Positions 1 through 64,000 of a stretch of DNA of 64,000 bases are shown one piece after another (positions within the stretch are counted from its first letter, which is position 1; the number at the start of each line of letters is the position of its first letter). The stretch comes from Candidatus Rokuibacteriota bacterium (lineage in GTDB: Bacteria; Methylomirabilota; Methylomirabilia; Rokubacteriales; CSP1-6), in contig JACQFL010000018.1 of assembly GCA_016200085.1 (NCBI GenBank), positions 112,006 to 176,005 of the forward strand, read 5' to 3'. The position numbers and the translations under genes were made by a program. Below the pieces are notes generated by a model, which searched no databases, was not told where the DNA came from, and saw only the letters and a list, made by a program, of their open reading frames with translations.

Positions 1-1380
1 TACGACCTCGAGCGGGACAAGAAGGCTCTCGAAGATCGTCTCCGGACGCTGATGGGACTGCGGAGTGAGCAGGAAGCGCATCTCGAGGACTTGCGAGGTC
101 GCATCGCAAGAATTGAAGCCAAGATTTCTGGCGAAGGCGGTGCATTCGCGCGCGGCCGGGAGACGCTCGTGAGGCAACAGGCAGAGCTTAAGGGAAGAAT
201 CAACGAGAACGAGAGCACCCTTCGACAGATTTGTGCCGGCCTCTTGCCTTTTGCTCTCGCGCCCCGTCTCTGCGCAGCGGTCAGAACACAGCTCCTTACC
301 GAGGAGGCGTTGGTCCGCCGCGCAGCGAGCCGAGAGATTCTCGCGACCGTTCGGCAGGAACTTGTTGTGCGCCTCGCCGCAGACGATCTTTGGCAGCCGC
401 TCTCCTGCGCGCCATATGCGGCGATCCACGAGCTCCAAGAGCGGCTGGTCGACAAGGTTAGAGAACCATTCGCGGTGGAGAGGGAACAAGAAGGCAGCCC
501 GGTGCATGAGCTCTCGCCGGGAATTCAGCGACAGGTGTTGAACTGGATCGACCAGACGGGTGAAGTCGGACGGACCGGGCGGGCGATCGGCGATGATCTT
601 GAGCGACTCTATCGTGAATTGCAGCGAGTTGAGGACGGGCTTCGGAAGATCCCCGCCGATGACGTGTTGAAGCCGCTGCTTAAAGAGCTCCACGACGCCC
701 ACACGGTGTTCGCTGACGCAGCGAGGAGGGCCACGGAACAAGAGGAGGAGATCAAGTCTGCGGAGCTTGCCCTCGACGAGGCGGAGCGCCGCTCGGCGAA
801 GGCAAGCGAGAGGCTCATTGAGGAGCGTGGTGAGGCCGCAAAGATTCGGATGATTCCCCGTATCCATAAGGTTCTTGGGGAATATCAATCAAGGCTGATC
901 GATCGTAAGGTGGTCGAGCTTCAGGCCGCCGTCTCCGAGTCCTTCAATGCGCTATGCCGTAAGAAGGATGCGTTAAGGAAGATTGTGATCGATCCGATGA
1001 CCTTTGGGGTCACGCTCTACGACCGACAAACCAGGCCGCTCCCCAAGGCTCAATTATCAGCGGGCGAAAAGCAAATCTATGCGATCGCGATGCTCTGGGC
1101 GCTTGCAAAGACGTCGGGACGCGCGCTGCCGGTCATTATCGACACCCCTCTTGCGCGGCTCGACAGCGACCATCGATCGCTGATGCTCCGGCAGTACTTT
1201 CCCAGGGCAAGCCATCAAGTACTGATCCTCTCGACCGACACTGAAGTAGACCAAGCGTACTTCGCCGAACTACGACCTAAGATCGCTCACGCCTATCACC
1301 TTGAATTCGATGTGAGCGGAAATTCGACGACGATCACGCCAGGCTATTTCTGGAAGAGCGGGTCCCATGAAACTCACTAA
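1..1380 (+). CDS. dndD: DndD, SMC-like ATPase of DNA phosphorothioation (3' part)
   Basis: The reading frame is open from the first base, so only the C-terminal ~459 residues are present. DndD is the SMC/Rad50-like ATPase of the Dnd DNA sulfur-modification complex (DndCDE). The visible part has long charged coiled-coil stretches and then the C-terminal ATPase lobe: an ABC signature (LSAGEKQ), a Walker B strand (PVIIDTPLARLD) with its D-loop, and a final switch-like strand (VLILSTDTEVD). The stop overlaps the start of dndE by 14 bases, indicating translational coupling. The dndB/dndC genes would be expected upstream of the window. Identification is firm because of the ABC motifs combined with the DndE neighbour. 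Confidence 0.88.
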   Translation, partial: YDLERDKKALEDRLRTLMGLRSEQEAHLEDLRGRIARIEAKISGEGGAFARGRETLVRQQAELKGRINENESTLRQICAGLLPFALAPRLCAAVRTQLLTEEALVRRAASREILATVRQELVVRLAADDLWQPLSCAPYAAIHELQERLVDKVREPFAVEREQEGSPVHELSPGIQRQVLNWIDQTGEVGRTGRAIGDDLERLYRELQRVEDGLRKIPADDVLKPLLKELHDAHTVFADAARRATEQEEEIKSAELALDEAERRSAKASERLIEERGEAAKIRMIPRIHKVLGEYQSRLIDRKVVELQAAVSESFNALCRKKDALRKIVIDPMTFGVTLYDRQTRPLPKAQLSAGEKQIYAIAMLWALAKTSGRALPVIIDTPLARLDSDHRSLMLRQYFPRASHQVLILSTDTEVDQAYFAELRPKIAHAYHLEFDVSGNSTTITPGYFWKSGSHETH

Positions 1381-1738
1381 AATCCGCCTTACGAAGGACG
1401 CTTCAAACCGTCTGAGGTTCGCAGCGGGAAAGACTGGGCTCACTCCGAACCTTCTCTGCCGTATGGCGTTTTGTCTCTCGCTCGCCGAGCCGTCAATTCC
1501 GGATCCCGAGAAGTTCCCCGAGGAGGACCGCGAGTTCAACCGATACACGCTGCTCGGGGAGTACGATGCGCTGTTCGTGGCGTTGCTGCGCGAGCGATGC
1601 CGGAGGGACGGCGTCGATCCCTCTCGGATGGCGGACTATTTCCGTGCCCACATGAACCGCGGCATCGCTCTGCTTCAGGGACGGGTGAAGAGCCTTGCCG
1701 ACATCGCTGAGCTCGTGAAGGCCGCGGGCGCGGAGTAG
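1367..1738 (+). CDS. dndE: DndE, DNA sulfur modification protein
   Basis: A 123-residue protein that begins inside the end of dndD. DndE is a small component of the DndCDE phosphorothioation complex and binds nicked DNA. The sequence has the family pattern: an N-terminal basic segment (KIRLTKDASNRLR), a hydrophobic helix with LLCRMAFCLSL, the conserved NRYTLLGEYDALF motif near the middle, and a C-terminal helical region (HMNRGIALLQ). Length fits the family. The coupling to dndD and the Dnd-associated methyltransferase downstream support the call. Confidence 0.88.
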   Translation: MKLTKIRLTKDASNRLRFAAGKTGLTPNLLCRMAFCLSLAEPSIPDPEKFPEEDREFNRYTLLGEYDALFVALLRERCRRDGVDPSRMADYFRAHMNRGIALLQGRVKSLADIAELVKAAGAE

Positions 1739-1805
1739 GCGGAGCAACCAGTGGGATATCGAAAGCCGGGTCTGGGGTTTTAGGAGCGGCTGGCGGCCGG
1801 GTCCG

Positions 1806-3320
1806 ATGAACATGATTGTTGCGCGCCACCGCACTGCGGTCACCCGCTACCGCCTTTCGCGTCCGATGAAGCTTGCCATAGGCGACGGCCTCGTCGGCGA
1901 GCACCATGATCTCTTTGATTACGGCTGCGGCCACGGGGATGATCTGCGGATTCTCGCGAGCGAGGGAGTGCGGTGTACTGGCTGGGATCCGGTGCATCGG
2001 CCTTCTGGAGGCGTGCGTTCGGCAGATGTCGTCAATCTTGGCTACGTCGTAAACGTCGTAGAGGACCCCGAGGAACGAGCGACCGCGCTTCACAAGGCGT
2101 GGGCGCTTGCCCGCAAGGTACTTGTCGTTGCCGCGCGGCTCACGCTCGAGAAAGGGGCAAAGAGGGGCGCTCCCTGCGGCGACGGCTGCCTGACCGGCCG
2201 GCAGACTTTCCAGAAGTTCTATGAGCAGCACGAACTGCGCGATTGGATCGACGTAACTCTGGGCGCTTCTGCGGTCGCAGCCGCGCCCGGAGTCTTCTAT
2301 GTCTTTCGGGACGCAAGCATGGCCCAGCTGTTCCTCGCATCTCGCTATCGACGCAGGGTCGGTGCCCCACGACAGCGTCGGAGCGAGCGCGTCTTTGATG
2401 AACATCGGACGCTCCTCCAAGGACTGATGCAGTTCGTCACGGAGCGAGGACGTCTGCCAGAGGAAGGCGAGTTCGAGTTTCTCGGGGTGATTCGCGAGAA
2501 GATCGGAGGCGTACGGCGCGCCTGGCGGCTCATTGAGCAGGTAACCGGCGCCGGAGACTGGGCGCGCATCAGAGAACAGCGCTCCCAGGACCTTCTCATC
2601 TATCTTGCGCTCGCGCGGTTCGGGGGTCGACCGCGCTTCGCGGAGTTGTCGCGTGACCTCCGACTCGACGTTCGCGCATTCTTTGGGACGTATTCGCAGG
2701 CCTGTGGAGAGGCGGATCGGTTGCTTTTCTCGTCGGGCGATCTTGCTGCGGTCGACAAGGCGTGCGAGAGCGCACCGGTGGGGAAACTGACGCCGACGGC
2801 GCTCTACATCCATGTGTCGGCGCTGGGAAGCCTTTCCGCGATCCTTCGGGTCTACGAAGGCTGCGCGCGTTCGTACATCGGCGTGGTGGAAGCGGCGAAC
2901 ATCGTGAAGCTTCACCGGCGCAAGCCGCAGATCTCCTACCTCAGCTATCCCACCTTCGAGAAGGACGCCCATCCCGCGCTGCTCGGCGCGCTCGTTGTTC
3001 CACTTCGGACCTTTCACGTCGACTATCGCGACTATTCATCATCTGAGAACCCTCCGATCCTTCATAGGAAGGAGGAGTTCGTTGCGGCGGACCATCCATT
3101 GCGCCCGCGGTTCACCAAGCTTACGGAGCAGGAGGAGCGTGCAGGACTCTACCAAACCCCCGAGACTATCGGTACGCGGGAAGGATGGCAGGCAATTCTA
3201 GATGGTCGCGGCATTGATATTCGCGGTCATCGTGTTGCCCGGCGCTCGGTCCGTGACTTGGCTCGTGATCATTTAGCCAGCCCGCAGGGCCCTATCAGCG
3301 TTGAGGCCAACCGCGCATGA
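1806..3320 (+). CDS. DNA phosphorothioation-associated putative methyltransferase
   Basis: A 504-residue protein. An SAM-binding motif I lies at residues 36-50 (LFDYGCGHGDDLRIL), followed by an acidic strand and by VVNVVEDPEER, as expected for a Rossmann methyltransferase. The remaining ~350 residues, with a DYxxY-rich C-terminal part, match my memory of the Dnd-associated putative methyltransferase family often placed beside dndB-E. The true substrate is not established for the family. It starts 67 bases after dndE and overlaps the next gene by four bases, so it is likely part of the same transcript. Confidence 0.78.
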   Translation: MNMIVARHRTAVTRYRLSRPMKLAIGDGLVGEHHDLFDYGCGHGDDLRILASEGVRCTGWDPVHRPSGGVRSADVVNLGYVVNVVEDPEERATALHKAWALARKVLVVAARLTLEKGAKRGAPCGDGCLTGRQTFQKFYEQHELRDWIDVTLGASAVAAAPGVFYVFRDASMAQLFLASRYRRRVGAPRQRRSERVFDEHRTLLQGLMQFVTERGRLPEEGEFEFLGVIREKIGGVRRAWRLIEQVTGAGDWARIREQRSQDLLIYLALARFGGRPRFAELSRDLRLDVRAFFGTYSQACGEADRLLFSSGDLAAVDKACESAPVGKLTPTALYIHVSALGSLSAILRVYEGCARSYIGVVEAANIVKLHRRKPQISYLSYPTFEKDAHPALLGALVVPLRTFHVDYRDYSSSENPPILHRKEEFVAADHPLRPRFTKLTEQEERAGLYQTPETIGTREGWQAILDGRGIDIRGHRVARRSVRDLARDHLASPQGPISVEANRA

Positions 3321-4162
3321 CGATTATCGATGCCATAAAGGAAGTCATGAGGAAGCGCGGTTCCCCGATGACAGCGAGGGAGGCGTACGACGCTATTGTC
3401 GCGGCGAACCTCTACGAGTTCCATGCGCAGAATCCTGCTCACATTGTGCTCTCGCAGATTCGTCGACACAGCGAGGGGATTGACTTCCCGAGTGGTGCAC
3501 CGACCAAACACTTCCAGCTCGTCGGTGAGAACAGATTTTCGCCACTCGACCGACCGAAACGGATACGAACGAAGCCACGAACTGCGAGTTCGGCGGCGCC
3601 GGCGGTGCCCGGGAGAGTCCCGTCGCTTGGCGCCACGCTCCAGGGACTTCAAGATTTACACAGACGGTATGTCGCTCTGCTTAAGCAGCGGATTAATGCG
3701 GAGCTCCGCCGCCTATCGCCAACAGCTTTCGAAACGTTCGCGCGAGAATTGCTCCAGGTATACGGATTCGAGGACCTTCATGTCACAAAGGTCTCCGGTG
3801 ACGGCGGAATCGACGGGTACGGGAAGTTGCGTGTGGGACTGGCGTATCTCAACGTCGCTTTCCAGTGCAAGCGCTGGACTAAGGGGAACATCCAGCGCAC
3901 GGAGATCGACAGGTTCCGGGGAGCAGCGCAGGGAGACTTCGAGCAGGGGATCTTTTTTGCGACGACGACCTTCTCCCAGGGCGCGATTGAGGCCTCCATC
4001 AAACGCGGCGCCGTCCCGATCGTGCTCGTCGACAGCAATGCGATTGTCGACCTCATGATCGAGAAGCGATTCGGGGTACAGGCAGAGAGTCTAGTCATCC
4101 CGACCTACGCGCTCGACCTTGCTCTGAACCCGGAGCCGCGGCTTCGGGACGAACCAAGGTAA
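3317..4162 (+). CDS. HARE-HTH plus Mrr-type restriction endonuclease
   Basis: A 281-residue protein overlapping the upstream methyltransferase gene (ATGA). Residues ~1-75 form a HARE-HTH-like winged helix (AIKEVMRKRGSPMTAREAYDAI), a domain proposed to sense modified DNA. Residues ~135-250 are an Mrr-like PD-(D/E)XK nuclease: the helix FETFARELLQVYGF, the aspartate of GDGGIDGYG (D166), and the Q183-C-K185 catalytic motif (FQCKRW). A role as type IV or modification-linked restriction enzyme is inferred. Its fusion into the Dnd operon makes phosphorothioation a natural candidate signal, though it may simply be a defence-island neighbour. Confidence 0.8.
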   Translation: MTIIDAIKEVMRKRGSPMTAREAYDAIVAANLYEFHAQNPAHIVLSQIRRHSEGIDFPSGAPTKHFQLVGENRFSPLDRPKRIRTKPRTASSAAPAVPGRVPSLGATLQGLQDLHRRYVALLKQRINAELRRLSPTAFETFARELLQVYGFEDLHVTKVSGDGGIDGYGKLRVGLAYLNVAFQCKRWTKGNIQRTEIDRFRGAAQGDFEQGIFFATTTFSQGAIEASIKRGAVPIVLVDSNAIVDLMIEKRFGVQAESLVIPTYALDLALNPEPRLRDEPR

Positions 4163-4229
4163 CTGTCAGGATCGCAACGAGTCTTTCACTTTGTTTGCCG
4201 GCATCGAGCGGCCGGCGGGAGAAACGTAG

Positions 4230-4556
4230 ATGGCCAAGAACAAAGCTAGGTCACGCGGCCAGCGGATCGAGGGACTCATCCTGCCGCGTGAGGACCAGGA
4301 TTTAAAGCCACTCTGGAAAGCGTTCGAGAAAGGATCAACGTGGTATCGAAACGGCAAGAAGCGGCGGGAGAGCCTCCGGCTCAGACACACCGCGTACGGT
4401 GGCAAGGTAAGGCTCGAATGGTGGGGTGACGCAATCCGATACGTGATCGACGATGCGGATAACTCTGGGAAGATCGGGGGCGCGTTCCTCGGCCATGCTC
4501 AGCGTCATGGCGGCACGCGTATAGATCGTCTGGAGGTTCGGTTCTCGCAGACCTGA
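4230..4556 (+). CDS. Hypothetical protein
   Basis: A 108-residue basic protein that I do not recognise. It starts with a lysine/arginine-rich stretch (MAKNKARSRGQR) and has a tryptophan-rich middle (LEWWGDAIRYVIDDADN), with no membrane segment or cysteine motif. A weak GGAGAA ribosome site precedes the ATG. It lies between the Mrr-type nuclease and the SPARTA pair on the same strand, so it is probably co-transcribed, but nothing in the sequence gives a function. Confidence 0.5.
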   Translation: MAKNKARSRGQRIEGLILPREDQDLKPLWKAFEKGSTWYRNGKKRRESLRLRHTAYGGKVRLEWWGDAIRYVIDDADNSGKIGGAFLGHAQRHGGTRIDRLEVRFSQT

Positions 4557-4632
4557 GAATCGCTCGGTCAATATATCGCACCCGTATGGACTTGATGTCC
4601 TCCGGATGCGGTTGAAGGGCAGGAAGCAGGTG

Positions 4633-6006
4633 ATGACTGCGGAGCATCTCTTTATAAGCTATGCGACAGAGGACTGGCCGCTCGCCGAGTGGCTCACTCG
4701 CCGGCTGACCGCTGAGGGATACCGCGTCTGGTGTGATCGGTTTCAGCTTCTCGGAGGAGAGTCGTATCCCCGGGACATCGATCTCGCAATCAAAACCCGT
4801 ACCTTCCGTCTCCTCGCTCTCCTTTCAAAAGCGTCCCTCAACAAACCGAATCCGAGAAAAGAACGGACGCTGGCTCTGAATCTCGGCAAGGAACGCAATG
4901 TCGACTTCCTCATCCCCCTAAATGTCGATGGCCTCCGTGCGACCCAACTCGACTGGATGACGAATGATCTCACGTTCATCCCGTTCCACCCGAGCTGGGC
5001 GGAAGGGTTTAGGCAGCTCCTTCAAAAGCTCCAGTCGATCGACGCACCGCGGTCGCTGGCGAACGGTCAGCAGATAGCGATAGGGAGTTTTCTCCCGGCC
5101 GCCGTGCTTTCCGAGAACCCTGAGAAGTTGTTCACCAATCATTTGACCTTTACTCAAATCCCGCCGGACATTCTTCATTTCACGTTGTCGACGCCGATGA
5201 CACCACGCGAGCAGCAAGTCGTAACCGAAGGCTGGGCATACCAGGCCGTATCGCCGACAACCCTCTTTGCTCTCACATCACCGCCCGGTTACCTGCTTGG
5301 CGAGGATCGCGTGGCCCTGGATCACCGGATTCCTTGGCGGACGGTTGACAAGGCTGGCGGCGTCGATACGTCGAATGTGGTCTCGAGTCTCCTCTACAAG
5401 ACCGTTCTGGTTGAATACCTCCGGCGCGGCCTGAGGCCTTCTCCCGACCATACAATTGTCTACTTCCCACCTGGACTCCTTGAGAACGGCAAGCTCTTCT
5501 TCTCAACCTACGACGGAAGCACTACGTGGCTCCTTACGACGGGCGAGCGGACGTATCGGCGACGCGGCGAAGTCCAACGGTATCGATATCACTTATCCCC
5601 GCGGCTCCGGATTCGGCGTGACATAGCACCGGACTTCGTCTTGCAGATCACGCCAGGGTTGTATCTGACGGATCTCGATGGCCATGAGCTTCCCGCGAGG
5701 ACTCGGAACTCACGCCGTAAGCAGCTCTGTCGGGGCTGGTGGAACCATCAGTGGCTGAACCGACATCTCGCCATCGTCAGTTTCTTGTCCGATGGAAAGG
5801 AACTGGTCACATTCGGGGAATCGCCGGAGGAACAGATCGCGCTCGCTGCGCAGCTTAACTCCGGCGACGTGTCCGCGAGTATCGATGAGGCAGCACTTGA
5901 AGCGTGGAGAGCCACGTTCTCATCGTCAGTGCCATTCGACGAGGGAGGAGATCCTGACGACGGCGAGGAGGAAGTCATTCGGGAGGGCGACGACGATGAC
6001 GGGTAG
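4633..6006 (+). CDS. TIR-APAZ protein of a SPARTA system
   Basis: A 457-residue protein forming the NADase half of a short prokaryotic Argonaute (SPARTA) system. The N-terminal TIR domain (~1-130) shows HLFISYATEDWPLAEWL, the WCDRF turn, GESYPRDIDLAI and the KERTLAL helix. The glutamate of that helix is residue 77 with the chosen ATG, the position I recall for the catalytic glutamate of characterised SPARTA TIR domains. Residues ~150-457 are the APAZ domain, which replaces the Argonaute N-PAZ region. I chose the ATG at 4633, with AGGAAG eight bases upstream, over the in-frame ATG at 4606, which has no ribosome site. The stop overlaps the Argonaute start by 11 bases. In known systems, target recognition by the guide-loaded Argonaute activates NAD+ hydrolysis and abortive infection. 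Confidence 0.88.
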   Translation: MTAEHLFISYATEDWPLAEWLTRRLTAEGYRVWCDRFQLLGGESYPRDIDLAIKTRTFRLLALLSKASLNKPNPRKERTLALNLGKERNVDFLIPLNVDGLRATQLDWMTNDLTFIPFHPSWAEGFRQLLQKLQSIDAPRSLANGQQIAIGSFLPAAVLSENPEKLFTNHLTFTQIPPDILHFTLSTPMTPREQQVVTEGWAYQAVSPTTLFALTSPPGYLLGEDRVALDHRIPWRTVDKAGGVDTSNVVSSLLYKTVLVEYLRRGLRPSPDHTIVYFPPGLLENGKLFFSTYDGSTTWLLTTGERTYRRRGEVQRYRYHLSPRLRIRRDIAPDFVLQITPGLYLTDLDGHELPARTRNSRRKQLCRGWWNHQWLNRHLAIVSFLSDGKELVTFGESPEEQIALAAQLNSGDVSASIDEAALEAWRATFSSSVPFDEGGDPDDGEEEVIREGDDDDG

Positions 6007-7501
6007 CTTTCGCATCCTCCCCGAGCCGGCTCTTGAGTTTAATTACGGACAGCGCCTTGTCGACCCCCATGATGGGCTGGGGCTCTTCGGGCCGTACAGT
6101 GCTCCGTTGTCGTATCACCCGAAAAACATCTCGTACGCAGTCATCGGAGCACCAGAAGGGGTCGAGGCGTTCCACCGATTTTCTGAAGCGTTGATTTCGC
6201 CAATTCTTCCTGAAGAGGCGGACGTCAACCCTCGTCTCTGGCCTCCCTTTCCTGGATTCGAGGCCGCCTTCTCTGCGAGGTGGCCGCTCACGCCGTCGTG
6301 GACACGCGAGCTCGATCGCGAGTCCCTGCTTACCGCCGCCGCGCACCCAGAAGCTCATCGTCGTGCTGGTGACGTGGTGAAGGCATATCTCTCTGCCGTC
6401 GAAACCGCAAAGAAACGCGATGAGCCACTGGGCGTCATCATCTGTGTTGTCCCCGACGTTGTGTGGGAGAACTGCCGCCCGCGGTCGCGTGTTGTGCAGC
6501 CTGTTGGCGGCAAGCTTTCCTCGGCAGAGCGCACAGCCGCTCGCACGGGGCAGCCGGACTTCTTCACCGACTATGATCCCGCGCAGTACCAGTTCTCGCC
6601 GGATTTCCGACGCCAACTCAAGGCACGCGTCATGGAGCATGACGTACCGATACAGATCGTGCGCGAGTCAACGATGCGACTGCATCCGAGGCTCAGCGCC
6701 GAGGCCCGGACGCTTACCGCTCTATCGGACCGTGCCTGGAACCTCGGCGTCACCATCTACTACAAGGCCGGTGGAAAGCCCTGGAAACTCGCCACTGCCC
6801 GCGAAGGCGTGTGTTACATCGGTATCGCCTTTCGCATGGCGGGCAGTTCGCCTGGCGGTAAGACCGCGTGTTGCGCGGCGCAGATGTTTCTCGACTCTGG
6901 TGATGGCATCGTCTTTCTCGGGGAGTTCGGCCCGTGGTACTCGCCAGAGGACAGAGAATGTCATTTGAGCAAGGCAGCGGCACGCGACCTCTTGACCGGT
7001 GTTTTAAAGACATACAGGGAGCTCGACGGCCGCAGACTGACGGAGGTGTTCCTTCACTCACGTTCGACAATATCTGCCGAGGAGTTTGAGGGATACCGCG
7101 AAGCGTGCGGGAGCGAGATAAAAATGGTCGGCGTCCGCGTCCGCATCGAACGCTCGACCGCTAAGATGTTTCGTCCCGGCGCTTGGCCCGTCATCAGGGG
7201 AACGTTTTGGCGCCTCTCTGATCGTGCAGGTTACCTTTTCGGTTCCGGCTTCAAACCCAGTTCTGGCACGTACGATGGCTGGGAGACCCCGGATCCTCTG
7301 CGGATCGATGTCGAGCACGGCGAGGCCAACATCGACCAGGTCGCGGAGGACATCTTTGGCCTCACAAAGCTGAACTACAACGCATGCAAACTCGGTGATT
7401 CCCAACCGGTCACGGTTGGCTTCTCAGACGCAGTAGGAGAGATTCTTGTCTCGAATCCGACGGTGGCGGCTCGTAAACCCAACTTTAAGTTCTACATTTA
7501 G
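5996..7501 (+). CDS. Short prokaryotic Argonaute (MID-PIWI, catalytically dead)
   Basis: A 501-residue short Argonaute with MID and PIWI domains only, the usual size for the class. The PIWI start reads CYIGIAFRM, with alanine 278 where slicing Argonautes carry the first catalytic aspartate. The later strand (VFLHSRSTIS, residues ~351-360) lacks the catalytic aspartate of the H-R-D-G type, so it should guide but not cleave. The C-terminus has the typical TKLNYNACKLGDSQPVTVGF segment and ends in the hydrophobic KFYI tail that enters the MID pocket in many Argonautes. It begins 11 bases inside the TIR-APAZ gene and forms a heterodimer with it in known SPARTA systems. Confidence 0.9.
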   Translation: MTGSFRILPEPALEFNYGQRLVDPHDGLGLFGPYSAPLSYHPKNISYAVIGAPEGVEAFHRFSEALISPILPEEADVNPRLWPPFPGFEAAFSARWPLTPSWTRELDRESLLTAAAHPEAHRRAGDVVKAYLSAVETAKKRDEPLGVIICVVPDVVWENCRPRSRVVQPVGGKLSSAERTAARTGQPDFFTDYDPAQYQFSPDFRRQLKARVMEHDVPIQIVRESTMRLHPRLSAEARTLTALSDRAWNLGVTIYYKAGGKPWKLATAREGVCYIGIAFRMAGSSPGGKTACCAAQMFLDSGDGIVFLGEFGPWYSPEDRECHLSKAAARDLLTGVLKTYRELDGRRLTEVFLHSRSTISAEEFEGYREACGSEIKMVGVRVRIERSTAKMFRPGAWPVIRGTFWRLSDRAGYLFGSGFKPSSGTYDGWETPDPLRIDVEHGEANIDQVAEDIFGLTKLNYNACKLGDSQPVTVGFSDAVGEILVSNPTVAARKPNFKFYI

Positions 7502-7519
7502 GGGTAAAGGCGTTCTCTC

Positions 7520-8278
7520 ATGACCTGGATACTTGGGCGCTGCTGCGCGCTCGGCAAACTCACCGCCGTTGGGAGCCTCCTCCTCTTCCTCGCTACGAGC
7601 TCGATCGCGCTGGCTCATTCGCCAGCCGAGGAGCAGGCGATTAAGGATGCCGAGAAAGCCACCCCCGTTGTCCATTCATTCCGTGGCTGCGGTGCCTTCG
7701 GCGACGAGACCGGCGACCGCCTCCTCAATCACCTCAAGAACCGCGTCGACGTGCCGTCGTCATATCTCACCGTCTCCATCGACATGATCGTCTCGATGAG
7801 GGCGCCGAAGCCCATCGAGGGACAGATCAAGCGCGAGGACTGGCGCGAAGTCGACACCGCGTTCGTGGGACAATTCGAGGGCGCCGCGATCACCGTGGAA
7901 GGGTATCTTGCCGGCGTGAGACCGGAGGGCGCAGAGAAGACGAATTGCGGCGCGACGCAGCCCGAGCGTATCGACTTCCACATCTGGCTCGTGGGGAATC
8001 CGCCGAAGAAGATGCCGAACTCGAAGTTGAACGATCGGCGCCGCGCCGTCGTTGTGGAAATCACGCCGCGCCTGCGCGCCGAGCATCCCGAATGGACAAA
8101 GACCGCGATCCAGAAGCTCGTGGATCAAAAGCGCCGTGTCCGGGTGAGCGGCTGGCTGATGCTCGATCAGGATCATCCGGAGCAGCTTCGCAAGACGCGC
8201 GGGACGCTGTGGGAGATCCATCCGGTGACGGCGATCGAGATCTTTAGCGCGGGGCAGTGGAGAGCGCTAGGACAGTAG
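7520..8278 (+). CDS. Secreted hypothetical protein
   Basis: A 252-residue protein with an N-terminal signal peptide: basic start, the hydrophobic core AVGSLLLFLATSSIAL, and likely cleavage after ALA-H around residue 32. The mature part contains HSFRGCGAFGD and a C-terminal region (RVRVSGWLMLDQDHPE, GTLWEIHPVTAIE) that looks like a small beta-barrel/OB-like domain, but I cannot name the family. It is only 18 bases after the Argonaute gene. Its periplasmic location makes a role in SPARTA unlikely. A second secreted protein of similar style lies at 24643-25650. Confidence 0.65.
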   Translation: MTWILGRCCALGKLTAVGSLLLFLATSSIALAHSPAEEQAIKDAEKATPVVHSFRGCGAFGDETGDRLLNHLKNRVDVPSSYLTVSIDMIVSMRAPKPIEGQIKREDWREVDTAFVGQFEGAAITVEGYLAGVRPEGAEKTNCGATQPERIDFHIWLVGNPPKKMPNSKLNDRRRAVVVEITPRLRAEHPEWTKTAIQKLVDQKRRVRVSGWLMLDQDHPEQLRKTRGTLWEIHPVTAIEIFSAGQWRALGQ

Positions 8279-8381
8279 GATTAGCATTGCGCTAAGGCTT
8301 CTGGAGTGCTAGAAACCGGCCCGAGTAGAACGCGTTCTCCGTGTAGGGACGGCAACCCATCCGTTCCGAAGGAGACTAGCC

Positions 8382-9632
8382 ATGCACATCAAAGCCGGCG
8401 CCCTTTTTCTCATCCTGGTCACCCTCAGCCTGCTTGCTCTGTTTGGAACCGTGGCGGCGCAGTCACCGGAGACTCTTCGCGTCGCTCTGTATCCATACGT
8501 GCCGAAGGGCCGCGAGCTCTTCTTCAAGCTCGAGGCCGCGTTCGAAGCCGCCCACCCTGGGGTGAACGTCGAACTCGTCGAATCGAAGCCGCTTCTCGAG
8601 GACTACTACAAGGACGGCCTTCTGAAGGCCGACGCGGACATCTACGAAATCGACACCGTGCTCCTCCCCGACATGATCCGTGCCGGGAAGATCGCGCCGC
8701 TCACCCTCCCGAACGCCGACTTCGTTCCGGAGGCCCGTCAGGCGGTGCAGTTCAACGGCTCGACCTGGGCCGTTCCGCACTGGATCTGCGGCAATTTCCT
8801 TTTCTACGCGAAGGGCGACGAGGCGGTCAAGAAGGCAAAGACCTGGGAAGAGCTCGTGGCCGCGTTCGGCGCAAACACCGCCTGGTTTGTGGATCTCAAG
8901 GGCACCTCCACACTCGGCGAGTGGTACCTCACCGTGATCGCCGGTCTCGACGGAGATGCGGCGAGCGTCCTGAATCGACTGCAATCCTCCTCGCTCGACC
9001 CTGCTGCCATACAGAAACTCCAGGCGCTTCTCGGGCCATGCCCGGCCGGTTACTGCCGAAGCCGAGCCCTTCACGACCGCACCGGCTACTACGCACGGCA
9101 ATTTGCGCGCGGCAGGGCACGCGCCTACATCGGCTACTCGGAGACGCTCCACTATGCGCTCCAAGAGATCGCCGACAACTGCGGCGTGACTGACGGATGC
9201 CGCAGAGCTGACGAGATAGCGGTACGCGCGCTCCCCGTGCTCTTGCCGCAAGGGAAGCCGGTGGGATGGGTCGATGGACTCGGAATCTCGGCGGCGCTCA
9301 CGGGCCGGAAGAAGGACTTGGCGCGAGAATTCATCGAGTTCGCCGCCTCCTGGCAGGCGTACCAGCTGATCTTGAACACCGAGACGGGGACAGCTCCTCG
9401 CTACCTCTTGCCCGCGCTGCGCCTTTCGACCCGGAACCCGGAACTCGACCCACCCCTCTACAAAACGCTCTATGCAGCGTTCGGTATGCGATTGATCCTG
9501 ACCGCCGAGGGGCTCAACAAGGCCCTCCGGGACCGCGGGGAAGCGCTCGACTGTGTGCTTCCGCCTGAACGTGGAGACGCGAAGTGGGCGCAGCGATGCC
9601 AGAACGTTTCATCGCCCTCGCCGCGGCAATGA
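8382..9632 (+). CDS. Thiamine pyridinylase (thiaminase I), secreted
   Basis: A 416-residue protein with a signal peptide ending near AAQ-S (residue ~27) and a bilobed periplasmic-binding-protein-like fold. Thiaminase I (EC 2.5.1.2) cleaves thiamine by base exchange through a catalytic cysteine. Here the segment VPHWICGNFLFY places Cys136 (about 110 in the mature protein) where the Bacillus enzyme has Cys113 in a QILCTNLLFY context. Other matching segments are RVALYPYVPKGRE near the mature N-terminus, RARAYIGYSETL, and LLPALRL near the C-terminus. Transport-type binding proteins lack that cysteine motif. An AGGAGA-like site precedes the ATG. The gene stands alone, with no thiamine-pathway genes nearby. 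Confidence 0.83.
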   Translation: MHIKAGALFLILVTLSLLALFGTVAAQSPETLRVALYPYVPKGRELFFKLEAAFEAAHPGVNVELVESKPLLEDYYKDGLLKADADIYEIDTVLLPDMIRAGKIAPLTLPNADFVPEARQAVQFNGSTWAVPHWICGNFLFYAKGDEAVKKAKTWEELVAAFGANTAWFVDLKGTSTLGEWYLTVIAGLDGDAASVLNRLQSSSLDPAAIQKLQALLGPCPAGYCRSRALHDRTGYYARQFARGRARAYIGYSETLHYALQEIADNCGVTDGCRRADEIAVRALPVLLPQGKPVGWVDGLGISAALTGRKKDLAREFIEFAASWQAYQLILNTETGTAPRYLLPALRLSTRNPELDPPLYKTLYAAFGMRLILTAEGLNKALRDRGEALDCVLPPERGDAKWAQRCQNVSSPSPRQ

Positions 9633-9683
9633 AGGATTCGGCCGACCACATCGGCGGTGCCTCGAGCTCGGGAGGGACGCCCG

Positions 9684-10406
9684 ATGCCTCGCAGTAAGCG
9701 GAGGAGTTCAGGACGGCCGAGAGCGCGCGGGGCCTCTTCCAAAAAGAGGCGCAGGGCAGCGCCCTCTCTGCTCATTCTCGAGTGCGATCCGGAGAAACTC
9801 CCAGCAGAGCCGACTTCGTTCGGGGAGGACCTGGAGTCGGTCGTAAAGAGTTTCGTCCCTCGTGGCCGGCCAATGCGGATCCTAGCGAAGACTCGGCCGC
9901 AGCTCCTGGCAGACCTCGGTCGACTGAAGATTGAGATCGGCCGTTTTCAAATGGTGGCCATCGTTGCACACAGCAACGTATCCGGGGTGGGGCTTACGGC
10001 AGACAGCGCCGTGTCCTGGGAGGTGCTGAGCCACTGGCTCTTACCGTTCTCTCCAAAGGTCGTCATTCTCGTCGCGTGTGAGGCCGGCCGCTGGGTGGCG
10101 GCCCGAGCTCTGTTCGAGGGCATCCCGACGCTGAAGGAAGTCTACGGGTCGCCGGTCCTCATCAATGATCGGCAAGCAGCGGCCATCAAGCTGCTCGTCC
10201 CCTACTTGCTCTCCAGTAAGCGGCTGACGGTCGAGGGGCTAAGGATGGGGCAGTTTGTGAACTTCCTCCTTACCCGCGGGATTGTGCTTCGGCGAACGCG
10301 GCGGGACTTTCGGGAGCCGGGTGCCCTCGAGGGTCCTGCATGGACTGCCGGGGAAGAGTTACTGAAGGCCGCACTCGAGCAGCTCGTGAGTACCGTCCGC
10401 CCGTGA
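9684..10406 (+). CDS. Possible CHAT/caspase-like protease
   Basis: A 240-residue protein with a strongly basic N-terminus (about 25 residues rich in Arg/Lys/Ser). The centre has a His-then-Cys arrangement typical of CHAT/caspase-like folds: MVAIVAHSNVSG (His96) followed ~35 residues later by VVILVACEAGRW (Cys132), resembling the GHG and LNACESG motifs. This is a motif-level resemblance only. I chose ATG 9684 because GGAGG lies eight bases upstream; a GTG at 9657 is the alternative. The next gene encodes a coiled-coil/TPR membrane protein and may be its partner. CHAT proteases with repeat proteins occur in bacterial defence, which makes the pair a candidate. Confidence 0.5.
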   Translation: MPRSKRRSSGRPRARGASSKKRRRAAPSLLILECDPEKLPAEPTSFGEDLESVVKSFVPRGRPMRILAKTRPQLLADLGRLKIEIGRFQMVAIVAHSNVSGVGLTADSAVSWEVLSHWLLPFSPKVVILVACEAGRWVAARALFEGIPTLKEVYGSPVLINDRQAAAIKLLVPYLLSSKRLTVEGLRMGQFVNFLLTRGIVLRRTRRDFREPGALEGPAWTAGEELLKAALEQLVSTVRP

Positions 10407-10452
10407 GGCAAGTCAAGTTCCCGAGTATCGGCGCTCACGAAGGATAGCGGCG

Positions 10453-11973
10453 GTGAATGAGCGAGACAGGCCGAACATCCGAGACGTAGTCGAGGAGGCT
10501 GCTCGTGCTCTGGCCGAGGAGCAAGCGAAGGTCACCCGCGGCGAGGCTGCGTCTACGAGGGCGCGCGTGGTAGCAAGCGCCGAATGGCTGACCGAGCAGC
10601 AGCAGCGGAACTTCGAGGATGTCCGAGCCGAGGTTGCTGACCTTGGCTCGACGATCGCCGAGTCAGCAGAGGGGATTCAAAGGGGATTTGTCTCACTCGA
10701 CCATCGTCTTGAGGTGACTAGGAGCGAGATCGGCCAGATTCGGGAGTCCCTCAACGAGGGACCTCAGGCTAGGCGGGCGCGGGAATTTCTCGAGCGCGGC
10801 GAGCACGCGATGAAGAGCGGCTTCGCCGAGGAGGCCATCAGGTGCTTCCTGGAAGTCGAAAGGCTCACCTTTGAAGAGTATCGAGCCTACGTCTATCTGG
10901 CTGAGCTGTTTCTCCGGCGTAATGAGGTGGCGAAAGCGCTCGAGTATCTTGATAAGACTGTGAAGTTTGCGCGATCGGCTGCACCGCCGACGGCGGCGAA
11001 GGCATTGACCGCGGCGGCGAGCCTTCACGAAGGGCGCGGTGATCTCGCGCGCGCCTATGAGAATGCGAGCGAGGCCCGCCGGTTGGATCCGCTCGACCCG
11101 AAAATAGCGCACGTGCACGCGCAACTGGCGGCGCGGCGTGGCCGCCATGACGATGCGCTTCATTCGCTGCGGGATCTCTTCCGCCAGCGGCCCTACACGT
11201 CGTTTACGGTCTCTCGGGAGAGCGAGTTTGGACCGATCCGGGACCGTGTCCTCACGCTGATCGACGAGCTGCGCGGGGAGACCACTGCCAGAGTCGAGAA
11301 GTTGCTCGCAACCGTGGAGACGGTGCGGCATGAGATCGCCGTTCTCCTCGGCATACGTTCGGGAGATCTCGTCGATCCGATCGAGAGCGCATGCTACCGC
11401 GTCCGCACGGTTCTCAATCGGGGATCCTACCTCGATGCGGCAGATGCGGAGAGACTCGGGAGGCGCGTGCGTCGCGAGACCTGGGGCGCCCTTGTAGAGG
11501 CGTATGATCGCCGCCTCGCGGAGTTGCACGAGGAAGACGCAAGGCTTTCCGCCGAGGTCAACGATGCTGAGTATCGGGCGGGACACACGATCTGGGAGTA
11601 CAGCGGCCGTGGGTTCTTGGTCTGGTGGTTATCGTCGTTCCTGTACGTCGGGCTGGGCCTTCTTCTCCTTCCCGCGATGCGGTATGTCGTGTTCTTGCTG
11701 ATGCGGCCTCAGACGACGCAGGAGATGTGGAACGCGGGCACGCTTGTGACGTTCGTCTTCTTCGCGTTGGTTGCGGTTGGCGCTATTCTCACCGGACTTT
11801 TCGCGACGAAATGGTCCCGTCGGCGAGCCGGTGACCGATTTCGAGGGGCAGCGCGCCGGGCCAGCCGAGAGCGTGAGGCAGTGAGGGACAAGGTTGGCGA
11901 ACTCGCGGTCAAGAGAGCGCAGGTAATCCGCGAGGAAGGCATAGAACCACGCCGGGGAGACTTGCCTAGTTGA
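10453..11973 (+). CDS. Coiled-coil/TPR protein with two membrane segments
   Basis: A 506-residue protein starting at GTG. Residues ~1-110 are predicted coiled coil (alternating charged heptads, with LDHRLEVTRSEIGQIRESL). Residues ~110-250 contain TPR-like helices (ARREFLERG-type starts, AYVYLAELFLRRNEVAKALEYL, AAASLHEGRGDLARAYENASEA). Residues ~390-460 carry two hydrophobic segments (FLVWWLSSFLYVGLGLLLL and TLVTFVFFALVAVGAIL), and a basic coiled tail follows. The family is not recognised. Architecture and position after the CHAT-like gene suggest a membrane-anchored scaffold or sensor; this is inference. Confidence 0.65.
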   Translation: MNERDRPNIRDVVEEAARALAEEQAKVTRGEAASTRARVVASAEWLTEQQQRNFEDVRAEVADLGSTIAESAEGIQRGFVSLDHRLEVTRSEIGQIRESLNEGPQARRAREFLERGEHAMKSGFAEEAIRCFLEVERLTFEEYRAYVYLAELFLRRNEVAKALEYLDKTVKFARSAAPPTAAKALTAAASLHEGRGDLARAYENASEARRLDPLDPKIAHVHAQLAARRGRHDDALHSLRDLFRQRPYTSFTVSRESEFGPIRDRVLTLIDELRGETTARVEKLLATVETVRHEIAVLLGIRSGDLVDPIESACYRVRTVLNRGSYLDAADAERLGRRVRRETWGALVEAYDRRLAELHEEDARLSAEVNDAEYRAGHTIWEYSGRGFLVWWLSSFLYVGLGLLLLPAMRYVVFLLMRPQTTQEMWNAGTLVTFVFFALVAVGAILTGLFATKWSRRRAGDRFRGAARRASREREAVRDKVGELAVKRAQVIREEGIEPRRGDLPS

Positions 11974-12046
11974 GCCAGCGTCAAAACACCGCCGTCCAGC
12001 AGTTGTCCACATTTACAAGTTTGCTGCTTTTCTCAATACTGAAAGG

Positions 12047-12760
12047 ATGGAGCAGTTTGACGGACAATCGCGCCTCCCTCGCGGCGAAAAACCAGAGCGA
12101 GAAGCAAGACCCGCGGAGACGGAACAGAGCGTCGCGCTTGAGCGCCAACTGACGGAGGAGAAACGGCGAATAGGCGACTTCGAGCTCTCCGGCGATCTGG
12201 GCGAAGACGCGAGAGCCTTCCTTGAGGCGAGTGGCCATAGCTATCATCGCATGATGATCGAGTTGCAAGGGATATCACCGGAGGTGGCAGTGCGGGATCT
12301 GCGTGACACGATGTCGCAGGCGCTTGTCCATCGGAGGGAGCCAAAGCCGGTCGCGCAACGCGATCCTGAACACCGCGCCAAGCATCTTCTCAGTTATGAG
12401 TTGCCTGAGACCCATGTTGCGGTGATCAACAAGATCCTCTCGGAGCGCCGATCCGGATCGTCTGGACGGGCGGGAGCGCCACCGGCAATTGAAGCACCGA
12501 GAAGAGGAGGAGAGACGCGCCAAGAGTCGCTCGAGAAAACGCGCGAGGATTGGGTCAATGTACGCCGGGCGGCCACGGCGGCGCGAGACCTCGAGGTAGC
12601 GATTGACGCCATCAATCCGGAACAAACACCGTTCCGGCACATGTTGGAAAACATGAGGAAGCGCCTCGAAGAGCACGTCGTGATGAATGAGGTCGCGGCG
12701 GAGTTCGGATCGCAGTTAACGAGGCAGCTGAGGGAATCGGAGCGTGCAGGGGAGAGCTAG
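12047..12760 (+). CDS. Hypothetical charged helical protein
   Basis: A 237-residue, very charged, probably all-helical protein, with GAAAGG just before its ATG. Segments such as LERQLTEEKRRIGDFEL and MLENMRKRLEEHVVMNEVAAEF suggest coiled coil. No catalytic motif, membrane segment or cysteine cluster is visible. It is the last gene of the rightward run starting at 9684 and is followed by a strong hairpin terminator at 12875. Confidence 0.5.
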   Translation: MEQFDGQSRLPRGEKPEREARPAETEQSVALERQLTEEKRRIGDFELSGDLGEDARAFLEASGHSYHRMMIELQGISPEVAVRDLRDTMSQALVHRREPKPVAQRDPEHRAKHLLSYELPETHVAVINKILSERRSGSSGRAGAPPAIEAPRRGGETRQESLEKTREDWVNVRRAATAARDLEVAIDAINPEQTPFRHMLENMRKRLEEHVVMNEVAAEFGSQLTRQLRESERAGES

Positions 12761-13114
12761 AGAATGGGTTTCTGAAGGGGTTCTGAAGGATCTCTGAGGG
12801 GACGCGGACCCAAGTCTCTAAGGGGGCTGTTTTTTGTTTTGGAACCGCCCGGATGGTCGGCTAGACTGGCTTGCGGCGCCTCTTTTCAAAGAGGCGCCGT
12901 TTCTATTGGTGCCTATAATTTCCCGGTTGGCCCGGCCCTGTCAAGGTTCTGAAAAGGATACGTCGCAGCGAGCATTGTCCGAGCCCCGGGCACGCTTTAT
13001 TTGAGCTCGATTGAAGGCCGGGGAAAATGTGCGGTCACGCCCTGCCGAAACCCACCGGTGAGAGAGTGCTTTTTCCGCATCATTCATTCTCGGTCGGGTT
13101 CGCTTCCGCGGAAT
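12761..13114. other. Intergenic region with T-run and hairpin terminator
   Basis: This 354-base gap lies between a rightward gene and a leftward membrane-protein gene (convergent). It contains degenerate direct repeats of the kind TTCTGAAGG near 12770-12800, a T-rich run near 12828-12838, and the perfect hairpin annotated at 12875-12898. I see no credible gene in the rest. Confidence 0.6.
12875..12898 (+). terminator. Perfect hairpin, likely bidirectional terminator
   Basis: GGCGCCTCTTT and AAAGAGGCGCC pair perfectly (11 bp) around a two-base loop, followed by GTTTCT. It separates convergent genes and probably ends the 9.7-12.8 kb transcript. Similar GGCGCC-CTTT/AAAG hairpins occur near 19892. 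Confidence 0.6.
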
Positions 13115-13681
13115 TCACGAAGTTTCGTACTGGCTGAGAATTCGGTCCCGACGCCCAATCGTGTTCCACCTTACACACAACCCCGCATAACCAAGAAGAG
13201 AGAGGAACTCGGCGGCATGAACCCAGAACGTCCACTTCTGCCACATGTACGCTCTCACCGCCATTGCACAAAAAAGGACTGCGGCCGCCACGAAAAAAAG
13301 GTAAAAGCCCACTTGGACGATACCCGTAGGGCTAGATATATACTTGAATAGCCTTCCACCCTCCCAATCAAGCAACACTGCGTCTTTACCGAGCAACGAC
13401 TTTAGTCGGGTTTCGATGACCTGGCAGTACGCCCCGTGCACGTTCGCTGAGGCAGTCTTGAGCAGATGCACAGACGCGGACATGAACATCAAAGACGGTA
13501 TAAGAAAAAGCAGTCTCTCATCTCTTGACAGGCTGGCGAGCGCGATTGCGCCGCCGATCATCGACACGCCGGTTTTGAAGTTCGTATCCATGGAATTGAG
13601 GAGATCGCGGATTTCTTGACGAATCGCATTATATTCCATCTGCAACGTTGAGACGACGTTCGGATCTACCAGTTGGCTCAT
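13115..13681 (-). CDS. Hypothetical integral membrane protein
   Basis: A 188-residue protein with about four hydrophobic segments (GVSMIGGAIALASL, LLFLIPSLMFMSASVHLL, VGFYLFFVAAAVLFCAMAV, FLSLLGYAGLCV). I chose the ATG at 13681, preceded by GGAGGGG, over an upstream in-frame start at 13717. No family is recognised. It sits downstream of the GNAT gene on the same strand. Confidence 0.6.
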   Translation of the reverse strand: MSQLVDPNVVSTLQMEYNAIRQEIRDLLNSMDTNFKTGVSMIGGAIALASLSRDERLLFLIPSLMFMSASVHLLKTASANVHGAYCQVIETRLKSLLGKDAVLLDWEGGRLFKYISSPTGIVQVGFYLFFVAAAVLFCAMAVRAYMWQKWTFWVHAAEFLSLLGYAGLCVRWNTIGRRDRILSQYETS

Positions 13682-13735
13682 ATGGCCCCTCCATCGTCCG
13701 ACGTGTGCAGCTTCCAAGCCGGCGAATCCGGATGT

Positions 13736-14296
13736 TTAGAAGCCAACTTCGATTTTCAGGTAGTACTCGTTACCCCATCGCTCGCTCCACTTCTGGTCAA
13801 ACACGCTGACCTCGGCCGTACTGAGCAGCGGCCGGACGAGCGTTAGCGTGCGATCGACGCACTTCCACCAAATAACGAAACGCGAGATTCCACGAGGGGA
13901 GGCAGTACTGAGTACAAGGTGGTTGAAGAACTCGAGAAGCATCCGGCCTACCCGTGTTCCCTGATGGCTCTGAATGACGCCAACTCGGCTCAAATACACG
14001 TAGGGACCGTCACCGGGTGGTAGCTTGTGGGCCGTCGGAGCGTCGTCTTCGAATCGATAACGTAGAACGCCAAGGATCTCATCGTGCCGCTCATCTACCA
14101 GGAGATAGGCGAAGGTCAGAGGGTTACCGGACCGGTCCTTTCGCCAGTAGTCGCGCAGCGTGCTGTAGTCGTCGGGATCGTCATACGTATCGAAGTCATG
14201 GAAGCCGGTTATGAAGGCTCGATCGGCATCATCATCATCGATGCGACGAAGGACGTAATGACATGCGGGATCGAGCCAGCTCATGCACGTCTCCAA
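13736..14296 (-). CDS. GNAT-family acetyltransferase-like protein
   Basis: A 186-residue protein. The central segment YLSRVGVIQSHQGTRVGRMLLEFF has the beta4-turn-alpha3 signature of GNAT enzymes (V-x-x-x-x-Q-G-x-x-x-G binding the acetyl-CoA pyrophosphate). The N-terminal half has the usual strand pattern, including a LGVLRYRFED strand. The substrate cannot be told. An alternative start is the ATG at 14284. Transcription of the upstream zinc-finger gene should stop at the hairpin at 14344, so this gene probably has its own promoter. Confidence 0.7.
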   Translation of the reverse strand: METCMSWLDPACHYVLRRIDDDDADRAFITGFHDFDTYDDPDDYSTLRDYWRKDRSGNPLTFAYLLVDERHDEILGVLRYRFEDDAPTAHKLPPGDGPYVYLSRVGVIQSHQGTRVGRMLLEFFNHLVLSTASPRGISRFVIWWKCVDRTLTLVRPLLSTAEVSVFDQKWSERWGNEYYLKIEVGF

Positions 14297-14343
14297 AGCG
14301 TCCTAGGGGGAGAGCCTTCGCCGAAAATCAAGAGGAAGAAAAA

Positions 14344-14373
14344 GCCCCATTCGGCCGGGATTCCGAATGGGGC
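14344..14373 (-). terminator. Intrinsic terminator of the leftward small zinc-finger gene
   Basis: GCCCCATTCGG at 14344-14354 pairs with CCGAATGGGGC at 14363-14373 (11 bp, 8-base loop). Read on the minus strand the stem is followed by a TTTTTCTTCC run, so it terminates leftward transcription coming from 14664. Confidence 0.75.
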
Positions 14374-14400
14374 ATCTGCTGTATCAGGCTGTGACGGAAG

Positions 14401-14664
14401 CTATCGCGCGCGGCGGATCAAGGTGCCCAGTCGTTGGAGCCCGCGAACGAACATCCCCGGGGCGACAGGCGGCTGGGTGATGTCACTGCTCTCTGCGGCG
14501 CCAACCTGAGCGCCACCACTGTCGAGGATATCGCCGAGCGCTCCCATGGAGCATCCAAAGTGCGCCTGACGATTCCCACTTGCCTTGACGTGGGGCGTTC
14601 CTGGACGAACCGGATTGCCACACCGGAAGCAAACTGGCTCAGCGGACACGGTAAGTCGAGTCAT
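14401..14664 (-). CDS. Small putative zinc-finger protein
   Basis: An 87-residue protein from the ATG at 14664, preceded by GGTGGGAG. It contains CFRCG, then HVKASGNRQAHFGC, giving a plausible Cys-Cys...His-Cys metal site in the first 45 residues; the C-terminal part is low complexity. No family name can be given. The terminator just downstream supports a real leftward gene. Confidence 0.5.
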   Translation of the reverse strand: MTRLTVSAEPVCFRCGNPVRPGTPHVKASGNRQAHFGCSMGALGDILDSGGAQVGAAESSDITQPPVAPGMFVRGLQRLGTLIRRAR

Positions 14665-14869
14665 CATTGCTCCCACCAAGCTTCGCGCCAAGTGAACGAT
14701 CCTGTCAAGCGATCTCGCAACAGCTAGGACGTAAAGCGCGTGCTGTTTCACCCGTTCACCCCCGGGCTCGCGGGGGCGAAGCTACCCTCTTCCCGGACAG
14801 GCGAGAGAGCAACCTTCGCCTGCCAGGCGAGCGTTCCGTAAGTATCGGTACTGGTTACTAATTTACTCC

Positions 14870-15095
14870 CTAAGGCACCGGCCCGCAAGGAGAGCTGCCG
14901 GAGGACCGGGAAAGGATCGAGGGGTCGGGATTCATCCCGGACACGTCGCCGTAGGCGACGACGCCCTCGACATAGAGCGCTCGACGCCCGAGCACGGTAC
15001 TCACCTGGCGCCGGGTCCATGACTGCCCGTTTCTTCGCCGGAAGCCCCTGGCGTTGAGGGCCTTGGCGATCGTGGATTTTGACTCGCGGTTCTTC
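14870..15095 (-). pseudogene. C-terminal fragment of a serine recombinase
   Basis: Read on the minus strand, about 70 codons encode ESKSTIAKALNARGFRRRNG, then a SWTRRQVSTVL segment and a VEGVVAYGD segment before a TAG stop. This matches the recombinase-domain segment of the intact recombinase at 19066-19860 (SAIAKGLEADDLIRRNGKPW, TRRQVSAVLHRKDLYQHGVI). There is no N-terminal catalytic domain; the frame runs into the unrelated EamA gene. It is a decayed remnant of an earlier integration or inversion event. Confidence 0.75.
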
Positions 15096-16070
15096 TCAGA
15101 GGACGTGCTCAGGGAAAGCCGCGCGGATGGCGCGCTGTCGGGCGAGCCCCGCTGCGATGGCGACGACGGCGTAGAGGATCGCGGCCGTCAGGGAGTACGG
15201 CGACGCCGACAACCGCCCCTCGATGAGTTGGACAAAAAAGATGAGTACCGGTCCGGTGGCCAGCACCACGCGGACTGTGAGAGGCGAGGCAAGAGAGATC
15301 CCCACCTGGTTCACGTAGCTCGGGACGATGATGAGGAGCGAGGCGATCGCCATCACGGCATCGACCCACGAGAGTGCGGCGGGCAGGCCGGAAGGTGACA
15401 GTGATGCGAGCACCGCCGCAGCGAGGGCGGTGGCCGGGTAGCGCAGGGACAGCACGGCGCCCGGCGTGACCCCGGCGTCGTTCAGCTTCCGGCACAGCAT
15501 GGTGCTCACGGAGATCGCGATGCCTCCGCTCGCGGCGAGCATTACGCCGAGCGCGGTCGCGCCGACGGGCCGCGCTCCCGCTCCAGAAAGCCCGCCAAGC
15601 GCGACGGCCGCCCCGAAGACCAATGATACGAGCAGGCCACCGTAGATAGGGCGCTCCGCGCGCGTGAGCGAGACCGCTGGACTGGCGCCTCCGAGATGGC
15701 GGTCGATCCACACGACCGACAGAGGGCCGATCCCGGAGTAGAGGATCTGCACGAGCGACGGCTCGACGAGCCTCAGGGCATACAAGAACGCGAGCCAGGC
15801 AATCGCTGAACTTACGTTGACCCAGAAGAGGTCACGTGATCGGCGCCGGAGCACCGCGAGGCTGTCGCGGGAATATACAAACGCAGTAGGCAGGAATACG
15901 AGCGTGCAGAGGCTGAAGGCCACCATCGCTACGAGGAGCGGGCTGACCCGCTGAAACAGTCCGCCGAGATAAACGTCTCGCACGGCCGCGAGACCTACGA
16001 AGGCTACGGAGACAAGGAAGCCTGCCGCTTCTCGGCTTTGGTGCCATCCGCGCCGGCTGTCAGTCGACAT
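15096..16070 (-). CDS. EamA/DMT-family membrane transporter
   Basis: A 324-residue polytopic membrane protein with about ten hydrophobic helices in two related halves, as in EamA exporters of metabolites or amino acids. Characteristic pieces are the first-half helix pair WVNVSSAIAWLAFLYALRLVEPSLVQILYSGIGPL and the second-half GPVLIFFVQLIEGRLS. The start at 16070 (MSTDSRRG) leaves a 106-base divergent intergenic region with the LysR gene, which is the classical arrangement for a LysR-controlled exporter. Confidence 0.82.
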   Translation of the reverse strand: MSTDSRRGWHQSREAAGFLVSVAFVGLAAVRDVYLGGLFQRVSPLLVAMVAFSLCTLVFLPTAFVYSRDSLAVLRRRSRDLFWVNVSSAIAWLAFLYALRLVEPSLVQILYSGIGPLSVVWIDRHLGGASPAVSLTRAERPIYGGLLVSLVFGAAVALGGLSGAGARPVGATALGVMLAASGGIAISVSTMLCRKLNDAGVTPGAVLSLRYPATALAAAVLASLSPSGLPAALSWVDAVMAIASLLIIVPSYVNQVGISLASPLTVRVVLATGPVLIFFVQLIEGRLSASPYSLTAAILYAVVAIAAGLARQRAIRAAFPEHVL

Positions 16071-16176
16071 CGTCGTCTCGGCATCACAATGCAAGAAACA
16101 CGCTCTTGCGTCCAATGCATGGAAAACATAAGGTCTCCATAACGGGTAGCTATATACGCTGGCGGGCACGGTTCCC
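16071..16176. promoter_or_regulatory. Divergent promoter region between EamA and LysR genes
   Basis: A 106-base region between divergently transcribed genes. It is less GC-rich than its flanks and has AT-rich stretches (GGAAAACATAAGG, GTAGCTATATACGC) able to supply -10 elements. A LysR-type operator is expected here from the arrangement, but I could not single out one binding site. Confidence 0.45.
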
Positions 16177-17112
16177 ATGGAATTGAGGCATCTGCGGTAC
16201 TTCGTCGCGGTCGCGGACGCCGGCGGCGTGTCCCGCGCTGCGGCGCGGCTGAACATCAGCCAGCCCGCGCTCTCGCGACAAATCCGCGATCTCGAGACCG
16301 AACTGGGGCTGTCCTTATTCGATCGTCGCGGCGGGCGCCTCGTGTTGACTGGCGAAGGTGAAGACCTCTTGGCTCGCGGGCGCCAGCTCCTGACGGACGC
16401 TGATTCGTTCAGGGAGCGTGCCGGCGCCCTGCGAGGCGGGGACGCGGGAATTCTTCGCGTCGGCGTGGCGCCCCTCACGCTGGAGAGTCTCCTGCCGCCC
16501 TTCCTGATTCGCCACCAGCGTCGCCATCCGGGCATCGAGGTCCGCTTGGCTGAGGACAGCCCCAGTCGTCTCTTCGCTCGGCTTGAGCGCGGGGAACTGA
16601 GTCTCGCCGTTTCGTTCCCCGGGCACGAAGGCTTGGGCAGCCGGCTGCTCTTCCCGCTGTGTGCGCTCGCGGTGATGTCGGTGGATCACCGCCTTGGCCG
16701 GCGGGCGACCCTCGACGTCGCCGAGGTAGCGAAAGAGCGGCTGCTGCTCCTCAGCCGACAGTTCTTGACGCGGCAGTGGTTCGATACCGCGTGCCAGCGC
16801 GCCCATCTCCGACCGAAAGTGCTTCTCGAGAGCACGGCACCGCACGCGCTCATCGCATTGGCGCGGGTGGGTTACGGGATCGCGATCGTTCCTTCCCACA
16901 CCGAGTTCGATCGGCGCGGTTTGCGGACCGCCCCTCTGGTCCAGCGCGGGAAAGCGCTCGGCGCCTGGGCGGCGATCACCTGGGATCCCCACCGCTTCCA
17001 GCCGCCGTTCGTCGAACGGTTCGTCGACGAGCTCGCGGCGTACTCACGCCGTTCCTACCCGGGCAGAGGTCTCATGCGGGGGAGAATCCTGACCTCGATA
17101 CCAAAGAGATGA
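16177..17112 (+). CDS. LysR-type transcriptional regulator
   Basis: A 311-residue protein. The N-terminal winged helix-turn-helix is canonical: MELRHLRYFVAVADAGGVSR, AAARLNISQPALSRQIRDLE, LGLSLFDRRGGRLVLTGEGE. The C-terminal ~210 residues form the periplasmic-binding-protein-like effector domain (LRVGVAPLTLESLLPPFL, HPGIEVRLAED). It most likely controls the divergent EamA exporter gene. Confidence 0.92.
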   Translation: MELRHLRYFVAVADAGGVSRAAARLNISQPALSRQIRDLETELGLSLFDRRGGRLVLTGEGEDLLARGRQLLTDADSFRERAGALRGGDAGILRVGVAPLTLESLLPPFLIRHQRRHPGIEVRLAEDSPSRLFARLERGELSLAVSFPGHEGLGSRLLFPLCALAVMSVDHRLGRRATLDVAEVAKERLLLLSRQFLTRQWFDTACQRAHLRPKVLLESTAPHALIALARVGYGIAIVPSHTEFDRRGLRTAPLVQRGKALGAWAAITWDPHRFQPPFVERFVDELAAYSRRSYPGRGLMRGRILTSIPKR

Positions 17113-17206
17113 CCTACTTCGGTGGCCCTCCGCACAGTCGCTGAAAAACCCCGGCCCTTCCTTCGCTCTTGACCTTGCCCCCAGTGGCAGGGTTTACCGT
17201 GCGCTC

Positions 17207-17698
17207 ATGGGCAGGAACGGCCTCTTGATCGGTGAGGTGGCGAGGCAGAGCGGTGCGAGCCGGAAGGCCCTGCGTCTCTACGAGACGGCGGGGATCCTGC
17301 CCGCACCTCGACGGACGGCATCGGGCTACCGGGTCTACGAGGGCGGCACCCTGGATCTCGTCGCCTTTGTCCGTCAGGCCCAGCGTCTCGGCTTCACGCT
17401 CGACGAGATCAAAGAGATCACCGCTATCAAGCGCGCTGGCCATCTTCCCTGCCCTCACGTTCGCGACCTCGTGCGGTGCAAGGCCAAGGAGCTTGACGCG
17501 AGGCTCGCGGACCTGATGGAGGTCCGCAAGGGCCTTCGCGGCTTGCTCGACGGCTGGCGGGCTGCGCCCCGCGGCCGGGCGGCCGTATGCCCCCACATCG
17601 AACTCGCCAGCCGCTCGAAGAAAGGAGGTGACAGGGGTTGGCCTGGAAGAAGAGCCAAGTCTACCGATGCCCGGACCAGAACTGCGGGTGCGAGGTGA
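17207..17698 (+). CDS. MerR-family metal-responsive-type regulator
   Basis: A 163-residue protein with a MerR winged helix at the N-terminus (LLIGEVARQSGASRKALRLYE, GYRVYEGGTLDLVAFVRQAQ, LGFTLDEIKEI). A dimerisation helix with cysteines follows (CPHVRDLVRCKAKELDARL, and later CPHIEL). The three-cysteine pattern resembles Hg(II)/heavy-metal MerR sensors. The last ~20 codons overlap the ribosome site and start of the next small gene in another frame, so the natural C-terminus may be poorly conserved. Confidence 0.82.
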   Translation: MGRNGLLIGEVARQSGASRKALRLYETAGILPAPRRTASGYRVYEGGTLDLVAFVRQAQRLGFTLDEIKEITAIKRAGHLPCPHVRDLVRCKAKELDARLADLMEVRKGLRGLLDGWRAAPRGRAAVCPHIELASRSKKGGDRGWPGRRAKSTDARTRTAGAR

Positions 17699-17778
17699 TG
17701 GTGACGAAGGAACCGAGACCCGGCACGGGAGGCGATCGAGCGCCTACCTGCTGCTGCGGGAAGCCGATGGTCACGTAA
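17638..17778 (+). CDS. 46-residue cysteine-rich mini-protein (TTG start)
   Basis: A small gene starting at TTG, with a near-perfect Shine-Dalgarno (AAAGGAGGTGA, 17621-17631) six bases upstream. The protein has six cysteines: YRCPDQNCGCEVMV in the first half and APTCCCGKPMVT at the end. That Cys density in a short protein next to a MerR gene suggests metal binding. I recall similar unnamed mini-proteins near metal regulators but cannot name a family. Confidence 0.65.
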   Translation: MAWKKSQVYRCPDQNCGCEVMVTKEPRPGTGGDRAPTCCCGKPMVT

Positions 17779-17804
17779 GAGGCGTGACGAAGGAGGAAGG
17801 GACA

Positions 17805-17975
17805 ATGGAGAGTCTGAAGATGTCGCTCTGCCCGGCGTGCACTGCGTGCCCCGAGGTCGAGCTCGCGGGCGATGAAGTACGGATCGGCGAGGCGGGGAAC
17901 CTCGCGGTCCTCAAGAAGGACGAGTGGAACGTGCTCGTCGACCTGATTCAGTCGGGCCAGCTGACGAAGGTCTGA
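17805..17975 (+). CDS. 56-residue protein with CPACTAC motif
   Basis: A small protein with a strong AGGAGGAAGG site upstream of ATG 17805. The N-terminal CPACTACPEVEL gives three closely spaced cysteines, followed by EVRIGEAGNLAVLKKDEWNVL. It forms a MerR - Cys-rich mini-protein - Cys mini-protein cluster, and a metal-related role is inferred. Longer in-frame extensions upstream overlap the previous small gene and were not used. Confidence 0.6.
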   Translation: MESLKMSLCPACTACPEVELAGDEVRIGEAGNLAVLKKDEWNVLVDLIQSGQLTKV

Positions 17976-18047
17976 GAATCATCGAGCAACCTGCGAGGTG
18001 ACCAGCGGCCTCGAACCGCCGGCCGCCTCGCGGGCATGCTGCCGCCG

Positions 18048-18305
18048 CTACGGATCTCGCTTCAGAGAGTCAAGCGCTCCCTTGAGCCGCACCATGATGC
18101 CTGCCTTGACCTGACCATTGTGCGCAAGCTCCTCCAATTCTTCAGCGTGAAATTGTAGTAGCGCCGACTTGGCGCCCAATCGGACTTCGAACGGGTAGAT
18201 TTCTGTCGCTGTGGGGGCGAGGAACGTGCCACGCGCGTCTTTGTCGAGTTCGCCGAGCAGCTGCCGAACACGACGCTGTCCCGCCTCGATCTCAGCCAAG
18301 GACAT
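18048..18305 (-). CDS. Hypothetical protein
   Basis: An 85-residue acidic/helical protein from ATG 18305 (MSLAEIEAGQRRVRQLLGEL), with a possible TTG start at 18353. The C-terminal half (YPFEVRLGAKSALLQFHAEELEELA) looks like a small two-layer fold. Not recognised. It is third in a leftward run with the aspartyl-protease-like gene and the DUF5678-type gene. Confidence 0.45.
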   Translation of the reverse strand: MSLAEIEAGQRRVRQLLGELDKDARGTFLAPTATEIYPFEVRLGAKSALLQFHAEELEELAHNGQVKAGIMVRLKGALDSLKRDP

Positions 18306-18401
18306 AGGAGATTGCTGTTCGTGGATTATGAGGATCACGACGAAACGGCGCAAGAGAAAAGCACAACAGGGCGTGGTCGTAGCTGGGCGACGGCTACCTG
18401 T

Positions 18402-18815
18402 TCACGATCGCAGCTCCACTTCCTCCTTCGCTTCAGCAAAGACTACGACTCGATAATGCCGAAAGAACGATCGCCCGAGTATGGGAACGACGACCGTATC
18501 GGAGAAGCCCACCTGAACCGGCACCGGAGTGGCATCGCCCAGGACCTGTACGAAGACATCATGGTAGTACACGTCGGCGGTCTGGCCGGCGATGCCGATA
18601 CTCGGCGCGAAGTGCCCCTTCCTGATGTCGTCGATGCCGATCTTCGTTGCGACTTCGGTTGGAAACATCACCGTATCAGAGCCGGAGTCAAGGAGCGCGA
18701 GGTACGGACTCTCGGTTCGGCGGGAGTCGGTGGCGAGATAAACGGGAATGTAGGGACGCGCGACGAAGGGTCTATTCGGATCCCTCGTGCTGAATTTGTA
18801 GTAGGGAAACTTCAT
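18402..18815 (-). CDS. Retropepsin-like aspartyl protease family protein
   Basis: A 137-residue protein with the active-site motif LALLDSGSDTVMFP near residues 40-53 (D-S-G-S-D, equivalent to D-T/S-G in retropepsins), followed by flap-like strands (IGIAGQTADVYYHDVFVQVLG) and VPILGRSFFRHYRVVV. This is the size of single-domain bacterial retropepsin-like proteins, which act as dimers. It overlaps the end of the upstream DUF5678-like gene by 44 bases in another frame, so the two are likely coupled. Confidence 0.75.
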   Translation of the reverse strand: MKFPYYKFSTRDPNRPFVARPYIPVYLATDSRRTESPYLALLDSGSDTVMFPTEVATKIGIDDIRKGHFAPSIGIAGQTADVYYHDVFVQVLGDATPVPVQVGFSDTVVVPILGRSFFRHYRVVVFAEAKEEVELRS

Positions 18816-19026
18816 GCGCTGATAGAGCGAGGGAATAATCGAGCGGCGGGACCTTGAAGAGAATGACCTCCTCAGGGTTTTTCACGCCTTCGAGGGCCTC
18901 GGTGGACGTGCTGCCGTGACCGACGACCTCGTTGCGCTCGGTAATGGCGATCCACTGTCGCTCATACTTGCGTAGTTGGTCGCCGAGCTTCAGGAAATTT
19001 ATCTTGCGAGCATCAATGGTCTTCAT
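18772..19026 (-). CDS. DUF5678-like small protein
   Basis: An 84-residue protein with the pattern W-I-A-I-T-E-R-N-E-V-V-G-H-G and a terminal F-K-V-P, typical of DUF5678-type proteins often encoded just before small aspartyl-protease-like genes. The molecular role is unknown. It is the first gene of a leftward three-gene run. Confidence 0.65.
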   Translation of the reverse strand: MKTIDARKINFLKLGDQLRKYERQWIAITERNEVVGHGSTSTEALEGVKNPEEVILFKVPPLDYSLALSAHEVSLLQIQHEGSE

Positions 19027-19065
19027 GGGAGGTTGTCATACTTATAGCAAGTGGTAGGAAAGCCG

Positions 19066-19860
19066 TCAAACCGCCGACGGGGAAGCGGCGTTCCCCGAGA
19101 ACTGAGGCGCAGCGATGATGAGAGCCGGGATGCTAGCGAGTGCCTCTCCGTAACGGATGACGCCGTGTTGGTAGAGGTCCTTCCTGTGCAGGACCGCGCT
19201 CACCTGCCGCCTCGTCCAGGGTTTGCCGTTTCTGCGTATCAAGTCGTCGGCCTCAAGGCCTTTCGCGATCGCTGATTTTGTGCCACCGCGTGCTGCGAGC
19301 TCGAAGATGCGCCTCACCACAACAGCCTCCTTCTCATGGCGAGTCAGACCAGCACCGTTGCGGCGGTAGCCGTAGGGAACGTTCCCGCCCGGCGGCAGAC
19401 CCTTGCGGACCCGCTCCTGCCTCCCCTTCCACAGCCGCTCGATGATGTCCTTGCGGTTCTCCTCGGCGATCGCCTCGCGGATCTGGCGGATCATGACGTC
19501 CTTCCGGTCCTTGCCGTTGTAGGTCGGCATGTCGGCAATAAGAACCTGAACTCCAAACTTCTCGAACTCGTGGAAGAGGTTCTCGGCTAACCGGACATCG
19601 CGTGAAAGCCGGTCGAGGGACGGAAAAATCACCGTCCCGATCCGCCGGGCCCGGCAGTCCCGGAGAAGCTTCTTCAGCTCCTTGCGATCCTCAGCCACCC
19701 CGCTCTCTGCCTCGTCCCGATAGAAGCGGCGCACGAATAACCCCTGCCGCTCGGCGAAGAGCGTCAGGTCACGAATCTGGATATCAATGCCGTAGCCCCG
19801 CTGCTTCTGCTCGAGCGTCGAGACACGGCAGTAGGCCACAACCGGCTTTTTTCGCTCCAT
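19066..19860 (-). CDS. Serine recombinase (resolvase/invertase type, short)
   Basis: A 264-residue protein with an N-terminal catalytic domain (VVAYCRVSTLEQKQRG, Ser14 nucleophile; VIFPSLDRLSRDVRL) and a short recombinase domain (GNVPYGYRRNG, WTRRQVSAVLHRKDLY). The zinc ribbon and coiled coil of full-length large serine recombinases are missing, so it ends early. It may be a resolvase-like enzyme or a truncated integrase. A C-terminal fragment of a related gene lies at 14870-15095. Confidence 0.85.
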   Translation of the reverse strand: MERKKPVVAYCRVSTLEQKQRGYGIDIQIRDLTLFAERQGLFVRRFYRDEAESGVAEDRKELKKLLRDCRARRIGTVIFPSLDRLSRDVRLAENLFHEFEKFGVQVLIADMPTYNGKDRKDVMIRQIREAIAEENRKDIIERLWKGRQERVRKGLPPGGNVPYGYRRNGAGLTRHEKEAVVVRRIFELAARGGTKSAIAKGLEADDLIRRNGKPWTRRQVSAVLHRKDLYQHGVIRYGEALASIPALIIAAPQFSGNAASPSAV

Positions 19861-19891
19861 TCCTCGTCAAATCGGTTCTCCGACCTTGGGC

Positions 19892-19948
19892 GGCGCCTCT
19901 TTGAAAAGCGGCGCCGGCTCTTCTCATCTTGGCGCCTCGGCAGGCGCC
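19892..19948 (+). repeat. Two GGCGCC hairpins ahead of the lipoprotein gene
   Basis: The first hairpin (19892-19915) pairs two GGCGCC arms with an inner CTTT/AAAG. The second (19931-19948) pairs GGCGCCT with AGGCGCC around CGGC. The same style of hairpin occurs at 12875. They separate the divergent recombinase and lipoprotein genes and may be terminators or a dispersed small repeat. Confidence 0.5.
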
Positions 19949-19965
19949 GTCAAGGAGGAGGACGC

Positions 19966-20598
19966 ATGAGGAGAAGTGTGGGGATGGGAGCTGTTCTCGG
20001 CAGCCTTGTGCTGATCGCGGGCTGCGCGACCTCCACCGTTTCAGAACCCGCGACTGGCGACGGCACCTCGCAAGGGGTACTTGCCGAGCGTCCCGTCTGG
20101 ACGCCTGGCGATTCGTGGACCTACCGGGCCGTGAACGGGTCGTACACCTTCGAGCAGAAGTTCGTGGGTGAGACCACGTTCGAGAATCAGCCGGCGCTGC
20201 ACGTCGTGAGCGGTCGGTACAATACATACTTCTCGAAGGACTTCGGATTCATCGCCCGGGTGCTGAACAGCCGCGTCGTACGCCGTATGACCCCGCCCAC
20301 CGATCGGCCGTGGCCTCTCAAGGTCGGCACGACCTGGTATTGGTCCGGCACGTGGGAAGACACCGAGCGGACCCTTCAACGCTACACGTACCGCGACGCA
20401 TGGACCGTCGAGCGCTACGAGGAAGTGACGGTTCCCGCGGGGACCGTGAAGGCGTTCAAGATCGTGCGCCGCGTCGTCGACGGCAACGCCTACGACGAGC
20501 TCTGGTTCAGCCCCCAGGTGAAGTCGATCGTCAAGTCCCGGGGGTCGTCGGCCGCGGGTACCTACGACGAAGAGCTCGTGTCGTTCAAGGTCCAGTAG
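19966..20598 (+). CDS. Lipoprotein, unknown function
   Basis: A 210-residue protein with a lipoprotein signal peptide (MRRSVGMGAVLGSLVLIAGC, lipobox LIAGC). The ribosome site is AAGGAGGAGG. The mature part is beta-rich with many aromatic residues (GDSWTYRAVNGSYTFEQKF, KVGTTWYWSGTWED) and looks like an outer-membrane-anchored beta-sandwich. Family not recognised. It precedes a second lipoprotein gene by 63 bases. Confidence 0.75.
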   Translation: MRRSVGMGAVLGSLVLIAGCATSTVSEPATGDGTSQGVLAERPVWTPGDSWTYRAVNGSYTFEQKFVGETTFENQPALHVVSGRYNTYFSKDFGFIARVLNSRVVRRMTPPTDRPWPLKVGTTWYWSGTWEDTERTLQRYTYRDAWTVERYEEVTVPAGTVKAFKIVRRVVDGNAYDELWFSPQVKSIVKSRGSSAAGTYDEELVSFKVQ

Positions 20599-20661
20599 GC
20601 CGCAGGATTGCGTTCAGGATCGGCGCTGCGACGTAGGTAACGACGAGGACGGGCGCCGACC

Positions 20662-21486
20662 GTGCGCGTGTTCGCAAGGATCAACTCGGTCCTCGCAGGA
20701 GCCCTGGCCGTGGGGCTTCTCCTCATCACCGGCGGATGCGCCACGGTCGTTCGCTTTCCGACCGCATCTCCTCGGCCATTGACCCTGTCGGCCAGCCTGT
20801 ACCGCCCGGAAGGGGACGGCCCCTTTCCGGCGGTCGTGCTCCTCCACAGCTGCGAGGGGCCCAAGCGGAACATTCCGGACTGGGCCGCCCTTCTCCGGGG
20901 AGAAGGCTATGTGATCCTCGCGGTCGATAGCCTGTCTCCGCGCGGCGCGACAACCTGTCAGCAGGGAGTGGGGACGGCCGACGTCGTCGGGGATGCGTTC
21001 GGTGCCCTCGCGTATCTCCGCACGCTGCCCTTCGTGGACGCGGCGCGCATCGGGGTGATGGGCACCTCGAGAGGCGGACGCGCGGCGCTCCAGGCGAGCC
21101 GCGCATCGGTCATGAGCACGCCGGCGTATCACACGAGCGCAGGCTTCCGAGCGGCGGTGGCCCTCTATCCGGCCGAGTGCGCGAGCGAGCTCGGACGTGA
21201 CGTGGCGGTGCCGCTACTCATCCTCCTCGGCGGCGCTGACGATCTGGCTCCTCCTCATGGCTGCGTGATCATCGCGAAGGAATTGCAGCAGGCGGGGCGG
21301 ACCGTCGTCTGGAAGGTTTACCCCGGCGCGACGCATGCCTTCGACGAGCGCAGTCTCCCCTTCGGGGGCTTCCGCTATTCCGGTCACACGATGAGGTATG
21401 ACTCCGACGCCACACGAGACGCCGCGATCGAGGTCCGAGACTTCCTTGCGCGGCACCTGCGGGAAGGCGGGCCAGCTCCTCGCTGA
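20662..21486 (+). CDS. Dienelactone hydrolase-family lipoprotein
   Basis: A 274-residue alpha/beta hydrolase with a lipoprotein signal (LLLITGGC lipobox, Cys26). The catalytic elements are in family order: nucleophile elbow VMGTSRGGRAAL (serine within G-T-S-R-G), the acid in LLILLGGADDLAPP, and the histidine in YPGATHAFDE. The oxyanion segment is VVLLHSCEGP. This suggests a secreted esterase/hydrolase anchored to a membrane; the substrate is unknown. Confidence 0.82.
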   Translation: MRVFARINSVLAGALAVGLLLITGGCATVVRFPTASPRPLTLSASLYRPEGDGPFPAVVLLHSCEGPKRNIPDWAALLRGEGYVILAVDSLSPRGATTCQQGVGTADVVGDAFGALAYLRTLPFVDAARIGVMGTSRGGRAALQASRASVMSTPAYHTSAGFRAAVALYPAECASELGRDVAVPLLILLGGADDLAPPHGCVIIAKELQQAGRTVVWKVYPGATHAFDERSLPFGGFRYSGHTMRYDSDATRDAAIEVRDFLARHLREGGPAPR

Positions 21487-21621
21487 GGGTGGAGTTCCTC
21501 GTCCCGGGAGGAGGGGCACTGTGGATAAGCCCGTCCTTCCGACGGCGCGGGACGACTGCCCGCCTACAACCTCCTGCCGCTCGCGGGCGCCGTGTGGAAA
21601 CGTCGGCGCTGACGCGGATCC

Positions 21622-23163
21622 CTACTGTCTCGATGGAACCGTCAGACCGCCTTCCGTCGCGTCTGAAACGATGGGCCACTTGTCATGATCGAACCGCGCG
21701 GCAGTGAGCCGATAGGTGACCTCGCCCTCCTGGTTACCGTGAATGACGAGGCGATGGTGCGCGACGTCCTTCTCGTACCAGGCACGCCCGTTGAAGCCGG
21801 GTGACAGGATCACATCGAGATTTTCCCAGTGCGGGCCGAAGTCCGTGATGCGCGAGAAGAGCCAGAGCTCTGAGCCCTTCTCGAGGTGATCGAAGTCAAT
21901 GATCGAGATTCGATCCTGCCCCGCATCAGCGCTTGAGCACGACGACGAGAGGAGGCGGGAGAAGAGTCCGTCGCATGCTCCGAAGAACCCTTTGGCCTGA
22001 AGGACCAGGTTGCCAGTGACTTCCTCCCTGATCTTTCCGGAGATGCTCGGCACGTAGGTGGCGTACCTGGTCCCGTCGATGCTGTAGAGGGGATCGATGG
22101 TGCCGGCGGTTATCTTGCCCGATCCATCACCGACGATGACGCCGCCCGCTTCTTTGACCACCAGTCTCGGATTACTAGCAGTGTTTCCAAAAAATAATTG
22201 CTTGTTATTTGGGTCGAATCCAAATGCTGATCCCTGGAGCACAGCACCACTATCTACTGCATACAACAATATATTTATATTTTTGTTGGTAGTGGGATTT
22301 CTAATGTACATCATGGCATCTCCAGCACCTCCTCCTGTTTGATAAATAGTGAGCGGATAGGTTGCGGCGTAGGTACCTAATGTAAGGGCTCCATTAACAT
22401 GAAGTACAGTTGATGGTGCCGACGTCCCGATGCCGACGTTGCCGTTGAAGGCCGCCCCGCCGGGGCCGGTCATGCTCGTATAGCCGACCAGCAGACTATT
22501 GGAGAAGAGGCCGTTTACCCACCGCTGCGCGCCAATGCCCACGTTATAGGTGTTGTCACTCGCCGGGATGATGTCAGAATCGAAAGTAGCAGCAGAGACC
22601 TTCACGATCGCCGACTCGAGGGTGCGCGAGATCGCGGACTCCGTGGGATTTGTCGAGTTATAGGACATCGTGAGGTTGATCTGGACGGTGTCCTTGGCTG
22701 GCGGGTTCGAGTTCTTGACGAAGTTCAGCGTGTTCACCACCACCTTGGAATCGGTGAGCGGAGAAGATGACGCGTTCCAGCAGGACTGCTTGTTCACGCC
22801 GTCGTTGCCTTGCATCAAGTAGGCGGTGCCATTTGTGACCGTGATGCACGTGGGGTCGATCGTTGCCGATCGCATGCGGAGCTTCAGCGTGGAGGTCGAG
22901 GCATTGGCCGGGAGCTCGATGATGCTCGCGTCGCGGACGAGTCGCTGGACCGTCTGCATGACGAACTGGGCCTGCGTCGAAACATCGATCGAGGCGTTCT
23001 CGCGCACCTGCACTCGCGTGAGCGTCGTGAGGATGCCGGTCATGAGCCCCGCGGCGATCGCGAAGATGCCGACGTAGATGATGAGCTCGAGGAGGGTGAA
23101 GCCCGAGCGGCTACTCTCTCTTGCGCTGGAACGCGGGGCGCTGCGGGGGGAAAGGTTGGGCAT
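21622..23163 (-). CDS. Prepilin-like protein fused to a tail-fibre-like repeat region
   Basis: A 513-residue protein from ATG 23163 (a GTG at 23196 is also in frame). Residues ~16-50 form a type IV prepilin signal (RSGFTLLELIIYVGIFAIA, cleavage after Gly), similar to GspJ/PilW minor pseudopilins. The middle has phage tail-fibre/adhesin-type repeats (NTYNVGIGAQRWVNGLF, NGNVGIGTSAPSTVLHVNG). The C-terminal ~130 residues are unrecognised. The stretch 22170-22400 is clearly AT-rich compared with its surroundings, suggesting acquisition from a low-GC source. No other pilus genes are visible nearby. Confidence 0.7.
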   Translation of the reverse strand: MPNLSPRSAPRSSARESSRSGFTLLELIIYVGIFAIAAGLMTGILTTLTRVQVRENASIDVSTQAQFVMQTVQRLVRDASIIELPANASTSTLKLRMRSATIDPTCITVTNGTAYLMQGNDGVNKQSCWNASSSPLTDSKVVVNTLNFVKNSNPPAKDTVQINLTMSYNSTNPTESAISRTLESAIVKVSAATFDSDIIPASDNTYNVGIGAQRWVNGLFSNSLLVGYTSMTGPGGAAFNGNVGIGTSAPSTVLHVNGALTLGTYAATYPLTIYQTGGGAGDAMMYIRNPTTNKNINILLYAVDSGAVLQGSAFGFDPNNKQLFFGNTASNPRLVVKEAGGVIVGDGSGKITAGTIDPLYSIDGTRYATYVPSISGKIREEVTGNLVLQAKGFFGACDGLFSRLLSSSCSSADAGQDRISIIDFDHLEKGSELWLFSRITDFGPHWENLDVILSPGFNGRAWYEKDVAHHRLVIHGNQEGEVTYRLTAARFDHDKWPIVSDATEGGLTVPSRQ

Positions 23164-23325
23164 GTGACATGGATTCGTGAACGCCGAAGGGAACACGAAG
23201 AGACGTTTACGTTCTTAGTATCGAGAAAATGGCCCGCCTTGTCGAACTAAGGGTGTGGACAACTTGAAGAATACGAGAAAGGTCCTGCGTAGAGGCCGCG
23301 CCAAAACGCAGGCGTTCGCTTCAAG

Positions 23326-24549
23326 TCAAGGCACCAATCGGCACCCGTGCTTCGTCTTGCCGTGCGCGAGGATCTCCTCGAGGTCTTCGAACCAGAGCAT
23401 CTCGCGGGAGCCGCGAGGATTTTTGAAGCTGGTGCCCAGGGCGTACCCGAAGCCGTAGGCGTTGTAGAGCGCGATGGCGCGCTGCTCATCGTGCCAAGAC
23501 CGGGCGCGGAGGATCGCATAGTAGAGCATCATCTTGGCGGCGTTCCGGCCCGCCTCGCCGAGAGTCATCCTGGCCAAGTGCTTCGGGGCGCCGCCCCCGT
23601 AGACGACCTCGCCCACTTTCGCCATGTACCAGAAGGTCACTTCGTAGGCGGCGCCTGCCAGGGCCTCCTTCGACCACCTGAGCCTCACACGCCATTCGGT
23701 GTCTCCCACGTGGACGATGTCGTCGGTCTTCGTGGCGGGGACGGCGGGATCAGGCCGCACGGCGTGCGCGTGCTCAGTCTCGACGATGCTGAAGCTCCGC
23801 GGCAAGTGCCACTGCCCAGGAACGACGCCGATCCTGATCACGGTCCGGGCTGACCCGGCTCCGATGCGCACCGACTCCGGACGATACGCCCTCTCCCGGA
23901 TGTGGAGCCCGTACCCGGCCCCGGCAACGTGTCGGGCGAGCTGCGCCGCGAGCTGGACGGGCGGGCAGCGGTAGGATTTGACCTCCACCACACCCGCGAC
24001 CGACACGCCGGTGGTGTTGGAAGAGTCCGGGGCTTCGATCAGGAGATGGTGGTCAGCGCCCTTCACCGATCCGGACCGGTCGGGCTGGCTGACCATGACC
24101 GCATCGCCGGCGTAGAGTCGCGCTGACGAGGGGAGAATGCCCTGCGCCTGAAGATCCTTGAGGATCGTGAAGCACGGCGGGAGCGCGAGTATCTCCGCGA
24201 GGCGGCCCTGAAACGCGTTCACCATGTGGTGGTAGACGAAGGCCGTCGCGGCCGCGGTCTCCTCATCGCTGAGGCACGAATTCCGCTGATCGGCCGGTAT
24301 CTCACCGCCAGCCCAGTAAGGGCCGATGGTGAGAAAGCGTTGGAGAAGGCGGCCACGCGGGTGGCCTTCAATATCGCGAATGGCAGCCGCGAGTCCTTCC
24401 CGGAAGAGAACCAAGGGGGAGCCCTCAACGGGGAAGACGGCACCCTCTGCGAGGCCGTGCGTAAGCGCCGCCAGAACATCCTCGGCCAGACCCGGATCGA
24501 GCAGTGAAAAGTCAAACGACTCGACGAGGCGCCTGAGACCCTCTTCCAT
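23326..24549 (-). CDS. Hypothetical protein, possible nuclease fold
   Basis: A 407-residue protein that I do not recognise. A central segment (GADHHLLIEA followed by VAGVVEVKSYRC) places an E-V-K after an acidic strand and could be a PD-(D/E)XK-like core, but this is weak. The C-terminal region is rich in aromatic residues. It is transcribed leftward, divergent from the secreted-protein gene at 24643. Confidence 0.5.
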   Translation of the reverse strand: MEEGLRRLVESFDFSLLDPGLAEDVLAALTHGLAEGAVFPVEGSPLVLFREGLAAAIRDIEGHPRGRLLQRFLTIGPYWAGGEIPADQRNSCLSDEETAAATAFVYHHMVNAFQGRLAEILALPPCFTILKDLQAQGILPSSARLYAGDAVMVSQPDRSGSVKGADHHLLIEAPDSSNTTGVSVAGVVEVKSYRCPPVQLAAQLARHVAGAGYGLHIRERAYRPESVRIGAGSARTVIRIGVVPGQWHLPRSFSIVETEHAHAVRPDPAVPATKTDDIVHVGDTEWRVRLRWSKEALAGAAYEVTFWYMAKVGEVVYGGGAPKHLARMTLGEAGRNAAKMMLYYAILRARSWHDEQRAIALYNAYGFGYALGTSFKNPRGSREMLWFEDLEEILAHGKTKHGCRLVP

Positions 24550-24642
24550 CGGTTGTTGGATTATGGCGCGCTTTTCCTTGACGCTGTTCCTTGTCTCGCA
24601 CTACGGTCTTTCGGAGACCTGATCGTCGTCGGGAGGCGGCCC

Positions 24643-25650
24643 GTGCGCTTTAGGTTCGACGCTCGACGGTTCCGGGCTTCCCTGGTCGCGGCCCTCGTAC
24701 CGCTGGCCCTCGTCTGGGCCGGCGTCGCCCACGGCGCAGAACTCCAGCTCCGCGAGTCGCTGCTTGAAGCCCAGCGGGACCGGGTGACAATCGCGATCAC
24801 CGCGACCGTGAGCCACATCGGGGATGAGGCGCATCCGCTCGATCCATCAAAGCCGATGTCCGGCGACGACTGCGACCTTCACGTCCCCCTTAGGAGCCAG
24901 GACATCAGGCTCCCGCTCCTCGGCGAAGTGAAGAACGCCTGCTCGATGAAGCCCGCCGGCGAGAGCCGGGCCTACTGGAGCAGGGAGGTTTACGACGAGA
25001 CCTACGGCAAGGCTGTCGCAGTAACCGGTGTCTTCCGGATCTGGCTCGAGCACCCGCCAGCGGGCGCGAAGGTCCAGTCCGAGACCCAGAAGGTGCCCAG
25101 CTACACGAACTCGAACCCCGATCACCAGGTCGAACTCCACCCCCTCCTCAGGGTCGGGTTGCTCGACTTCACAGACCACGTGCGGCGGATTCACGACGGC
25201 AACAAGCTGGGACGAGGCTACGGCGCTACCGAGCTCAAGAAGCTCCTCTGGCGGAAGAAGCAGGGTGTGGACGAACGGACCACGATCGCCGTTCGCCGGA
25301 CGACGATCAAGGCCGAGCCGTACCTGAGCATCGTCGGAGCAAAAATGGGTTTCAATCACTGGAACCTGCGCGCGCGTGTGGTGGACGGCCCGAAGCCCTT
25401 GGAGGATGGCACGAGGATCTGGCTCGACATCCTTAAGGGCAACGCCGTCGTCCCGGGATCGCTCCATGTTCCCGCCGTGAGCGTCAAAGACGCGCAGGCT
25501 GACGGACGCGTGAAGCAACTCGTGGCCGGCGACATCGTGGAGTTCCAAGCCCTCGTGCGGCTTTTTGTGCCGGCGATCCTGGACCAGGCCGGCTCCGTCG
25601 AGAAGGACATCGATCTGCCGATAGAGTTCGTCTTCCTCGACGTACAGTAG
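24643..25650 (+). CDS. Secreted hypothetical protein
   Basis: A 335-residue protein from a GTG start, with GGGAGG five bases upstream. It has a signal peptide (FRASLVAALVPLALVWAGVAHG, cleavage near AHG-A). The mature protein has DCDLHVPLRSQDIRLPLLGEV and YLSIVGAKMGFNHWNLRARVV segments and ends in VFLDVQ. The family is not known to me. It converges with the 782-residue gene downstream. Confidence 0.65.
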   Translation: MRFRFDARRFRASLVAALVPLALVWAGVAHGAELQLRESLLEAQRDRVTIAITATVSHIGDEAHPLDPSKPMSGDDCDLHVPLRSQDIRLPLLGEVKNACSMKPAGESRAYWSREVYDETYGKAVAVTGVFRIWLEHPPAGAKVQSETQKVPSYTNSNPDHQVELHPLLRVGLLDFTDHVRRIHDGNKLGRGYGATELKKLLWRKKQGVDERTTIAVRRTTIKAEPYLSIVGAKMGFNHWNLRARVVDGPKPLEDGTRIWLDILKGNAVVPGSLHVPAVSVKDAQADGRVKQLVAGDIVEFQALVRLFVPAILDQAGSVEKDIDLPIEFVFLDVQ

Positions 25651-25691
25651 AGGCAGGCAAGCATCCCGGGACCTGACCTTATCGAACTCGA

Positions 25692-28040
25692 CTAGGAAGT
25701 TGTCGTGGGCGACAAGTAGCGCGCGACGCTGTTGCGGGTCATGTCGAGGAGCGACAGCGCATATTTAGTCGGAATATCAGCCTCGGCATCCCAGTAGGGG
25801 TTGTAGGGTTCAAGCTCACGATTCGTGAGAAGGATCACCGGAATGCGGTCGGATTCGAGGGAGCGGAAGAGGCGGAGCTCATCGACAGTGAAGGACTCAG
25901 TCGTCTTCGCGAAAATGAGATGGCAGGTGACCTTCGAATTCTCGAACTGCTTCCACGCGAGACGAAGATTGGTGACATCCTTCTCCGTAATGAGGCCGTG
26001 CTCGTCCTTGCACTCGCCGATCGCAAGCTCGATCTGCCCTCTCGGACCGTGCGAGAGGACGACCAGATCGGTCTCGCACTTGTGGTTCTTGAATTCGAGA
26101 TTCAAGGCGGTGGAGTACATGAAATGGGCCGAGTCGAGGACGCGGAGAAATTGGAGTAGCGTGAGAATAACGGGGATGGCGCCCTCCTGATGGTTGTCCT
26201 TGGCGAAGAGGCCGCTCTTCGCGAAGACCCACTCGGGACGGTCGCCCCGGAAGTCGGTGGCGATCCGCACCCCCAGATCCTCTTCGTGCATGCAGTACCC
26301 ACAGCGCCAGATCCCTTCGAACGCCCGGAGTAGAACGCGGGTTGTAAGGCCACAGTGGCCGCAGCGAACCTCCCGCTGCCGGCGCAGGATCCGGGGCCAG
26401 ACGCAGAGGCGGGGCCGGAGGATCTCCTTCTTCATGAGGAAGGTGAGCACATCGACAGGGGTGAGCTCGGGCGTCTTTCGTGACTCGATGTAGAGTTTCT
26501 TGAAGCGCCCGAATCCTTCCTTGCCGATCGCCTGGAGTGCCGCCTTCCATGTGATCGTGTCAGACGCCCGGAGATCCTTGATGAGCCGGCGGACGCCGGG
26601 GATCTTGAAGACCCGGCAGGCGTCGAGTGGCCGCATCTCCCGCATCTGCGTGATGATGCGGTCAGCGAGGATCCCGGCTGTGCTGAGCTCGGCCTCGATG
26701 CCGTGGAGTTCGAGGAGCTTCCGGAGGAGGTCGTGATGGGGCACGGGATAGAGGGATTCTGAAGAGTCGTGGAGCTGGATGGTAAGGGCAAGGCCCTCGG
26801 GGTCGGTCCGCAGCTTCCAGGGGTCGAAAGCGATCTCCCGGCTCAGGAACTCGTCGAGACCCCGCAACGGCGGGGGCTTCAAGGTGCGATCAGGGTATTC
26901 AAACTCGACCAAGGGGCTCACGACGGCTGCGAGATGCTGGAAGCCCGTGTGGCGACCGTAGGGATCATTGGAGACGGGCTTGGCCGGTAGCGCAAAAGAG
27001 ACCGTGGAGCGCTCGTAGTGGCGGTCGACGCTTGCGAGGACGCTCTGCGAGCTCAGGTAGAACTGGCTCGGAATGACGTTCAGGCCGTTCCAGATGACGG
27101 GATCGTAGCGGGAGAGCATCCGCTGCTTTTGGATCGCGAAGCGCCCGATGAGCGCCGGCACGTCAACCGCCGGATCATCGCGCCAGTGGACGCCTATCCA
27201 GGCCCGGTCGAGCGGGGGACGGGTCGGAATGGCGTCGAGGTGATGAAGCCACGTCTGAATGTAGTCGTGGAAGCGATCGAGGTGGTCGTAGGGAAGGTAA
27301 CGGAGGCTGGTGCCCGCCGCGCGGAGATTCCAGAACGCCACGAGGTCATCGAAGTCCCCGGCGCGCCCGATGTAGATGCCGTCGTCGTCACGGAGAGAGC
27401 CGCCCCACTGCTGGAGCCGATCGCCAGTGAGACGGAGAGGCGTGATCTTCTCAGTGAGCGCCGCTGGCACCGGACCACCCCGGGGCAGGGACGTCACCTC
27501 TGCCCGCAGACCTCGTTCGAAGGCCTTCCGGAAGTCATACTTGAGTTTCTCTTGGTCGGCCGATGGCAGTGCGCCGAAGGAGAGGGCGAAGAGCGTCGCG
27601 CACGGATCGTCATCGGCCCAATCGAGGAGCAAACAGTTGCTCTTGAAGTCCGGAGGTTTGTGGCGGAACTCGACGTCCCAGTAGTGGTCGACGATGTGGA
27701 TGATGTCGAGGATTCCTAAGTCGAGCTTCTTGGTGTGCCAGTCCTCGAAGAAAATCTCGTCGGCAAAATGCCCCGGCGTGCGGAGGTAGGGGTAGGAATC
27801 CAAGACAGCCTTAATGGCCGCTGTCTCGCCGACGGGCGTGAGGAGGTCGACGCTGAAGAGCTCGATCAACTGCTTGAGCAGGCTGGAATCCTGGCCAGCC
27901 GGCAGGATCGGATTGTAGATACCGCCCCAGAGCAAGGAGTTGAGCGTGGCGATTTTGACGAGAGCGCCCACGTCGCCCGGCTGTACCACAAAGCCGATGC
28001 GGAGGGGCCGATAGCGAACGGTGAGAGACGTGGTGGGCAT
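25692..28040 (-). CDS. Large zinc-ribbon / PD-(D/E)XK nuclease-like protein
   Basis: A 782-residue protein with an N-terminal segment RIGFVVQPGDVGALVKIATL followed by LLWGGIYNPILP, resembling a group of unnamed proteins I have seen only as hypotheticals. A zinc ribbon lies near residues 558-587 (CGHC ... CGYC). A probable PD-(D/E)XK core follows at about 653-690: CETDLVVLSHG then IELAIGECKDE, i.e. an acidic residue, then E-C-K. The architecture suggests DNA binding and cleavage, and a defence function is plausible from context. It is transcribed alone, away from the DUF262 genes. Confidence 0.6.
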   Translation of the reverse strand: MPTTSLTVRYRPLRIGFVVQPGDVGALVKIATLNSLLWGGIYNPILPAGQDSSLLKQLIELFSVDLLTPVGETAAIKAVLDSYPYLRTPGHFADEIFFEDWHTKKLDLGILDIIHIVDHYWDVEFRHKPPDFKSNCLLLDWADDDPCATLFALSFGALPSADQEKLKYDFRKAFERGLRAEVTSLPRGGPVPAALTEKITPLRLTGDRLQQWGGSLRDDDGIYIGRAGDFDDLVAFWNLRAAGTSLRYLPYDHLDRFHDYIQTWLHHLDAIPTRPPLDRAWIGVHWRDDPAVDVPALIGRFAIQKQRMLSRYDPVIWNGLNVIPSQFYLSSQSVLASVDRHYERSTVSFALPAKPVSNDPYGRHTGFQHLAAVVSPLVEFEYPDRTLKPPPLRGLDEFLSREIAFDPWKLRTDPEGLALTIQLHDSSESLYPVPHHDLLRKLLELHGIEAELSTAGILADRIITQMREMRPLDACRVFKIPGVRRLIKDLRASDTITWKAALQAIGKEGFGRFKKLYIESRKTPELTPVDVLTFLMKKEILRPRLCVWPRILRRQREVRCGHCGLTTRVLLRAFEGIWRCGYCMHEEDLGVRIATDFRGDRPEWVFAKSGLFAKDNHQEGAIPVILTLLQFLRVLDSAHFMYSTALNLEFKNHKCETDLVVLSHGPRGQIELAIGECKDEHGLITEKDVTNLRLAWKQFENSKVTCHLIFAKTTESFTVDELRLFRSLESDRIPVILLTNRELEPYNPYWDAEADIPTKYALSLLDMTRNSVARYLSPTTTS

Positions 28041-28167
28041 CGGTCAAATGATAACGGGCGGGCGTAATCGGCGTCCAGGAAGGCGCATGGCCCTACAGTC
28101 GCGGCTGCGGGGTGCGGCAAAGTGTTCTTTACGCGAGGGCCGACTTTCGATACTGTGAGGAGAATCT

Positions 28168-28326
28168 ATGGCGGTCGAACCCAACCTCAAGGCGTGGCAG
28201 CTCGTGGACCGCGCCGTCGGCCACCAACTCAGCGTACCCGAGTTCCAGCGGGACTTTGTCTGGAAGCCGACGAAAACCTGGAGCTGGTCGATTCAACCAA
28301 GAGCGAAAACGCTAACGGAACGGTAG
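28168..28326 (+). pseudogene. N-terminal remnant of a DUF262 (GmrS-like) gene
   Basis: An ATG at 28168 opens a 52-codon frame containing VGHQLSVPEFQRDFVWKP, the signature start of DUF262 proteins, and then stops at a TAG. The next gene starts 12 bases later with the same motif (YFLPAIQREFVWEP). This is the stump of a second, diverged DUF262 gene, left by deletion or recombination with its neighbour. Confidence 0.75.
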
Positions 28327-29784
28327 CAGCGACACCTATGGAATACAGAGCAGTCAGGATCAAGGACGTGATCAGCGGGATTAACAGGGACTACTTCCTG
28401 CCTGCGATCCAACGTGAGTTCGTGTGGGAACCCGACCAGATTGAGAAACTGTTCGATTCCATTCTCGGCGACTATCCGATCGGTTCATTCCTGTTCTGGA
28501 AAGTTGACGAAAAGAACAAAGAAGAGTGGACGACTTTTGAGTTCATCAGACAGTTCGACAAAGCCGACCCGCATAACCCAGAGGCGAGCCTTAAGGGGAT
28601 CGCCCGGGACATTTTCCTCGTCCTCGATGGTCAACAAAGGATGTCGTCCCTCTTCATCGGGCTGAAGGGGTCATATCGATGGTTCCACTACCGATGGAGA
28701 ACCGAAAAACTGTACTTGAACCTGCTGAAGCGGCCTGTGCCGAACGAGGCCGATCCCGAGGAACTGATTTACCAGTTCAAGTTCAGGGAATCGTCCGAAG
28801 CCAAGAGAGATGATGAGGTCTGGTACGAGGTCGGCAAGATCCTCGACTTCGACGATCCGGAAGACGCGAAGGCTGACATCAAAGCGTTGATCGCCCCGCT
28901 GGCCGAGCCGGACAAAGAGAACGCCAACAGGCTGATCGGTCGTCTTCACAACAAGATCCATACCCTGCCGACGATCAACTACTACGAGGAGAGGTCTCAG
29001 GACTACGATAAGGTCCTGACGGTCTTCGTGCGGGCGAATTCTGCCGGCACTCCGCTTGGCTACTCAGACTTGTTGCTCTCCACCGCAACGGCGAAGTGGG
29101 AGAAATTGAACGCCCGCGAGGAGATCGTGAAGTTGATGGATGATCTCAACGATTTGGGCGGCGGAGACGAGTACAAGTTCGGCAAAGATTTCGTGCTGAA
29201 AGCCAGTCTCTACCTGACGCAGGACTTGCCCATTCAGTACAAGGTGAAGAACTTCACGAGGTCGAATCTCCGCAAAATCGAGGACAACTGGGAGAACATC
29301 AAGACCTATTTGGCCACGACCGTTCGACTGGTGGCGAAGTTCGGCTACCGCTGGGAGAACATCGTTGCGCCATTGGCGCTCCTCCCGATCTCGTTCTGGT
29401 TGATGAAAAAGGGGAACGACACCTTCGATAAGTCATCCAGACGAGACGACGTTGCAGCACAGACCGAGGTCAAGAAATGGCTGACGCTTGCCCTGTTGAA
29501 GAACGCATTCGGCGGTTCTTCCGACACCACCCTCAAGAACCTGCGTGATGTTCTGCTGAAGATCACCACCTACAAGGCATTCCCGCTTAGCGAGTTGAAC
29601 GACGCCCTGGAAATCGAGGCCAAGCTCTCCGACGCCGAAATCGAGGATCTGCTTGCGTACAAGTATCGCGGTAAATACACGTACCTGGTTTTGTCGCTAC
29701 TCTACCCAGACCGTGACTGCGTAAGCTTCCCCGTCCGGTAGACAGTTCAGAAGTAGACTTTCGCCGGGTGGAGAGGAGCAGTCC

Positions 29785-30051
29785 ATGCGAAAGTCACGGT
29801 TCACGGAGAGCCAGATCGTCGCCATCCTGAAGCAAGGGGAGGCGGGCGTCCCGATCGCGGAGATCCTGCGGCAGCACAACATCAGCAAGGCGACGTACTT
29901 CCATTGGCGGTCGAAGTACGCCGGGGCGACGGTCGACGAGTTGAAACGGCTGAAGGAACTCGAGGCCGAGAACACGAAGCTGAAGCGGATGTACGCCGAG
30001 CTCGCCCTGGAGAACACGGCGATCAAGGACGTCTTGAGCCGAAAGCGATGA
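29785..30051 (+). CDS. IS3-family transposase OrfA
   Basis: An 88-residue protein: helix-turn-helix (SRFTESQIVAILKQGEAGV, IAEILRQHNISKATYFHWRSKY), then a leucine-zipper-like helix (LKRLKELEAENTKLKRMYAEL). It ends in an ATGA overlap with OrfB. This is the DNA-binding subunit of the IS3 transposase. Confidence 0.92.
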   Translation: MRKSRFTESQIVAILKQGEAGVPIAEILRQHNISKATYFHWRSKYAGATVDELKRLKELEAENTKLKRMYAELALENTAIKDVLSRKR

Positions 30052-30905
30052 CGCCGTCCGCGAAACGAGAAGCCCTGGCGGTGCTGGTGCAGGACCACGG
30101 CGTGCCGGTGCGGCGCGCCTGCCAGGCGGTGCGGCTCTCGCGGGCGGCGTACTACCGGCCTCCGCGCTCCCGGCTGGTGCACGACACCGACGTCGTCACC
30201 GCGTTGAATGAGGTGGTTGGGCGACACAGCCGCTGGGGGTTCTGGAAGTGCTTCTATCGCCTGCGCCGCGCCGGGCATCGGTGGAATCACAAGCGCGTGC
30301 ACCGTGTGTACTGTGCCCTGCGGCTCAATCTGCCGCGGCGCACGCGACGACGCGTCCCCACGCGCCGCCGCCACCCGCTGGTGGCCCCGGCGCGCCTCAA
30401 CGAGACCTGGGCGCTCGATTTCATGGCGGACGCCCTGTACGACGGCCGCAGCTTTCGGACCTTCAATGTCCTCGACGAGGGCAATCGGGAGAGCCTCGCG
30501 ATCGACGTTGGGACGTCGATCCCGAGCGCGCGGGTCATTCGCGTCCTCGATGAGCTCATTCAGCTGCATGGCCGCCCCGCCCGGGTGCGCGTCGACAATG
30601 GGCCCGAGCTCACCGCCGAGACCTTCGTCGAGTGGTGCGCGGCGCAGCGCATCGCCATCGGCTACATCCAGCCCGGGAAGCCGGATCAGAACGCCTTCAT
30701 CGAGCGGTTCAATCGCACGTTTCGCGAAGAGGTCCTCGACGCCTATCTCTTTGACTCCCTCGAACAGGTGCAGGAGATCACCGACGCCTGGCTTGCGACC
30801 TACAACACGGAGCGGCCCCATGACAGCCTCGGCCAGGTGCCGCCGCTCGTGTTTCTGCCGAGGCCCAATGCCCCCGCGGAGTCTAGTTTTGAAGTGTCTA
30901 CTTGA
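30048..30905 (+). CDS. IS3-family transposase OrfB (DDE integrase)
   Basis: A 285-residue protein with an rve integrase core: WALDFMADAL (first Asp), RVDNGPELTAETF (second Asp), and PDQNAFIERFNRTFREEVL (Glu), completing the DDE triad. An HTH_21-like N-terminal region (VRRACQAVRLSRAAYYRPPR) precedes it. The start ATG overlaps the OrfA stop. The OrfAB fusion is probably made by programmed frameshifting, as in other IS3 elements. Confidence 0.93.
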   Translation: MTPSAKREALAVLVQDHGVPVRRACQAVRLSRAAYYRPPRSRLVHDTDVVTALNEVVGRHSRWGFWKCFYRLRRAGHRWNHKRVHRVYCALRLNLPRRTRRRVPTRRRHPLVAPARLNETWALDFMADALYDGRSFRTFNVLDEGNRESLAIDVGTSIPSARVIRVLDELIQLHGRPARVRVDNGPELTAETFVEWCAAQRIAIGYIQPGKPDQNAFIERFNRTFREEVLDAYLFDSLEQVQEITDAWLATYNTERPHDSLGQVPPLVFLPRPNAPAESSFEVST

Positions 30906-31441
30906 CGGGGAAGCTTACGACTGGAAGGACACGAGTTTCCACGAAGACCACATCTTCCCCGCATCCGAGTTCGGCGTTCGCGGACTGCGAAAGCTGGGGT
31001 ACGACAACCAAAAGATTCAACGCTATCTGTCGCGATTCAACACGGTTCTCAATTTGGAACTGCTGACGGATACGGAGAACCTGTCGAAGAATTCCACTCC
31101 GTTCAGCAAATGGATCGCCGGCAGGGACGATGGGTTCAAAAGGAGACACCTGATCCCTGAACTGGATTCCTACGATCTGAACGCCTTCGAGGACTTCGCC
31201 GAGGCAAGAAAGCAACTCTTGGTGAAGCGGTTCAAGGCGATTTGAGAGCGCCAGGGTTAATTGACCAGCCACCAACGATCAGGGTTCTCCGCGAGTGAGC
31301 AGCGGTCGTGGAGTCTCGTAGTGGAGAGAACTCGAGCTCGAGTCCTACGCGGCGTTTGTGCGCTCGTACGGGACCGAGGTTGCGTGTGACGCAAGCTTGC
31401 CCGCCTTGTGATGACGCCATCGACCGGACAACGCTCAGCGC

Positions 31442-31651
31442 ATGTCCTTGCGCGACGACGATATCGACGAGTTCAGGCAAATCTATGAAGAGGAGTTCGG
31501 AGAGTTGCTTTCACACGGGGAAGCCCGGGCAATGGCTAGCCGGGTGCTTCACCTATATAGAATCCTCGCCCGGCCCCTGCCGAGTGAGCTGAAGGGTACC
31601 CTTGAAGACGCCGGCGCAAGCTCTAAAATCAATATAGACGATAGGGGGTAA
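31442..31651 (+). CDS. Small hypothetical protein upstream of recombinase
   Basis: A 69-residue protein ([40 protein letters not shown]). Such short acidic proteins with an ELYxxEFGExxSxxEA pattern are often encoded just before serine recombinases in mobile elements, but their function is unknown. It lies 67 bases upstream of the large recombinase. Confidence 0.65.
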
Positions 31652-31718
31652 TCGACCCTCAGGGACACGGCCCCCAAATCGTCACCAAAGGTCGAAGGAG
31701 AAATCTCATGTAGGACAG

Positions 31719-33317
31719 ATGCGATATTTCATTTATTGTCGTAGGTCCTCCGAAGCTGAAGATCGACAGATCCTTTCGATTGAGTCGCAACGCCGAGAAC
31801 TCGAGAAGACATGTCTGTCGAGAGCAGGCGACGAGGTTATCGGTGTCTACGAAGAATCGTTCAGCGCGAAGGCACCGGGCCGGACGCTCTTCAATGAGAT
31901 GCTCCAGCGAATCGAGAAAGGCCAGGCGGACGGCATCATCGCCTGGCATCCGGACCGCTTGGCGCGTAACTCGATCGACGGCGGGCGGATTATCTACTTG
32001 TTGGACAAGAAGCTCCTCAAGGACCTGAGATTCGCGACGTTCACCTTCGAGAACAATCCCCAGGGCAAATTCATGCTGTCAATCACCTTCGGCTACTCGA
32101 AGTACTACGTTGACAGCTTGAGCGAGAACGTGAAGCGCGGTAACCGGACGAAACTGGAGAACGGCTGGCGCCCGAATAAAGCTCCGATCGGTTATCTGAA
32201 TGACAAAGCGACGAGGACGATCGTTCCCGACCCTGAGAGATTTCCGATCATCCGGCGGATGTGGGGCCTCATGCTCACGGGGGCGTACGCGCCGCGGAAG
32301 ATCTTCGAAATGGCGAGATTCGAGTGGGGCCTGCGGACGGTTCGCTCGAAGCGAAGTGGGGATAAGCCCATTGCCCTGAGCGCCGTCTACACCATCTTCA
32401 CGAACCCGTTCTACGCCGGCATCGTGGAGTGGGGCGGAAAGACGTATCCGGGCAAGCACGAGCCAATGGTGACCCTAAACGAATTCGATCGGGTGCAGGG
32501 TCTGATGGGCCGGAGAGGTCGGCCCCGGGCAAAGCGCCGAGAGTTCGCGTTCACCGGGATGATGCGTTGCGGAGAGTGTGGGCTCATGGTCACCGCGGAG
32601 GAAAAGGTGAATCGGTTCGGATCGCGCTACGTCTACTACCATTGCACGAAGAGGCGTGTCGACTATCGCTGCCGGCAGCCGTATGTGGCCGTTCTCTCTT
32701 TGGAGCGCCAGATGCTGACGTACCTCGAAAATATCGCAGTTCCCGACAGACTTCATCGATGGGGGCTTGATCGGTTGGAACGGGATGTGTCAACGCAACG
32801 GGACGACACGGCCGCAAAGCGGCTCGCGCTTGAGAGGGCAGAGCAGGCCGTTAACCGAGGTCTGGAGAATCTGACGCGCCTTCGAGTGCGCGATCTCATC
32901 TCAGATGAGGAATTTGTAGCGCAGCGGGAGGAGTTTCAGCGTGAGCAGATCCGGCTACGCCAAAGCCTTGCTTCGCTAGAAGCGACGGGGTCGACGTTCG
33001 AACCCGCCCGTTTGATCATTTCGTTCGCTAGTAGAGCGGCGAAATGGTTCAAAGAAGGCGACTTAGAAGCCAAGCGCCTGATCTTTGAAATTGTCGGTTC
33101 GAACCCTGTGCTGAGAAATGGAATGCTAAGTCTTGATGCGGCGAAATGGTTTCGGCGCTGGGAGAAAACGCCGTCTCATTCTGATCTGTTGGCAGTCGTA
33201 GAGGATGTTAGAACCCTAAAGGACGACAGGGAGCTGATTAAGACAATTCACGGAATCAAGCGGCTGCTTGAGAAGGTCGAGTCGGAACGCTTGAATCGAG
33301 TGGTGAATGTTGCCTGA
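31719..33317 (+). CDS. Large serine recombinase
   Basis: A 532-residue recombinase. The catalytic domain begins [20 protein letters not shown] (nucleophile Ser10) and continues with [15 protein letters not shown] recombinase domain follows ([13 protein letters not shown]), then a zinc ribbon ([25 protein letters not shown]) and a coiled coil (~360-440). It is probably the integrase of a nested element. GGGGGTAATC occurs both just upstream (31644) and just downstream (33325) of the gene and could be part of an att site. Confidence 0.9.
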
Positions 33318-33476
33318 ACCCTCCGGGGGTAATCCACTGGCCGACTGCGCGGATGACGTCGTTCTCGCACATTGATCGTAAGACGGAAGAGTGAGGACAT
33401 CAAGGCGGGCAAACTTGCCCGTGAGGCACAATTGCCCTTCTTTGATGCGTGATGCGGAGTCTCTAGGCTTCGCGTC

Positions 33477-34442
33477 ATGGAAACACAAAACGATCTGCTC
33501 GTTCTCGCCGAGCACTATCACGCGGGCCTTCCGGAGAGAGTCCGGACATACCTCAACGGTCGCGGCATCCCCGACAACGTGATCGCCCGGCGGCGCCTTG
33601 GCTGGAACGGGTCGCGCATCACGATTCCGATTCAGAACCGAGCTGGTGAGGTCGCGTTCTTCAAGCTCGCCAAAGATCCGGAGGACCACAGCCCAAGCCC
33701 TAAGATGCTGGCGCCCCGGGGTGTTCGGTACGAGCTCTACGGCTGGGACTCCCTCCTGCGCCGGCCCGAAGGAATCGTGATCTGCGAGGGCGAGTTCGAC
33801 CGCCTGGTTCTCGAGGCTCAGGGCTTACCCGCCGTGACTTCGACCGGCGGTGCCGGAACCTTCCGCCGTGACTGGATCCAGGACTTTGAAGGAATCAAGG
33901 CGGTCTACATCTGCTTCGATCGTGACGAGGCAGGGCGCCGGGGCGCGCTCCGCGTAGGCGGCCTCATCGCTCACGCCAAGGTGGTCACGCTGCCCGAGGA
34001 GGCCGGCGAAGGCGGCGATGTGACGGACTTCTTCGTGCGGCTGGGCCGGAGCCGGGAAGACTTCGAGAAGCTTCAGGCTGCGGCGCCGCCCGTGCCGCCC
34101 GACCCCGAAGTCGCGTCCAGCCGGACGAGAACATGGCGGGCCAGTGACCCGTCCCGCGAACGGATCGAGCGCATCAAGCGCGACGTGCCTATTGCGGACG
34201 TGATCGGGCAGCGCCTGGAGCTCTGGCGCTCGGGGAGCGTCCTCGTCGGACGCTGCCCCTTCCACGAGGACCGTCAGCCATCGCTTGCCGTCTACCCGGA
34301 GACAAGGACGTTCTACTGCTTCGGCTGCTACAAGCACGGCGACGTGATCACGTTCGTGCGGGAACTCAATCACCTGAGCTTCCCGGAGGCCCTGGACGCC
34401 CTCGAGAAGCTTATCCCTCACCATGACAGAGAACCACGATGA
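33477..34442 (+). CDS. Toprim-CHC2 primase-like protein with inverted domain order
   Basis: A 321-residue protein. A Toprim domain comes first: EGIVICEGEFDRLVLEAQG (catalytic Glu104) and VYICFDRDEAGRRGA (D148/D150). A CHC2-type zinc finger comes last: C260-P-F-H263 and C281-F-G-C284 in the GRCPFHEDRQPSLAV ... TFYCFGCYKHGDVI context. DnaG has the zinc finger at the N-terminus, so the order is permuted. No RNA-polymerase core domain is obvious between them. It overlaps the downstream ATPase gene by 20 bases, pointing to element replication. Confidence 0.85.
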   Translation: METQNDLLVLAEHYHAGLPERVRTYLNGRGIPDNVIARRRLGWNGSRITIPIQNRAGEVAFFKLAKDPEDHSPSPKMLAPRGVRYELYGWDSLLRRPEGIVICEGEFDRLVLEAQGLPAVTSTGGAGTFRRDWIQDFEGIKAVYICFDRDEAGRRGALRVGGLIAHAKVVTLPEEAGEGGDVTDFFVRLGRSREDFEKLQAAAPPVPPDPEVASSRTRTWRASDPSRERIERIKRDVPIADVIGQRLELWRSGSVLVGRCPFHEDRQPSLAVYPETRTFYCFGCYKHGDVITFVRELNHLSFPEALDALEKLIPHHDREPR

Positions 34443-35823
34443 GTATGGCGCTCGGCCGAAGGGAGCGCGGACAGTCCCGATCGTATCGGCCATCTGGGAG
34501 AACGGCACCATCGTCGAGACGGTGTACCGCCCGCAAGAGTCGAGGACCGCGCTTGTTATCTGGAAGAATGATGCCTGGCACTACCAAGTGGAGCCGGTTG
34601 AGCTGAGTCCGGGCCGTATCGCGGTGCCGTACTCGCCCTACAACAATCTCTTGCGGAACAACGTCGTCCTCCTGCCCTCCGAGCCGGAGGAGTACGGCTC
34701 GGAGGCGAGCCTCCTCGCAGAGATTCAGGCCTTCATCCACCGCTACGTGGACGTAAGCCCGCTCTTCGAGAAGATTGCGAGCTACTACGTGCTCCTCTCC
34801 TGGATCTACGACGGCTTCAATGAGCTGCCGTATCTCCGCCTGCGCGGTGACCCGGGGAGCGGCAAGACCCGCTTCCTCCTCATCGTGGGCTCGCTCTGCT
34901 ATAAGCCGATGTTTGCGAGCGGCGCCTCGACGGTGTCGCCGCTCTTCCGGATCCTCGATACTTTCCGGGGCACGCTCATCATCGACGAAGCGGACTTCCG
35001 CCTGAGCGACGAGCGCGCGGAGATCGTGAAGATCCTGAACAACGGCAACGCGAGAGGCTTTCCGGTGCTCCGCAGCGAGGCCACGCCGACCCGGGAGTTC
35101 AACCCGAGGGCCTATGCAGTCTTCGGGCCGAAGCTCGTGGCCACGCGCCGGCCATTCGAGGACCGGGCGCTTGAGAGCCGGTGCATCACGGAGGAGATGG
35201 GACAATACAAGCTGCGCGAGGACGTGCCGATCAACTTGCCCGCGGCGCATAAGGACGAGGCACTTCATCTGCGAAACAAACTGCTCCTCTTCCGGTTCCG
35301 AAATCTCCACAAACGCAAGCCGAACGAAAATCTCGTCGACCGGAGCATCGAGCCCCGCCTAAACCAGATCTTCGTGCCGCTCTTGAGCATCGTCGACGAC
35401 GGAGAGGCACGGGCAGAGCTCAGAGCGCTCGCGAGGCGCTACGACCGCGAGATGGTCACCGAGCGGGGTATGGACATGGAAGCGCAGATCCTCGAGATCA
35501 TCCGAGAGATGGTGGCGTTACCTGATCAGCACCTCTCGATCAAAGAGATCGCGAGCTGGTTTAGCGACCGCCATGGCACCGACTATCAGCGGCCGGTTAC
35601 CCCGAAGTGGATCGGCTCCGTGATTCGGACCCGACTCCAACTCAGGACACGGAAGAGCGACGGGGTCTTCATCATTCCACGGGAGGAGATGCCAAAGCTC
35701 GTGCGCCTCTATGAGAAGTACGGACTCGCCCGCGAGGGCGCCGAGGAGGGAAACGGAGGCAGCACCACCGCCCCGTCGCCGGCCGCGGTGGATGGACTTC
35801 AGGGAGTTCAGGGACTTCTCTGA
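34423..35823 (+). CDS. AAA+ ATPase, probable replicative helicase partner
   Basis: A 466-residue protein with Walker A at 142-150 (GDPGSGKTR) and Walker B at 184-191 (TLIIDEAD). A sensor-like region (FNPRAYAVFGPKLVATR, FEDRALESRCI) and a C-terminal winged-helix-like part (DQHLSIKEIASWFSDRHG) follow. Proteins of this kind pair with Toprim/primase genes in phages and plasmids. The 20-base overlap with the Toprim-CHC2 gene supports a primase-helicase pair. Confidence 0.75.
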   Translation: MTENHDEYGARPKGARTVPIVSAIWENGTIVETVYRPQESRTALVIWKNDAWHYQVEPVELSPGRIAVPYSPYNNLLRNNVVLLPSEPEEYGSEASLLAEIQAFIHRYVDVSPLFEKIASYYVLLSWIYDGFNELPYLRLRGDPGSGKTRFLLIVGSLCYKPMFASGASTVSPLFRILDTFRGTLIIDEADFRLSDERAEIVKILNNGNARGFPVLRSEATPTREFNPRAYAVFGPKLVATRRPFEDRALESRCITEEMGQYKLREDVPINLPAAHKDEALHLRNKLLLFRFRNLHKRKPNENLVDRSIEPRLNQIFVPLLSIVDDGEARAELRALARRYDREMVTERGMDMEAQILEIIREMVALPDQHLSIKEIASWFSDRHGTDYQRPVTPKWIGSVIRTRLQLRTRKSDGVFIIPREEMPKLVRLYEKYGLAREGAEEGNGGSTTAPSPAAVDGLQGVQGLL

Positions 35824-35958
35824 GAGACAGGCTCGCGGTGATCATGGGGAAGTAGAGACATAGATTAGCGCGCCTTTTCGAGGTCCGGCGATGACGTACG
35901 TTCGGCTCAACGTCCCTGAAGTCCATGAAGTCCACGGCGCCCTTGGGGAGGGCAACGC

Positions 35959-36165
35959 ATGGAGCGTGAGACGATTCGGAGAATCCGAGAGGCCATTCGG
36001 CGCGGTAGGCTCAGGACGGAGTTCACGGCGGTGGAGGTGAACGTGGTCCTCAAGATTCATCGGGCTGCGACGTTCTTGCCGAAGCACCGCGTGGGCAATC
36101 CTGGCGGGAACACGGAGTTGTTTGTACGCGGGCGGCCGGGCGTATATCGACTGAAGGCACGATAG
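35959..36165 (+). CDS. Small basic hypothetical protein
   Basis: A 68-residue basic protein (IRRIREAIRRGRLRTEFTAV, GVYRLKAR) with a GGAGGG ribosome site. It could be a small winged-helix or DNA-associated protein, but nothing specific is seen. Confidence 0.5.
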   Translation: MERETIRRIREAIRRGRLRTEFTAVEVNVVLKIHRAATFLPKHRVGNPGGNTELFVRGRPGVYRLKAR

Positions 36166-36195
36166 CGACGCGGACGCACAGAAGAGGAGCGACAC

Positions 36196-36732
36196 ATGGC
36201 GCTCGTGTTTCAGTATGGGTCGAATGCCACGCGGGCCCGCCTTCTTGGGCCCAAGCGCCTCAACGGACACGGGGACGTGATCGGCCCGGCGGAGACGGTC
36301 GAAGACTACGATATCGCATTCGATGTGTTCAGCACCACGAACAAGTGCGCCGCTGGGGATCTGGTGCCGACGCCAGGACGCAAGGCCTGGGGCGTCCTCT
36401 ACGACATTCCCGACGAGTTCATACGGGGCAAGCGCAAGGACGACCAGAAGACCCTCGAAAATATAGAAGGGTCGAACTACGAAGAGAAGGAGATCCGTGT
36501 TCGCCGGCCAGGAAGAGAACCGATGACGTCAGTAACGTTTCTCGTGAAGCGGGACAAGCGTTCTACGGGACTGATCACCGGCGCGTGGTACGTCTCGTGG
36601 ATCGTCTACGGCCTCCGTGAGCAGGGAGTGCCGGAGGAATACGTTCAACACGTCGTCGACGTCGCGCTCGAGACGAATCACAGGGCTGTCACGACGGGCC
36701 AGGAGCAGAGCGACCTGATAAGGAGCTTATAG
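36196..36732 (+). CDS. Gamma-glutamylcyclotransferase-like (GGCT/AIG2) protein
   Basis: A 178-residue protein. The N-terminal motif VFQYGSNATRARLLGP matches the Y-G-S-N substrate loop of the GGCT fold, and AWGVLYDIPDEF is the following conserved strand. The family cyclises gamma-glutamyl or related amides; the exact substrate is unknown. GAGGAG precedes the ATG. Confidence 0.72.
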   Translation: MALVFQYGSNATRARLLGPKRLNGHGDVIGPAETVEDYDIAFDVFSTTNKCAAGDLVPTPGRKAWGVLYDIPDEFIRGKRKDDQKTLENIEGSNYEEKEIRVRRPGREPMTSVTFLVKRDKRSTGLITGAWYVSWIVYGLREQGVPEEYVQHVVDVALETNHRAVTTGQEQSDLIRSL

Positions 36733-36774
36733 CGCACCGGGGTCCCGAGTGATAGGCCTAAGTACCTGCTACTT

Positions 36775-36803
36775 TTGACAAAACAACGGCTTTGTGGTCT
36801 AGT
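36775..36803 (+). promoter_or_regulatory. Sigma-70-type promoter
   Basis: TTGACA (36775-36780), a 17-base spacer, then TCTAGT (36798-36803). The -35 is perfect and the -10 is four of six. It points toward the XRE/RuvC operon. Confidence 0.5.
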
Positions 36804-36825
36804 TATGAATCGTCAGTCCAGGCAT

Positions 36826-36850
36826 GCCGAACCTTCTAGGTTCGGCGTTT
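36826..36850 (+). terminator. Hairpin terminator or attenuator
   Basis: GCCGAACCT pairs with AGGTTCGGC (9 bp, TCT loop), followed by GTTTT. It lies only ~20 bases downstream of the predicted start of transcription from the promoter at 36775, so it may attenuate that promoter as well as end the upstream transcript. Confidence 0.6.
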
Positions 36851-36980
36851 TGATACCGCCGACTCGCACCTCCACGTAGCGTGTTACGCACATTTGTCCG
36901 CCTTCAGCGGGTGTCTTTTCTCCGCTACGGTGAATGCCACACGGAGCCGTTTCGTTTGGCTCTCGACGCAGCCTCTTCTT

Positions 36981-37337
36981 ATGGCCCGGAAATTATCGAA
37001 CTACCTTCGGACCTATCGCAGATATGCCGGCCTCTCCCAGAGCGAGGTTGCGTTCTTGGTGGGCTGCGAGGGGCCCGCCCAGATTTCAAAGCACGAACGC
37101 TTTATGCACCGGCCGCCGCTCGAGAGTCTCCTCGCCTACGAAATGATCTTTGGCGCACCCCTCCGGGACCTCTTCGCAGGCATGTGTCACAAGGTCGAAG
37201 AGACCACGCGGAAGCGCGCCGAGGTCCTGGTCGAGAAGCTCAGCGCGAGAACGCCCGATCCGATCACGACGCGAAAGTTAGAACTGCTCCGACGGATCGC
37301 GTCCGGGCAGGTACTCGCATCTCCACAAAACATATGA
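36981..37337 (+). CDS. XRE-family helix-turn-helix regulator
   Basis: A 118-residue protein from ATG 36981. It has an HTH of the Cro/CI type at ~1-60 (LSNYLRTYRRYAGLSQSEVA, FLVGCEGPAQISKHER) and a helical tail. The stop overlaps the start of the RuvC-like gene (ATGA), so the two are co-translated. No clear ribosome site precedes this ATG; a TTG at 36894 is the alternative. Confidence 0.78.
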   Translation: MARKLSNYLRTYRRYAGLSQSEVAFLVGCEGPAQISKHERFMHRPPLESLLAYEMIFGAPLRDLFAGMCHKVEETTRKRAEVLVEKLSARTPDPITTRKLELLRRIASGQVLASPQNI

Positions 37338-37852
37338 ACTCCTCCTCAGAAAAGTGCATCCTCGCGATCGATCCCATCTACCGGGGCCTTGGCTGGGCCG
37401 TGATCGAAGGCGGTACGCGGCTCGTTGACTGGGGCGTGCGGAATGCGCGGCAGGGCAATAAGAACAGCGTCAGTCTGCGACGTGTCGCCGAGCTCATCGG
37501 GCGCTACGAGCCCGACGTGGTGGTCGTCGAAAACTGTAAGGCCGCAGGCTCGCGCCGCTGCCGCCGAGTGGAGCGTCTTATAGAACGCATCGAGGGGCTC
37601 GCGTCAAAGAAGGATATCGAAGTCTGCAAGGTGTCGCGCGCGATGCTCGAGGAGGCGTTCTTCCACGCGGAAGCCTCGACCAAGCATGAGATCGCGACAG
37701 TCATCGCGAGACGATTTCCGGCTCTGGCCGTCTGGGTGCCGCCGTTGCGGAGGACGTGGATGGCAGAAGACTACCGGGACGGCATGTTTGACGCAGTGGC
37801 CCTCGGCCTCACGTACTTCTATCTCGAAGAGGAAGAGAGGCGCGCGGCCTAG
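37334..37852 (+). CDS. RuvC-like Holliday-junction resolvase
   Basis: A 172-residue protein with the RNase-H-fold triad positions expected for RuvC-like resolvases: Asp13 in CILAIDPIYRGLGWAVIEGG, Glu66 in DVVVVENCKA, and Asp153 in DYRDGMFDAVALGLTY. It is likely involved in processing replication or recombination intermediates of the element. It overlaps the end of the convergent ATPase gene by four bases. Confidence 0.8.
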   Translation: MNSSSEKCILAIDPIYRGLGWAVIEGGTRLVDWGVRNARQGNKNSVSLRRVAELIGRYEPDVVVVENCKAAGSRRCRRVERLIERIEGLASKKDIEVCKVSRAMLEEAFFHAEASTKHEIATVIARRFPALAVWVPPLRRTWMAEDYRDGMFDAVALGLTYFYLEEEERRAA

Positions 37853-39102
37853 GCAGGTATGTCGGAAGGCCGGAGCGATTCGGCGGAGAACGGCTTGGAC
37901 ACCACGTTGTCCACCATGAGCTTGAGGTAGAGGTGGTGGTTGGGAAGGGTCATAAGGTCGTGGGCGGAAAACTCTGGCGCAAACTCCTTTGCCAAAATCT
38001 CGGCGTCAGGGAGCCCGAGGCGGAACGCGATCGTCGTCCCTACATTGCCGAGGATCGCATCGCGTACCGGAAGCTCGAGCTGCGTGAGGTACTGGTGCGC
38101 GAGGATCAGGTTCACGTGGTACTTCCTGAGCTCCGCGAGCATGCCCGCCAGCCCCTCCGTCGTGAACGTGTGGAACTCGTCGAGGTAGAGGTAGAAGTCC
38201 CGTCGGTCCTCTAGTGGGAGATCCGCGCGGCTCTGGCCGGCAAACGCGATCATCGCGACGAGGAGTGCGCCGAGAAGCGCTGAGGCATCCTCGCCGATAC
38301 GGCCCTTCGAGAGGTTGACGATGAGGATCTTGCCCTCGTCCATCACCTCGCGGAGATCGAAGGAGCTTCTCGGCTGGGTGAGGATCCGCTGGAGCTTCGG
38401 GTCGGTGATGAACGCTCCCACTTTGTTCTGGATCGGCGCGATCGCCTCCACCTGGAAGCGTGCCGGATACTTCGCGTACTCCCTGAGCCAGAAGTCTCGG
38501 ACCCGGCCGTTTTTGATATGCGTGATGGCATGGCTGCGGAAGGCGGAGTTATTGAACAGCCGAAGGACGTCGGCCAACGTAGCGTCTGGCTGGTCGAGGA
38601 GCGTGAGGAGGCAGTTCCGGAAGATGTGTTCGAGCCGCGGGCCCCAGGAGTCCGCCCAGATCTTTCGGAAGACCTCGAGGAGACCCGCAGCAACGAGCGG
38701 GCGCTTCTCTGAGGGCACGCGCGCGAGGGGATTGAAGCCGAGCCCCGTATCCGGCACGTAGAAGTCGATAAGGTCGTTCCTGCGCTCCTCGGGGATCGCG
38801 GCGCGGACCTTCTCGGCCAGATCGCCGTGCGGATCGAGGAGGGCAAAACCTCGGCCCGCCATAATGTCCTGCCGGACGAGTGTCTCAAGGAGCGTCGACT
38901 TCCCGGTGCCCGTCTTTCCGATCATGTACATGTGCGCGCGTCGGTCCGCTTGCTTAATGCCGAAGACGCGACGATCGGTGCGGAAGTTGATCCGGCCGAA
39001 GAAGTTGATGTGATTTTTCATGAGCTCAGGGTGCCCGACGGTCGAGAAGGCGCGTAGGTGGACAAATGTGCGTGAGACGAAATGTTGTCCTTCTTTCTGC
39101 AT
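37849..39102 (-). CDS. Conjugative-type DNA-translocating ATPase (VirD4/TraG-like)
   Basis: A 417-residue protein from ATG 39102, with AGGAGAAGG upstream. Walker A is at 62-70 (GKTGTGKST), Walker B is in FYLYLDEFHTFTTEG, and a RecA-like motif follows (NLILAHQYLTQL). It contains DPHGDLAEKVRA and GFNPLARV, the pattern of type IV secretion/TraM-recognition ATPases. No N-terminal membrane helices are seen, so it is a soluble form. It is the only large leftward gene of the replication/transfer region, convergent with the RuvC-like gene. Confidence 0.82.
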   Translation of the reverse strand: MQKEGQHFVSRTFVHLRAFSTVGHPELMKNHINFFGRINFRTDRRVFGIKQADRRAHMYMIGKTGTGKSTLLETLVRQDIMAGRGFALLDPHGDLAEKVRAAIPEERRNDLIDFYVPDTGLGFNPLARVPSEKRPLVAAGLLEVFRKIWADSWGPRLEHIFRNCLLTLLDQPDATLADVLRLFNNSAFRSHAITHIKNGRVRDFWLREYAKYPARFQVEAIAPIQNKVGAFITDPKLQRILTQPRSSFDLREVMDEGKILIVNLSKGRIGEDASALLGALLVAMIAFAGQSRADLPLEDRRDFYLYLDEFHTFTTEGLAGMLAELRKYHVNLILAHQYLTQLELPVRDAILGNVGTTIAFRLGLPDAEILAKEFAPEFSAHDLMTLPNHHLYLKLMVDNVVSKPFSAESLRPSDIPA

Positions 39103-39166
39103 CTTCGTCCTTCTCCTAGGCTGAGCGCAGTCCGTTAACAATCTAACTTCGAGAGGAGGTGTCGCG

Positions 39167-39487
39167 ATGGTCATCGTCCGCTTCCACGACTGGAGGGAGT
39201 TCATCGACGAGCTCGACGAGGCCGGCCTGTCGGTCCGCACGGTCCGGCTCACCTTCAGCCTCCGCTACGACCGGCAGAACGTTCCCTACCTCACCATGGT
39301 GGCCGGGTTCTTCGAGGAGTCGAGGATCGTGGAGTTCCTCCACTACCTCGGCCTCAAGCCCAGCGCCGAGAGCACGCGCGCGGAAGAGATCCAACGGCTC
39401 TTCCACGAGCGCAAGGACCAGCTCCAACGTCTCGGATACACCGTGAAGGCCGGCCGCTACCACGTCCCGCTCACCCTGCCGCGATAA
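39167..39487 (+). CDS. Hypothetical protein
   Basis: A 106-residue protein with a very strong ribosome site (GAGAGGAGGTG). It contains REFIDELDEAGLSVRTVRL and ends in VKAGRYHVPLTLPR. Not recognised; probably a small conserved element protein. It is divergent from the ATPase gene at 37849. Confidence 0.6.
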   Translation: MVIVRFHDWREFIDELDEAGLSVRTVRLTFSLRYDRQNVPYLTMVAGFFEESRIVEFLHYLGLKPSAESTRAEEIQRLFHERKDQLQRLGYTVKAGRYHVPLTLPR

Positions 39488-39728
39488 ACACGCCAAATTT
39501 CAAGGCACGCGCAGGACGCATCAGCGTGGGCGGGGTCTAAGCCTGCCTCACCGCACTCCCGTCGAGTAGTTCCCCGTTTCTAAGCCGCGATCACCTTGAG
39601 CACCACCTCTCCGCACCTTCCTTGCCCCCTTTCCCCTATCGGGGGGAAGGGGGCCCTCGGCCCCCGCCTACGCGCGGGGCCGACCCGCATCCAAACAGAT
39701 CTCACGAGCAGTGGAAAGGAGACACACG

Positions 39729-40457
39729 ATGCCAGGGACCCTCGTCTACAAGAACAGCCGTCTCGTCACGCGGGACCAGCTCCCGTCGATTGCGACGCCG
39801 GCGCCGACCGCCACTTGGCGCCCCATTCCGCACGCGGACCTCGTGGACGCCATCGAGCGCGAGCTCGAGAAGCGCGACCTCGCCGTCCGCACGGAGCAGT
39901 ACGCCGTCCAGCGCGATGGCGCCCGCCTCTTCGGGGTCATGGACCTCTCCCGGGAAATGACCGGAGAGTTCTCCGCCTCGCTCGGCCTCCGGACCTCGAA
40001 CGACAAGTCGATGGCCGTCGAGATCGCGGTCGGTGTGAGAGTGTTTGTTTGCGACAACCTCGCCTTCTCGGGGGATCTGATCGCGCTGCGGCGGAAGCAC
40101 ACGGCAGGCTTCGATCTCAGTTCTGAGATCGCCCGAGCGATCGATCGCTACGAGGAGCACCTCAAGGTCTTTCACGCGAAGATCGATGAGCTCCGGTCCG
40201 AGCAGATCCTCGACCAGGACGCGAAGGCGCTCATCTTCGATGCCTTCCGCGAGAGGATTCTGCCACTGCGCTTCTTCCCCGCCGTCTCGAACAACTACTT
40301 CCACGCCGCGCCGGACATGACGGATGTCCTCGCGCGCACCCGCTGGGGTCTCCACAACGCCTTCACCCGGTCCATCCGGGAGATGGCGCCGGCTCCGGCC
40401 TTTCGCGCCACGACGCGCCTCGGCCGACTCTTCGGGCTCGGCACGAATGGGCGCTAA
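39729..40457 (+). CDS. DUF932-domain protein
   Basis: A 242-residue protein from ATG 39729 (AAAGGAG upstream). The pattern PIPHADLVDAIERELEKRDL, RLFGVMDLS, LGLRTSNDKSMAVEIAVGVR, VFVCDNLAFSG is typical of DUF932 proteins found on plasmids, phages and integrative elements beside RadC-type proteins. The molecular function is unknown. It overlaps the RadC gene by 11 bases. Confidence 0.82.
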   Translation: MPGTLVYKNSRLVTRDQLPSIATPAPTATWRPIPHADLVDAIERELEKRDLAVRTEQYAVQRDGARLFGVMDLSREMTGEFSASLGLRTSNDKSMAVEIAVGVRVFVCDNLAFSGDLIALRRKHTAGFDLSSEIARAIDRYEEHLKVFHAKIDELRSEQILDQDAKALIFDAFRERILPLRFFPAVSNNYFHAAPDMTDVLARTRWGLHNAFTRSIREMAPAPAFRATTRLGRLFGLGTNGR

Positions 40458-40908
40458 GCGCTATCTCTTGAAGCTCGCCACGTGGGTCGTCGTCCGCGAG
40501 TCGAACCAGTCGAATCCTCGGATACTGGGAGGCCCTGCGGAGGTCGCTGAACTCGCCAAGGATTTCTTGAAGGCGACCGATGACGACAAAGAGCACTTTT
40601 GGGCGATCTTCCTGAACACCCAGAACTACTACCTGATGCACACGCTCGTCTCGATCGGGACGCAATCGTCGGCACTGGTCCACGCGCGGGAAGTGCTCGG
40701 GCCGGCGGTCCGGGAAGGCGCCGCGTCCATCATTCTCGTGCACAACCATCCCTCGGGCGATCCCACGCCGTCCCGCGAGGACATACGCCTTACGCGCCAA
40801 CTCGCGGACGGCGCGCGGCTCCTCGATCTCGAGATCCACGACCACGTGATCATCGGCAATGGCACGGAGCGCTGGGTGTCCCTCAAAGAACGCGGATTGC
40901 TCTCTTAA
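40447..40908 (+). CDS. RadC-family JAB/MPN domain protein
   Basis: A 153-residue protein with a complete JAMM metal motif H99-x-H101-x7-S109-x2-D112 (VHNHPSGDPTPSRED) and the preceding conserved HAREVLGPAVREGAASIILV. RadC-like proteins are common on integrative elements next to DUF932 genes. The name does not imply a proven repair role. The start overlaps the DUF932 gene. Confidence 0.88.
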   Translation: MGAKRYLLKLATWVVVRESNQSNPRILGGPAEVAELAKDFLKATDDDKEHFWAIFLNTQNYYLMHTLVSIGTQSSALVHAREVLGPAVREGAASIILVHNHPSGDPTPSREDIRLTRQLADGARLLDLEIHDHVIIGNGTERWVSLKERGLLS

Positions 40909-40921
40909 GGAGGATGCACTC

Positions 40922-41275
40922 GTGACCGCCAAGGAAAGCAACGGCCGCTGTCCAGACTGCGGCGAATGGGTCGCCATCATCGTGCGGGCGGGCATGCCCG
41001 CCGAGATCCCGCCCCACGGCTGCCGGGCTCGCGCTTGCGAGTATCCGGGTTGTCCCGTCACGCGATTCATGGACGAGATGGTGCAGAGCGCCTCCGGCGG
41101 GTGGCACTGCCCGCGACACGGGCTGCTTCTTGCCGCGAAAGATCTCGTCGCGCTCTACGAGCGTAAGGGCGAGGCCGATTGGACGGCGATCTGCGAAATC
41201 ATCGGCGAGACACTGCCCGAGATCGTGAAGAAGGTCGAAGCCTTTCGACCGTTTCGTCTCCCAGAGCGCAAGTAG
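40922..41275 (+). CDS. Zinc-ribbon hypothetical protein
   Basis: A 117-residue protein from GTG 40922, with AAGGAGG upstream. The cysteine pairs CPDCGEW, CEYPGCP and WHCPRHG suggest one or two zinc sites in the first 60 residues, followed by a helical C-terminus (WTAICEIIGETLPEIVKKVE). Not recognised. Confidence 0.6.
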   Translation: MTAKESNGRCPDCGEWVAIIVRAGMPAEIPPHGCRARACEYPGCPVTRFMDEMVQSASGGWHCPRHGLLLAAKDLVALYERKGEADWTAICEIIGETLPEIVKKVEAFRPFRLPERK

Positions 41276-41382
41276 CCGAAGTCCCGCCGTGAACCGGCCG
41301 GGGCGTTTCCGCTCCGGCGTCTTCCCATCACCAGGCCAGAGGCGCGCGTGCGCCCCGAGCCCCAACACCAAAGGAGAACCCG

Positions 41383-41757
41383 ATGGCGAATTGACAGAAG
41401 CGCTACCAGATCATCCTGAGGCACCCCGACGGACGCCCCCTCGTGCGGCTCATCGCCGACTGCGAGGTGGAGATCCTCGAGCCCGAGGCGCCGGCGGTCC
41501 CCGAGCTTCCCGCGAGGCGAGACCGCCCGAACGGCCCGGCTCCCGCCCAGGGCGACGAGCCCCGGATGACGGAACCGCAGAAGCGCTACCTCTTCCGACT
41601 TCTCGCGCAGCAGGGGACCGAAGCGAAGCAGGCCGAGGCCCACCTCAAGAACTACTTCCGCGTGCAGAACCTCCGCGACGTCTCGAAAGCGGGCGCAAGC
41701 CAGCTCATCGAGGAGCTGATCGCCGACCAGAAGGAGGCCTCCGGTGGAGCTGCCTGA
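41383..41757 (+). pseudogene. Small element protein with an early in-frame TGA
   Basis: A good ribosome site (AAAGGAG) precedes ATG 41383. The frame reads M-A-N, then TGA (41392-41394), then continues for 120 codons (QKRYQIILRHPDGRPLVRLI ... MTEPQKRYLFRLLAQQG). The match of ribosome site, start and downstream coding suggests that the TGA is a nonsense mutation or sequence error. Translation could restart at GTG 41437 or ATG 41566. UGA is a normal stop elsewhere in this window. The product is unrecognised and its C-terminal ~60 residues are helical. Confidence 0.65.
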
Positions 41758-42622
41758 GGCCGTGAGCGTCTCGCACCTCAATCTCTACCTCACCTGCTCC
41801 CTCAAGTACCGCTTTCAGCACGTGGACCGCCTGCCAAGGCTTTTCCGCGCGGCGGGCATGGTCTTCGGGAGCGCCATCCACAAGGCGCTCGAGTGGCTCC
41901 ACAAGGAGCGCAAGGCAGGGAGAAATCCTCCCCTCGACCTGCTGCTCCGCACGTTCGAAGCCGACTGGCACGCGCAATGCCTCGATGAGGACATCCGCTT
42001 CAAAGACGGCGACGACCCCGAGAAGCTGATCCTCAAAGGCAAAGAGCTTCTCTCGGAGTATTACCGTCTGCCGGCCGGCCGCGTGAAAGACGCGGAGCTC
42101 TTCTTCCAGATCCCGCTCGTGAATCACGCCACCGGCGAGGTGCTCGGCGTCCCGCTCCGCGGCGTCATCGACCTCATCGAGGAGGATGACGTGATCGGCG
42201 AGCTCAAGACCTCGCTGAAGAGCTGGTCGCTCGCCGACCTTCCCGACAACCTCCAGCTCACGGCCTACAGCTACGCCTACGAAGTGCTCTTCGGCCGGCC
42301 GACGAAGGACCTCAAGGTCATCAATCTCGTCCGGACCAAGAACCCGAAGATCGAGACTCTCACCACGGGACGCGAGAAGCGCGACTACGAGCGCTTGTTC
42401 TACCTCGCGAAGGAATTTCTACGGGGCATCCGCGCCGGCGTCTTCATCCCGAACCGCGGCTGCTGGATGTGCAAGGACTGCGAATACGACCAAGACTGCC
42501 GCGAGTGGACCGGCAACGAGGAGGAGGGAGGTGAGAAGGACGCCCGTCAACGTCTACCAGCAGGAAGTCGAGAGCTTCAAGCGAGAGCTGCTCACGAGAG
42601 CGCTTCTCGCACACGGCGGTAA
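41744..42622 (+). CDS. Cas4/RecB-like PD-(D/E)XK nuclease with Fe-S-type cysteines
   Basis: A 292-residue protein from GTG 41744 (AGGAGG upstream). The nuclease motif is GVIDLIEEDDVIGELKTS (D143, E153-x-K155), followed by the QLTAY helix (171-175). Cys18 together with C240, C243, C246 and C252 (CWMCKDCEYDQDC) matches the four-cysteine iron-sulfur arrangement of Cas4/AddB-type exonucleases. No CRISPR array is seen, so a recombination or replication role within the element is likely. The last ~40 residues overlap the next gene. Confidence 0.85.
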   Translation: MELPEAVSVSHLNLYLTCSLKYRFQHVDRLPRLFRAAGMVFGSAIHKALEWLHKERKAGRNPPLDLLLRTFEADWHAQCLDEDIRFKDGDDPEKLILKGKELLSEYYRLPAGRVKDAELFFQIPLVNHATGEVLGVPLRGVIDLIEEDDVIGELKTSLKSWSLADLPDNLQLTAYSYAYEVLFGRPTKDLKVINLVRTKNPKIETLTTGREKRDYERLFYLAKEFLRGIRAGVFIPNRGCWMCKDCEYDQDCREWTGNEEEGGEKDARQRLPAGSRELQARAAHESASRTRR

Positions 42623-42740
42623 CCGGACGCACGCCGCAAGGGCCCTCGGGCTCCAGCGCACGTACCTGCTCCGGCTGATCCGCGAGTTTAGTCTGAACGT
42701 CCCGCCACCTATGCGGGCCCATCGCAACGGCAACGGATAG
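42531..42740 (+). CDS. Fis-like helix-turn-helix protein
   Basis: A 69-residue protein (GTG start) with the Fis-family C-terminal HTH: FKRELLTRALLAHGGNRTHA then ARALGLQRTYLLRLIRE. It is just the DNA-binding part, similar in size to small Fis-type regulators. Its 3' end and downstream sequence (42651-42792) are duplicated exactly at 44210-44351, inside the DGR target cluster. Confidence 0.8.
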   Translation: MRRTPVNVYQQEVESFKRELLTRALLAHGGNRTHAARALGLQRTYLLRLIREFSLNVPPPMRAHRNGNG

Positions 42741-42792
42741 CCAATTCACGCGTTGCATTTCTGGGAGTGATCCTTAACGGGACACTCCCTTA
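42651..42792 (+). repeat. 142-bp direct repeat, copy 1 (end of Fis-like gene)
   Basis: These 142 bases, from CTCCAGCGCACG to CACTCCCTTA, are identical by eye to 44210-44351. They cover the last ~30 codons of the Fis-like gene and a downstream hairpin (GGGAGTG/CACTCCC, 42763-42789). Each copy lies upstream of a DGR target gene, suggesting block duplication of the target cassette. Confidence 0.92.
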
Positions 42793-43031
42793 GATTCGCA
42801 TAGTAATTTAAAAGACCGACCCTTCAGCCCGACCTCTCAAGTTCCATCTTCGCGGCCTCGGCATCCACTCTGCGCGCCACTCTCGGTCAGGCTTTCTTCT
42901 CGCGTTCCAGGGCTCCGCGCACCCCGCGGGAGTTTCTCTTATCGCCAACGCGCTTCTCCTCGCCCGCCGACGAACGAAAACCTCATCCCCCTTACCGGAC
43001 TCTACCCGCACACAGGGAAAGGAGGACCAGC

Positions 43032-43517
43032 ATGACGACCGGCGCCGCCGTCCTCACGAGCTTTCTTCTCGTGGCCGCGGTGGGGGACGCGAACCACGCG
43101 ACGTTCTCCCTGACTGTCGACTACCGCCAGTCTCTCAAAATGATGATCAAGGCAGGCAGGTACGACTACATAAACTCCGATATCACCTCGAGGCACTTCC
43201 CCGTGGCACCCGGCCCTGCTGAGGTCACGATCGAACTCGTACGCTTTGACCGCGTGATGTCTACGGACGCCGTGCTCGCCGAGCTCGAGAAGCGCGGCGT
43301 CCGCCCCGCGACGCTTCCCGAGCTCCTCGCCTTCGGCGCGAAGTACCCCGAGAAGCAGCGGGAGTTCTCGGTCGTCGCCCTCGCTTCTGTCTGGCGGCCC
43401 TGGCGTGACCTCCGCTCCTCGCCCTGCCTCTGGGGCGACGCGCGTGAGCGCTTCCTGGATCTCCGCTGGCTCGACTGGTGGGGCCTGCCCTACCGCTTCG
43501 CCGCCGTCCGCACGTAG
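43032..43517 (+). CDS. DGR target protein 1 (variable C-terminus)
   Basis: A 161-residue protein with an AAAGGAGG ribosome site. Its C-terminal half is homologous to the proteins at 43575 and 44638: VDYRQSLKMMIKAGRYDYIN, PATLPELLAFGAKYPEKQRE, then the variable region ending in RFAAVR. This fold class occurs as DGR-diversified ligand-binding proteins, with variable residues expected on a C-type-lectin-like surface. The N-terminal helical region present in its paralogues is largely missing (MTTGAAVLTSFLLVAAVGD directly joins the core). The variable repeat is one codon shorter than the template. Confidence 0.82.
   Translation: MTTGAAVLTSFLLVAAVGDANHATFSLTVDYRQSLKMMIKAGRYDYINSDITSRHFPVAPGPAEVTIELVRFDRVMSTDAVLAELEKRGVRPATLPELLAFGAKYPEKQREFSVVALASVWRPWRDLRSSPCLWGDARERFLDLRWLDWWGLPYRFAAVRT
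43383..43513 (+). repeat. DGR variable repeat VR1
   Basis: This aligns with the template repeat at 45600-45733 with one missing codon near the 3' end. Differences occur at many template adenines but also at a number of other bases. Some of the latter (for example template positions 45605, 45633, 45637, 45674, 45680 and 45713) are shared with VR2. The 136 bases that overlap and precede it (43263-43398) are identical to those of target 2. Confidence 0.82.
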
Positions 43518-43574
43518 CCTCTCTACCTTTTTCTCCATCACCCCCTCTTCGATTGCCAGAAAAGGAGGCGCACT

Positions 43575-44198
43575 ATGTCAAACGATCTGTCCGATCTGCC
43601 TCTCCTTGCGAAGGGGATGAGCATGGGTGCCGCGATCCTCACGAATCTCGTCGAGAAAGCCAAGGCGCGAGGCCTTACCGAGGAGAACGTCGCCCGACTC
43701 GCGACCGAGGACGGCGAGGGCCTCCTCGAAAAGGTCGCGGATCTCCTCGCGCTTGAGATGGGGAGCGCGATCAGGACGACCTTCTCCGTCGCGATCGACT
43801 ACACGCAGTCCCTCGCCGCGATGATCAAGGCCGGCCACTACAACTGGGTGAACTCGGACATCACGGAGCAGCACTTCCCGATCACGCCCGGTCCCAAGGA
43901 CGTCTCGTTCGAGCTCGTGCACTTCGACCGCCTCATGTACACGGACGCCGTGCTCGCCGAGCTCGAGAAGCGCGGCGTCCGCCCCGCGACGCTTCCCGAG
44001 CTCCTCGCCTTCGGCGCGAAGTACCCCGAGAAGCAGCGGGAGTTCTCGGTCGTCGCCCTCGCTTCTGTCTGGCGGCACTGGCAGAGTAGCCTCTGCGCAC
44101 CCTCCCTCTGGGGGCGCGCCGACGGCCGCCTCCTGCTCCTCGACTGGCTCGACCGCGGGTGGGGCGCGCGCTGCCGCTTCGCCGCCGTCCGCAAGTAA
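43575..44198 (+). CDS. DGR target protein 2 (variable C-terminus)
   Basis: A 207-residue paralogue with an AAAGGAGG site. The N-terminal helical region (AILTNLVEKAKARGLTEENV, EGLLEKVADLLALEMG) is followed by the core VDYxxSLxxMIKAGxYxWVNSDIT (here IDYTQSLAAMIKAGHYNWVN). The C-terminal variable region (from ASVWRHW to RFAAVRK) closes the protein. It is very close to target 1 upstream of the variable region and strongly different within it. Confidence 0.85.
   Translation: MSNDLSDLPLLAKGMSMGAAILTNLVEKAKARGLTEENVARLATEDGEGLLEKVADLLALEMGSAIRTTFSVAIDYTQSLAAMIKAGHYNWVNSDITEQHFPITPGPKDVSFELVHFDRLMYTDAVLAELEKRGVRPATLPELLAFGAKYPEKQREFSVVALASVWRHWQSSLCAPSLWGRADGRLLLLDWLDRGWGARCRFAAVRK
44061..44194 (+). 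repeat. DGR variable repeat VR2
   Basis: 134 bases aligned without gaps to the template repeat. By hand count, 22 of the 30 template adenines differ, and 12 of the 104 other positions differ. The adenine bias is clear, but the non-adenine changes indicate that it was made from an earlier template or has drifted. Confidence 0.85.
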
Positions 44199-44209
44199 AG
44201 CCGCTGGGC

Positions 44210-44351
44210 CTCCAGCGCACGTACCTGCTCCGGCTGATCCGCGAGTTTAGTCTGAACGTCCCGCCACCTATGCGGGCCCATCGCAACGGCAACGGATAGC
44301 CAATTCACGCGTTGCATTTCTGGGAGTGATCCTTAACGGGACACTCCCTTA
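44210..44351 (+). repeat. 142-bp direct repeat, copy 2
   Basis: An exact copy of 42651-42792. Here the Fis-like coding part has no start and is non-functional. It begins 12 bases after the stop of target 2 and precedes the promoter of target 3. Confidence 0.92.
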
Positions 44352-44637
44352 CACGTGGCAGGCCCTTTCCTTGGCGGCAAACTATCTCTAGCCTGCGCCG
44401 GATCTATTGACAAGTTATTGATTTTGCTGTAATATTCTGTCGGAACCTCACAATAACTTCATCTCCTCAGCCCCTGTCTTGATCGTTCCGTCTTTCGCCA
44501 GGACCACGGCGCGAATTCTGTTCGGCTCGCTCCCGTCAGCACCGCTTTCGTAGCGTCTGCGCTCTCGCCGACCACCAGTCGCTCCCAAAACCACGACGAC
44601 CACCAACGACCCGACCGCACACGAAAGGGGGACCACC
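44352..44637. other. AT-richer leader region of DGR target 3
   Basis: This 286-base stretch follows the 142-bp repeat. It contains the promoter at 44407-44435 in an AT-rich patch and then a ~190-base untranslated leader up to the GAAAGGGGGACC ribosome site of target 3. No gene is seen. Confidence 0.6.
44407..44435 (+). promoter_or_regulatory. Near-consensus sigma-70 promoter of DGR target 3
   Basis: TTGACA at 44407-44412, exactly 17 bases, then TAATAT at 44430-44435. The -35 is perfect and the -10 is five of six. It lies in an AT-rich island of an otherwise GC-rich region and points to the target whose variable repeat matches the present template. Confidence 0.75.
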
Positions 44638-45249
44638 ATGCCGACCGACGTGTCCGTGAAGAACATGAACAAGACCGTCGCCATCATCACCTGTCTCGTG
44701 GAGGAGAAGGCCAAGGCGCGCGGTCTCACCGACGAAGACCTCGATCGCCTCGCGACCAAGGATGGCGACTGCCTCCTCGAGAAGATCGCCGATCTCCTCG
44801 CCAGCGAGGCGCGAAGCGCGACCAGGACGGCCTTCCCCGTGACCGTCGACTACCACTGGTCGCTCGACGCCATGATCAAGGCCGGCCGCTACGGCTGGGT
44901 GAACTTGGACATCACTGCGGAGCACTTCCCCGTGAAGCCAGGCCCGGCCGAGGTCTCGATCGAGCTCGTGCACTTCGACCGCGTGATGTCGAGCGACGAC
45001 GTGCTCGCGGAGTTCGACCGCCGCGGCCTCCGACCCGCGACGCTTCCGGAGCTTCTCTCCTTCGGGGCGAAGTATCCCGAGAAGCAGCGCGAGTTCCCCA
45101 TCGTCGCCCTCGCTTCCGTCTGGCGGTTCTGGTACGGTTTCCGCGGCGTGCCCTTCCTCTGGGGCCTCGCCGGCGGGCGCGACCTCAGCCTGATCTGGCT
45201 CGACGACTGGTGGATCGCGCACTTTCGCTTCGCCGCCGTCCGCAAGTAG
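44638..45249 (+). CDS. DGR target protein 3 (cognate of the present template)
   Basis: A 203-residue paralogue of targets 1 and 2. It has an N-terminal helical part (ITCLVEEKAKARGLTDEDLD, CLLEKIADLLASEARS) and the core (VTVDYHWSLDAMIKAGRYGW, LVHFDRVMSSDDVLAEF, GLRPATLPELLSFGAKYPEK). The variable region runs from ASVWRFWYG to FRFAAVRK, with hydrophobic and aromatic residues where the template encodes asparagines. Proteins of this family are, as I recall, frequent in candidate-phyla (CPR) genomes. It probably displays a diversified binding face; no signal peptide is visible. Confidence 0.88.
   Translation: MPTDVSVKNMNKTVAIITCLVEEKAKARGLTDEDLDRLATKDGDCLLEKIADLLASEARSATRTAFPVTVDYHWSLDAMIKAGRYGWVNLDITAEHFPVKPGPAEVSIELVHFDRVMSSDDVLAEFDRRGLRPATLPELLSFGAKYPEKQREFPIVALASVWRFWYGFRGVPFLWGLAGGRDLSLIWLDDWWIAHFRFAAVRK
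45112..45245 (+). repeat. DGR variable repeat VR3
   Basis: 134 bases aligned without gaps to the template at 45600-45733 (offset 488). They differ at 20 sites, every one an adenine in the template; 0 of 104 non-adenine positions differ. This is the diagnostic adenine-specific pattern. The repeat ends one codon before the stop of target 3. Confidence 0.95.
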
Positions 45250-45599
45250 CCGAGCTAGGGATCTCGGTCCCTTTGCTCTTCTGCCCTTTCGACCCTTGGG
45301 CCCTTCGGCCCCCGACCCCTGCACGTCTTCGTGCAGGGGTTTTCATTTTGCTCCGAAAATCCTAGAGTGAATTTGGATAGTAGACCGATGAAAGTCCGCG
45401 GCCACGGTTGCGGACGGTCGAATTCCGGACTCTCGAGCAGGGGATGGTGTAGGGCACGCTTTACGCCAGAGTTGCTCGCGAAGCCCATCTACAAAGTGAA
45501 GATACTTGGTGCGAGATACTCGCGGATTACAGATCCCGAATACGATGCAGCCCGGAGAGTATTCAACGGGCAGTGATGTGGATGGTATCTCGCACGTCA
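45250..45599. other. Spacer between VR3 and the template repeat
   Basis: A 350-base region holding the hairpin at 45316-45339 and otherwise no convincing gene. A weak 81-codon frame (45331-45576) has no ribosome site and was not accepted. The promoter of the template RNA should lie here; I could not identify it. Confidence 0.55.
45316..45339 (+). terminator. Hairpin downstream of VR3: terminator or DGR homing hairpin
   Basis: CCCCTGCACG and CGTGCAGGGG form a perfect 10-bp stem with a four-base TCTT loop, followed by TTTTCATTTT. It works as an intrinsic terminator for target 3. Hairpins of similar size and loop length just 3' of the variable repeat stimulate retrohoming in known DGRs, so it may have a second role. 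Confidence 0.7.
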
Positions 45600-45733
45600 G
45601 CTTCCGTCTGGCAGAACTGGAACGGTAACCGCGACGTGCCCTACCTCTGGAGCAACGCCGACGAGCGCAACCTCAACCTGAACTGGCTCGACAACAGGTG
45701 GAACGCGCACTATCGCTTCGCCGCCGTCCGCAA
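45600..45733 (+). repeat. DGR template repeat (TR)
   Basis: 134 bases with 30 adenines, many in AAC codons when read in the target frame (QNWNGNRDVPYLWSN, NLNLNWLDN). This is the typical composition of a DGR template, where A-to-N changes at AAC codons give diverse residues without stops. It is non-coding in function and lies on the same strand as the targets. It ends 23 bases before the 3' end of the antisense avd gene. Confidence 0.95.
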
Positions 45734-45756
45734 ACCTCTTCACTTCGTTTTTTATT

Positions 45757-46176
45757 TCAGGCCGTAAACCCGTCGCCACGAGTCTGCTTGAGCCAGCCGC
45801 CGGTCATTCTGCCGATCTCCTGCAAGCGCTCGGCGAACGCGGCGTACTTCTTGTCATCGAGGGCTCTCACCTCCCACGCGATCTGCACGAATACTTTGAG
45901 GAGGTCGAGCTTCGCCGAGGCGCGTTCAAGATAGGGTGCCTTCCGCTCCCGTGACACATAGGCCGCGACGAACATCAGCTCAATCGTTTCGAGGAGGGCT
46001 GCGTCGATCTTCGCGCCCAGCGTATAGCGAGAGGTCTTCGCCATGTGCGGCAGGAAGCTCTGCCACAGTTCGTAGGTTTTCGTCACGTGCTCAAGGATCG
46101 GCGTCGCGCGGGCGCGCGGGGTGGCCCCGGCCAATGTCACATAGATATGCGGACGAGATTGGATCATGTTTTTCAT
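45757..46176 (-). CDS. avd: Avd-like four-helix-bundle protein of the DGR
   Basis: A 139-residue all-helical protein of the bAvd/four-helix-bundle family: PILEHVTKTYELWQSFLPHM, then the hallmark SRYTLGAKIDAALLETIEL, and a C-terminal helix (FAERLQEIGRMTGGWLKQ). Avd forms a pentamer that binds the reverse transcriptase and template RNA. It is encoded antisense between the template and the reverse transcriptase, and its start overlaps the reverse-transcriptase start head-to-head by ~30 bases. An alternative start is ATG 46167. Confidence 0.85.
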   Translation of the reverse strand: MKNMIQSRPHIYVTLAGATPRARATPILEHVTKTYELWQSFLPHMAKTSRYTLGAKIDAALLETIELMFVAAYVSRERKAPYLERASAKLDLLKVFVQIAWEVRALDDKKYAAFAERLQEIGRMTGGWLKQTRGDGFTA

Positions 46177-47136
46177 GAAGTAATAAGCGTTGAGAATCTC
46201 CTCGCGGCGTGGAGGGAGTTTCGGCGTGGCAAGCGGGCGAGGCGGGATGTGCAGGAGTTCGGCCTGCGCCTCACGGACAACGTCTTCGACCTGCACGACG
46301 ACCTCGCTCATCATACGTACCGCCACGGCCCCTATCAAGCCTTCAGGGTCTCGGATCCGAAGGCGCGAGACATTCACAAGGCGACCGTGCGGGACCGGCT
46401 GCTGCACCGGGCGCTCTACCGCGCCCTTTACCCGTTCTTCGACAGAAACTTCATCGCTGATTCCTACTCATGCAGGCAAGGCAAGGGCAGCCACGCCGCG
46501 CTCCACCGCTTTCGTCGGTTTTCATACGCGGTCAGCAGGAATGGCACACGCACCTGCTGGGTGCTGAAGGGCGACATCCGGAAATGCTTCGCGAGCATCG
46601 ATCACGGACTGCTCCTGAATATCCTGCGGGGCTACATCCGCGACGGGCAACTCCTTAATCTTCTCGGAGAGGTGGTGGGCAGTTTTGCCTCGGGGACAGA
46701 GAGCGTCGGCTTGCCCCTGGGGAACATCACGTCCCAGCTCCTCGCGAACATCTACCTCAACGAGCTGGATCGCTTCGCGAAGCACGCGCTCCGCGCCAAG
46801 TGCTATGTCCGCTACGGCGACGATTTCGTCCTCCTCTCCGACGATCGCGGATGGCTCGAAGCGCAGCTCCCCCGGATCGGGGAGTTCCTCGAGCGACAAC
46901 TTCGCCTGGCCCTCCATCCCGGGAAGGTCTCAATTCGCGCGCTCGCCTCCGGCGTGGACTTTCTGGGGTGGGTTCATTTCATGGATCACCGCGTCCTGCG
47001 AACGGCGACGAAGCGGCGGATGCTGAAACGCTTGAGACGGGGTGCGACGAATGCCTCGATCACGTCTTATCTCGGGCTCTTGAGCCACGGCAACGGGTAC
47101 AAGCTGGGAGAGGAGGTGCGAAGGTGCGAAGTATAG
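46147..47136 (+). CDS. DGR reverse transcriptase
   Basis: A 329-residue reverse transcriptase of group II-intron-like descent and DGR type. Key motifs are the first catalytic aspartate in VLKGDIRKCFASID (D143), the DGR-type motif GLPLGNITSQ (188-197, S-Q where other retroelements have S-P), and the active site YVRYGDDFVLL (Y-G-D-D, 223-226). The thumb-like tail (VDFLGWVHFMDHRVLRTATK) is present, with no maturase or endonuclease domain. ATG 46147 was chosen; no strong ribosome site is visible. Confidence 0.93.
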   Translation: MRTRLDHVFHEVISVENLLAAWREFRRGKRARRDVQEFGLRLTDNVFDLHDDLAHHTYRHGPYQAFRVSDPKARDIHKATVRDRLLHRALYRALYPFFDRNFIADSYSCRQGKGSHAALHRFRRFSYAVSRNGTRTCWVLKGDIRKCFASIDHGLLLNILRGYIRDGQLLNLLGEVVGSFASGTESVGLPLGNITSQLLANIYLNELDRFAKHALRAKCYVRYGDDFVLLSDDRGWLEAQLPRIGEFLERQLRLALHPGKVSIRALASGVDFLGWVHFMDHRVLRTATKRRMLKRLRRGATNASITSYLGLLSHGNGYKLGEEVRRCEV

Positions 47137-47336
47137 TTGGTGGCCGCCCTTGACAGAAAGCCCAGGATTCTCTTTAGTAATGACAGTTCGCCAGCCTCCC
47201 TCGCGGGATTCTCAGGCGCGCTGAGTCAGCGTCCGTTATGCTCCGCCTTTGGTCCCTGACCCTTCTGGTTGTTCCGCAGCTCAGCTGCCAGTCGCAGATG
47301 GTCTGCGGGTGCAACCGGAAAGGAGACCAGAGACCT

Positions 47337-47885
47337 ATGGGAGCACACGTCGCGCCGACGGTCCGTGCAGAGCGGGATCGCATCTACACGCAACTCCTCG
47401 GGTCGGGTCTCACGAGACCCAGTGACATCGCCGAGGCCGCGCGAAGACGCCCCGAGTTCGCGGGGGTGCGGTACGAGGCGATCTATTGCGATGTGCGCAT
47501 GTTCCTGAAGCGCACGGAGCATCTGCCCGTGCGGATCGAGGAACGGCCGACCGCGACCGCGGTCGTGGACTTCGACTCCTTCGTGGACGGCGTAACCTTG
47601 CGGCTTCCGCTCGGCGTGATGCGGGAGGTGAGGCGGCTCGTCGACACGCTTCGTCCGGAGTGGCGAAAGCTCCAGGGCCAGGCGACCCGCGTGGCGGAGC
47701 TCGAAAGCCGTCTCCGCGCCGCGGAAGCCCATCGCTGCGAAGATCCCGACGAGGCGCTCCGCGAGGAGAACACGCGGCTCCGCGGGATCATCGAACAGCA
47801 GAGTCGCCGCCTCGAGGCCTTCGAGCGGCTCAACCACCACCGCCCGATCACCGAAGAGCATCTCGTTGTAAGCAGTCGAGATTGA
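47337..47885 (+). CDS. Hypothetical HTH/coiled-coil protein
   Basis: A 182-residue protein. The N-terminal part (RIYTQLLGSGLTRPSDIAEA) looks like a small HTH, the middle is a beta-containing region (TAVVDFDSFVDGVTLRLPLG), and the last ~90 residues are coiled coil (ATRVAELESRLRAAEAHR, ENTRLRGIIEQQSRRLEAFE). AAAGGAG precedes ATG 47337 at a long spacing. Family not recognised; a DNA-binding element regulator is possible. Confidence 0.55.
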   Translation: MGAHVAPTVRAERDRIYTQLLGSGLTRPSDIAEAARRRPEFAGVRYEAIYCDVRMFLKRTEHLPVRIEERPTATAVVDFDSFVDGVTLRLPLGVMREVRRLVDTLRPEWRKLQGQATRVAELESRLRAAEAHRCEDPDEALREENTRLRGIIEQQSRRLEAFERLNHHRPITEEHLVVSSRD

Positions 47886-47897
47886 ACGTGGTCCCTC

Positions 47898-47927
47898 GCG
47901 CCCAGCATCACGCTGGGCGCTTTCCTT
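47898..47927 (+). terminator. Intrinsic terminator
   Basis: GCGCCCAGC pairs with GCTGGGCGC (9 bp) around a five-base loop, followed by TTTCCTTT. It ends the transcript of the gene at 47337. Confidence 0.75.
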
Positions 47928-48219
47928 TGATGTTCGGTGCCTAGGCTAGCGCATTGGGAAGGCGTGTGCGGGTTCGGCGTCGGCGAGATCCTGAGGGGGT
48001 AAAGAGTGAAGAAGAGCCCCGGGTCTTGACAAAGCCGGTGTCGACACGATATGCGTAGAGACAGTTAAGCAGCACCCTTCCCTTTCACGCTAGGGCGTCA
48101 GCCCAAAGTCGTAAGGTCCGGACCTCCGGACATCTCCTTCACTCCTTCTTTTCGTTCCCGCTTGGGGTTCGCTCCGGCTCTGCCGGGGCTTTTTGCGCAT
48201 CTCGCGCAAGGGGGAACGG
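47928..48219. other. Intergenic region ahead of the rightward transfer module
   Basis: No gene is seen. A perfect -35 hexamer (TTGACA, 48026-48031) is followed after 16-18 bases by weak -10 candidates (GATATG or TATGCG), so a promoter for the 48.2-57.6 kb module may lie here. Confidence 0.45.
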
Positions 48220-48480
48220 GTGGAAGAAGCACCTCCCAAACGTTGCGAGCACTGCGGAATCCGCCGGGCGCGGCGCCGCTACTGCCGCCCGTGTGGCCGC
48301 AAGGCGAGCGCCCTCTATAACCGCGCGCTCCGCCGTGAGGCCAAGGCGGCGGGTGAGAAGTACTGGCTCGAATGGTGGGAGAAGGCCTTCGGCGCCGAGG
48401 CGACGGAGAAGCGCCGCGAGTATCAGCGGACTTACATGCGCGCGTATCGCCGCCGCAAGCGAGAGCGGAGCGCCGCATAG
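48220..48480 (+). CDS. Small zinc-finger basic protein
   Basis: An 86-residue protein from GTG 48220 with GGGGGAA upstream. RCEHCGIRRARRRYCRPCG gives a C-x2-C ... C-x2-C zinc site at the N-terminus. A highly basic helical tail follows (YQRTYMRAYRRRKRERSAA). Probably nucleic-acid binding; family not named. Confidence 0.6.
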   Translation: MEEAPPKRCEHCGIRRARRRYCRPCGRKASALYNRALRREAKAAGEKYWLEWWEKAFGAEATEKRREYQRTYMRAYRRRKRERSAA

Positions 48481-48577
48481 GCGCGGAAGGCGTAACGGGA
48501 CCGTGCGGCGCACCGGCGGGCTCACGAGGCCGGCCCGACGGTGATCGACACCAGGCCAGACGGAGGAGGAGACAGCA

Positions 48578-48778
48578 ATGGCGAAGACCGTAACGATCGA
48601 AACGTCCTCGGGGGACCGCGTGAAGGGTGAGGTGGCTCGGCGCGAGAGCCACTCGCCATCGGGCGCGCAACTGTTAGGGCTGATCGCGTGCCCTCTGACT
48701 GGGGCGAACTGGAAGGGGAGCGAGACGACCGTGGTTACCAAGAATGGCGACTATGTGACCGGGCGCGAGGTGCGATGA
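48578..48778 (+). CDS. Small hypothetical protein
   Basis: A 66-residue protein with a strong GGAGGAGGAGA ribosome site. It contains VTIETSSGDRVKGEVARRES and VVTKNGDYVTGREVR, a small beta-rich fold. Its stop overlaps the next start (ATGA). Confidence 0.55.
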   Translation: MAKTVTIETSSGDRVKGEVARRESHSPSGAQLLGLIACPLTGANWKGSETTVVTKNGDYVTGREVR

Positions 48779-48951
48779 GCGCTTCGCCGGTCCGGCCGGG
48801 GGCGTTTCCCGTCGTGCTCGAGAGCGACGACCCGAGCGAGCCGCCCATCATCTGGTGCGGTCATATCTCGATTGCGATCGTGACGAGCAAGAAGGAGGAG
48901 GAGAACAGTGTTCGGGATGGCGAGGAAGCAGCTCCGATCGTCGACCACTAA
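48775..48951 (+). CDS. Small hypothetical protein, translationally coupled
   Basis: A 58-residue protein whose ATG overlaps the previous stop and whose end overlaps the start of the next gene by 44 bases. It contains PVVLESDDPSEPPIIWCGHI. The overlap on both sides suggests coupling, but the reading frame could also be incidental. Confidence 0.4.
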   Translation: MSASPVRPGAFPVVLESDDPSEPPIIWCGHISIAIVTSKKEEENSVRDGEEAAPIVDH

Positions 48952-50518
48952 CTGGGAAGCGATCCGCGACCTCAAGGTCCAGGAGGCGCGGCTCGAAGCC
49001 GAAGTCGACCTCCGCCGCCTTGAGGAAGAGCGCGGCGTCCTCGACGACCGGAAGGGGGCGACCGAGCGGGAACTCGCGAGGATGGGCGAGCCCGAGGCGA
49101 GCGTCCGCGCGCACGAGGTGCTGGCCCGGCGGTGGGGAGCACTCACGCTCCTCGCCGCCGGCATTGCGGTCGCGAGCGCCTGGTGGACGGCCAACTGGTT
49201 CCTCTCCCTCGGCTGGGAGAAGGCGCTTCTTGCGGTCACGGTTTTCGTGCTCCCGCTCATCGGCTGGGCGGCGCTCCTTACCTTCGCGGGAGACGCCCTC
49301 CGCGAGTGGGATCTCCGGAAGATCTTCGCGGGCATGGGCCTCGCGGTCGTTCTCTGCTCGGCCGCGGCGGTCGCCTCGCTCGGCTGGGCCCGGATGCTCG
49401 GCGTCGGGCTCCAGGAGGAGCAGCGCCAGGTGCAGCAGTATGAGATCGACCACGAGACCGTGAACGTGGGCGGTGAGGTCCGGCGCGCCCGGATCGAGAG
49501 CACAAAGCGCCTCGTAAACGGCTTCGCGGCCGTCGCGGTCGTGCTCCTCGCCCTCGCCGGCGAAGTGGCGGCCGGACTCGCCTATCACGAATACGCCCGG
49601 CATCGGACCGTGGTCCGGACGGTCGGGCCCTTCTATGAGCGGCGCGCGGGGCTCATGGGCGCGCTCGCCCAAAACGCGGCCGAGCAGGAGGCGGTGCGGA
49701 AGCGCCCCGAGATCCTCTATGCGCAGCTCACAGTGCATGGACTCCAGGCGGAGGCGGCACAGGTCCAGGCCGTCGAGGCGGAGGAGCGGCGAATCCGATC
49801 GCTCTCGCCCACGATGCGGTGGGTGGCCGCGGGATTCGCAGTGCTTATCGGGCTCTTGATCGGCGCGGCGCTCGCGTTCGGGGAGACGGCGAAGCCGGGG
49901 ATCACGGTGGTGGTCCTCGACCTCTCGGACTCGGTGAACGCCGAGGAGTTCACCGAGAATCTCCGGGCAGTCGAGGGCGCGATCCGGCAGCTCCCCTCCG
50001 GCGGCGCCGAGCTCCGGGTGCTCGCGGTGGACGACGCGAGCTTCGGGAGAGCACCCCTCTTCCGCGCGCTGTCGCCGGCCGAGGCGGGGCGGTTCGGGGA
50101 ATACCTCGATGACTGGCGTAGCGCCGCGCTCCGCGCCTGGAAGAAGCGCGCGGCAAACCTCAAGCCTCTCGCCCGCGGCTCGGACGTGATCGGAGCCGTG
50201 AGCCGCGCCGCGATCGAATTCGAGGAGGCGCCGGGCGCAACGCGGCGCCTCCTCATCCTCTCGGACATGCGCCAGGTGGGGCGGGGCCTGAACTTCGAGA
50301 AGCCGATGGGCGATTCCAAGCAGATCCTCGAGCGCGTGAAGCGCGAGGGGATGATCCCCGAGCTCCGCAGCGTCGAGGTCTGGGCGCTCGGCGTCGACAC
50401 CCGGGGAATCGAGGAGTCGCATTGGCGGCGGCTCAAGGTCTTCTGGTCGGAGTTCTTCAAGGGCGCGGGCGCGGACCTCAAGGCCTTCAGCCCCAACCGG
50501 CGGCTCCCGGAGCGATAG
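48908..50518 (+). CDS. Membrane protein with VWA-like C-terminal domain
   Basis: A 536-residue protein from GTG 48908 (AAGGAGGAGG upstream). After a coiled-coil N-terminus, hydrophobic segments lie at about 75-95, 100-125, 140-160 and 200-220, with another at about 305-325. The C-terminal ~200 residues begin ITVVVLDLSDSVNAEEFTEN, a VWA/MIDAS-like D-x-S-x-S start, and continue with RRLLILSDMRQVG. This could be a conjugation or surface-assembly protein; the family is not recognised. Confidence 0.65.
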   Translation: MFGMARKQLRSSTTNWEAIRDLKVQEARLEAEVDLRRLEEERGVLDDRKGATERELARMGEPEASVRAHEVLARRWGALTLLAAGIAVASAWWTANWFLSLGWEKALLAVTVFVLPLIGWAALLTFAGDALREWDLRKIFAGMGLAVVLCSAAAVASLGWARMLGVGLQEEQRQVQQYEIDHETVNVGGEVRRARIESTKRLVNGFAAVAVVLLALAGEVAAGLAYHEYARHRTVVRTVGPFYERRAGLMGALAQNAAEQEAVRKRPEILYAQLTVHGLQAEAAQVQAVEAEERRIRSLSPTMRWVAAGFAVLIGLLIGAALAFGETAKPGITVVVLDLSDSVNAEEFTENLRAVEGAIRQLPSGGAELRVLAVDDASFGRAPLFRALSPAEAGRFGEYLDDWRSAALRAWKKRAANLKPLARGSDVIGAVSRAAIEFEEAPGATRRLLILSDMRQVGRGLNFEKPMGDSKQILERVKREGMIPELRSVEVWALGVDTRGIEESHWRRLKVFWSEFFKGAGADLKAFSPNRRLPER

Positions 50519-50521
50519 GCC

Positions 50522-50800
50522 GTGAATGGGCTCTTCGAGTGGTTCGTCAAGTTCATGCTCATCCTGATCTTCGCGCCGCTACTCGTCTGCCTCGTACTCC
50601 AGGCGACGGTCGGGGTGCTTGCGGCGCTCCTGCCGTGGCTCATCGGCCTCTCGGTGATCGCCGGCCTTGCGGCGGGCGTGAGCGCGGCGCTCGTCCTCCG
50701 GCGCCGGCTGCCGCTCCGGAACGGCAGCGCCGATCTCCCGCCGGGCGCGCCTCCGCTCGGGACCTACCGGGTGCGGCGACCGCGCGGAGCGGGGCGGTAG
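50522..50800 (+). CDS. Small membrane protein
   Basis: A 92-residue protein from GTG 50522, with two hydrophobic segments (FVKFMLILIFAPLLVCLVL and VGVLAALLPWLIGLSVIAGL) and a basic C-terminal tail. It is packed between the VWA-like and ATPase genes with 2-3-base gaps, so it belongs to the same operon. The function is unknown. Confidence 0.6.
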   Translation: MNGLFEWFVKFMLILIFAPLLVCLVLQATVGVLAALLPWLIGLSVIAGLAAGVSAALVLRRRLPLRNGSADLPPGAPPLGTYRVRRPRGAGR

Positions 50801-50802
50801 CG

Positions 50803-52353
50803 ATGCTCGAGACTTGGGCCAGGCTGATGAGGAGCAGAGGGTCCGATGAGGAGAGAGCGCTTCGCGGCGTCCGTGGGCGCGCGGAGCGCGAGGTCCGCGA
50901 GGCGCTTGCAGGCTACGACGCCTTCGTCCGAGATGCCCTCTCTATAGAGGAGGGACTCGTTCTCGGGACCGCGCGCTCCGCGACGAAGGAGGAGATTCCG
51001 CTCCGGCTCCCCTGGGATGCCGAGTACGCGCACTGGCTCGTCCAGGGCGGGACGGGGACGGGAAAGACGACGTGGGTGGCATCACTTCTCGCGCAGGAGC
51101 TCGAAGCCGGCCGCCCGTTCGGCGTCCTCGACTGCAAGGGCGATCTCTACGCGATGGCGCTCCGGATGGTGGGGAGATCGGCGCCCCGGGAGCGCGTTGT
51201 GATCGTGAACCCCTTCTCGGATGCGCTTGTCCCCTTGAACGTCTGCCGCCCGCTTCCCGGCTCTTCGCCCGAGGTCCAGGCCTACGAGGTCACGCTTGCG
51301 CTCTCGCGGCTCTTCGATCGGTCGCTCGGCCTCCACATGGAGAACATCCTCCGCCACCTTCTGCTCCTCCTCATGGAGTCGGACCTCACGCTGGTCGAAG
51401 CACCCCAGGTGCTTGAGGACGAGGTACTGCGAGGCGTACTGGCGCAGAAGTCGCGGAACGAGGCGGTCAAGCACTTCTTCCTCGGGACCTACGAGGCGAT
51501 TCCTCAGGTCTCAAAGGACGCACTGCTTTCGAGACTCGGCAGTCTGCTCCTTCCCGAGAACATGCGCCTCATGCTCGGCGCGGACGATCTCCTGGATCTC
51601 CGCGGTGTCCTCGACCGCGGGGACTACCTCTTCGTCTTCCTCGGCAAGGGGCCGGGCGTGCCGGAGGAGCAGGTGGAAGTTCTGGGTAGCCTCTTCCTCC
51701 AGCTCCTCTTTCAGGCGACCTACGCGCGTGGGAGCGGCGAACGCCGGGGCTACCTCATCGCTGCGGATGAGTTCTTCCACCTCCTTGAGGCCCCGGGGCT
51801 CGCGAAGAGGTTCGAGACGGCGCTCACGTCTGTGCGGAGCTTCGGACTCTCGCTCATGCTCATCCACCATAACTTCGCGCAGCTTCCAGTGGCGCTCCGG
51901 GAGATCGTGCTCGGCAACTGCGATCTCATGACGCTCTTCCGGACGAGCGGCCGGAACGCCGAGCACTTCGGCGACTTTCTGCCGGAGGTCGATCCGGAGA
52001 CCTTCTCCGATGCCTCAGCCGCGTTGAGGATGTCGCGGACGGAATCGCGGCGGCGGCAGCTTGAAGCGCTCCAGCGGCTCCCGGATCGCCACGCGTACTG
52101 GTACGACCGGCGAAAGCCCTACCGGGCCCTAAAGCTTCGCGTGCCGGATGTCGATTTCCCCGTGAGGGCCCGAGAGGAGGAGTCTATCGTCACAACCGCG
52201 ACACCTTCACGGACCGCGCTCCGCGCCCAGATCGAGGCGCGGAAGCGCAGACTTCACGACCTCATCCGGCCACCGGTCCGGATCACGAGGAGCGCCACGG
52301 ATGGCGCCGACGCCCGCCCTGCGGATAAGAACAAAAAGCCCACGCTCGGTTGA
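50803..52353 (+). CDS. Coupling-type DNA translocase ATPase (TraD/VirD4-like)
   Basis: A 516-residue protein with Walker A at 82-90 (GGTGTGKTT), then FGVLDCKGDLYAMALRMVG. Walker B is in GYLIAADEFFHLLEAPG and is followed by LSLMLIHHNFAQLPVALREI. This pattern (C-K-G-D, A-D-E-F, H-H-N) is that of TraG/TraD-type coupling ATPases. No membrane helices are seen; the neighbouring membrane proteins may supply anchoring. It differs from the ATPase at 37849, so the element has two. Confidence 0.8.
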   Translation: MLETWARLMRSRGSDEERALRGVRGRAEREVREALAGYDAFVRDALSIEEGLVLGTARSATKEEIPLRLPWDAEYAHWLVQGGTGTGKTTWVASLLAQELEAGRPFGVLDCKGDLYAMALRMVGRSAPRERVVIVNPFSDALVPLNVCRPLPGSSPEVQAYEVTLALSRLFDRSLGLHMENILRHLLLLLMESDLTLVEAPQVLEDEVLRGVLAQKSRNEAVKHFFLGTYEAIPQVSKDALLSRLGSLLLPENMRLMLGADDLLDLRGVLDRGDYLFVFLGKGPGVPEEQVEVLGSLFLQLLFQATYARGSGERRGYLIAADEFFHLLEAPGLAKRFETALTSVRSFGLSLMLIHHNFAQLPVALREIVLGNCDLMTLFRTSGRNAEHFGDFLPEVDPETFSDASAALRMSRTESRRRQLEALQRLPDRHAYWYDRRKPYRALKLRVPDVDFPVRAREEESIVTTATPSRTALRAQIEARKRRLHDLIRPPVRITRSATDGADARPADKNKKPTLG

Positions 52354-52358
52354 CCGCG

Positions 52359-52658
52359 ATGCGGGCCTTACACCTCTCGCTCGCGATCGGGAAGGCGCTC
52401 GTCTGGCTCTTCTCGCTCCCGATCATCTTCGCGGTGAACGCGGTCAAGCTTTGGGCTGTGCACCCGATGATGGGCGACGCGGTCCCGTGCCGTACCTGCG
52501 GCACCGAGATCGCGCTCCTCGGCCTCTGGCAGTGCCCCTGCGGCTACAACTTCTACGGCTGGTACTTCTCGCGGTGCGAAGTCTGCGGGGAGATCCCGCC
52601 CTTCATCGACTGTCCCCAGTGCGGAGCCTCCACGATGAATCCGCTGCTCTTCGGGTAA
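52359..52658 (+). CDS. Membrane-associated zinc-ribbon protein
   Basis: A 99-residue protein with one N-terminal hydrophobic helix (VWLFSLPIIFAVNAVKLWAV) and three cysteine pairs (CRTCG, CPCG, CEVCG ... CPQCG), i.e. one or two zinc ribbons. A TTG at 52350 overlaps the previous stop and is an alternative start. Family not recognised. Confidence 0.6.
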   Translation: MRALHLSLAIGKALVWLFSLPIIFAVNAVKLWAVHPMMGDAVPCRTCGTEIALLGLWQCPCGYNFYGWYFSRCEVCGEIPPFIDCPQCGASTMNPLLFG

Positions 52659-52662
52659 GGCG

Positions 52663-53502
52663 ATGGGACTGCTACGGCAGTCGCGCGCGATCCGCCGCCA
52701 GAGGCCGCGGCCGGTACGAGTCCAGGACCGCGATCGCTGGCTTCTCGAGGCGCTCGGGAAGATGCGATTCCTGATCACGGCGCAACTCGCACAGCTCTTC
52801 TTCGGAGGTTCACGGTGGGCGACCAACAAGCGCCTCCGGAAGCTTCTCGACCGCGGCCTTGTCCGGGTGTGGGTCCGGGATCTTGCCCGGGAGAATGTCT
52901 ACAGCCTCGACCGATCCGGCCTCCGACTCCTTACGGCGGGCAGCGAGGACGCCGCCTGGTCGTTGCCGCGAGGCCTCGACGGAAACCTCGACCATCTTCT
53001 CGCGATCAACGATGTGCGGATCTCCCTCGCCCTCGGCCTTGACGGTGAGGGCGGGGAGCTCCGCTCGTGGCGCTCGGACTGGGAACTCCGGGCGCACGTC
53101 CGGGCCAAGGTGGTTCCGGACGCTTTGTTCATCGTCCAGTGGGATGACGCCGAGCAGGCCTTCGCGCTCGAGGTCGACAACGCGACGCGTTCGCCACGGA
53201 GGTTCCTCGCAAAGATCCTCCGGTACAAGACCCTGTCCGTGCGGCGCGTTCCGCTCCACGGCGTGACCGACTTCCTCACGCTCGTCGTCGGCCGCGATGA
53301 CCGGTGGATCGAGCGGTATAGGGACGCCGCGAGCCACACCCGTCTGGGCTTTCGGATCTTGTTTGCGGCGCTCCCCGACGTCGGCCGCGAGGGCGCCTGC
53401 AAGTCGATTTGGAAGTCGGCCGACGGGGAGAACCGCTATTCACTCCACGACCTCGCTCGCTCCTTCGGCACGAGGAGCGGCGTTCTTGAGCAAGGGGATT
53501 GA
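52663..53502 (+). CDS. Replication-relaxation family protein
   Basis: A 279-residue protein. It has a winged-helix N-terminus (RDRWLLEALGKMRFLITAQL, ATNKRLRKLLDRGLVRVWV, YSLDRSGLRLL) and a C-terminal nuclease-like core (VVPDALFIVQ, FALEVDNATRSPRRFLAKIL). Such proteins are common on plasmids and integrative elements and are annotated replication-relaxation/mobilisation family; the biochemical role is unclear. A C-terminal fragment of a paralogue lies at 54622. Confidence 0.75.
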   Translation: MGLLRQSRAIRRQRPRPVRVQDRDRWLLEALGKMRFLITAQLAQLFFGGSRWATNKRLRKLLDRGLVRVWVRDLARENVYSLDRSGLRLLTAGSEDAAWSLPRGLDGNLDHLLAINDVRISLALGLDGEGGELRSWRSDWELRAHVRAKVVPDALFIVQWDDAEQAFALEVDNATRSPRRFLAKILRYKTLSVRRVPLHGVTDFLTLVVGRDDRWIERYRDAASHTRLGFRILFAALPDVGREGACKSIWKSADGENRYSLHDLARSFGTRSGVLEQGD

Positions 53503-54544
53503 GTCATTCGTGAACCGGATCATCCGCGGCGACTCGATAGAAGTCTTGAAGACGATGCCCGACGAGAGTGTCGACTGTGTCGTGACGTCACCGCCCTACT
53601 GGGCGCTGCGCGACTACGGCATGGAAGGACAGCTTGGTCTTGAGCGGACCGTGGAGGAGTACATCAGGCGCCTCTGCGCGGTCTTCGATGAGGTGCAGCG
53701 GATCCTCAAGACGAAAGGAACGTGCTGGGTGAATCTGGGAGACACGTACGGGAGCGGGAGCGGCAACGGCGTCCGCATGGGGAAGCAGGCGACCAATCGC
53801 GGCACGCAGAACTTCAGGCGCTGGGCGGAGGAGGGGAAGCCCGCCGTCAAGGGCTCCGAGAAATGCCTCCTCCAGATCCCGGCGCGTTTCGCGCTCGAGA
53901 TGTGTCAGCGCGGTTGGATCTTGCGCAACCAGATCATCTGGCACAAGCCGAACTGCATGCCCTCTTCAGTGAAGGACCGGTTCACCGTGGATTTTGAACA
54001 CATCTTCTTCTTCGTGAAATCTCGCAGGTATTGGTTCGAGACACAGCACGAGCCGTCGCGCACCGCGGGCAGCCGCCATGTCGCGAGGCATGGGGATAAA
54101 GGCAGCATGCTCAAGCGCACTGTGAATCCGACCTATTTCGATCGGAGCTACGAGACAGGGTCTACGAGACACAAGCGATGCGTATGGATGATTCCTCCAG
54201 GCAAGTTCCGCGGAGCCCACTTCGCGGTCTTCCCGCCACGCTTGATCGAGACTCCGGTGAGGGCGGGATGCCCCGACTCTGTCTGCCGGCGATGCGGCCG
54301 GCCCGCGGGACCAGAGCAGGCCTGAGCCATGGCCCGGCGAAAGAAGGGGCTCAAGTATCCCACCTGCGGCTGCAACGCCGGATTCGAGGGCGGGATTGTG
54401 CTCGACCCATTCATGGGGAGCGGCACGACGGCGCTCGTCGCGCGCGAACTGGGGAGGCGGTACATCGGGATTGAGCTGAACCCAGCCTACTGCCGGATTG
54501 CAGAGACGAGACTTTCCGGGTCGAGCCGCCCAAGATTGCGCTGA
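53486..54544 (+). pseudogene. Beta-class DNA methyltransferase split by an in-frame TGA
   Basis: The first part (53486-54325) has motif IV TSPPYW (34-39) and YIRRLCAVFDEVQRILKTKG. It ends at TGA 54323-54325. The same frame continues three bases later at ATG 54329 and encodes the SAM-binding motif GIVLDPFMGSGTTALVARE to the stop at 54544. The motif IV-then-I order is that of N6-adenine/N4-cytosine methyltransferases; the TSPPY motif favours N4-cytosine. Either the enzyme is inactivated by nonsense mutation, or the two halves are made by coupled restart. The start is TTG 53486 (AGGAG upstream) or GTG 53510. Confidence 0.8.
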
Positions 54545-54621
54545 CGGTGAGCGCCAAGACAACCCTTATGGGAGTAGCGCGATGCGTTGCGGCAAGTCAC
54601 CCGCGAATGCCCGTCTCGGGC

Positions 54622-54786
54622 TTCTGTGTGATCTCGGCGCTCCCTCTCGTCGGTCGGGAGGGAGCGCTCGGCCTCATTTGGCAGGCGGCCGACGGGGAGA
54701 ATCGCTATTCCTTACGGGACCTCGCGTCCCTTCCTTACAGCAAGGAAGGGACGGCAGCAGAAACGAAAGGAATCATCGAATGTTAG
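54622..54786 (+). pseudogene. C-terminal fragment of a replication-relaxation paralogue
   Basis: The stretch VGREGALGLIWQAADGENRY, SLRDLAS matches the end of the intact protein at 52663 (VGREGACKSIWKSADGENRY, SLHDLAR). No upstream part is present. It sits between two methyltransferase genes, as if a replication-relaxation/methyltransferase unit had been duplicated in tandem and then mostly deleted. The frame opens at ATG 54547, but the gene is not intact. Confidence 0.7.
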
Positions 54787-54942
54787 GCCACGCGCCGAGC
54801 GCGGCTATTCCACTCTCAAGTGCCGCATCCTTATTGCGCCCAAGAGCGTGCGTCCGACGCACGTCGCGGACGTCACCCGCCGGTACATCCTGCCGGCCGT
54901 GCTCGAGTACCTCAGTGACGAACAGAAGCCGGAGTCGTCTCG
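54787..54942. other. Short coding-like remnant before the second methyltransferase
   Basis: One frame reads RGYSTLKCRILIAPKSVRPT followed by YILPAVLEYLSDEQKPESSR and a stop at the start of the methyltransferase gene. It has no credible start codon or ribosome site and is probably the tail of a lost gene. Confidence 0.35.
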
Positions 54943-55788
54943 ATGACCACGAGGCCGACTCTGTCGAGCCGGGGCAAAGGGAACGCACAGATTGGAGATT
55001 GGGTCGGGAAAGTCTGGCGCGGAGACGCACGCGAGCTCCTCAGGGAGTTACCGGTCGAGTCCGTCGATCTGGTCATCACCGACCCGCCCTATTTCATCTC
55101 GAGAAACACCGTCATCCACCGCGCGATGAGGCCGATGAAATACCGTGCGGCGCGATCCATCACTCTTGATTTCGGCACATGGGACCACTTCGTGAGCGAA
55201 GCGGACTACTGGCGCTTCACGAGGGACTGGCTCACGGCGGTAGCTCGCGTGATAAGGCCCGGAGGGCATCTGGTGACTTTCTTCGACCAGAACCGTGTCT
55301 CGTACCTGATTGCGCTTGCGAAGCGCGAGGGCCTCGCGTGCCGGCAGCACCTCTACTGGGTGAAGTCCAATCCCGCGCCGCGGGCGCGCAAGGTCGATTT
55401 CATGATTGCGCTCGAGCATGCCATCTGGTTCACGAAGGAGCCGCGCTCTGGCGCAACCTTCAACTATCAGCTCGGACAGCAGAAGAACTACGTTCTCGCG
55501 GCCGTGCCGCACCATCCGCGGCTGCATCCTACCCAGAAGCCGGAGGCGGTGCTCCGGGTCTGGATCGCGTATCTGAGCGGTGAGGGCGATGTCGTCCTTG
55601 ATCCCTTTGCCGGCTCAGGGAGCACACTCTGCGCGGCCCGCGACCTCTCAAGGCAGTGGGTTGCGTGTGAGCGCGAGGCCGAGTACGTCGCGGTCGCGCG
55701 GACACGCCTGGCCCAGAGGCCATGCGCAAAGCCCACGGATCGCGCATTGCGTTCGACACCATCGACACACGGGAGGAACAGCCGGTGA
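54943..55788 (+). CDS. Beta-class DNA adenine-type methyltransferase
   Basis: A 281-residue protein with GDARELLRELPVESVDLVIT, motif IV DPPYF (47-51), the partner segments FFDQNRVSYLIALAKREG and HPTQKPEAVLRVWI, and motif I DVVLDPFAGSGSTLCAARDL. The D-P-P-Y motif favours N6-adenine methylation. No cognate restriction enzyme is adjacent, so it looks like an orphan methyltransferase that may protect the element or help it evade restriction. It overlaps the integrase start by four bases. Confidence 0.88.
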   Translation: MTTRPTLSSRGKGNAQIGDWVGKVWRGDARELLRELPVESVDLVITDPPYFISRNTVIHRAMRPMKYRAARSITLDFGTWDHFVSEADYWRFTRDWLTAVARVIRPGGHLVTFFDQNRVSYLIALAKREGLACRQHLYWVKSNPAPRARKVDFMIALEHAIWFTKEPRSGATFNYQLGQQKNYVLAAVPHHPRLHPTQKPEAVLRVWIAYLSGEGDVVLDPFAGSGSTLCAARDLSRQWVACEREAEYVAVARTRLAQRPCAKPTDRALRSTPSTHGRNSR

Positions 55789-57923
55789 GAACCGACACTC
55801 GCAGTCGCGTCGATACCTCGAAACTCGCGGTCGTCTACCTCCGGCAGAGCACCCCGGGCCAGCTCCGGGACAACGTGGTTGCCACCGAGGAGCAGTACCG
55901 CCTCAGGGAGATCCCGGCGTCCTTTGGGTTCCCGGAGGAGCGGATCCTCGTGGTCGACGAGGACCTCGGCGTGAGCGGCCAGACGATCGCCGGCCGGAAG
56001 GGGATGCTCCGGGTCTTGGAGCTCCTTGAGCAGGGGTCGGTCTCCTGCGTGGTCGTCCGGGACATCGGCCGCCTCACGAGAGACGAGTTCAACGCGGACA
56101 TCGGGCTCATCGCCCGGCAGTGCTACCAGTCGGGAGCCCTGATCGTGACCCCCGACAAGGTCTACGACCCGGCCGATCCCTCGGACCAGCTCATGCTCGG
56201 CCTCCAGGGGCTCCTCGCCGGCTGGGACCGGGCGAACATCGTCCGCCGCATGGAGCACCACCGCCGGGCGAAGCAGGCTCGGGGCGTGAACATCAACGGC
56301 GCCGTACCGCCAGGCTACGAGAAGATCGCGGGCGTTCCCAAGAATTCGCCGGAGCACGGGAAGCTCCGGATTACTTCCGACAAAGAGGTCAGTGATCGGA
56401 TCGCGCTGATCCTCCGGAAGGGGCTTGAGTTGGGCGGCATCCTCGCCGTGGTCCGGTTCCTGCGCGCCCACGACCTCAAGGTTCCCCAGATCCGGGGCGA
56501 AGAAGATCGCGTCGTGACCGGTGCCGACAAGGTGACCCGCATCGTGGGCACGGGCCGGCGGATCGTCCACTGGGCCGAGGCCAACAGGGACCGGGTGACG
56601 AGAATTCTCAAAAACCCCACCTACTCCGGCGCGATCGTGAACGGCCGGCGCGCGCGGGTGCTCGACAAGGCGAGCGGGAAGAAGAGGTGGGTCACGCGCC
56701 GCGCCTACGAGCACTGCCTCGTGATGCGCGACGCCCATCCCGCTTACATCACGTGGGAGGAGCACCTCGATCTCCTCCGCATGATCGCGCGGAACAACCA
56801 CGCGAAGACTTACGGGCAGGGCCAAGCGCTCCTCTCGGGGCTCGGCCTCCTCCGCTGCGGCGTCTGCGGCGCCCCCATGGTGGTCCAGTACAACAACCCG
56901 GAGCGCCGCTCGCGGGGCCGGGTCTACCAGAACACGCCCTACGTCTACATGTGTACTCGCCGGACGCCGGAAGGAGGCCAGGCTGCCTGCCAGAGCCCCG
57001 CGGGACCCTACCTCGACCGGGCCGCTATGGATCTCGTCCTCTTCGCCCTGGGCGAACTGGACCTCGAAGGCCTCGAGGCGGCGCTTGCCGACCGAAAGCG
57101 GAGCGCAGAGGAGACGCAGCGCTTCAAGCGGGAACAGGTCGAGGCCCTGACGCGCCGCGCAAAGATCCTCGAAGACGCGATCGCCGACGCGGAGAAGCCG
57201 GAGGCCAGGGCCCGTCTCGTCGCCCGCTTTGAAGAGACCCTCACGGCTCTCGAAGCGGCCCAGGCGGCCCCTGGGAAGCCTGAGGAGCCGGATGCTCCGC
57301 CCCTTCTCTCGGAGGCCGTCCTGCGGCGCCTGGAAGTCTTTCGCGACCCCGAATCAGCATGGGAGCGGTTCTCACAGCGGACCCGGAAGGAGGTCCTCCG
57401 GGCCCTGGCCAAAGGCGTCACAATCTACCCCGATCTCGACGGCTACGTCCTGGTCTTCGACTGGCATTCCGGTGAGCGGGCGGCGGCGAAGGTGAGGACG
57501 GTTCGCCGGAAGAAGGTCTACACGGTGCCTGAGGAGGTACAGGCCCTCTTCGCCGGCGAGTTGGACGGCGTGATGGGCAGCATGGCGGCTCGGCCATCAA
57601 CGACACCCGATGCTACGGAGCGCGAGGCCGGAGCCGTTGTGCTCCGTAGGGTGGCAACTCGTCGAGGAAGAGCACGCCGCGATGGGCCAGTGTCGCCTCG
57701 CCGGGCCGCGGCACGCTGCCCCCGCCGACGAGCCCCGGCACGGAGATGGTGTGGTGCGGCGCCCGGAAGGGGCGGGTGGTCACGAGCCCCGCGCGCGGAG
57801 TCAGGAGCCCCGCCACGCTCCAGATCGTCGAGACCTCGAGCGATTCCTCTTCGCCGAGCGGAGGCAGGATGGCGGGCAGGCACCGCGCGAGCATGGTCTT
57901 GCCGCCGCCGGGGGGGCCGATGA
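55785..57923 (+). CDS. Large serine recombinase, probable integrase of the island
   Basis: The product runs from GTG 55785 (GGAGG upstream). It has a catalytic domain (LAVVYLRQSTPGQLRDNVVA, Ser22; VVVRDIGRLTRDEFNAD), a recombinase domain (PPGYEKIAGV, NPTYSGAIVNGRRAR), a zinc ribbon (LLRCGVCGAPMVV, YMCTRRTPEGGQAAC), a coiled coil and a C-terminal domain. The element/chromosome junction at about 57.65 kb lies inside this frame. The last ~85-90 residues are therefore read from antisense comM DNA and are not part of the original protein. The natural end in the free element would be elsewhere. Confidence 0.88.
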   Translation: MRTDTRSRVDTSKLAVVYLRQSTPGQLRDNVVATEEQYRLREIPASFGFPEERILVVDEDLGVSGQTIAGRKGMLRVLELLEQGSVSCVVVRDIGRLTRDEFNADIGLIARQCYQSGALIVTPDKVYDPADPSDQLMLGLQGLLAGWDRANIVRRMEHHRRAKQARGVNINGAVPPGYEKIAGVPKNSPEHGKLRITSDKEVSDRIALILRKGLELGGILAVVRFLRAHDLKVPQIRGEEDRVVTGADKVTRIVGTGRRIVHWAEANRDRVTRILKNPTYSGAIVNGRRARVLDKASGKKRWVTRRAYEHCLVMRDAHPAYITWEEHLDLLRMIARNNHAKTYGQGQALLSGLGLLRCGVCGAPMVVQYNNPERRSRGRVYQNTPYVYMCTRRTPEGGQAACQSPAGPYLDRAAMDLVLFALGELDLEGLEAALADRKRSAEETQRFKREQVEALTRRAKILEDAIADAEKPEARARLVARFEETLTALEAAQAAPGKPEEPDAPPLLSEAVLRRLEVFRDPESAWERFSQRTRKEVLRALAKGVTIYPDLDGYVLVFDWHSGERAAAKVRTVRRKKVYTVPEEVQALFAGELDGVMGSMAARPSTTPDATEREAGAVVLRRVATRRGRARRDGPVSPRRAAARCPRRRAPARRWCGAAPGRGGWSRAPRAESGAPPRSRSSRPRAIPLRRAEAGWRAGTARAWSCRRRGGR

Positions 57924-58575
57924 GCAGCACGTTGTGCGCGCCCGCCGCGGCGATCTCCAGGGCGCGCTTGGCGTGCTGCTGGCCCCGCACGTCGCTGAAG
58001 TCGAGCTCGTCGGCGGGCGGGGCGGCCTCCGCGGTGGGCTCGTCGTCGGGCGCGGGATCCGGCGCGGTGCCGTTCAGGAGGCTCACCGCGTCCCGCAAGG
58101 TCGGCGCCGCCAGCACGCGCACGCCGGTGACCGCCGCCACCTCGGCGCGGTTGCCGACGGGCACCAGCAGCCGGGGCACCCCGCACCGCCGGCACGTGAG
58201 GCCGACGGCGAGCGCGCCGCGCACCGGCTGGATCTGGCCGTCGAGGGCCAGCTCGCCCACCACCACGTAGGGCTCGCCCGCGGCGGCGGCGAGGGCGCCG
58301 GTGGCGGCGAGGATGCCGAGCGCGATGGGCAGGTCGAACGCCGCGCCCTCCTTGCGGATGTCGGCGGGCGCGAGGTTGACGGTGATGCGGTCCGGCGGGA
58401 ACGCGAAGCCCGCGTTGCGGATCGCCGTGCGCACGCGCTCGCGGCTCTCGCGCACCGCGGAGTCGGGAAGCCCGACGGTGGTGAAGGCGGGCAGGCCGCT
58501 CGTGACGTCCACCTCGACGCGGACCAGGACCGCCTCGATGCCGATGAGCGCGGCGGACAGGATGCGGGCCAGCAC
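57613..58575 (-). pseudogene. comM: comM/yifB (Mg-chelatase-like ATPase), truncated by the island
   Basis: The N-terminal ~306 residues of a YifB/ComM-type protein (normally ~500). The start is GTG 58575 (VLARILSAALIGIEAVLVRV), then the Lon-protease-like S5 domain (VTSGLPAFTTVGLPDSAVRE) and the ATPase Walker A (LLIGPPGGGKTMLARCLP). The frame is broken within Walker B (GVLFLDELP) by the integrated element, and a short foreign tail follows to the stop at 57613. ComM is a branch-migration helicase in natural transformation, so the insertion should impair that process. Confidence 0.9.
57640..57670. other. Probable attR: element/comM junction
   Basis: On the minus strand, comM reads G-V-L-F-L-D-E-L-P and then departs from the family (expected P-E-F, here P-P-Y-G-A-Q) at about 57650-57660. 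GC content rises sharply to the right. The exact crossover dinucleotide cannot be fixed without the left junction, which lies outside the window. Confidence 0.7.
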
Positions 58576-58639
58576 GCCGCGATTCTTCGGGCCGGCCGCG
58601 GAGCCGTCAATGCGCTCCTTGTGATACAGTCCTGGCGCC

Positions 58640-60073
<1,434 letters not shown>

Positions 60074-60293
60074 TGCACCGTTTCCGTTCAGGTGCACCGG
60101 TTCAGGGCAGGGCGTGGCGGACGCCCGCCCGGACCGCCTCCGCTAACTGCCCGACAAATCGTCGGTCCGCTCCTGTCCCCCCGCCGGCCGGACATGGCCG
60201 ACGTCTTGCACTACCCTCTCCCCGTCTGACCGGGGAGGTCCTCATGGTGGGGATCTCCGATCATCGGACCTCAACGATACGGGGGAGAGTGCC

Positions 60294-60431
60294 ATGGCCA
60301 AGCTCATCGCGGTCGTTATCGGCATCGCGTCGCTGCTGCTGGCAGCGCCCATCATCGAGACGGGAACCTCGGGCTCGACGAACATCTTCGTGGCGATCGG
60401 CAACGCCGAGGGTGGTGGCGGCGGCGACTGA
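60294..60431 (+). CDS. 45-residue peptide with hydrophobic N-terminus and Gly-rich tail
   Basis: A small frame with GGGGGAGAG before its ATG. The protein starts MAKLIAVVIGIASLLLAAPI (signal- or membrane-type segment) and ends in a five-glycine run before the last Asp. It lies between the response-regulator gene and the ABC-binding-protein gene. It could be a small membrane or exported peptide; no homologue is recalled. Confidence 0.5.
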   Translation: MAKLIAVVIGIASLLLAAPIIETGTSGSTNIFVAIGNAEGGGGGD

Positions 60432-60446
60432 TCTCCGCGCCCCCGG

Positions 60447-62084
60447 ATGAGGGGACGACGGTCCGCGGCGACGAGAGGGAGGCGCAGCCTCTCTCTCGTC
60501 GTGCCGCTCCTTGGCGTCCTCCTCCTCGCCCCCGCCGCGCCCGGCGGCGCGCAGCCGCGGGCGGAGGGGATCGCTCGCGCCAGCGACCAGACGTACCGGC
60601 GCCCGCTCGGCAACGATCCCGCCGCGATCGATCCCGCCCGCGTCAGCGACATCTACGGTCTCTCCGTCTCCGAGCAGATCTTCGACGGCCTCGTGCAGTT
60701 CGACCAGACGCTGACGGTCATGCCGAGCCTCGCCCAGTTCTGGAAGGCCTCGCGCGACGGCCTCACGTGGACGTTCATGCTACGGAAGAACGTGAAGTTC
60801 CACCACGGCCGCGAGCTGACCTCGGACGACGTCGTGTTCTCGCTCACCCGCCTGCTCGACCCGCGCACGGCGTCGGGCGGCGCCGACTTCTTCGTCAACA
60901 TCAAGGGCGCGCGCGAGTTCCGCGAGGGGCGGGCGAAGTCAGTGGCCGGCATCGCCGCGCTCGACCGGTACACCGTCGAGATCGCCCTCGTGGAGTCGTT
61001 CGCCCCGTTCGTCTCGCTCCTCGCCCTCGGCCACGCCAAGATCGTGCCGCGCGATATCGTCGAGGCGCGGGGCGACGCTTTCGGCGCCCAGCCCGTCGGG
61101 AGCGGCCCCTTCCGCTTCGTGCAATGGGACCATGGCAAGGAGATCGTGCTCGCCGGCAACCCCGACTACTTCGACGGGCCGCCCGCGCTGAGCCGCCTCG
61201 TCTACCGGATCTTCTCCGGCGACTCGACGGCGGCGATGTTCAAGCAGTTCGAGCAGGGCGCGCTCGAGGATGCCCCGGTGCCCACGGGGCAGCGCCTGGG
61301 CAGCGGCGATCCGCGCTTCCAGTACATCCGCCGGACGACGTATTCCGCCCGCTTCTACGGCTTCAACACGCGCGTGAAGCCGCTCGACGACCGCCGCGTC
61401 CGCCAGGCGATCGTGCACGCGGTGGACCGCGACACGATCCTGCACGAGGTCTTCCTCGACCGCTTCCACCCGGCGCGCGGCATCATCCCGCCGGGCACCC
61501 CGGGCTTCGACCCCTCGCTCCAGGGCTTCGCCTACGATCCCGCGCGCGCGCGCGACCTGCTGCGGCAGGCGGGCTACTCCGCCGCGCGGCCGCTGCCGGT
61601 GATCCCCGCCTGGTCGACGGCCAGGAGCGAGACGGTCGTGCGCGAGCACGAGATGATGAAGCGCGCCCTGGCCGCGGTCGGGGTCAGCCTGGACGTGCGC
61701 TACCAGCAGGACTGGCCGAGCTTCCTGCGCCTGCTCGGCGAGGGGCGGGCCCCCATGTTCCTCTACGCGTGGCACGCCGACGCGCCCGATCCCGACAACT
61801 TCCTCTTCAAGCTGTTCCACTCCCGGGGGCCGCGCAATTTCTTCGGCTACGCGAACCCCGCCTTCGACGACCTCATCAGGCGCGCGCGGTCGGAGCCCGA
61901 TCCCACGCGCCGCGTCGAGCTGTACCGCCGGGCGGAGCGCATGGTCCTCGACGACGCGGTGATCCTGCCCGTCTGGCACTACGTCTACGAGCACGTGTTC
62001 CAGCCCTACGTGCGCAGCGTGCAGGTCAACGGCCTCGGCGACCCCTACATCCCCATGCGCAAGATCTGGCTGGATCGCCGGTGA
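60447..62084 (+). CDS. Family-5 ABC transporter substrate-binding protein
   Basis: A 545-residue periplasmic protein with a signal peptide (LSLVVPLLGVLLLAPAAPGG). It shows the SBP_bac_5 pattern: RVSDIYGLSVSEQIFDGLVQ, WTFMLRKNVKFHHGRELTSD, DVVFSLTRLLDP, GSGPFRFVQWDHG, and a late DPDNFLFKLFHSRGPRNFFG. The family binds peptides, nickel or other small solutes. No permease genes follow directly; instead a sensor kinase does, so it may feed a signalling pathway as well as uptake. Confidence 0.9.
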   Translation: MRGRRSAATRGRRSLSLVVPLLGVLLLAPAAPGGAQPRAEGIARASDQTYRRPLGNDPAAIDPARVSDIYGLSVSEQIFDGLVQFDQTLTVMPSLAQFWKASRDGLTWTFMLRKNVKFHHGRELTSDDVVFSLTRLLDPRTASGGADFFVNIKGAREFREGRAKSVAGIAALDRYTVEIALVESFAPFVSLLALGHAKIVPRDIVEARGDAFGAQPVGSGPFRFVQWDHGKEIVLAGNPDYFDGPPALSRLVYRIFSGDSTAAMFKQFEQGALEDAPVPTGQRLGSGDPRFQYIRRTTYSARFYGFNTRVKPLDDRRVRQAIVHAVDRDTILHEVFLDRFHPARGIIPPGTPGFDPSLQGFAYDPARARDLLRQAGYSAARPLPVIPAWSTARSETVVREHEMMKRALAAVGVSLDVRYQQDWPSFLRLLGEGRAPMFLYAWHADAPDPDNFLFKLFHSRGPRNFFGYANPAFDDLIRRARSEPDPTRRVELYRRAERMVLDDAVILPVWHYVYEHVFQPYVRSVQVNGLGDPYIPMRKIWLDRR

Positions 62085-62091
62085 CGGCCTG

Positions 62092-64000
62092 ATGCGCCTG
62101 GGGCTCCTCTTCCCGCTGCGCTCACTCCGGATGAAGCTCCTCTGGGGCACGGTGCTCGTCATCGCGATCGTGATGGCCGGGGTGATGGCGGTCGTGGAAT
62201 ACCGGCTTCGCGCGACCATCATCGAGGAGGTCGAGCGGCGGGGCGAGTCGCTCACGCGGAGCCTCGCCGCGAGCTCCTACGGCCATCTGCTGCTCTACAA
62301 CTTCACCGCCCTCGAGCAGAACGTGGCCCGCGCGGCGGCCGAGATCGACGTGCTCTACGCCCTCGTGCTCGACGCCGAGGGACGCGTCGCCGCGGACAGC
62401 CGCCGGCCGGAGCGGGTGGGCGTGGTGCCGGAAGGGCCGGTGGCCAGCCGCGCGGCGCAGGCGGAGGTCCCCCTCACGCAGCACATCACCTTCCGCGACA
62501 CCGGCGAGAACGCCTACGACTTCGCCGTTCCCGTGCGGGTGAACCGCGACCGGTGGGGCACCGTGCGCATCGGGCTCTCCAAGCGGCGGATGGAGGCCGA
62601 CATCCGCGAGACCCACCGCGAGCTGGTGTTCGTCACCGTCGCCGCGGTGCTGCTCGGGTCCGTCGCGGCCGCGGTCATCGCGCGGCGGATCGCCGGCCCG
62701 ATGCAGCAGCTGACGGAGGGCGCCGCCGCCATCTCGCGCGGCGATCTGAACCAGCGTATCGAGGTTCCGGCGGAGGACGAGATCGGGCACCTGGCCAAGG
62801 CCTTCAACCACATGGCCGTCCAGCTCTTCGAGCAGCGCACCCAGATCGAGGAGGCGCACGGGCAGCTGCGCCGGCGGTTCCAGGAGCTGGCCGACCTCAA
62901 GAGCTACACGGACAGCGTGCTCGCCTCGCTCACGACCGGCATCGTCACCGTCGACCTCGAGGGCCGCGTGGTCACCCTCAACCCCGAGGCCGAGCTGCTC
63001 ACCGGGTTCTTCGCGGGCGAGGTGGCCGGGCGCTACTGCACCGAGGTCTTCTCGCTCACTGCGGGCCTCGGGGAGATCTTCATGGAGACCCTGGCCAGCC
63101 GCTCGCCCATCTCGAGCCTGCCACTGACCCTGCGGCGCCGCAACGGCAGCTCCGTGCCCGTCGACCTCAGCACCGCGCCGCTCAAGGGCGCCGACGGCAA
63201 GGACCTGGGCGTGGTCGGCGCCTTCCGGGATCTCTCGCTCGTCCGGGAGCTCGAGCACCAGCTGCGTCGCTCCGACCGCCTCGCCGCGCTGGGCACGCTG
63301 GCGGCGGGACTCGCCCACGAGATCAAGAACCCGCTCACCTCGCTCCTGACCTTCAGCCGCCACCTGCCGCGCCGGTTCGACGACGAGCAGTTCCGGGAGA
63401 AGTTCCAGAACGTCGTCCCGCGCGAGCTGGAGCGGATCAACGAGATCGTCGAGCGGCTGCTCGAGCTGTCGCGTCCGTTCCGCCCGAGCTTCAGCCTGGT
63501 CCGCTTGCCGCGCCTGCTCGACCGCGCGGCGGAGCTCTACGCCAACGTGATCGAGGCCAAGCGCATCGTGGTGCGCCGCGAGTACGCCTCCGACGTGCCG
63601 CCGCTCCGGGCCGACGAGGACGCGCTCTACCGCGCGCTGGTCAACCTCGTCGCCAACGCGCTGGAGGCGATGGGTGACGGCGGGCGCCTGACCCTGCGGG
63701 TCGAGTGGGACGACGGCGCGGAGGCGCTGGCCACGCGCCGGCGGCTGCTCAACCGGCGCGCGCGGATCGAGATCGAGGACACCGGGGCGGGGATCTCGGC
63801 CTCCGAGGCCGACCGCATCTTCAACCCGTTCTTCACGACCAAGGAGGGCGGCACCGGGCTCGGCCTCGCGCTCACGCACAAGATCGTCGAGGACCACGGG
63901 GGGATCATCAGCTTCCGCAGCTCGCCGGCGACGGGCACGACCTTCCGCGTCCTGCTCCCCCTCGTCCCCGAGATGCCCTTCGAGCCCGGAGACGTCGGGA
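62092..64000 (+). CDS. Sensor histidine kinase (3' end beyond the window)
   Basis: A membrane kinase open to the end of the window (636 codons visible). It has a first transmembrane helix (LLWGTVLVIAIVMAGVMAVV), a periplasmic sensor (~35-185) and a second helix (LVFVTVAAVLLGSVAAAVIA). HAMP (~205-255), a PAS domain (SVLASLTTGIVTVDLEGRVV), HisKA with LAAGLAHEIKNPLTSLL (His409) and HATPase_c (LVNLVANALEAMGDGG, DTGAGIS, GTGLGLALTHKIVEDHGG) follow. With the NtrC-type regulator at 58640 and the binding protein between them, this looks like one regulatory locus. Confidence 0.93.
   Translation, partial: MRLGLLFPLRSLRMKLLWGTVLVIAIVMAGVMAVVEYRLRATIIEEVERRGESLTRSLAASSYGHLLLYNFTALEQNVARAAAEIDVLYALVLDAEGRVAADSRRPERVGVVPEGPVASRAAQAEVPLTQHITFRDTGENAYDFAVPVRVNRDRWGTVRIGLSKRRMEADIRETHRELVFVTVAAVLLGSVAAAVIARRIAGPMQQLTEGAAAISRGDLNQRIEVPAEDEIGHLAKAFNHMAVQLFEQRTQIEEAHGQLRRRFQELADLKSYTDSVLASLTTGIVTVDLEGRVVTLNPEAELLTGFFAGEVAGRYCTEVFSLTAGLGEIFMETLASRSPISSLPLTLRRRNGSSVPVDLSTAPLKGADGKDLGVVGAFRDLSLVRELEHQLRRSDRLAALGTLAAGLAHEIKNPLTSLLTFSRHLPRRFDDEQFREKFQNVVPRELERINEIVERLLELSRPFRPSFSLVRLPRLLDRAAELYANVIEAKRIVVRREYASDVPPLRADEDALYRALVNLVANALEAMGDGGRLTLRVEWDDGAEALATRRRLLNRRARIEIEDTGAGISASEADRIFNPFFTTKEGGTGLGLALTHKIVEDHGGIISFRSSPATGTTFRVLLPLVPEMPFEPGDVG

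Follow-up and report, generated by a model that had tools for sequence, protein, structure and literature searches.

The window, a stretch of 64,000 nucleotides, carries a diversity-generating retroelement (DGR) which very likely belongs to a Patescibacteria lineage and is the cargo of a site-specific island of about 78 kb in a bacterium with a large genome. On the same reading, target T3 would be diversified, targets T1 and T2 would lie out of reach, and a periodic array would help to mark the recipient. In BPP-1, a template repeat (TR) gives rise to adenine-mutated cDNA that is transferred to a variable repeat (VR), and we infer the same mechanism for the window DGR. The reverse transcriptase (RT), together with Avd, would copy the TR RNA with errors at template adenines, and the variable cDNA would then replace VR3, which encodes the C-terminal portion of a possibly C-type-lectin-like binding protein, the array 3' of VR3 helping to designate the recipient site.

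DGRs are targeted hypermutation machines in which the distinction between recipient and template is only partly understood, largely from a phage without such an array. If the array predicts live targets, target genes could be marked by computation and a direct test at the bench would become available. The host, moreover, shows a Patescibacteria-type DGR living in another phylum, carried by a mobile vehicle.

Organization of the Locus

The sequence-only reading had described a complete DGR, and targets, TR, avd and RT were all found where it had placed them. The features are as follows.

42638..42792, + strand: 155-bp repeat, copy 1, the 3' end of a small gene, presumably HTH-like
43032..43517, + strand: target gene 1 (T1), 161 aa, diverged paralogue
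43383-43513, + strand: VR1, one codon deleted
43575..44198, + strand: target gene 2 (T2), 207 aa, diverged paralogue
44061-44194, + strand: VR2, in T2
44197..44351, + strand: 155-bp repeat, copy 2, 97% identical to copy 1, directly after T2
44638..45249, + strand: target gene 3 (T3), 203 aa, probable live target
45112..45245, + strand: VR3, variable repeat of T3
45271..45310, + strand: array, 5 CTT units at 7-9 nt spacing, beginning 25 nt past VR3
45315..45340, + strand: hairpin (11-bp stem, 4-nt loop TCTT) then a T run, terminator-like, 69 nt downstream of VR3
45600..45733, + strand: TR
45757 to about 46176, - strand: avd, antisense to the TR-RT interval, start codon inferred
46147..47136, + strand: DGR reverse transcriptase (RT)

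The two 155-bp repeat copies enclose the T1-T2 block. The Avd gene of the earlier reading was confirmed by Pfam bAvd (E 1.2e-13, above cut-off), and its strand, which that reading had not given, is minus. Also, it matched the PHROG "Avd protein of DGR" (E 3e-19), and NCBIfam DivGenRetAVD at 74.4 bits, below that model's cut-off of 80. Any transcript of TR that continued into RT would be complementary to the avd mRNA, given that avd occupies the opposite strand 3' of TR. The best solved relative of the RT is chain 8ub7 (E 3e-37), listed merely as "Reverse transcriptase", which we take to be the BPP-1 DGR enzyme. The sequence-only reading had mentioned neither the antisense orientation of avd nor the kinship with Patescibacteria, nor the comM-like integration site, the periodic array or the genome's second DGR.

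Periodic Array Downstream of the Variable Repeat

At T3, the chain of 5 CTT units has P 0.0025 in dinucleotide shuffles, and a motif-free test gave P 0.005; the CTT chains 3' of VR1, VR2 and TR are 1, 0 and 1. Among the 80 loci closest to the window DGR, 28 were set aside (23 without usable TR/VR pair, 5 outside the clade) and 52 clade loci were kept, while viral loci were thinned from 60 to 36. A CTT array with a period of 7-8 nt was detected 3' of VR in 22 of the 52 clade loci, versus 1.4 expected, a chain of at least 4 being missing in the other 30. In the thinned viral loci, a CTG array was present 3' of VR in 23 of 36 (0.3 expected). No array was detected 3' of TR in the 52 clade loci or in the 36 viral loci.

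The first unit used was the strict CT[TC]NG, which at 4 or more units was found in 8/52 clade loci (0.2 expected) and 0/71 loci outside the clade, and which counts just 2 at T3 and 1 each at T1 and T2. The CTT unit was picked after that result and then compared with all 64 trinucleotides, among which CTT leads (22 loci versus 1.1 expected) and TTG comes next (9 versus 0.6 expected). Outside the clade, CTT chains occurred in 3/75 loci (0.5 expected); split by origin, they were seen in 0/60 viral loci and in 4 among the 16 cellular loci listed (L013, L016, L094, L120). Since CTT is found in the clade and CTG in viral loci, the motif is fitted per group. The period is not, as each of the three groups shows prominent lags of 7 and 8.

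In the related DGR of G226 (L126; 0.8-Mb MAG C24_metabat.bin.189, presumed Patescibacteria from its size and RT kin), six targets were scored, including one in cis, and no individual target had a CTT chain at P<0.05. No periodic array was found in BPP-1 (8 kb of NC_005357). Given the 30 clade loci without it and the retrohoming of BPP-1, the array is not strictly needed.

The T3 array sits between the stop codon and the terminator-like hairpin, and BPP-1 functions without an array. Both points speak for a feature of transcription termination or of the 3'-UTR, with no role in retrohoming, and this reading is a serious possibility, if somewhat on the doubtful side. Against it, just 4 of 306 other long ORFs of the same loci carry the CTT array (1.1 expected), chains are missing 3' of TR, and in many viral flanks the array lies between VR and a hairpin of the BPP-1 target-recognition kind (read by eye, uncounted).

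Judging from position only, the array, being beside many DGR VRs and rarely beside TRs, may help to mark the recipient site. We found no description of a periodic array 3' of VR in the literature searched. More tentatively, the array may be a hitherto undescribed cis-element that serves retrohoming in general; it would mark the VR and by its absence spare the TR, so that targets without it (T1, T2) would leave diversification. Avd forms a pentamer; the array may be a landing strip for it, or may keep the strand open by the hairpin. BPP-1 would then be an exception with a hairpin alone, and the array may have been overlooked for that reason.

Phage DGRs, according to the consulted part of PMC3240598, carry a GC-rich hairpin whose loop is GRNA at 4-34 bp 3' of VR, and in BPP-1 such a hairpin serves in target recognition. 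Such a hairpin was not found at VR3, where the loop is TCTT and lies 69 nt away. A single hairpin (stem of at least 7) 3' of VR was considered as a hallmark of the clade and rejected: it was present in 19/52 loci (1.7 expected), and it is not diagnostic of VR as it was also found 3' of TR in 18/52. Folding the 157 nt that follow TR gave no support to a structured RNA there (z +0.84); the region was aligned across 16 sequences. As RNA, the 115-nt stretch past VR3, which takes in the terminator, folded with z -6.1. The first 60 nt 3' folded as DNA gave z -1.95 for VR3, -1.63 for VR2 and -1.27 for VR1, VR3 being not clearly apart from VR2.

Probable Target Diversification

The three targets of the sequence-only reading stand as three paralogues, but the clean signature of differences at adenines only is limited to T3. 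Between VR3 and TR, 20/30 adenines are changed and 0/104 other sites (Fisher p 9e-17). VR1 differs at 22/28 adenine positions of TR and at 16/103 other positions, and VR2 at 22/30 adenines and 12/104 non-adenines. On these sequences, T3 is probably the single target that looks live, and T1 and T2, with their diverged repeats, probably can no longer be reached from the TR as it now stands. Also, T1 and T2 share 136 identical bp just 5' of VR, running 16 nt into it.

A reading in which the single TR still serves T1, T2 and T3 as live targets appears unlikely. The VR-TR differences do fall mostly at adenines in all three, the T1 and T2 frameworks are under purifying selection (dN/dS of 0.35-0.44 in the frameworks versus 1.2 in VR2/VR3, from few sites), and G226 likewise combines one TR with several paralogues. 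Nevertheless, the non-adenine differences of VR1 and VR2, absent from VR3, the codon deletion in VR1, and the lack of the 3' array at both T1 and T2 speak against this reading.

In line with the earlier reading, which knew of no function for the target family, the targets gave no Pfam, NCBIfam or PHROG match at E<=0.05. The T3 model (pLDDT 86, up from 55 using a 24-row alignment including CPR target rows) has a helical N-terminal part and a second domain, which in this model may be C-type-lectin-like. Of the 50 PDB matches listed for the model, 19 are C-type lectin domains, with a best probability of 0.44, and these matches are not significant. Foldseek against PDB and BFVD gave no match at E<=0.001. 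Kinship with an 18-row CPR target alignment found no support in hhalign (probability 0.2), and no target relatives were found in viral contigs; the target clustering left out 11 loci.

The target domain has homologues elsewhere in the host phylum, in 9 of its 94 further genomes. Among the DGR-free homologues of this phylum (10 proteins), conservation is highest in the "variable" part (76% identity versus 65% in the framework). The three DGR targets follow the reverse trend, with 54% versus 75%. These two sets constitute a natural pair for asking what the target domain binds.

Host Genome and Mobile Island

The host genome (3.57 Mb, 94.6% complete, 57 contigs) is presumably of Methylomirabilota and not of Patescibacteria. 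A pmoA-type gene was present in 4/4 tested genomes of the host's class, one of which is a single contig of 2.8 Mb. The DGR is carried on an island of about 78 kb that interrupts a gene which we take to be comM/YifB-like.

55722..57923, + strand: large serine recombinase, right end of the island
57631..58611, - strand: right part of the comM/YifB-like gene split by the island
C39:91257-91895, outside the window: left part of the comM/YifB-like gene

The split gene is a single piece in 7 of 10 relatives, and host synteny was found on both sides of the island. The recombinase-bearing island with Dnd and SPARTA genes announced by the sequence-only reading was borne out, with a DndD-like gene, TIR-APAZ plus a short pAgo, and serine recombinases on this one island. 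TrwB/TraG-like ATPases and a Replic_Relax protein were also found. Relatives of the island, sought by the coupling ATPase, were detected in 1 of 148 genomes, the host alone.

Errors of binning or assembly happen in MAGs and this genome is in 57 contigs, but a chimera with a Patescibacteria piece is very improbable here: genes syntenic with relatives lie on both sides of the island on one contig, the two parts of one gene sit at its ends, and the cassette has a GC of 0.59-0.67, unlike the eight relative loci measured (0.33-0.55).

Reverse Transcriptase Lineage

The DGR-type RT of the earlier reading held in the tree, in which 52 neighbouring RTs have their own A-biased TR/VR pair and a single long-branched group II intron RT is the sole non-DGR outgroup. 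Six loci with short RT frames were dropped from the 88-row tree. The RT falls within a clade of 43 rows (100/99), and inside it in a 19-row clade (100/97); its 42 companions in the larger clade are Patescibacteria records or MAGs that bear no phylum name. Placing it with 10 other DGR RTs outside the 43-row clade was rejected (p-AU 6e-41). The RT is 62% identical to a Wildermuthbacteria RT. Forty of the 80 closest loci were tested and located in 39 genomes, every one of 0.4-1.3 Mb. A search of 388 relatives gave a next best E of 3e-56, with identities of 35-43%.

Gene order agrees with this lineage. The avd gene is antisense to RT in 68/70 related loci with avd in reach; the exceptions (L092, L096) are both outside the clade, as is L094, where avd is antisense yet beyond RT. 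In 52/52 clade loci having a TR/VR pair, the two repeats share the strand of RT and VR lies 5' of TR. The layout target, TR, antisense avd, RT, which is our own observation and no published criterion, holds at the window DGR.

From its sequence, then, the window DGR is of Patescibacteria type, in a large-genome bacterium of another phylum. With a cassette so much richer in GC than the eight relative loci measured, either the transfer was not recent or the donor was GC-rich. Vertical inheritance within the host phylum, to which the GC-rich codon use of the cassette (as in the island) and the target-domain homologues in that phylum could be credited, is hardly credible and already contradicted, since an RT match at E<=1e-25 was found in the host itself and in none of the other 94 phylum genomes, Patescibacteria RTs surround this RT in the tree, and the DGR lies on an island.

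Comparison with Known Systems

The second DGR of the same genome (G000:C44, L158) resembles the window DGR in having RT, avd and a TR with A-only differences, and it shows a TTCTG array 3' of VR (P 0.001). It differs by an avd on the same strand, an RT of another lineage, and a target that is presumably Caspase/FGE-like. The DGR of G226 is closer, as its TR matches the window TR at 100/135 nt, with the same layout, a cis target, and homologous targets with a similar N-terminal part. However, its paralogous targets are dispersed over several contigs, whereas those of the window are three in a row.

As described in the consulted parts of PMC12875486 and PMC3240598, BPP-1 shares TR, VR, Avd, RT and adenine mutagenesis with the window DGR. 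In BPP-1, avd precedes TR, and avd, TR and brt all point the same way, whereas in the window avd is antisense and 3' of TR. BPP-1 also has a hairpin immediately past VR and no array, whereas the window DGR has an array and then a hairpin.

According to the consulted part of Roux et al. (2021; PMC8144416), DGR clade 2 is restricted to Patescibacteria. The window DGR, to which we give this clade number by resemblance, shares with clade 2, as that part presents it, a Patescibacteria RT lineage, A-specific TR/VR differences and targets without recognised domains. It differs in its setting, a mobile island within a 3.57-Mb genome that belongs to another phylum.

The DGR Cassette and Its Targets

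A complete diversity-generating retroelement (DGR) had been proposed at 43032-47136 by the sequence-only reading, and it was borne out by repeats, open reading frames and protein families. The parts that concern us here are:

43032..43517, plus strand: target gene T1, with variable repeat VR1
43575..44198, plus strand: target gene T2, with variable repeat VR2
44638..45249, plus strand: target gene T3, with variable repeat VR3; probable live target
45271..45310: array of CTT units spaced 7-9 nt, 3′ of VR3
45600-45733: template repeat (TR)
46176 (probable start), minus strand: avd; 24 nt separate its stop from the end of the TR

Between TR and VR3, 20 of 30 adenines were changed and 0 of 104 other bases. 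VR2 differed from the TR at 22/30 adenines and 12/104 other bases, and VR1, which lacks one codon, at 22/28 adenines and 16/103 other bases. Retrohoming would be directed into VR3, T1 and T2 being probably out of service. A 136-bp run, ending 16 nt inside the VR, is identical in T1 and T2, whereas the T1 gene 5′ of this run shows 50-75% identity per 20-nt window, which suggests gene conversion. The T1-T2 block is flanked by a 155-bp repeat. Between targets, dN/dS was 0.35-0.44 in the framework, and 1.2, from few sites, between VR2 and VR3. With avd starting at 46176, its 5′ end would overlap that of the reverse transcriptase (RT) gene, and this overlap may allow antisense control.

None of the targets matched a family in Pfam, NCBIfam or PHROG, and T3 had no Pfam match at E ≤ 1. 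The T3 model reached pLDDT 86 with 24 alignment rows (at least 90 in the C-terminal domain) and 55 with 6 rows. Foldseek returned nothing at E ≤ 0.001 for the target model; C-type lectin domains made up 19 of the 50 listed PDB hits, none at that threshold. RT-less homologues of the target domain are present in nine of the 94 further genomes of the host phylum, presumably Methylomirabilota (L159-L167), and one lies on another host contig:

G000:C4:4543-4932: target-domain homologue without DGR (L009)

These 10 homologues share 76% identity in the VR-equivalent part and 65% in the framework, and the three DGR targets 54% in the VR and 75% in the framework. Conservation in the homologues is thus highest where the DGR targets are most variable.

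The Island and Its Host

The host genome (3.57 Mb, 94.6% complete) lacks a pmoA-type gene; among the five genomes of its class searched, the other four, all from one family, carry it, one being a 2.8-Mb single contig. From this, the host probably belongs to Methylomirabilota and its own family to Rokubacteriales. On host contig C39, a gene that we take, from its sequence, to resemble comM/YifB is split into two parts (91257-91895 and 169636-170616 of the contig); it is undivided in 7/10 relatives. Synteny with relatives also holds for the genes to the left of its left part, and in all ten of these relatives, which were picked for having the gene at 60501-62084 of the window, the neighbour at 58640-60073 lies beside that gene. 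GC content, in 4-kb steps, is 0.59-0.68 inside the island of about 78 kb and 0.67-0.74 outside. Its ends share an 8-bp match, GTCGAGGA, but since further 8-bp matches are present there, taking it as the core is a guess.

As had been read from the sequence, the island bears recombinases together with SPARTA and Dnd genes: we found serine recombinases, DndD-like, TIR-APAZ, short pAgo and GmrSD, as well as TrwB/TraG-like ATPases and Replic_Relax. The DndD-like frame (52-1380) matches its profile only from about position 240, the N-terminal part being out of frame or outside the window. At 28338-31245, a GmrSD-like gene is apparently followed or interrupted by an insertion of presumed IS3 type (frames at 29785-30905), with a possible downstream piece from about 30889. 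A 50-nt direct repeat, 84% identical, surrounds a methylase gene (53407-53456 and 54676-54725).

Lineage of the Reverse Transcriptase

The best 80 loci of a genome scan with the window RT had identities of 35-63%. Where a title names a lineage, it is a Patescibacteria group, apart from two low-ranking Woesearchaeota; some titles say only "bacterium". Genome size was determined for 40 of these 80 loci, which belong to 39 genomes, each of 0.4-1.3 Mb. In a careful tree of 58 rows, the window RT fell inside a clade of 43 rows (100/99), in which its 42 companions are Patescibacteria or MAGs without a phylum name, and also in an inner 19-row clade (100/97), the exact sister not being settled by this tree. 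A topology that joins the window RT to 10 DGR RTs of other origin (phages, plasmids, other bacteria and the second DGR of the host) was rejected (p 6e-41).

Top identities were 34-43% for viral contigs (best 80 of 227) and 31-39% for phage and plasmid records (best among the matches listed). An RT match at E ≤ 1e-25 occurred in 1/95 genomes of the host phylum, namely the host itself, and among 388 relatives the next best match was at E 3e-56 (identities 35-43%). An avd lay within reach of the RT at 70 of the best 80 loci, antisense at 68 and not at 2; at one of the 68 (L094), outside the clade, it lies beyond the RT.

A related DGR of the same layout is found in the presumably patescibacterial 0.8-Mb genome G226, whose TR (locus L126) is identical to that of the window at 100/135 positions. 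Its cis target differs from its TR at 21/38 A and 2/97 other positions, and five paralogues elsewhere at 10 to 44 of the 97 non-A positions, gaps not counted. The G226 loci (L126, L098, L105, L108, L110, L111, L113) comprise one TR, the cis target, and paralogues elsewhere variously diverged from the TR.

A Periodic Array 3′ of the Variable Repeat

Inspection of VR 3′ flanks revealed serial units such as CTTTGAAC. Within 90 nt 3′ of the VR, 22 of the 52 clade loci with a TR/VR pair carried a chain of at least four CTT units at gaps of 6-11; dinucleotide shuffles predict 1.4 such loci, with no more than 5 in any of 40 shuffles. Once RTs were thinned below 60% identity, the count was 12/27 loci. 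Near the TR of the clade loci there were none (0/52 on the 3′ side, 0/52 on the 5′ side), and other long ORFs were followed by such a chain in 4/306 cases, where 1.1 would be expected. Gaps measuring 7 numbered 44 and those measuring 8 numbered 40, with about 7 of either expected. The chain length was 5 at T3 (P 0.0025; only 2 under a first, stricter unit), 1 at T1, 0 at T2 and 1 at the TR; the six G226 targets gave 4, 3, 4, 4, 2 and 1, none with P < 0.05 singly.

For clade VR flanks, a motif-free test that counts identical trinucleotides at a given lag gave z 11.6 at lag 7 and z 14.8 at lag 8; 3′ of the TR the values were 1.9 and 2.3. Singly, periodicity reached P < 0.05 at 25/52 clade VRs vs 3/52 TRs; P was 0.005 for T3, 0.50 for T1 and 0.34 for T2. 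Short hairpins were enriched in 31 arrays, taken from 54 flanks including those of the window and G226 (18 vs 5.7; maximum 15 in 500 shuffles). From its position, we propose that the array may help to mark the recipient site.

The periodicity extends to 16 other cellular DGRs (z 7.7 and 7.1 at lags 7 and 8) and 46 distinct viral flanks (z 16.3 and 12.6). It reached P < 0.05 singly at 24/36 viral VRs vs 1/36 TRs, the viral loci having been thinned by k-mers, so that some kinship is left. In viruses the repeated unit is CTG, and at least three of these in a chain, at gaps of 6-9, were present in 23/36 thinned VR flanks (0.3 expected) and at 0/36 viral TRs, with gaps of 7 and 8 seen 40 and 27 times. 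By eye, the array in many viral flanks lies between the VR and a hairpin whose loop is, for example, GATA. ANMV-1 gave P 0.29, and in VHML the detector used found no TR/VR pair.

The host's second DGR, of another lineage (G000:C44; L158, 3492 bases, and L168), has an RT and a same-strand avd; over the 70 nt that were scored, its TR shows differences at A only, and its VR is followed on the 3′ side by a TTCTG array. Its target is presumably caspase/FGE-like.

Comparison With Known Systems

We found no DGR literature on Rokubacteria, and the sampled portions of PMC8144416, PMC6642488, PMC10907252, PMC12875486, PMC3240598, PMC6199706 and PMC4372165 describe neither the array nor a Patescibacteria-type DGR in this host. 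The antisense avd layout may already have been published. The phage DGR of BPP-1 has no array (P 0.27). The hairpin 3′ of its VR acts in target recognition, according to the part of PMC3240598 sampled, and the part of PMC12875486 sampled describes this stem-loop as important, not strictly required, and possibly holding the target open. An array beside a stem-loop could act in that same step.
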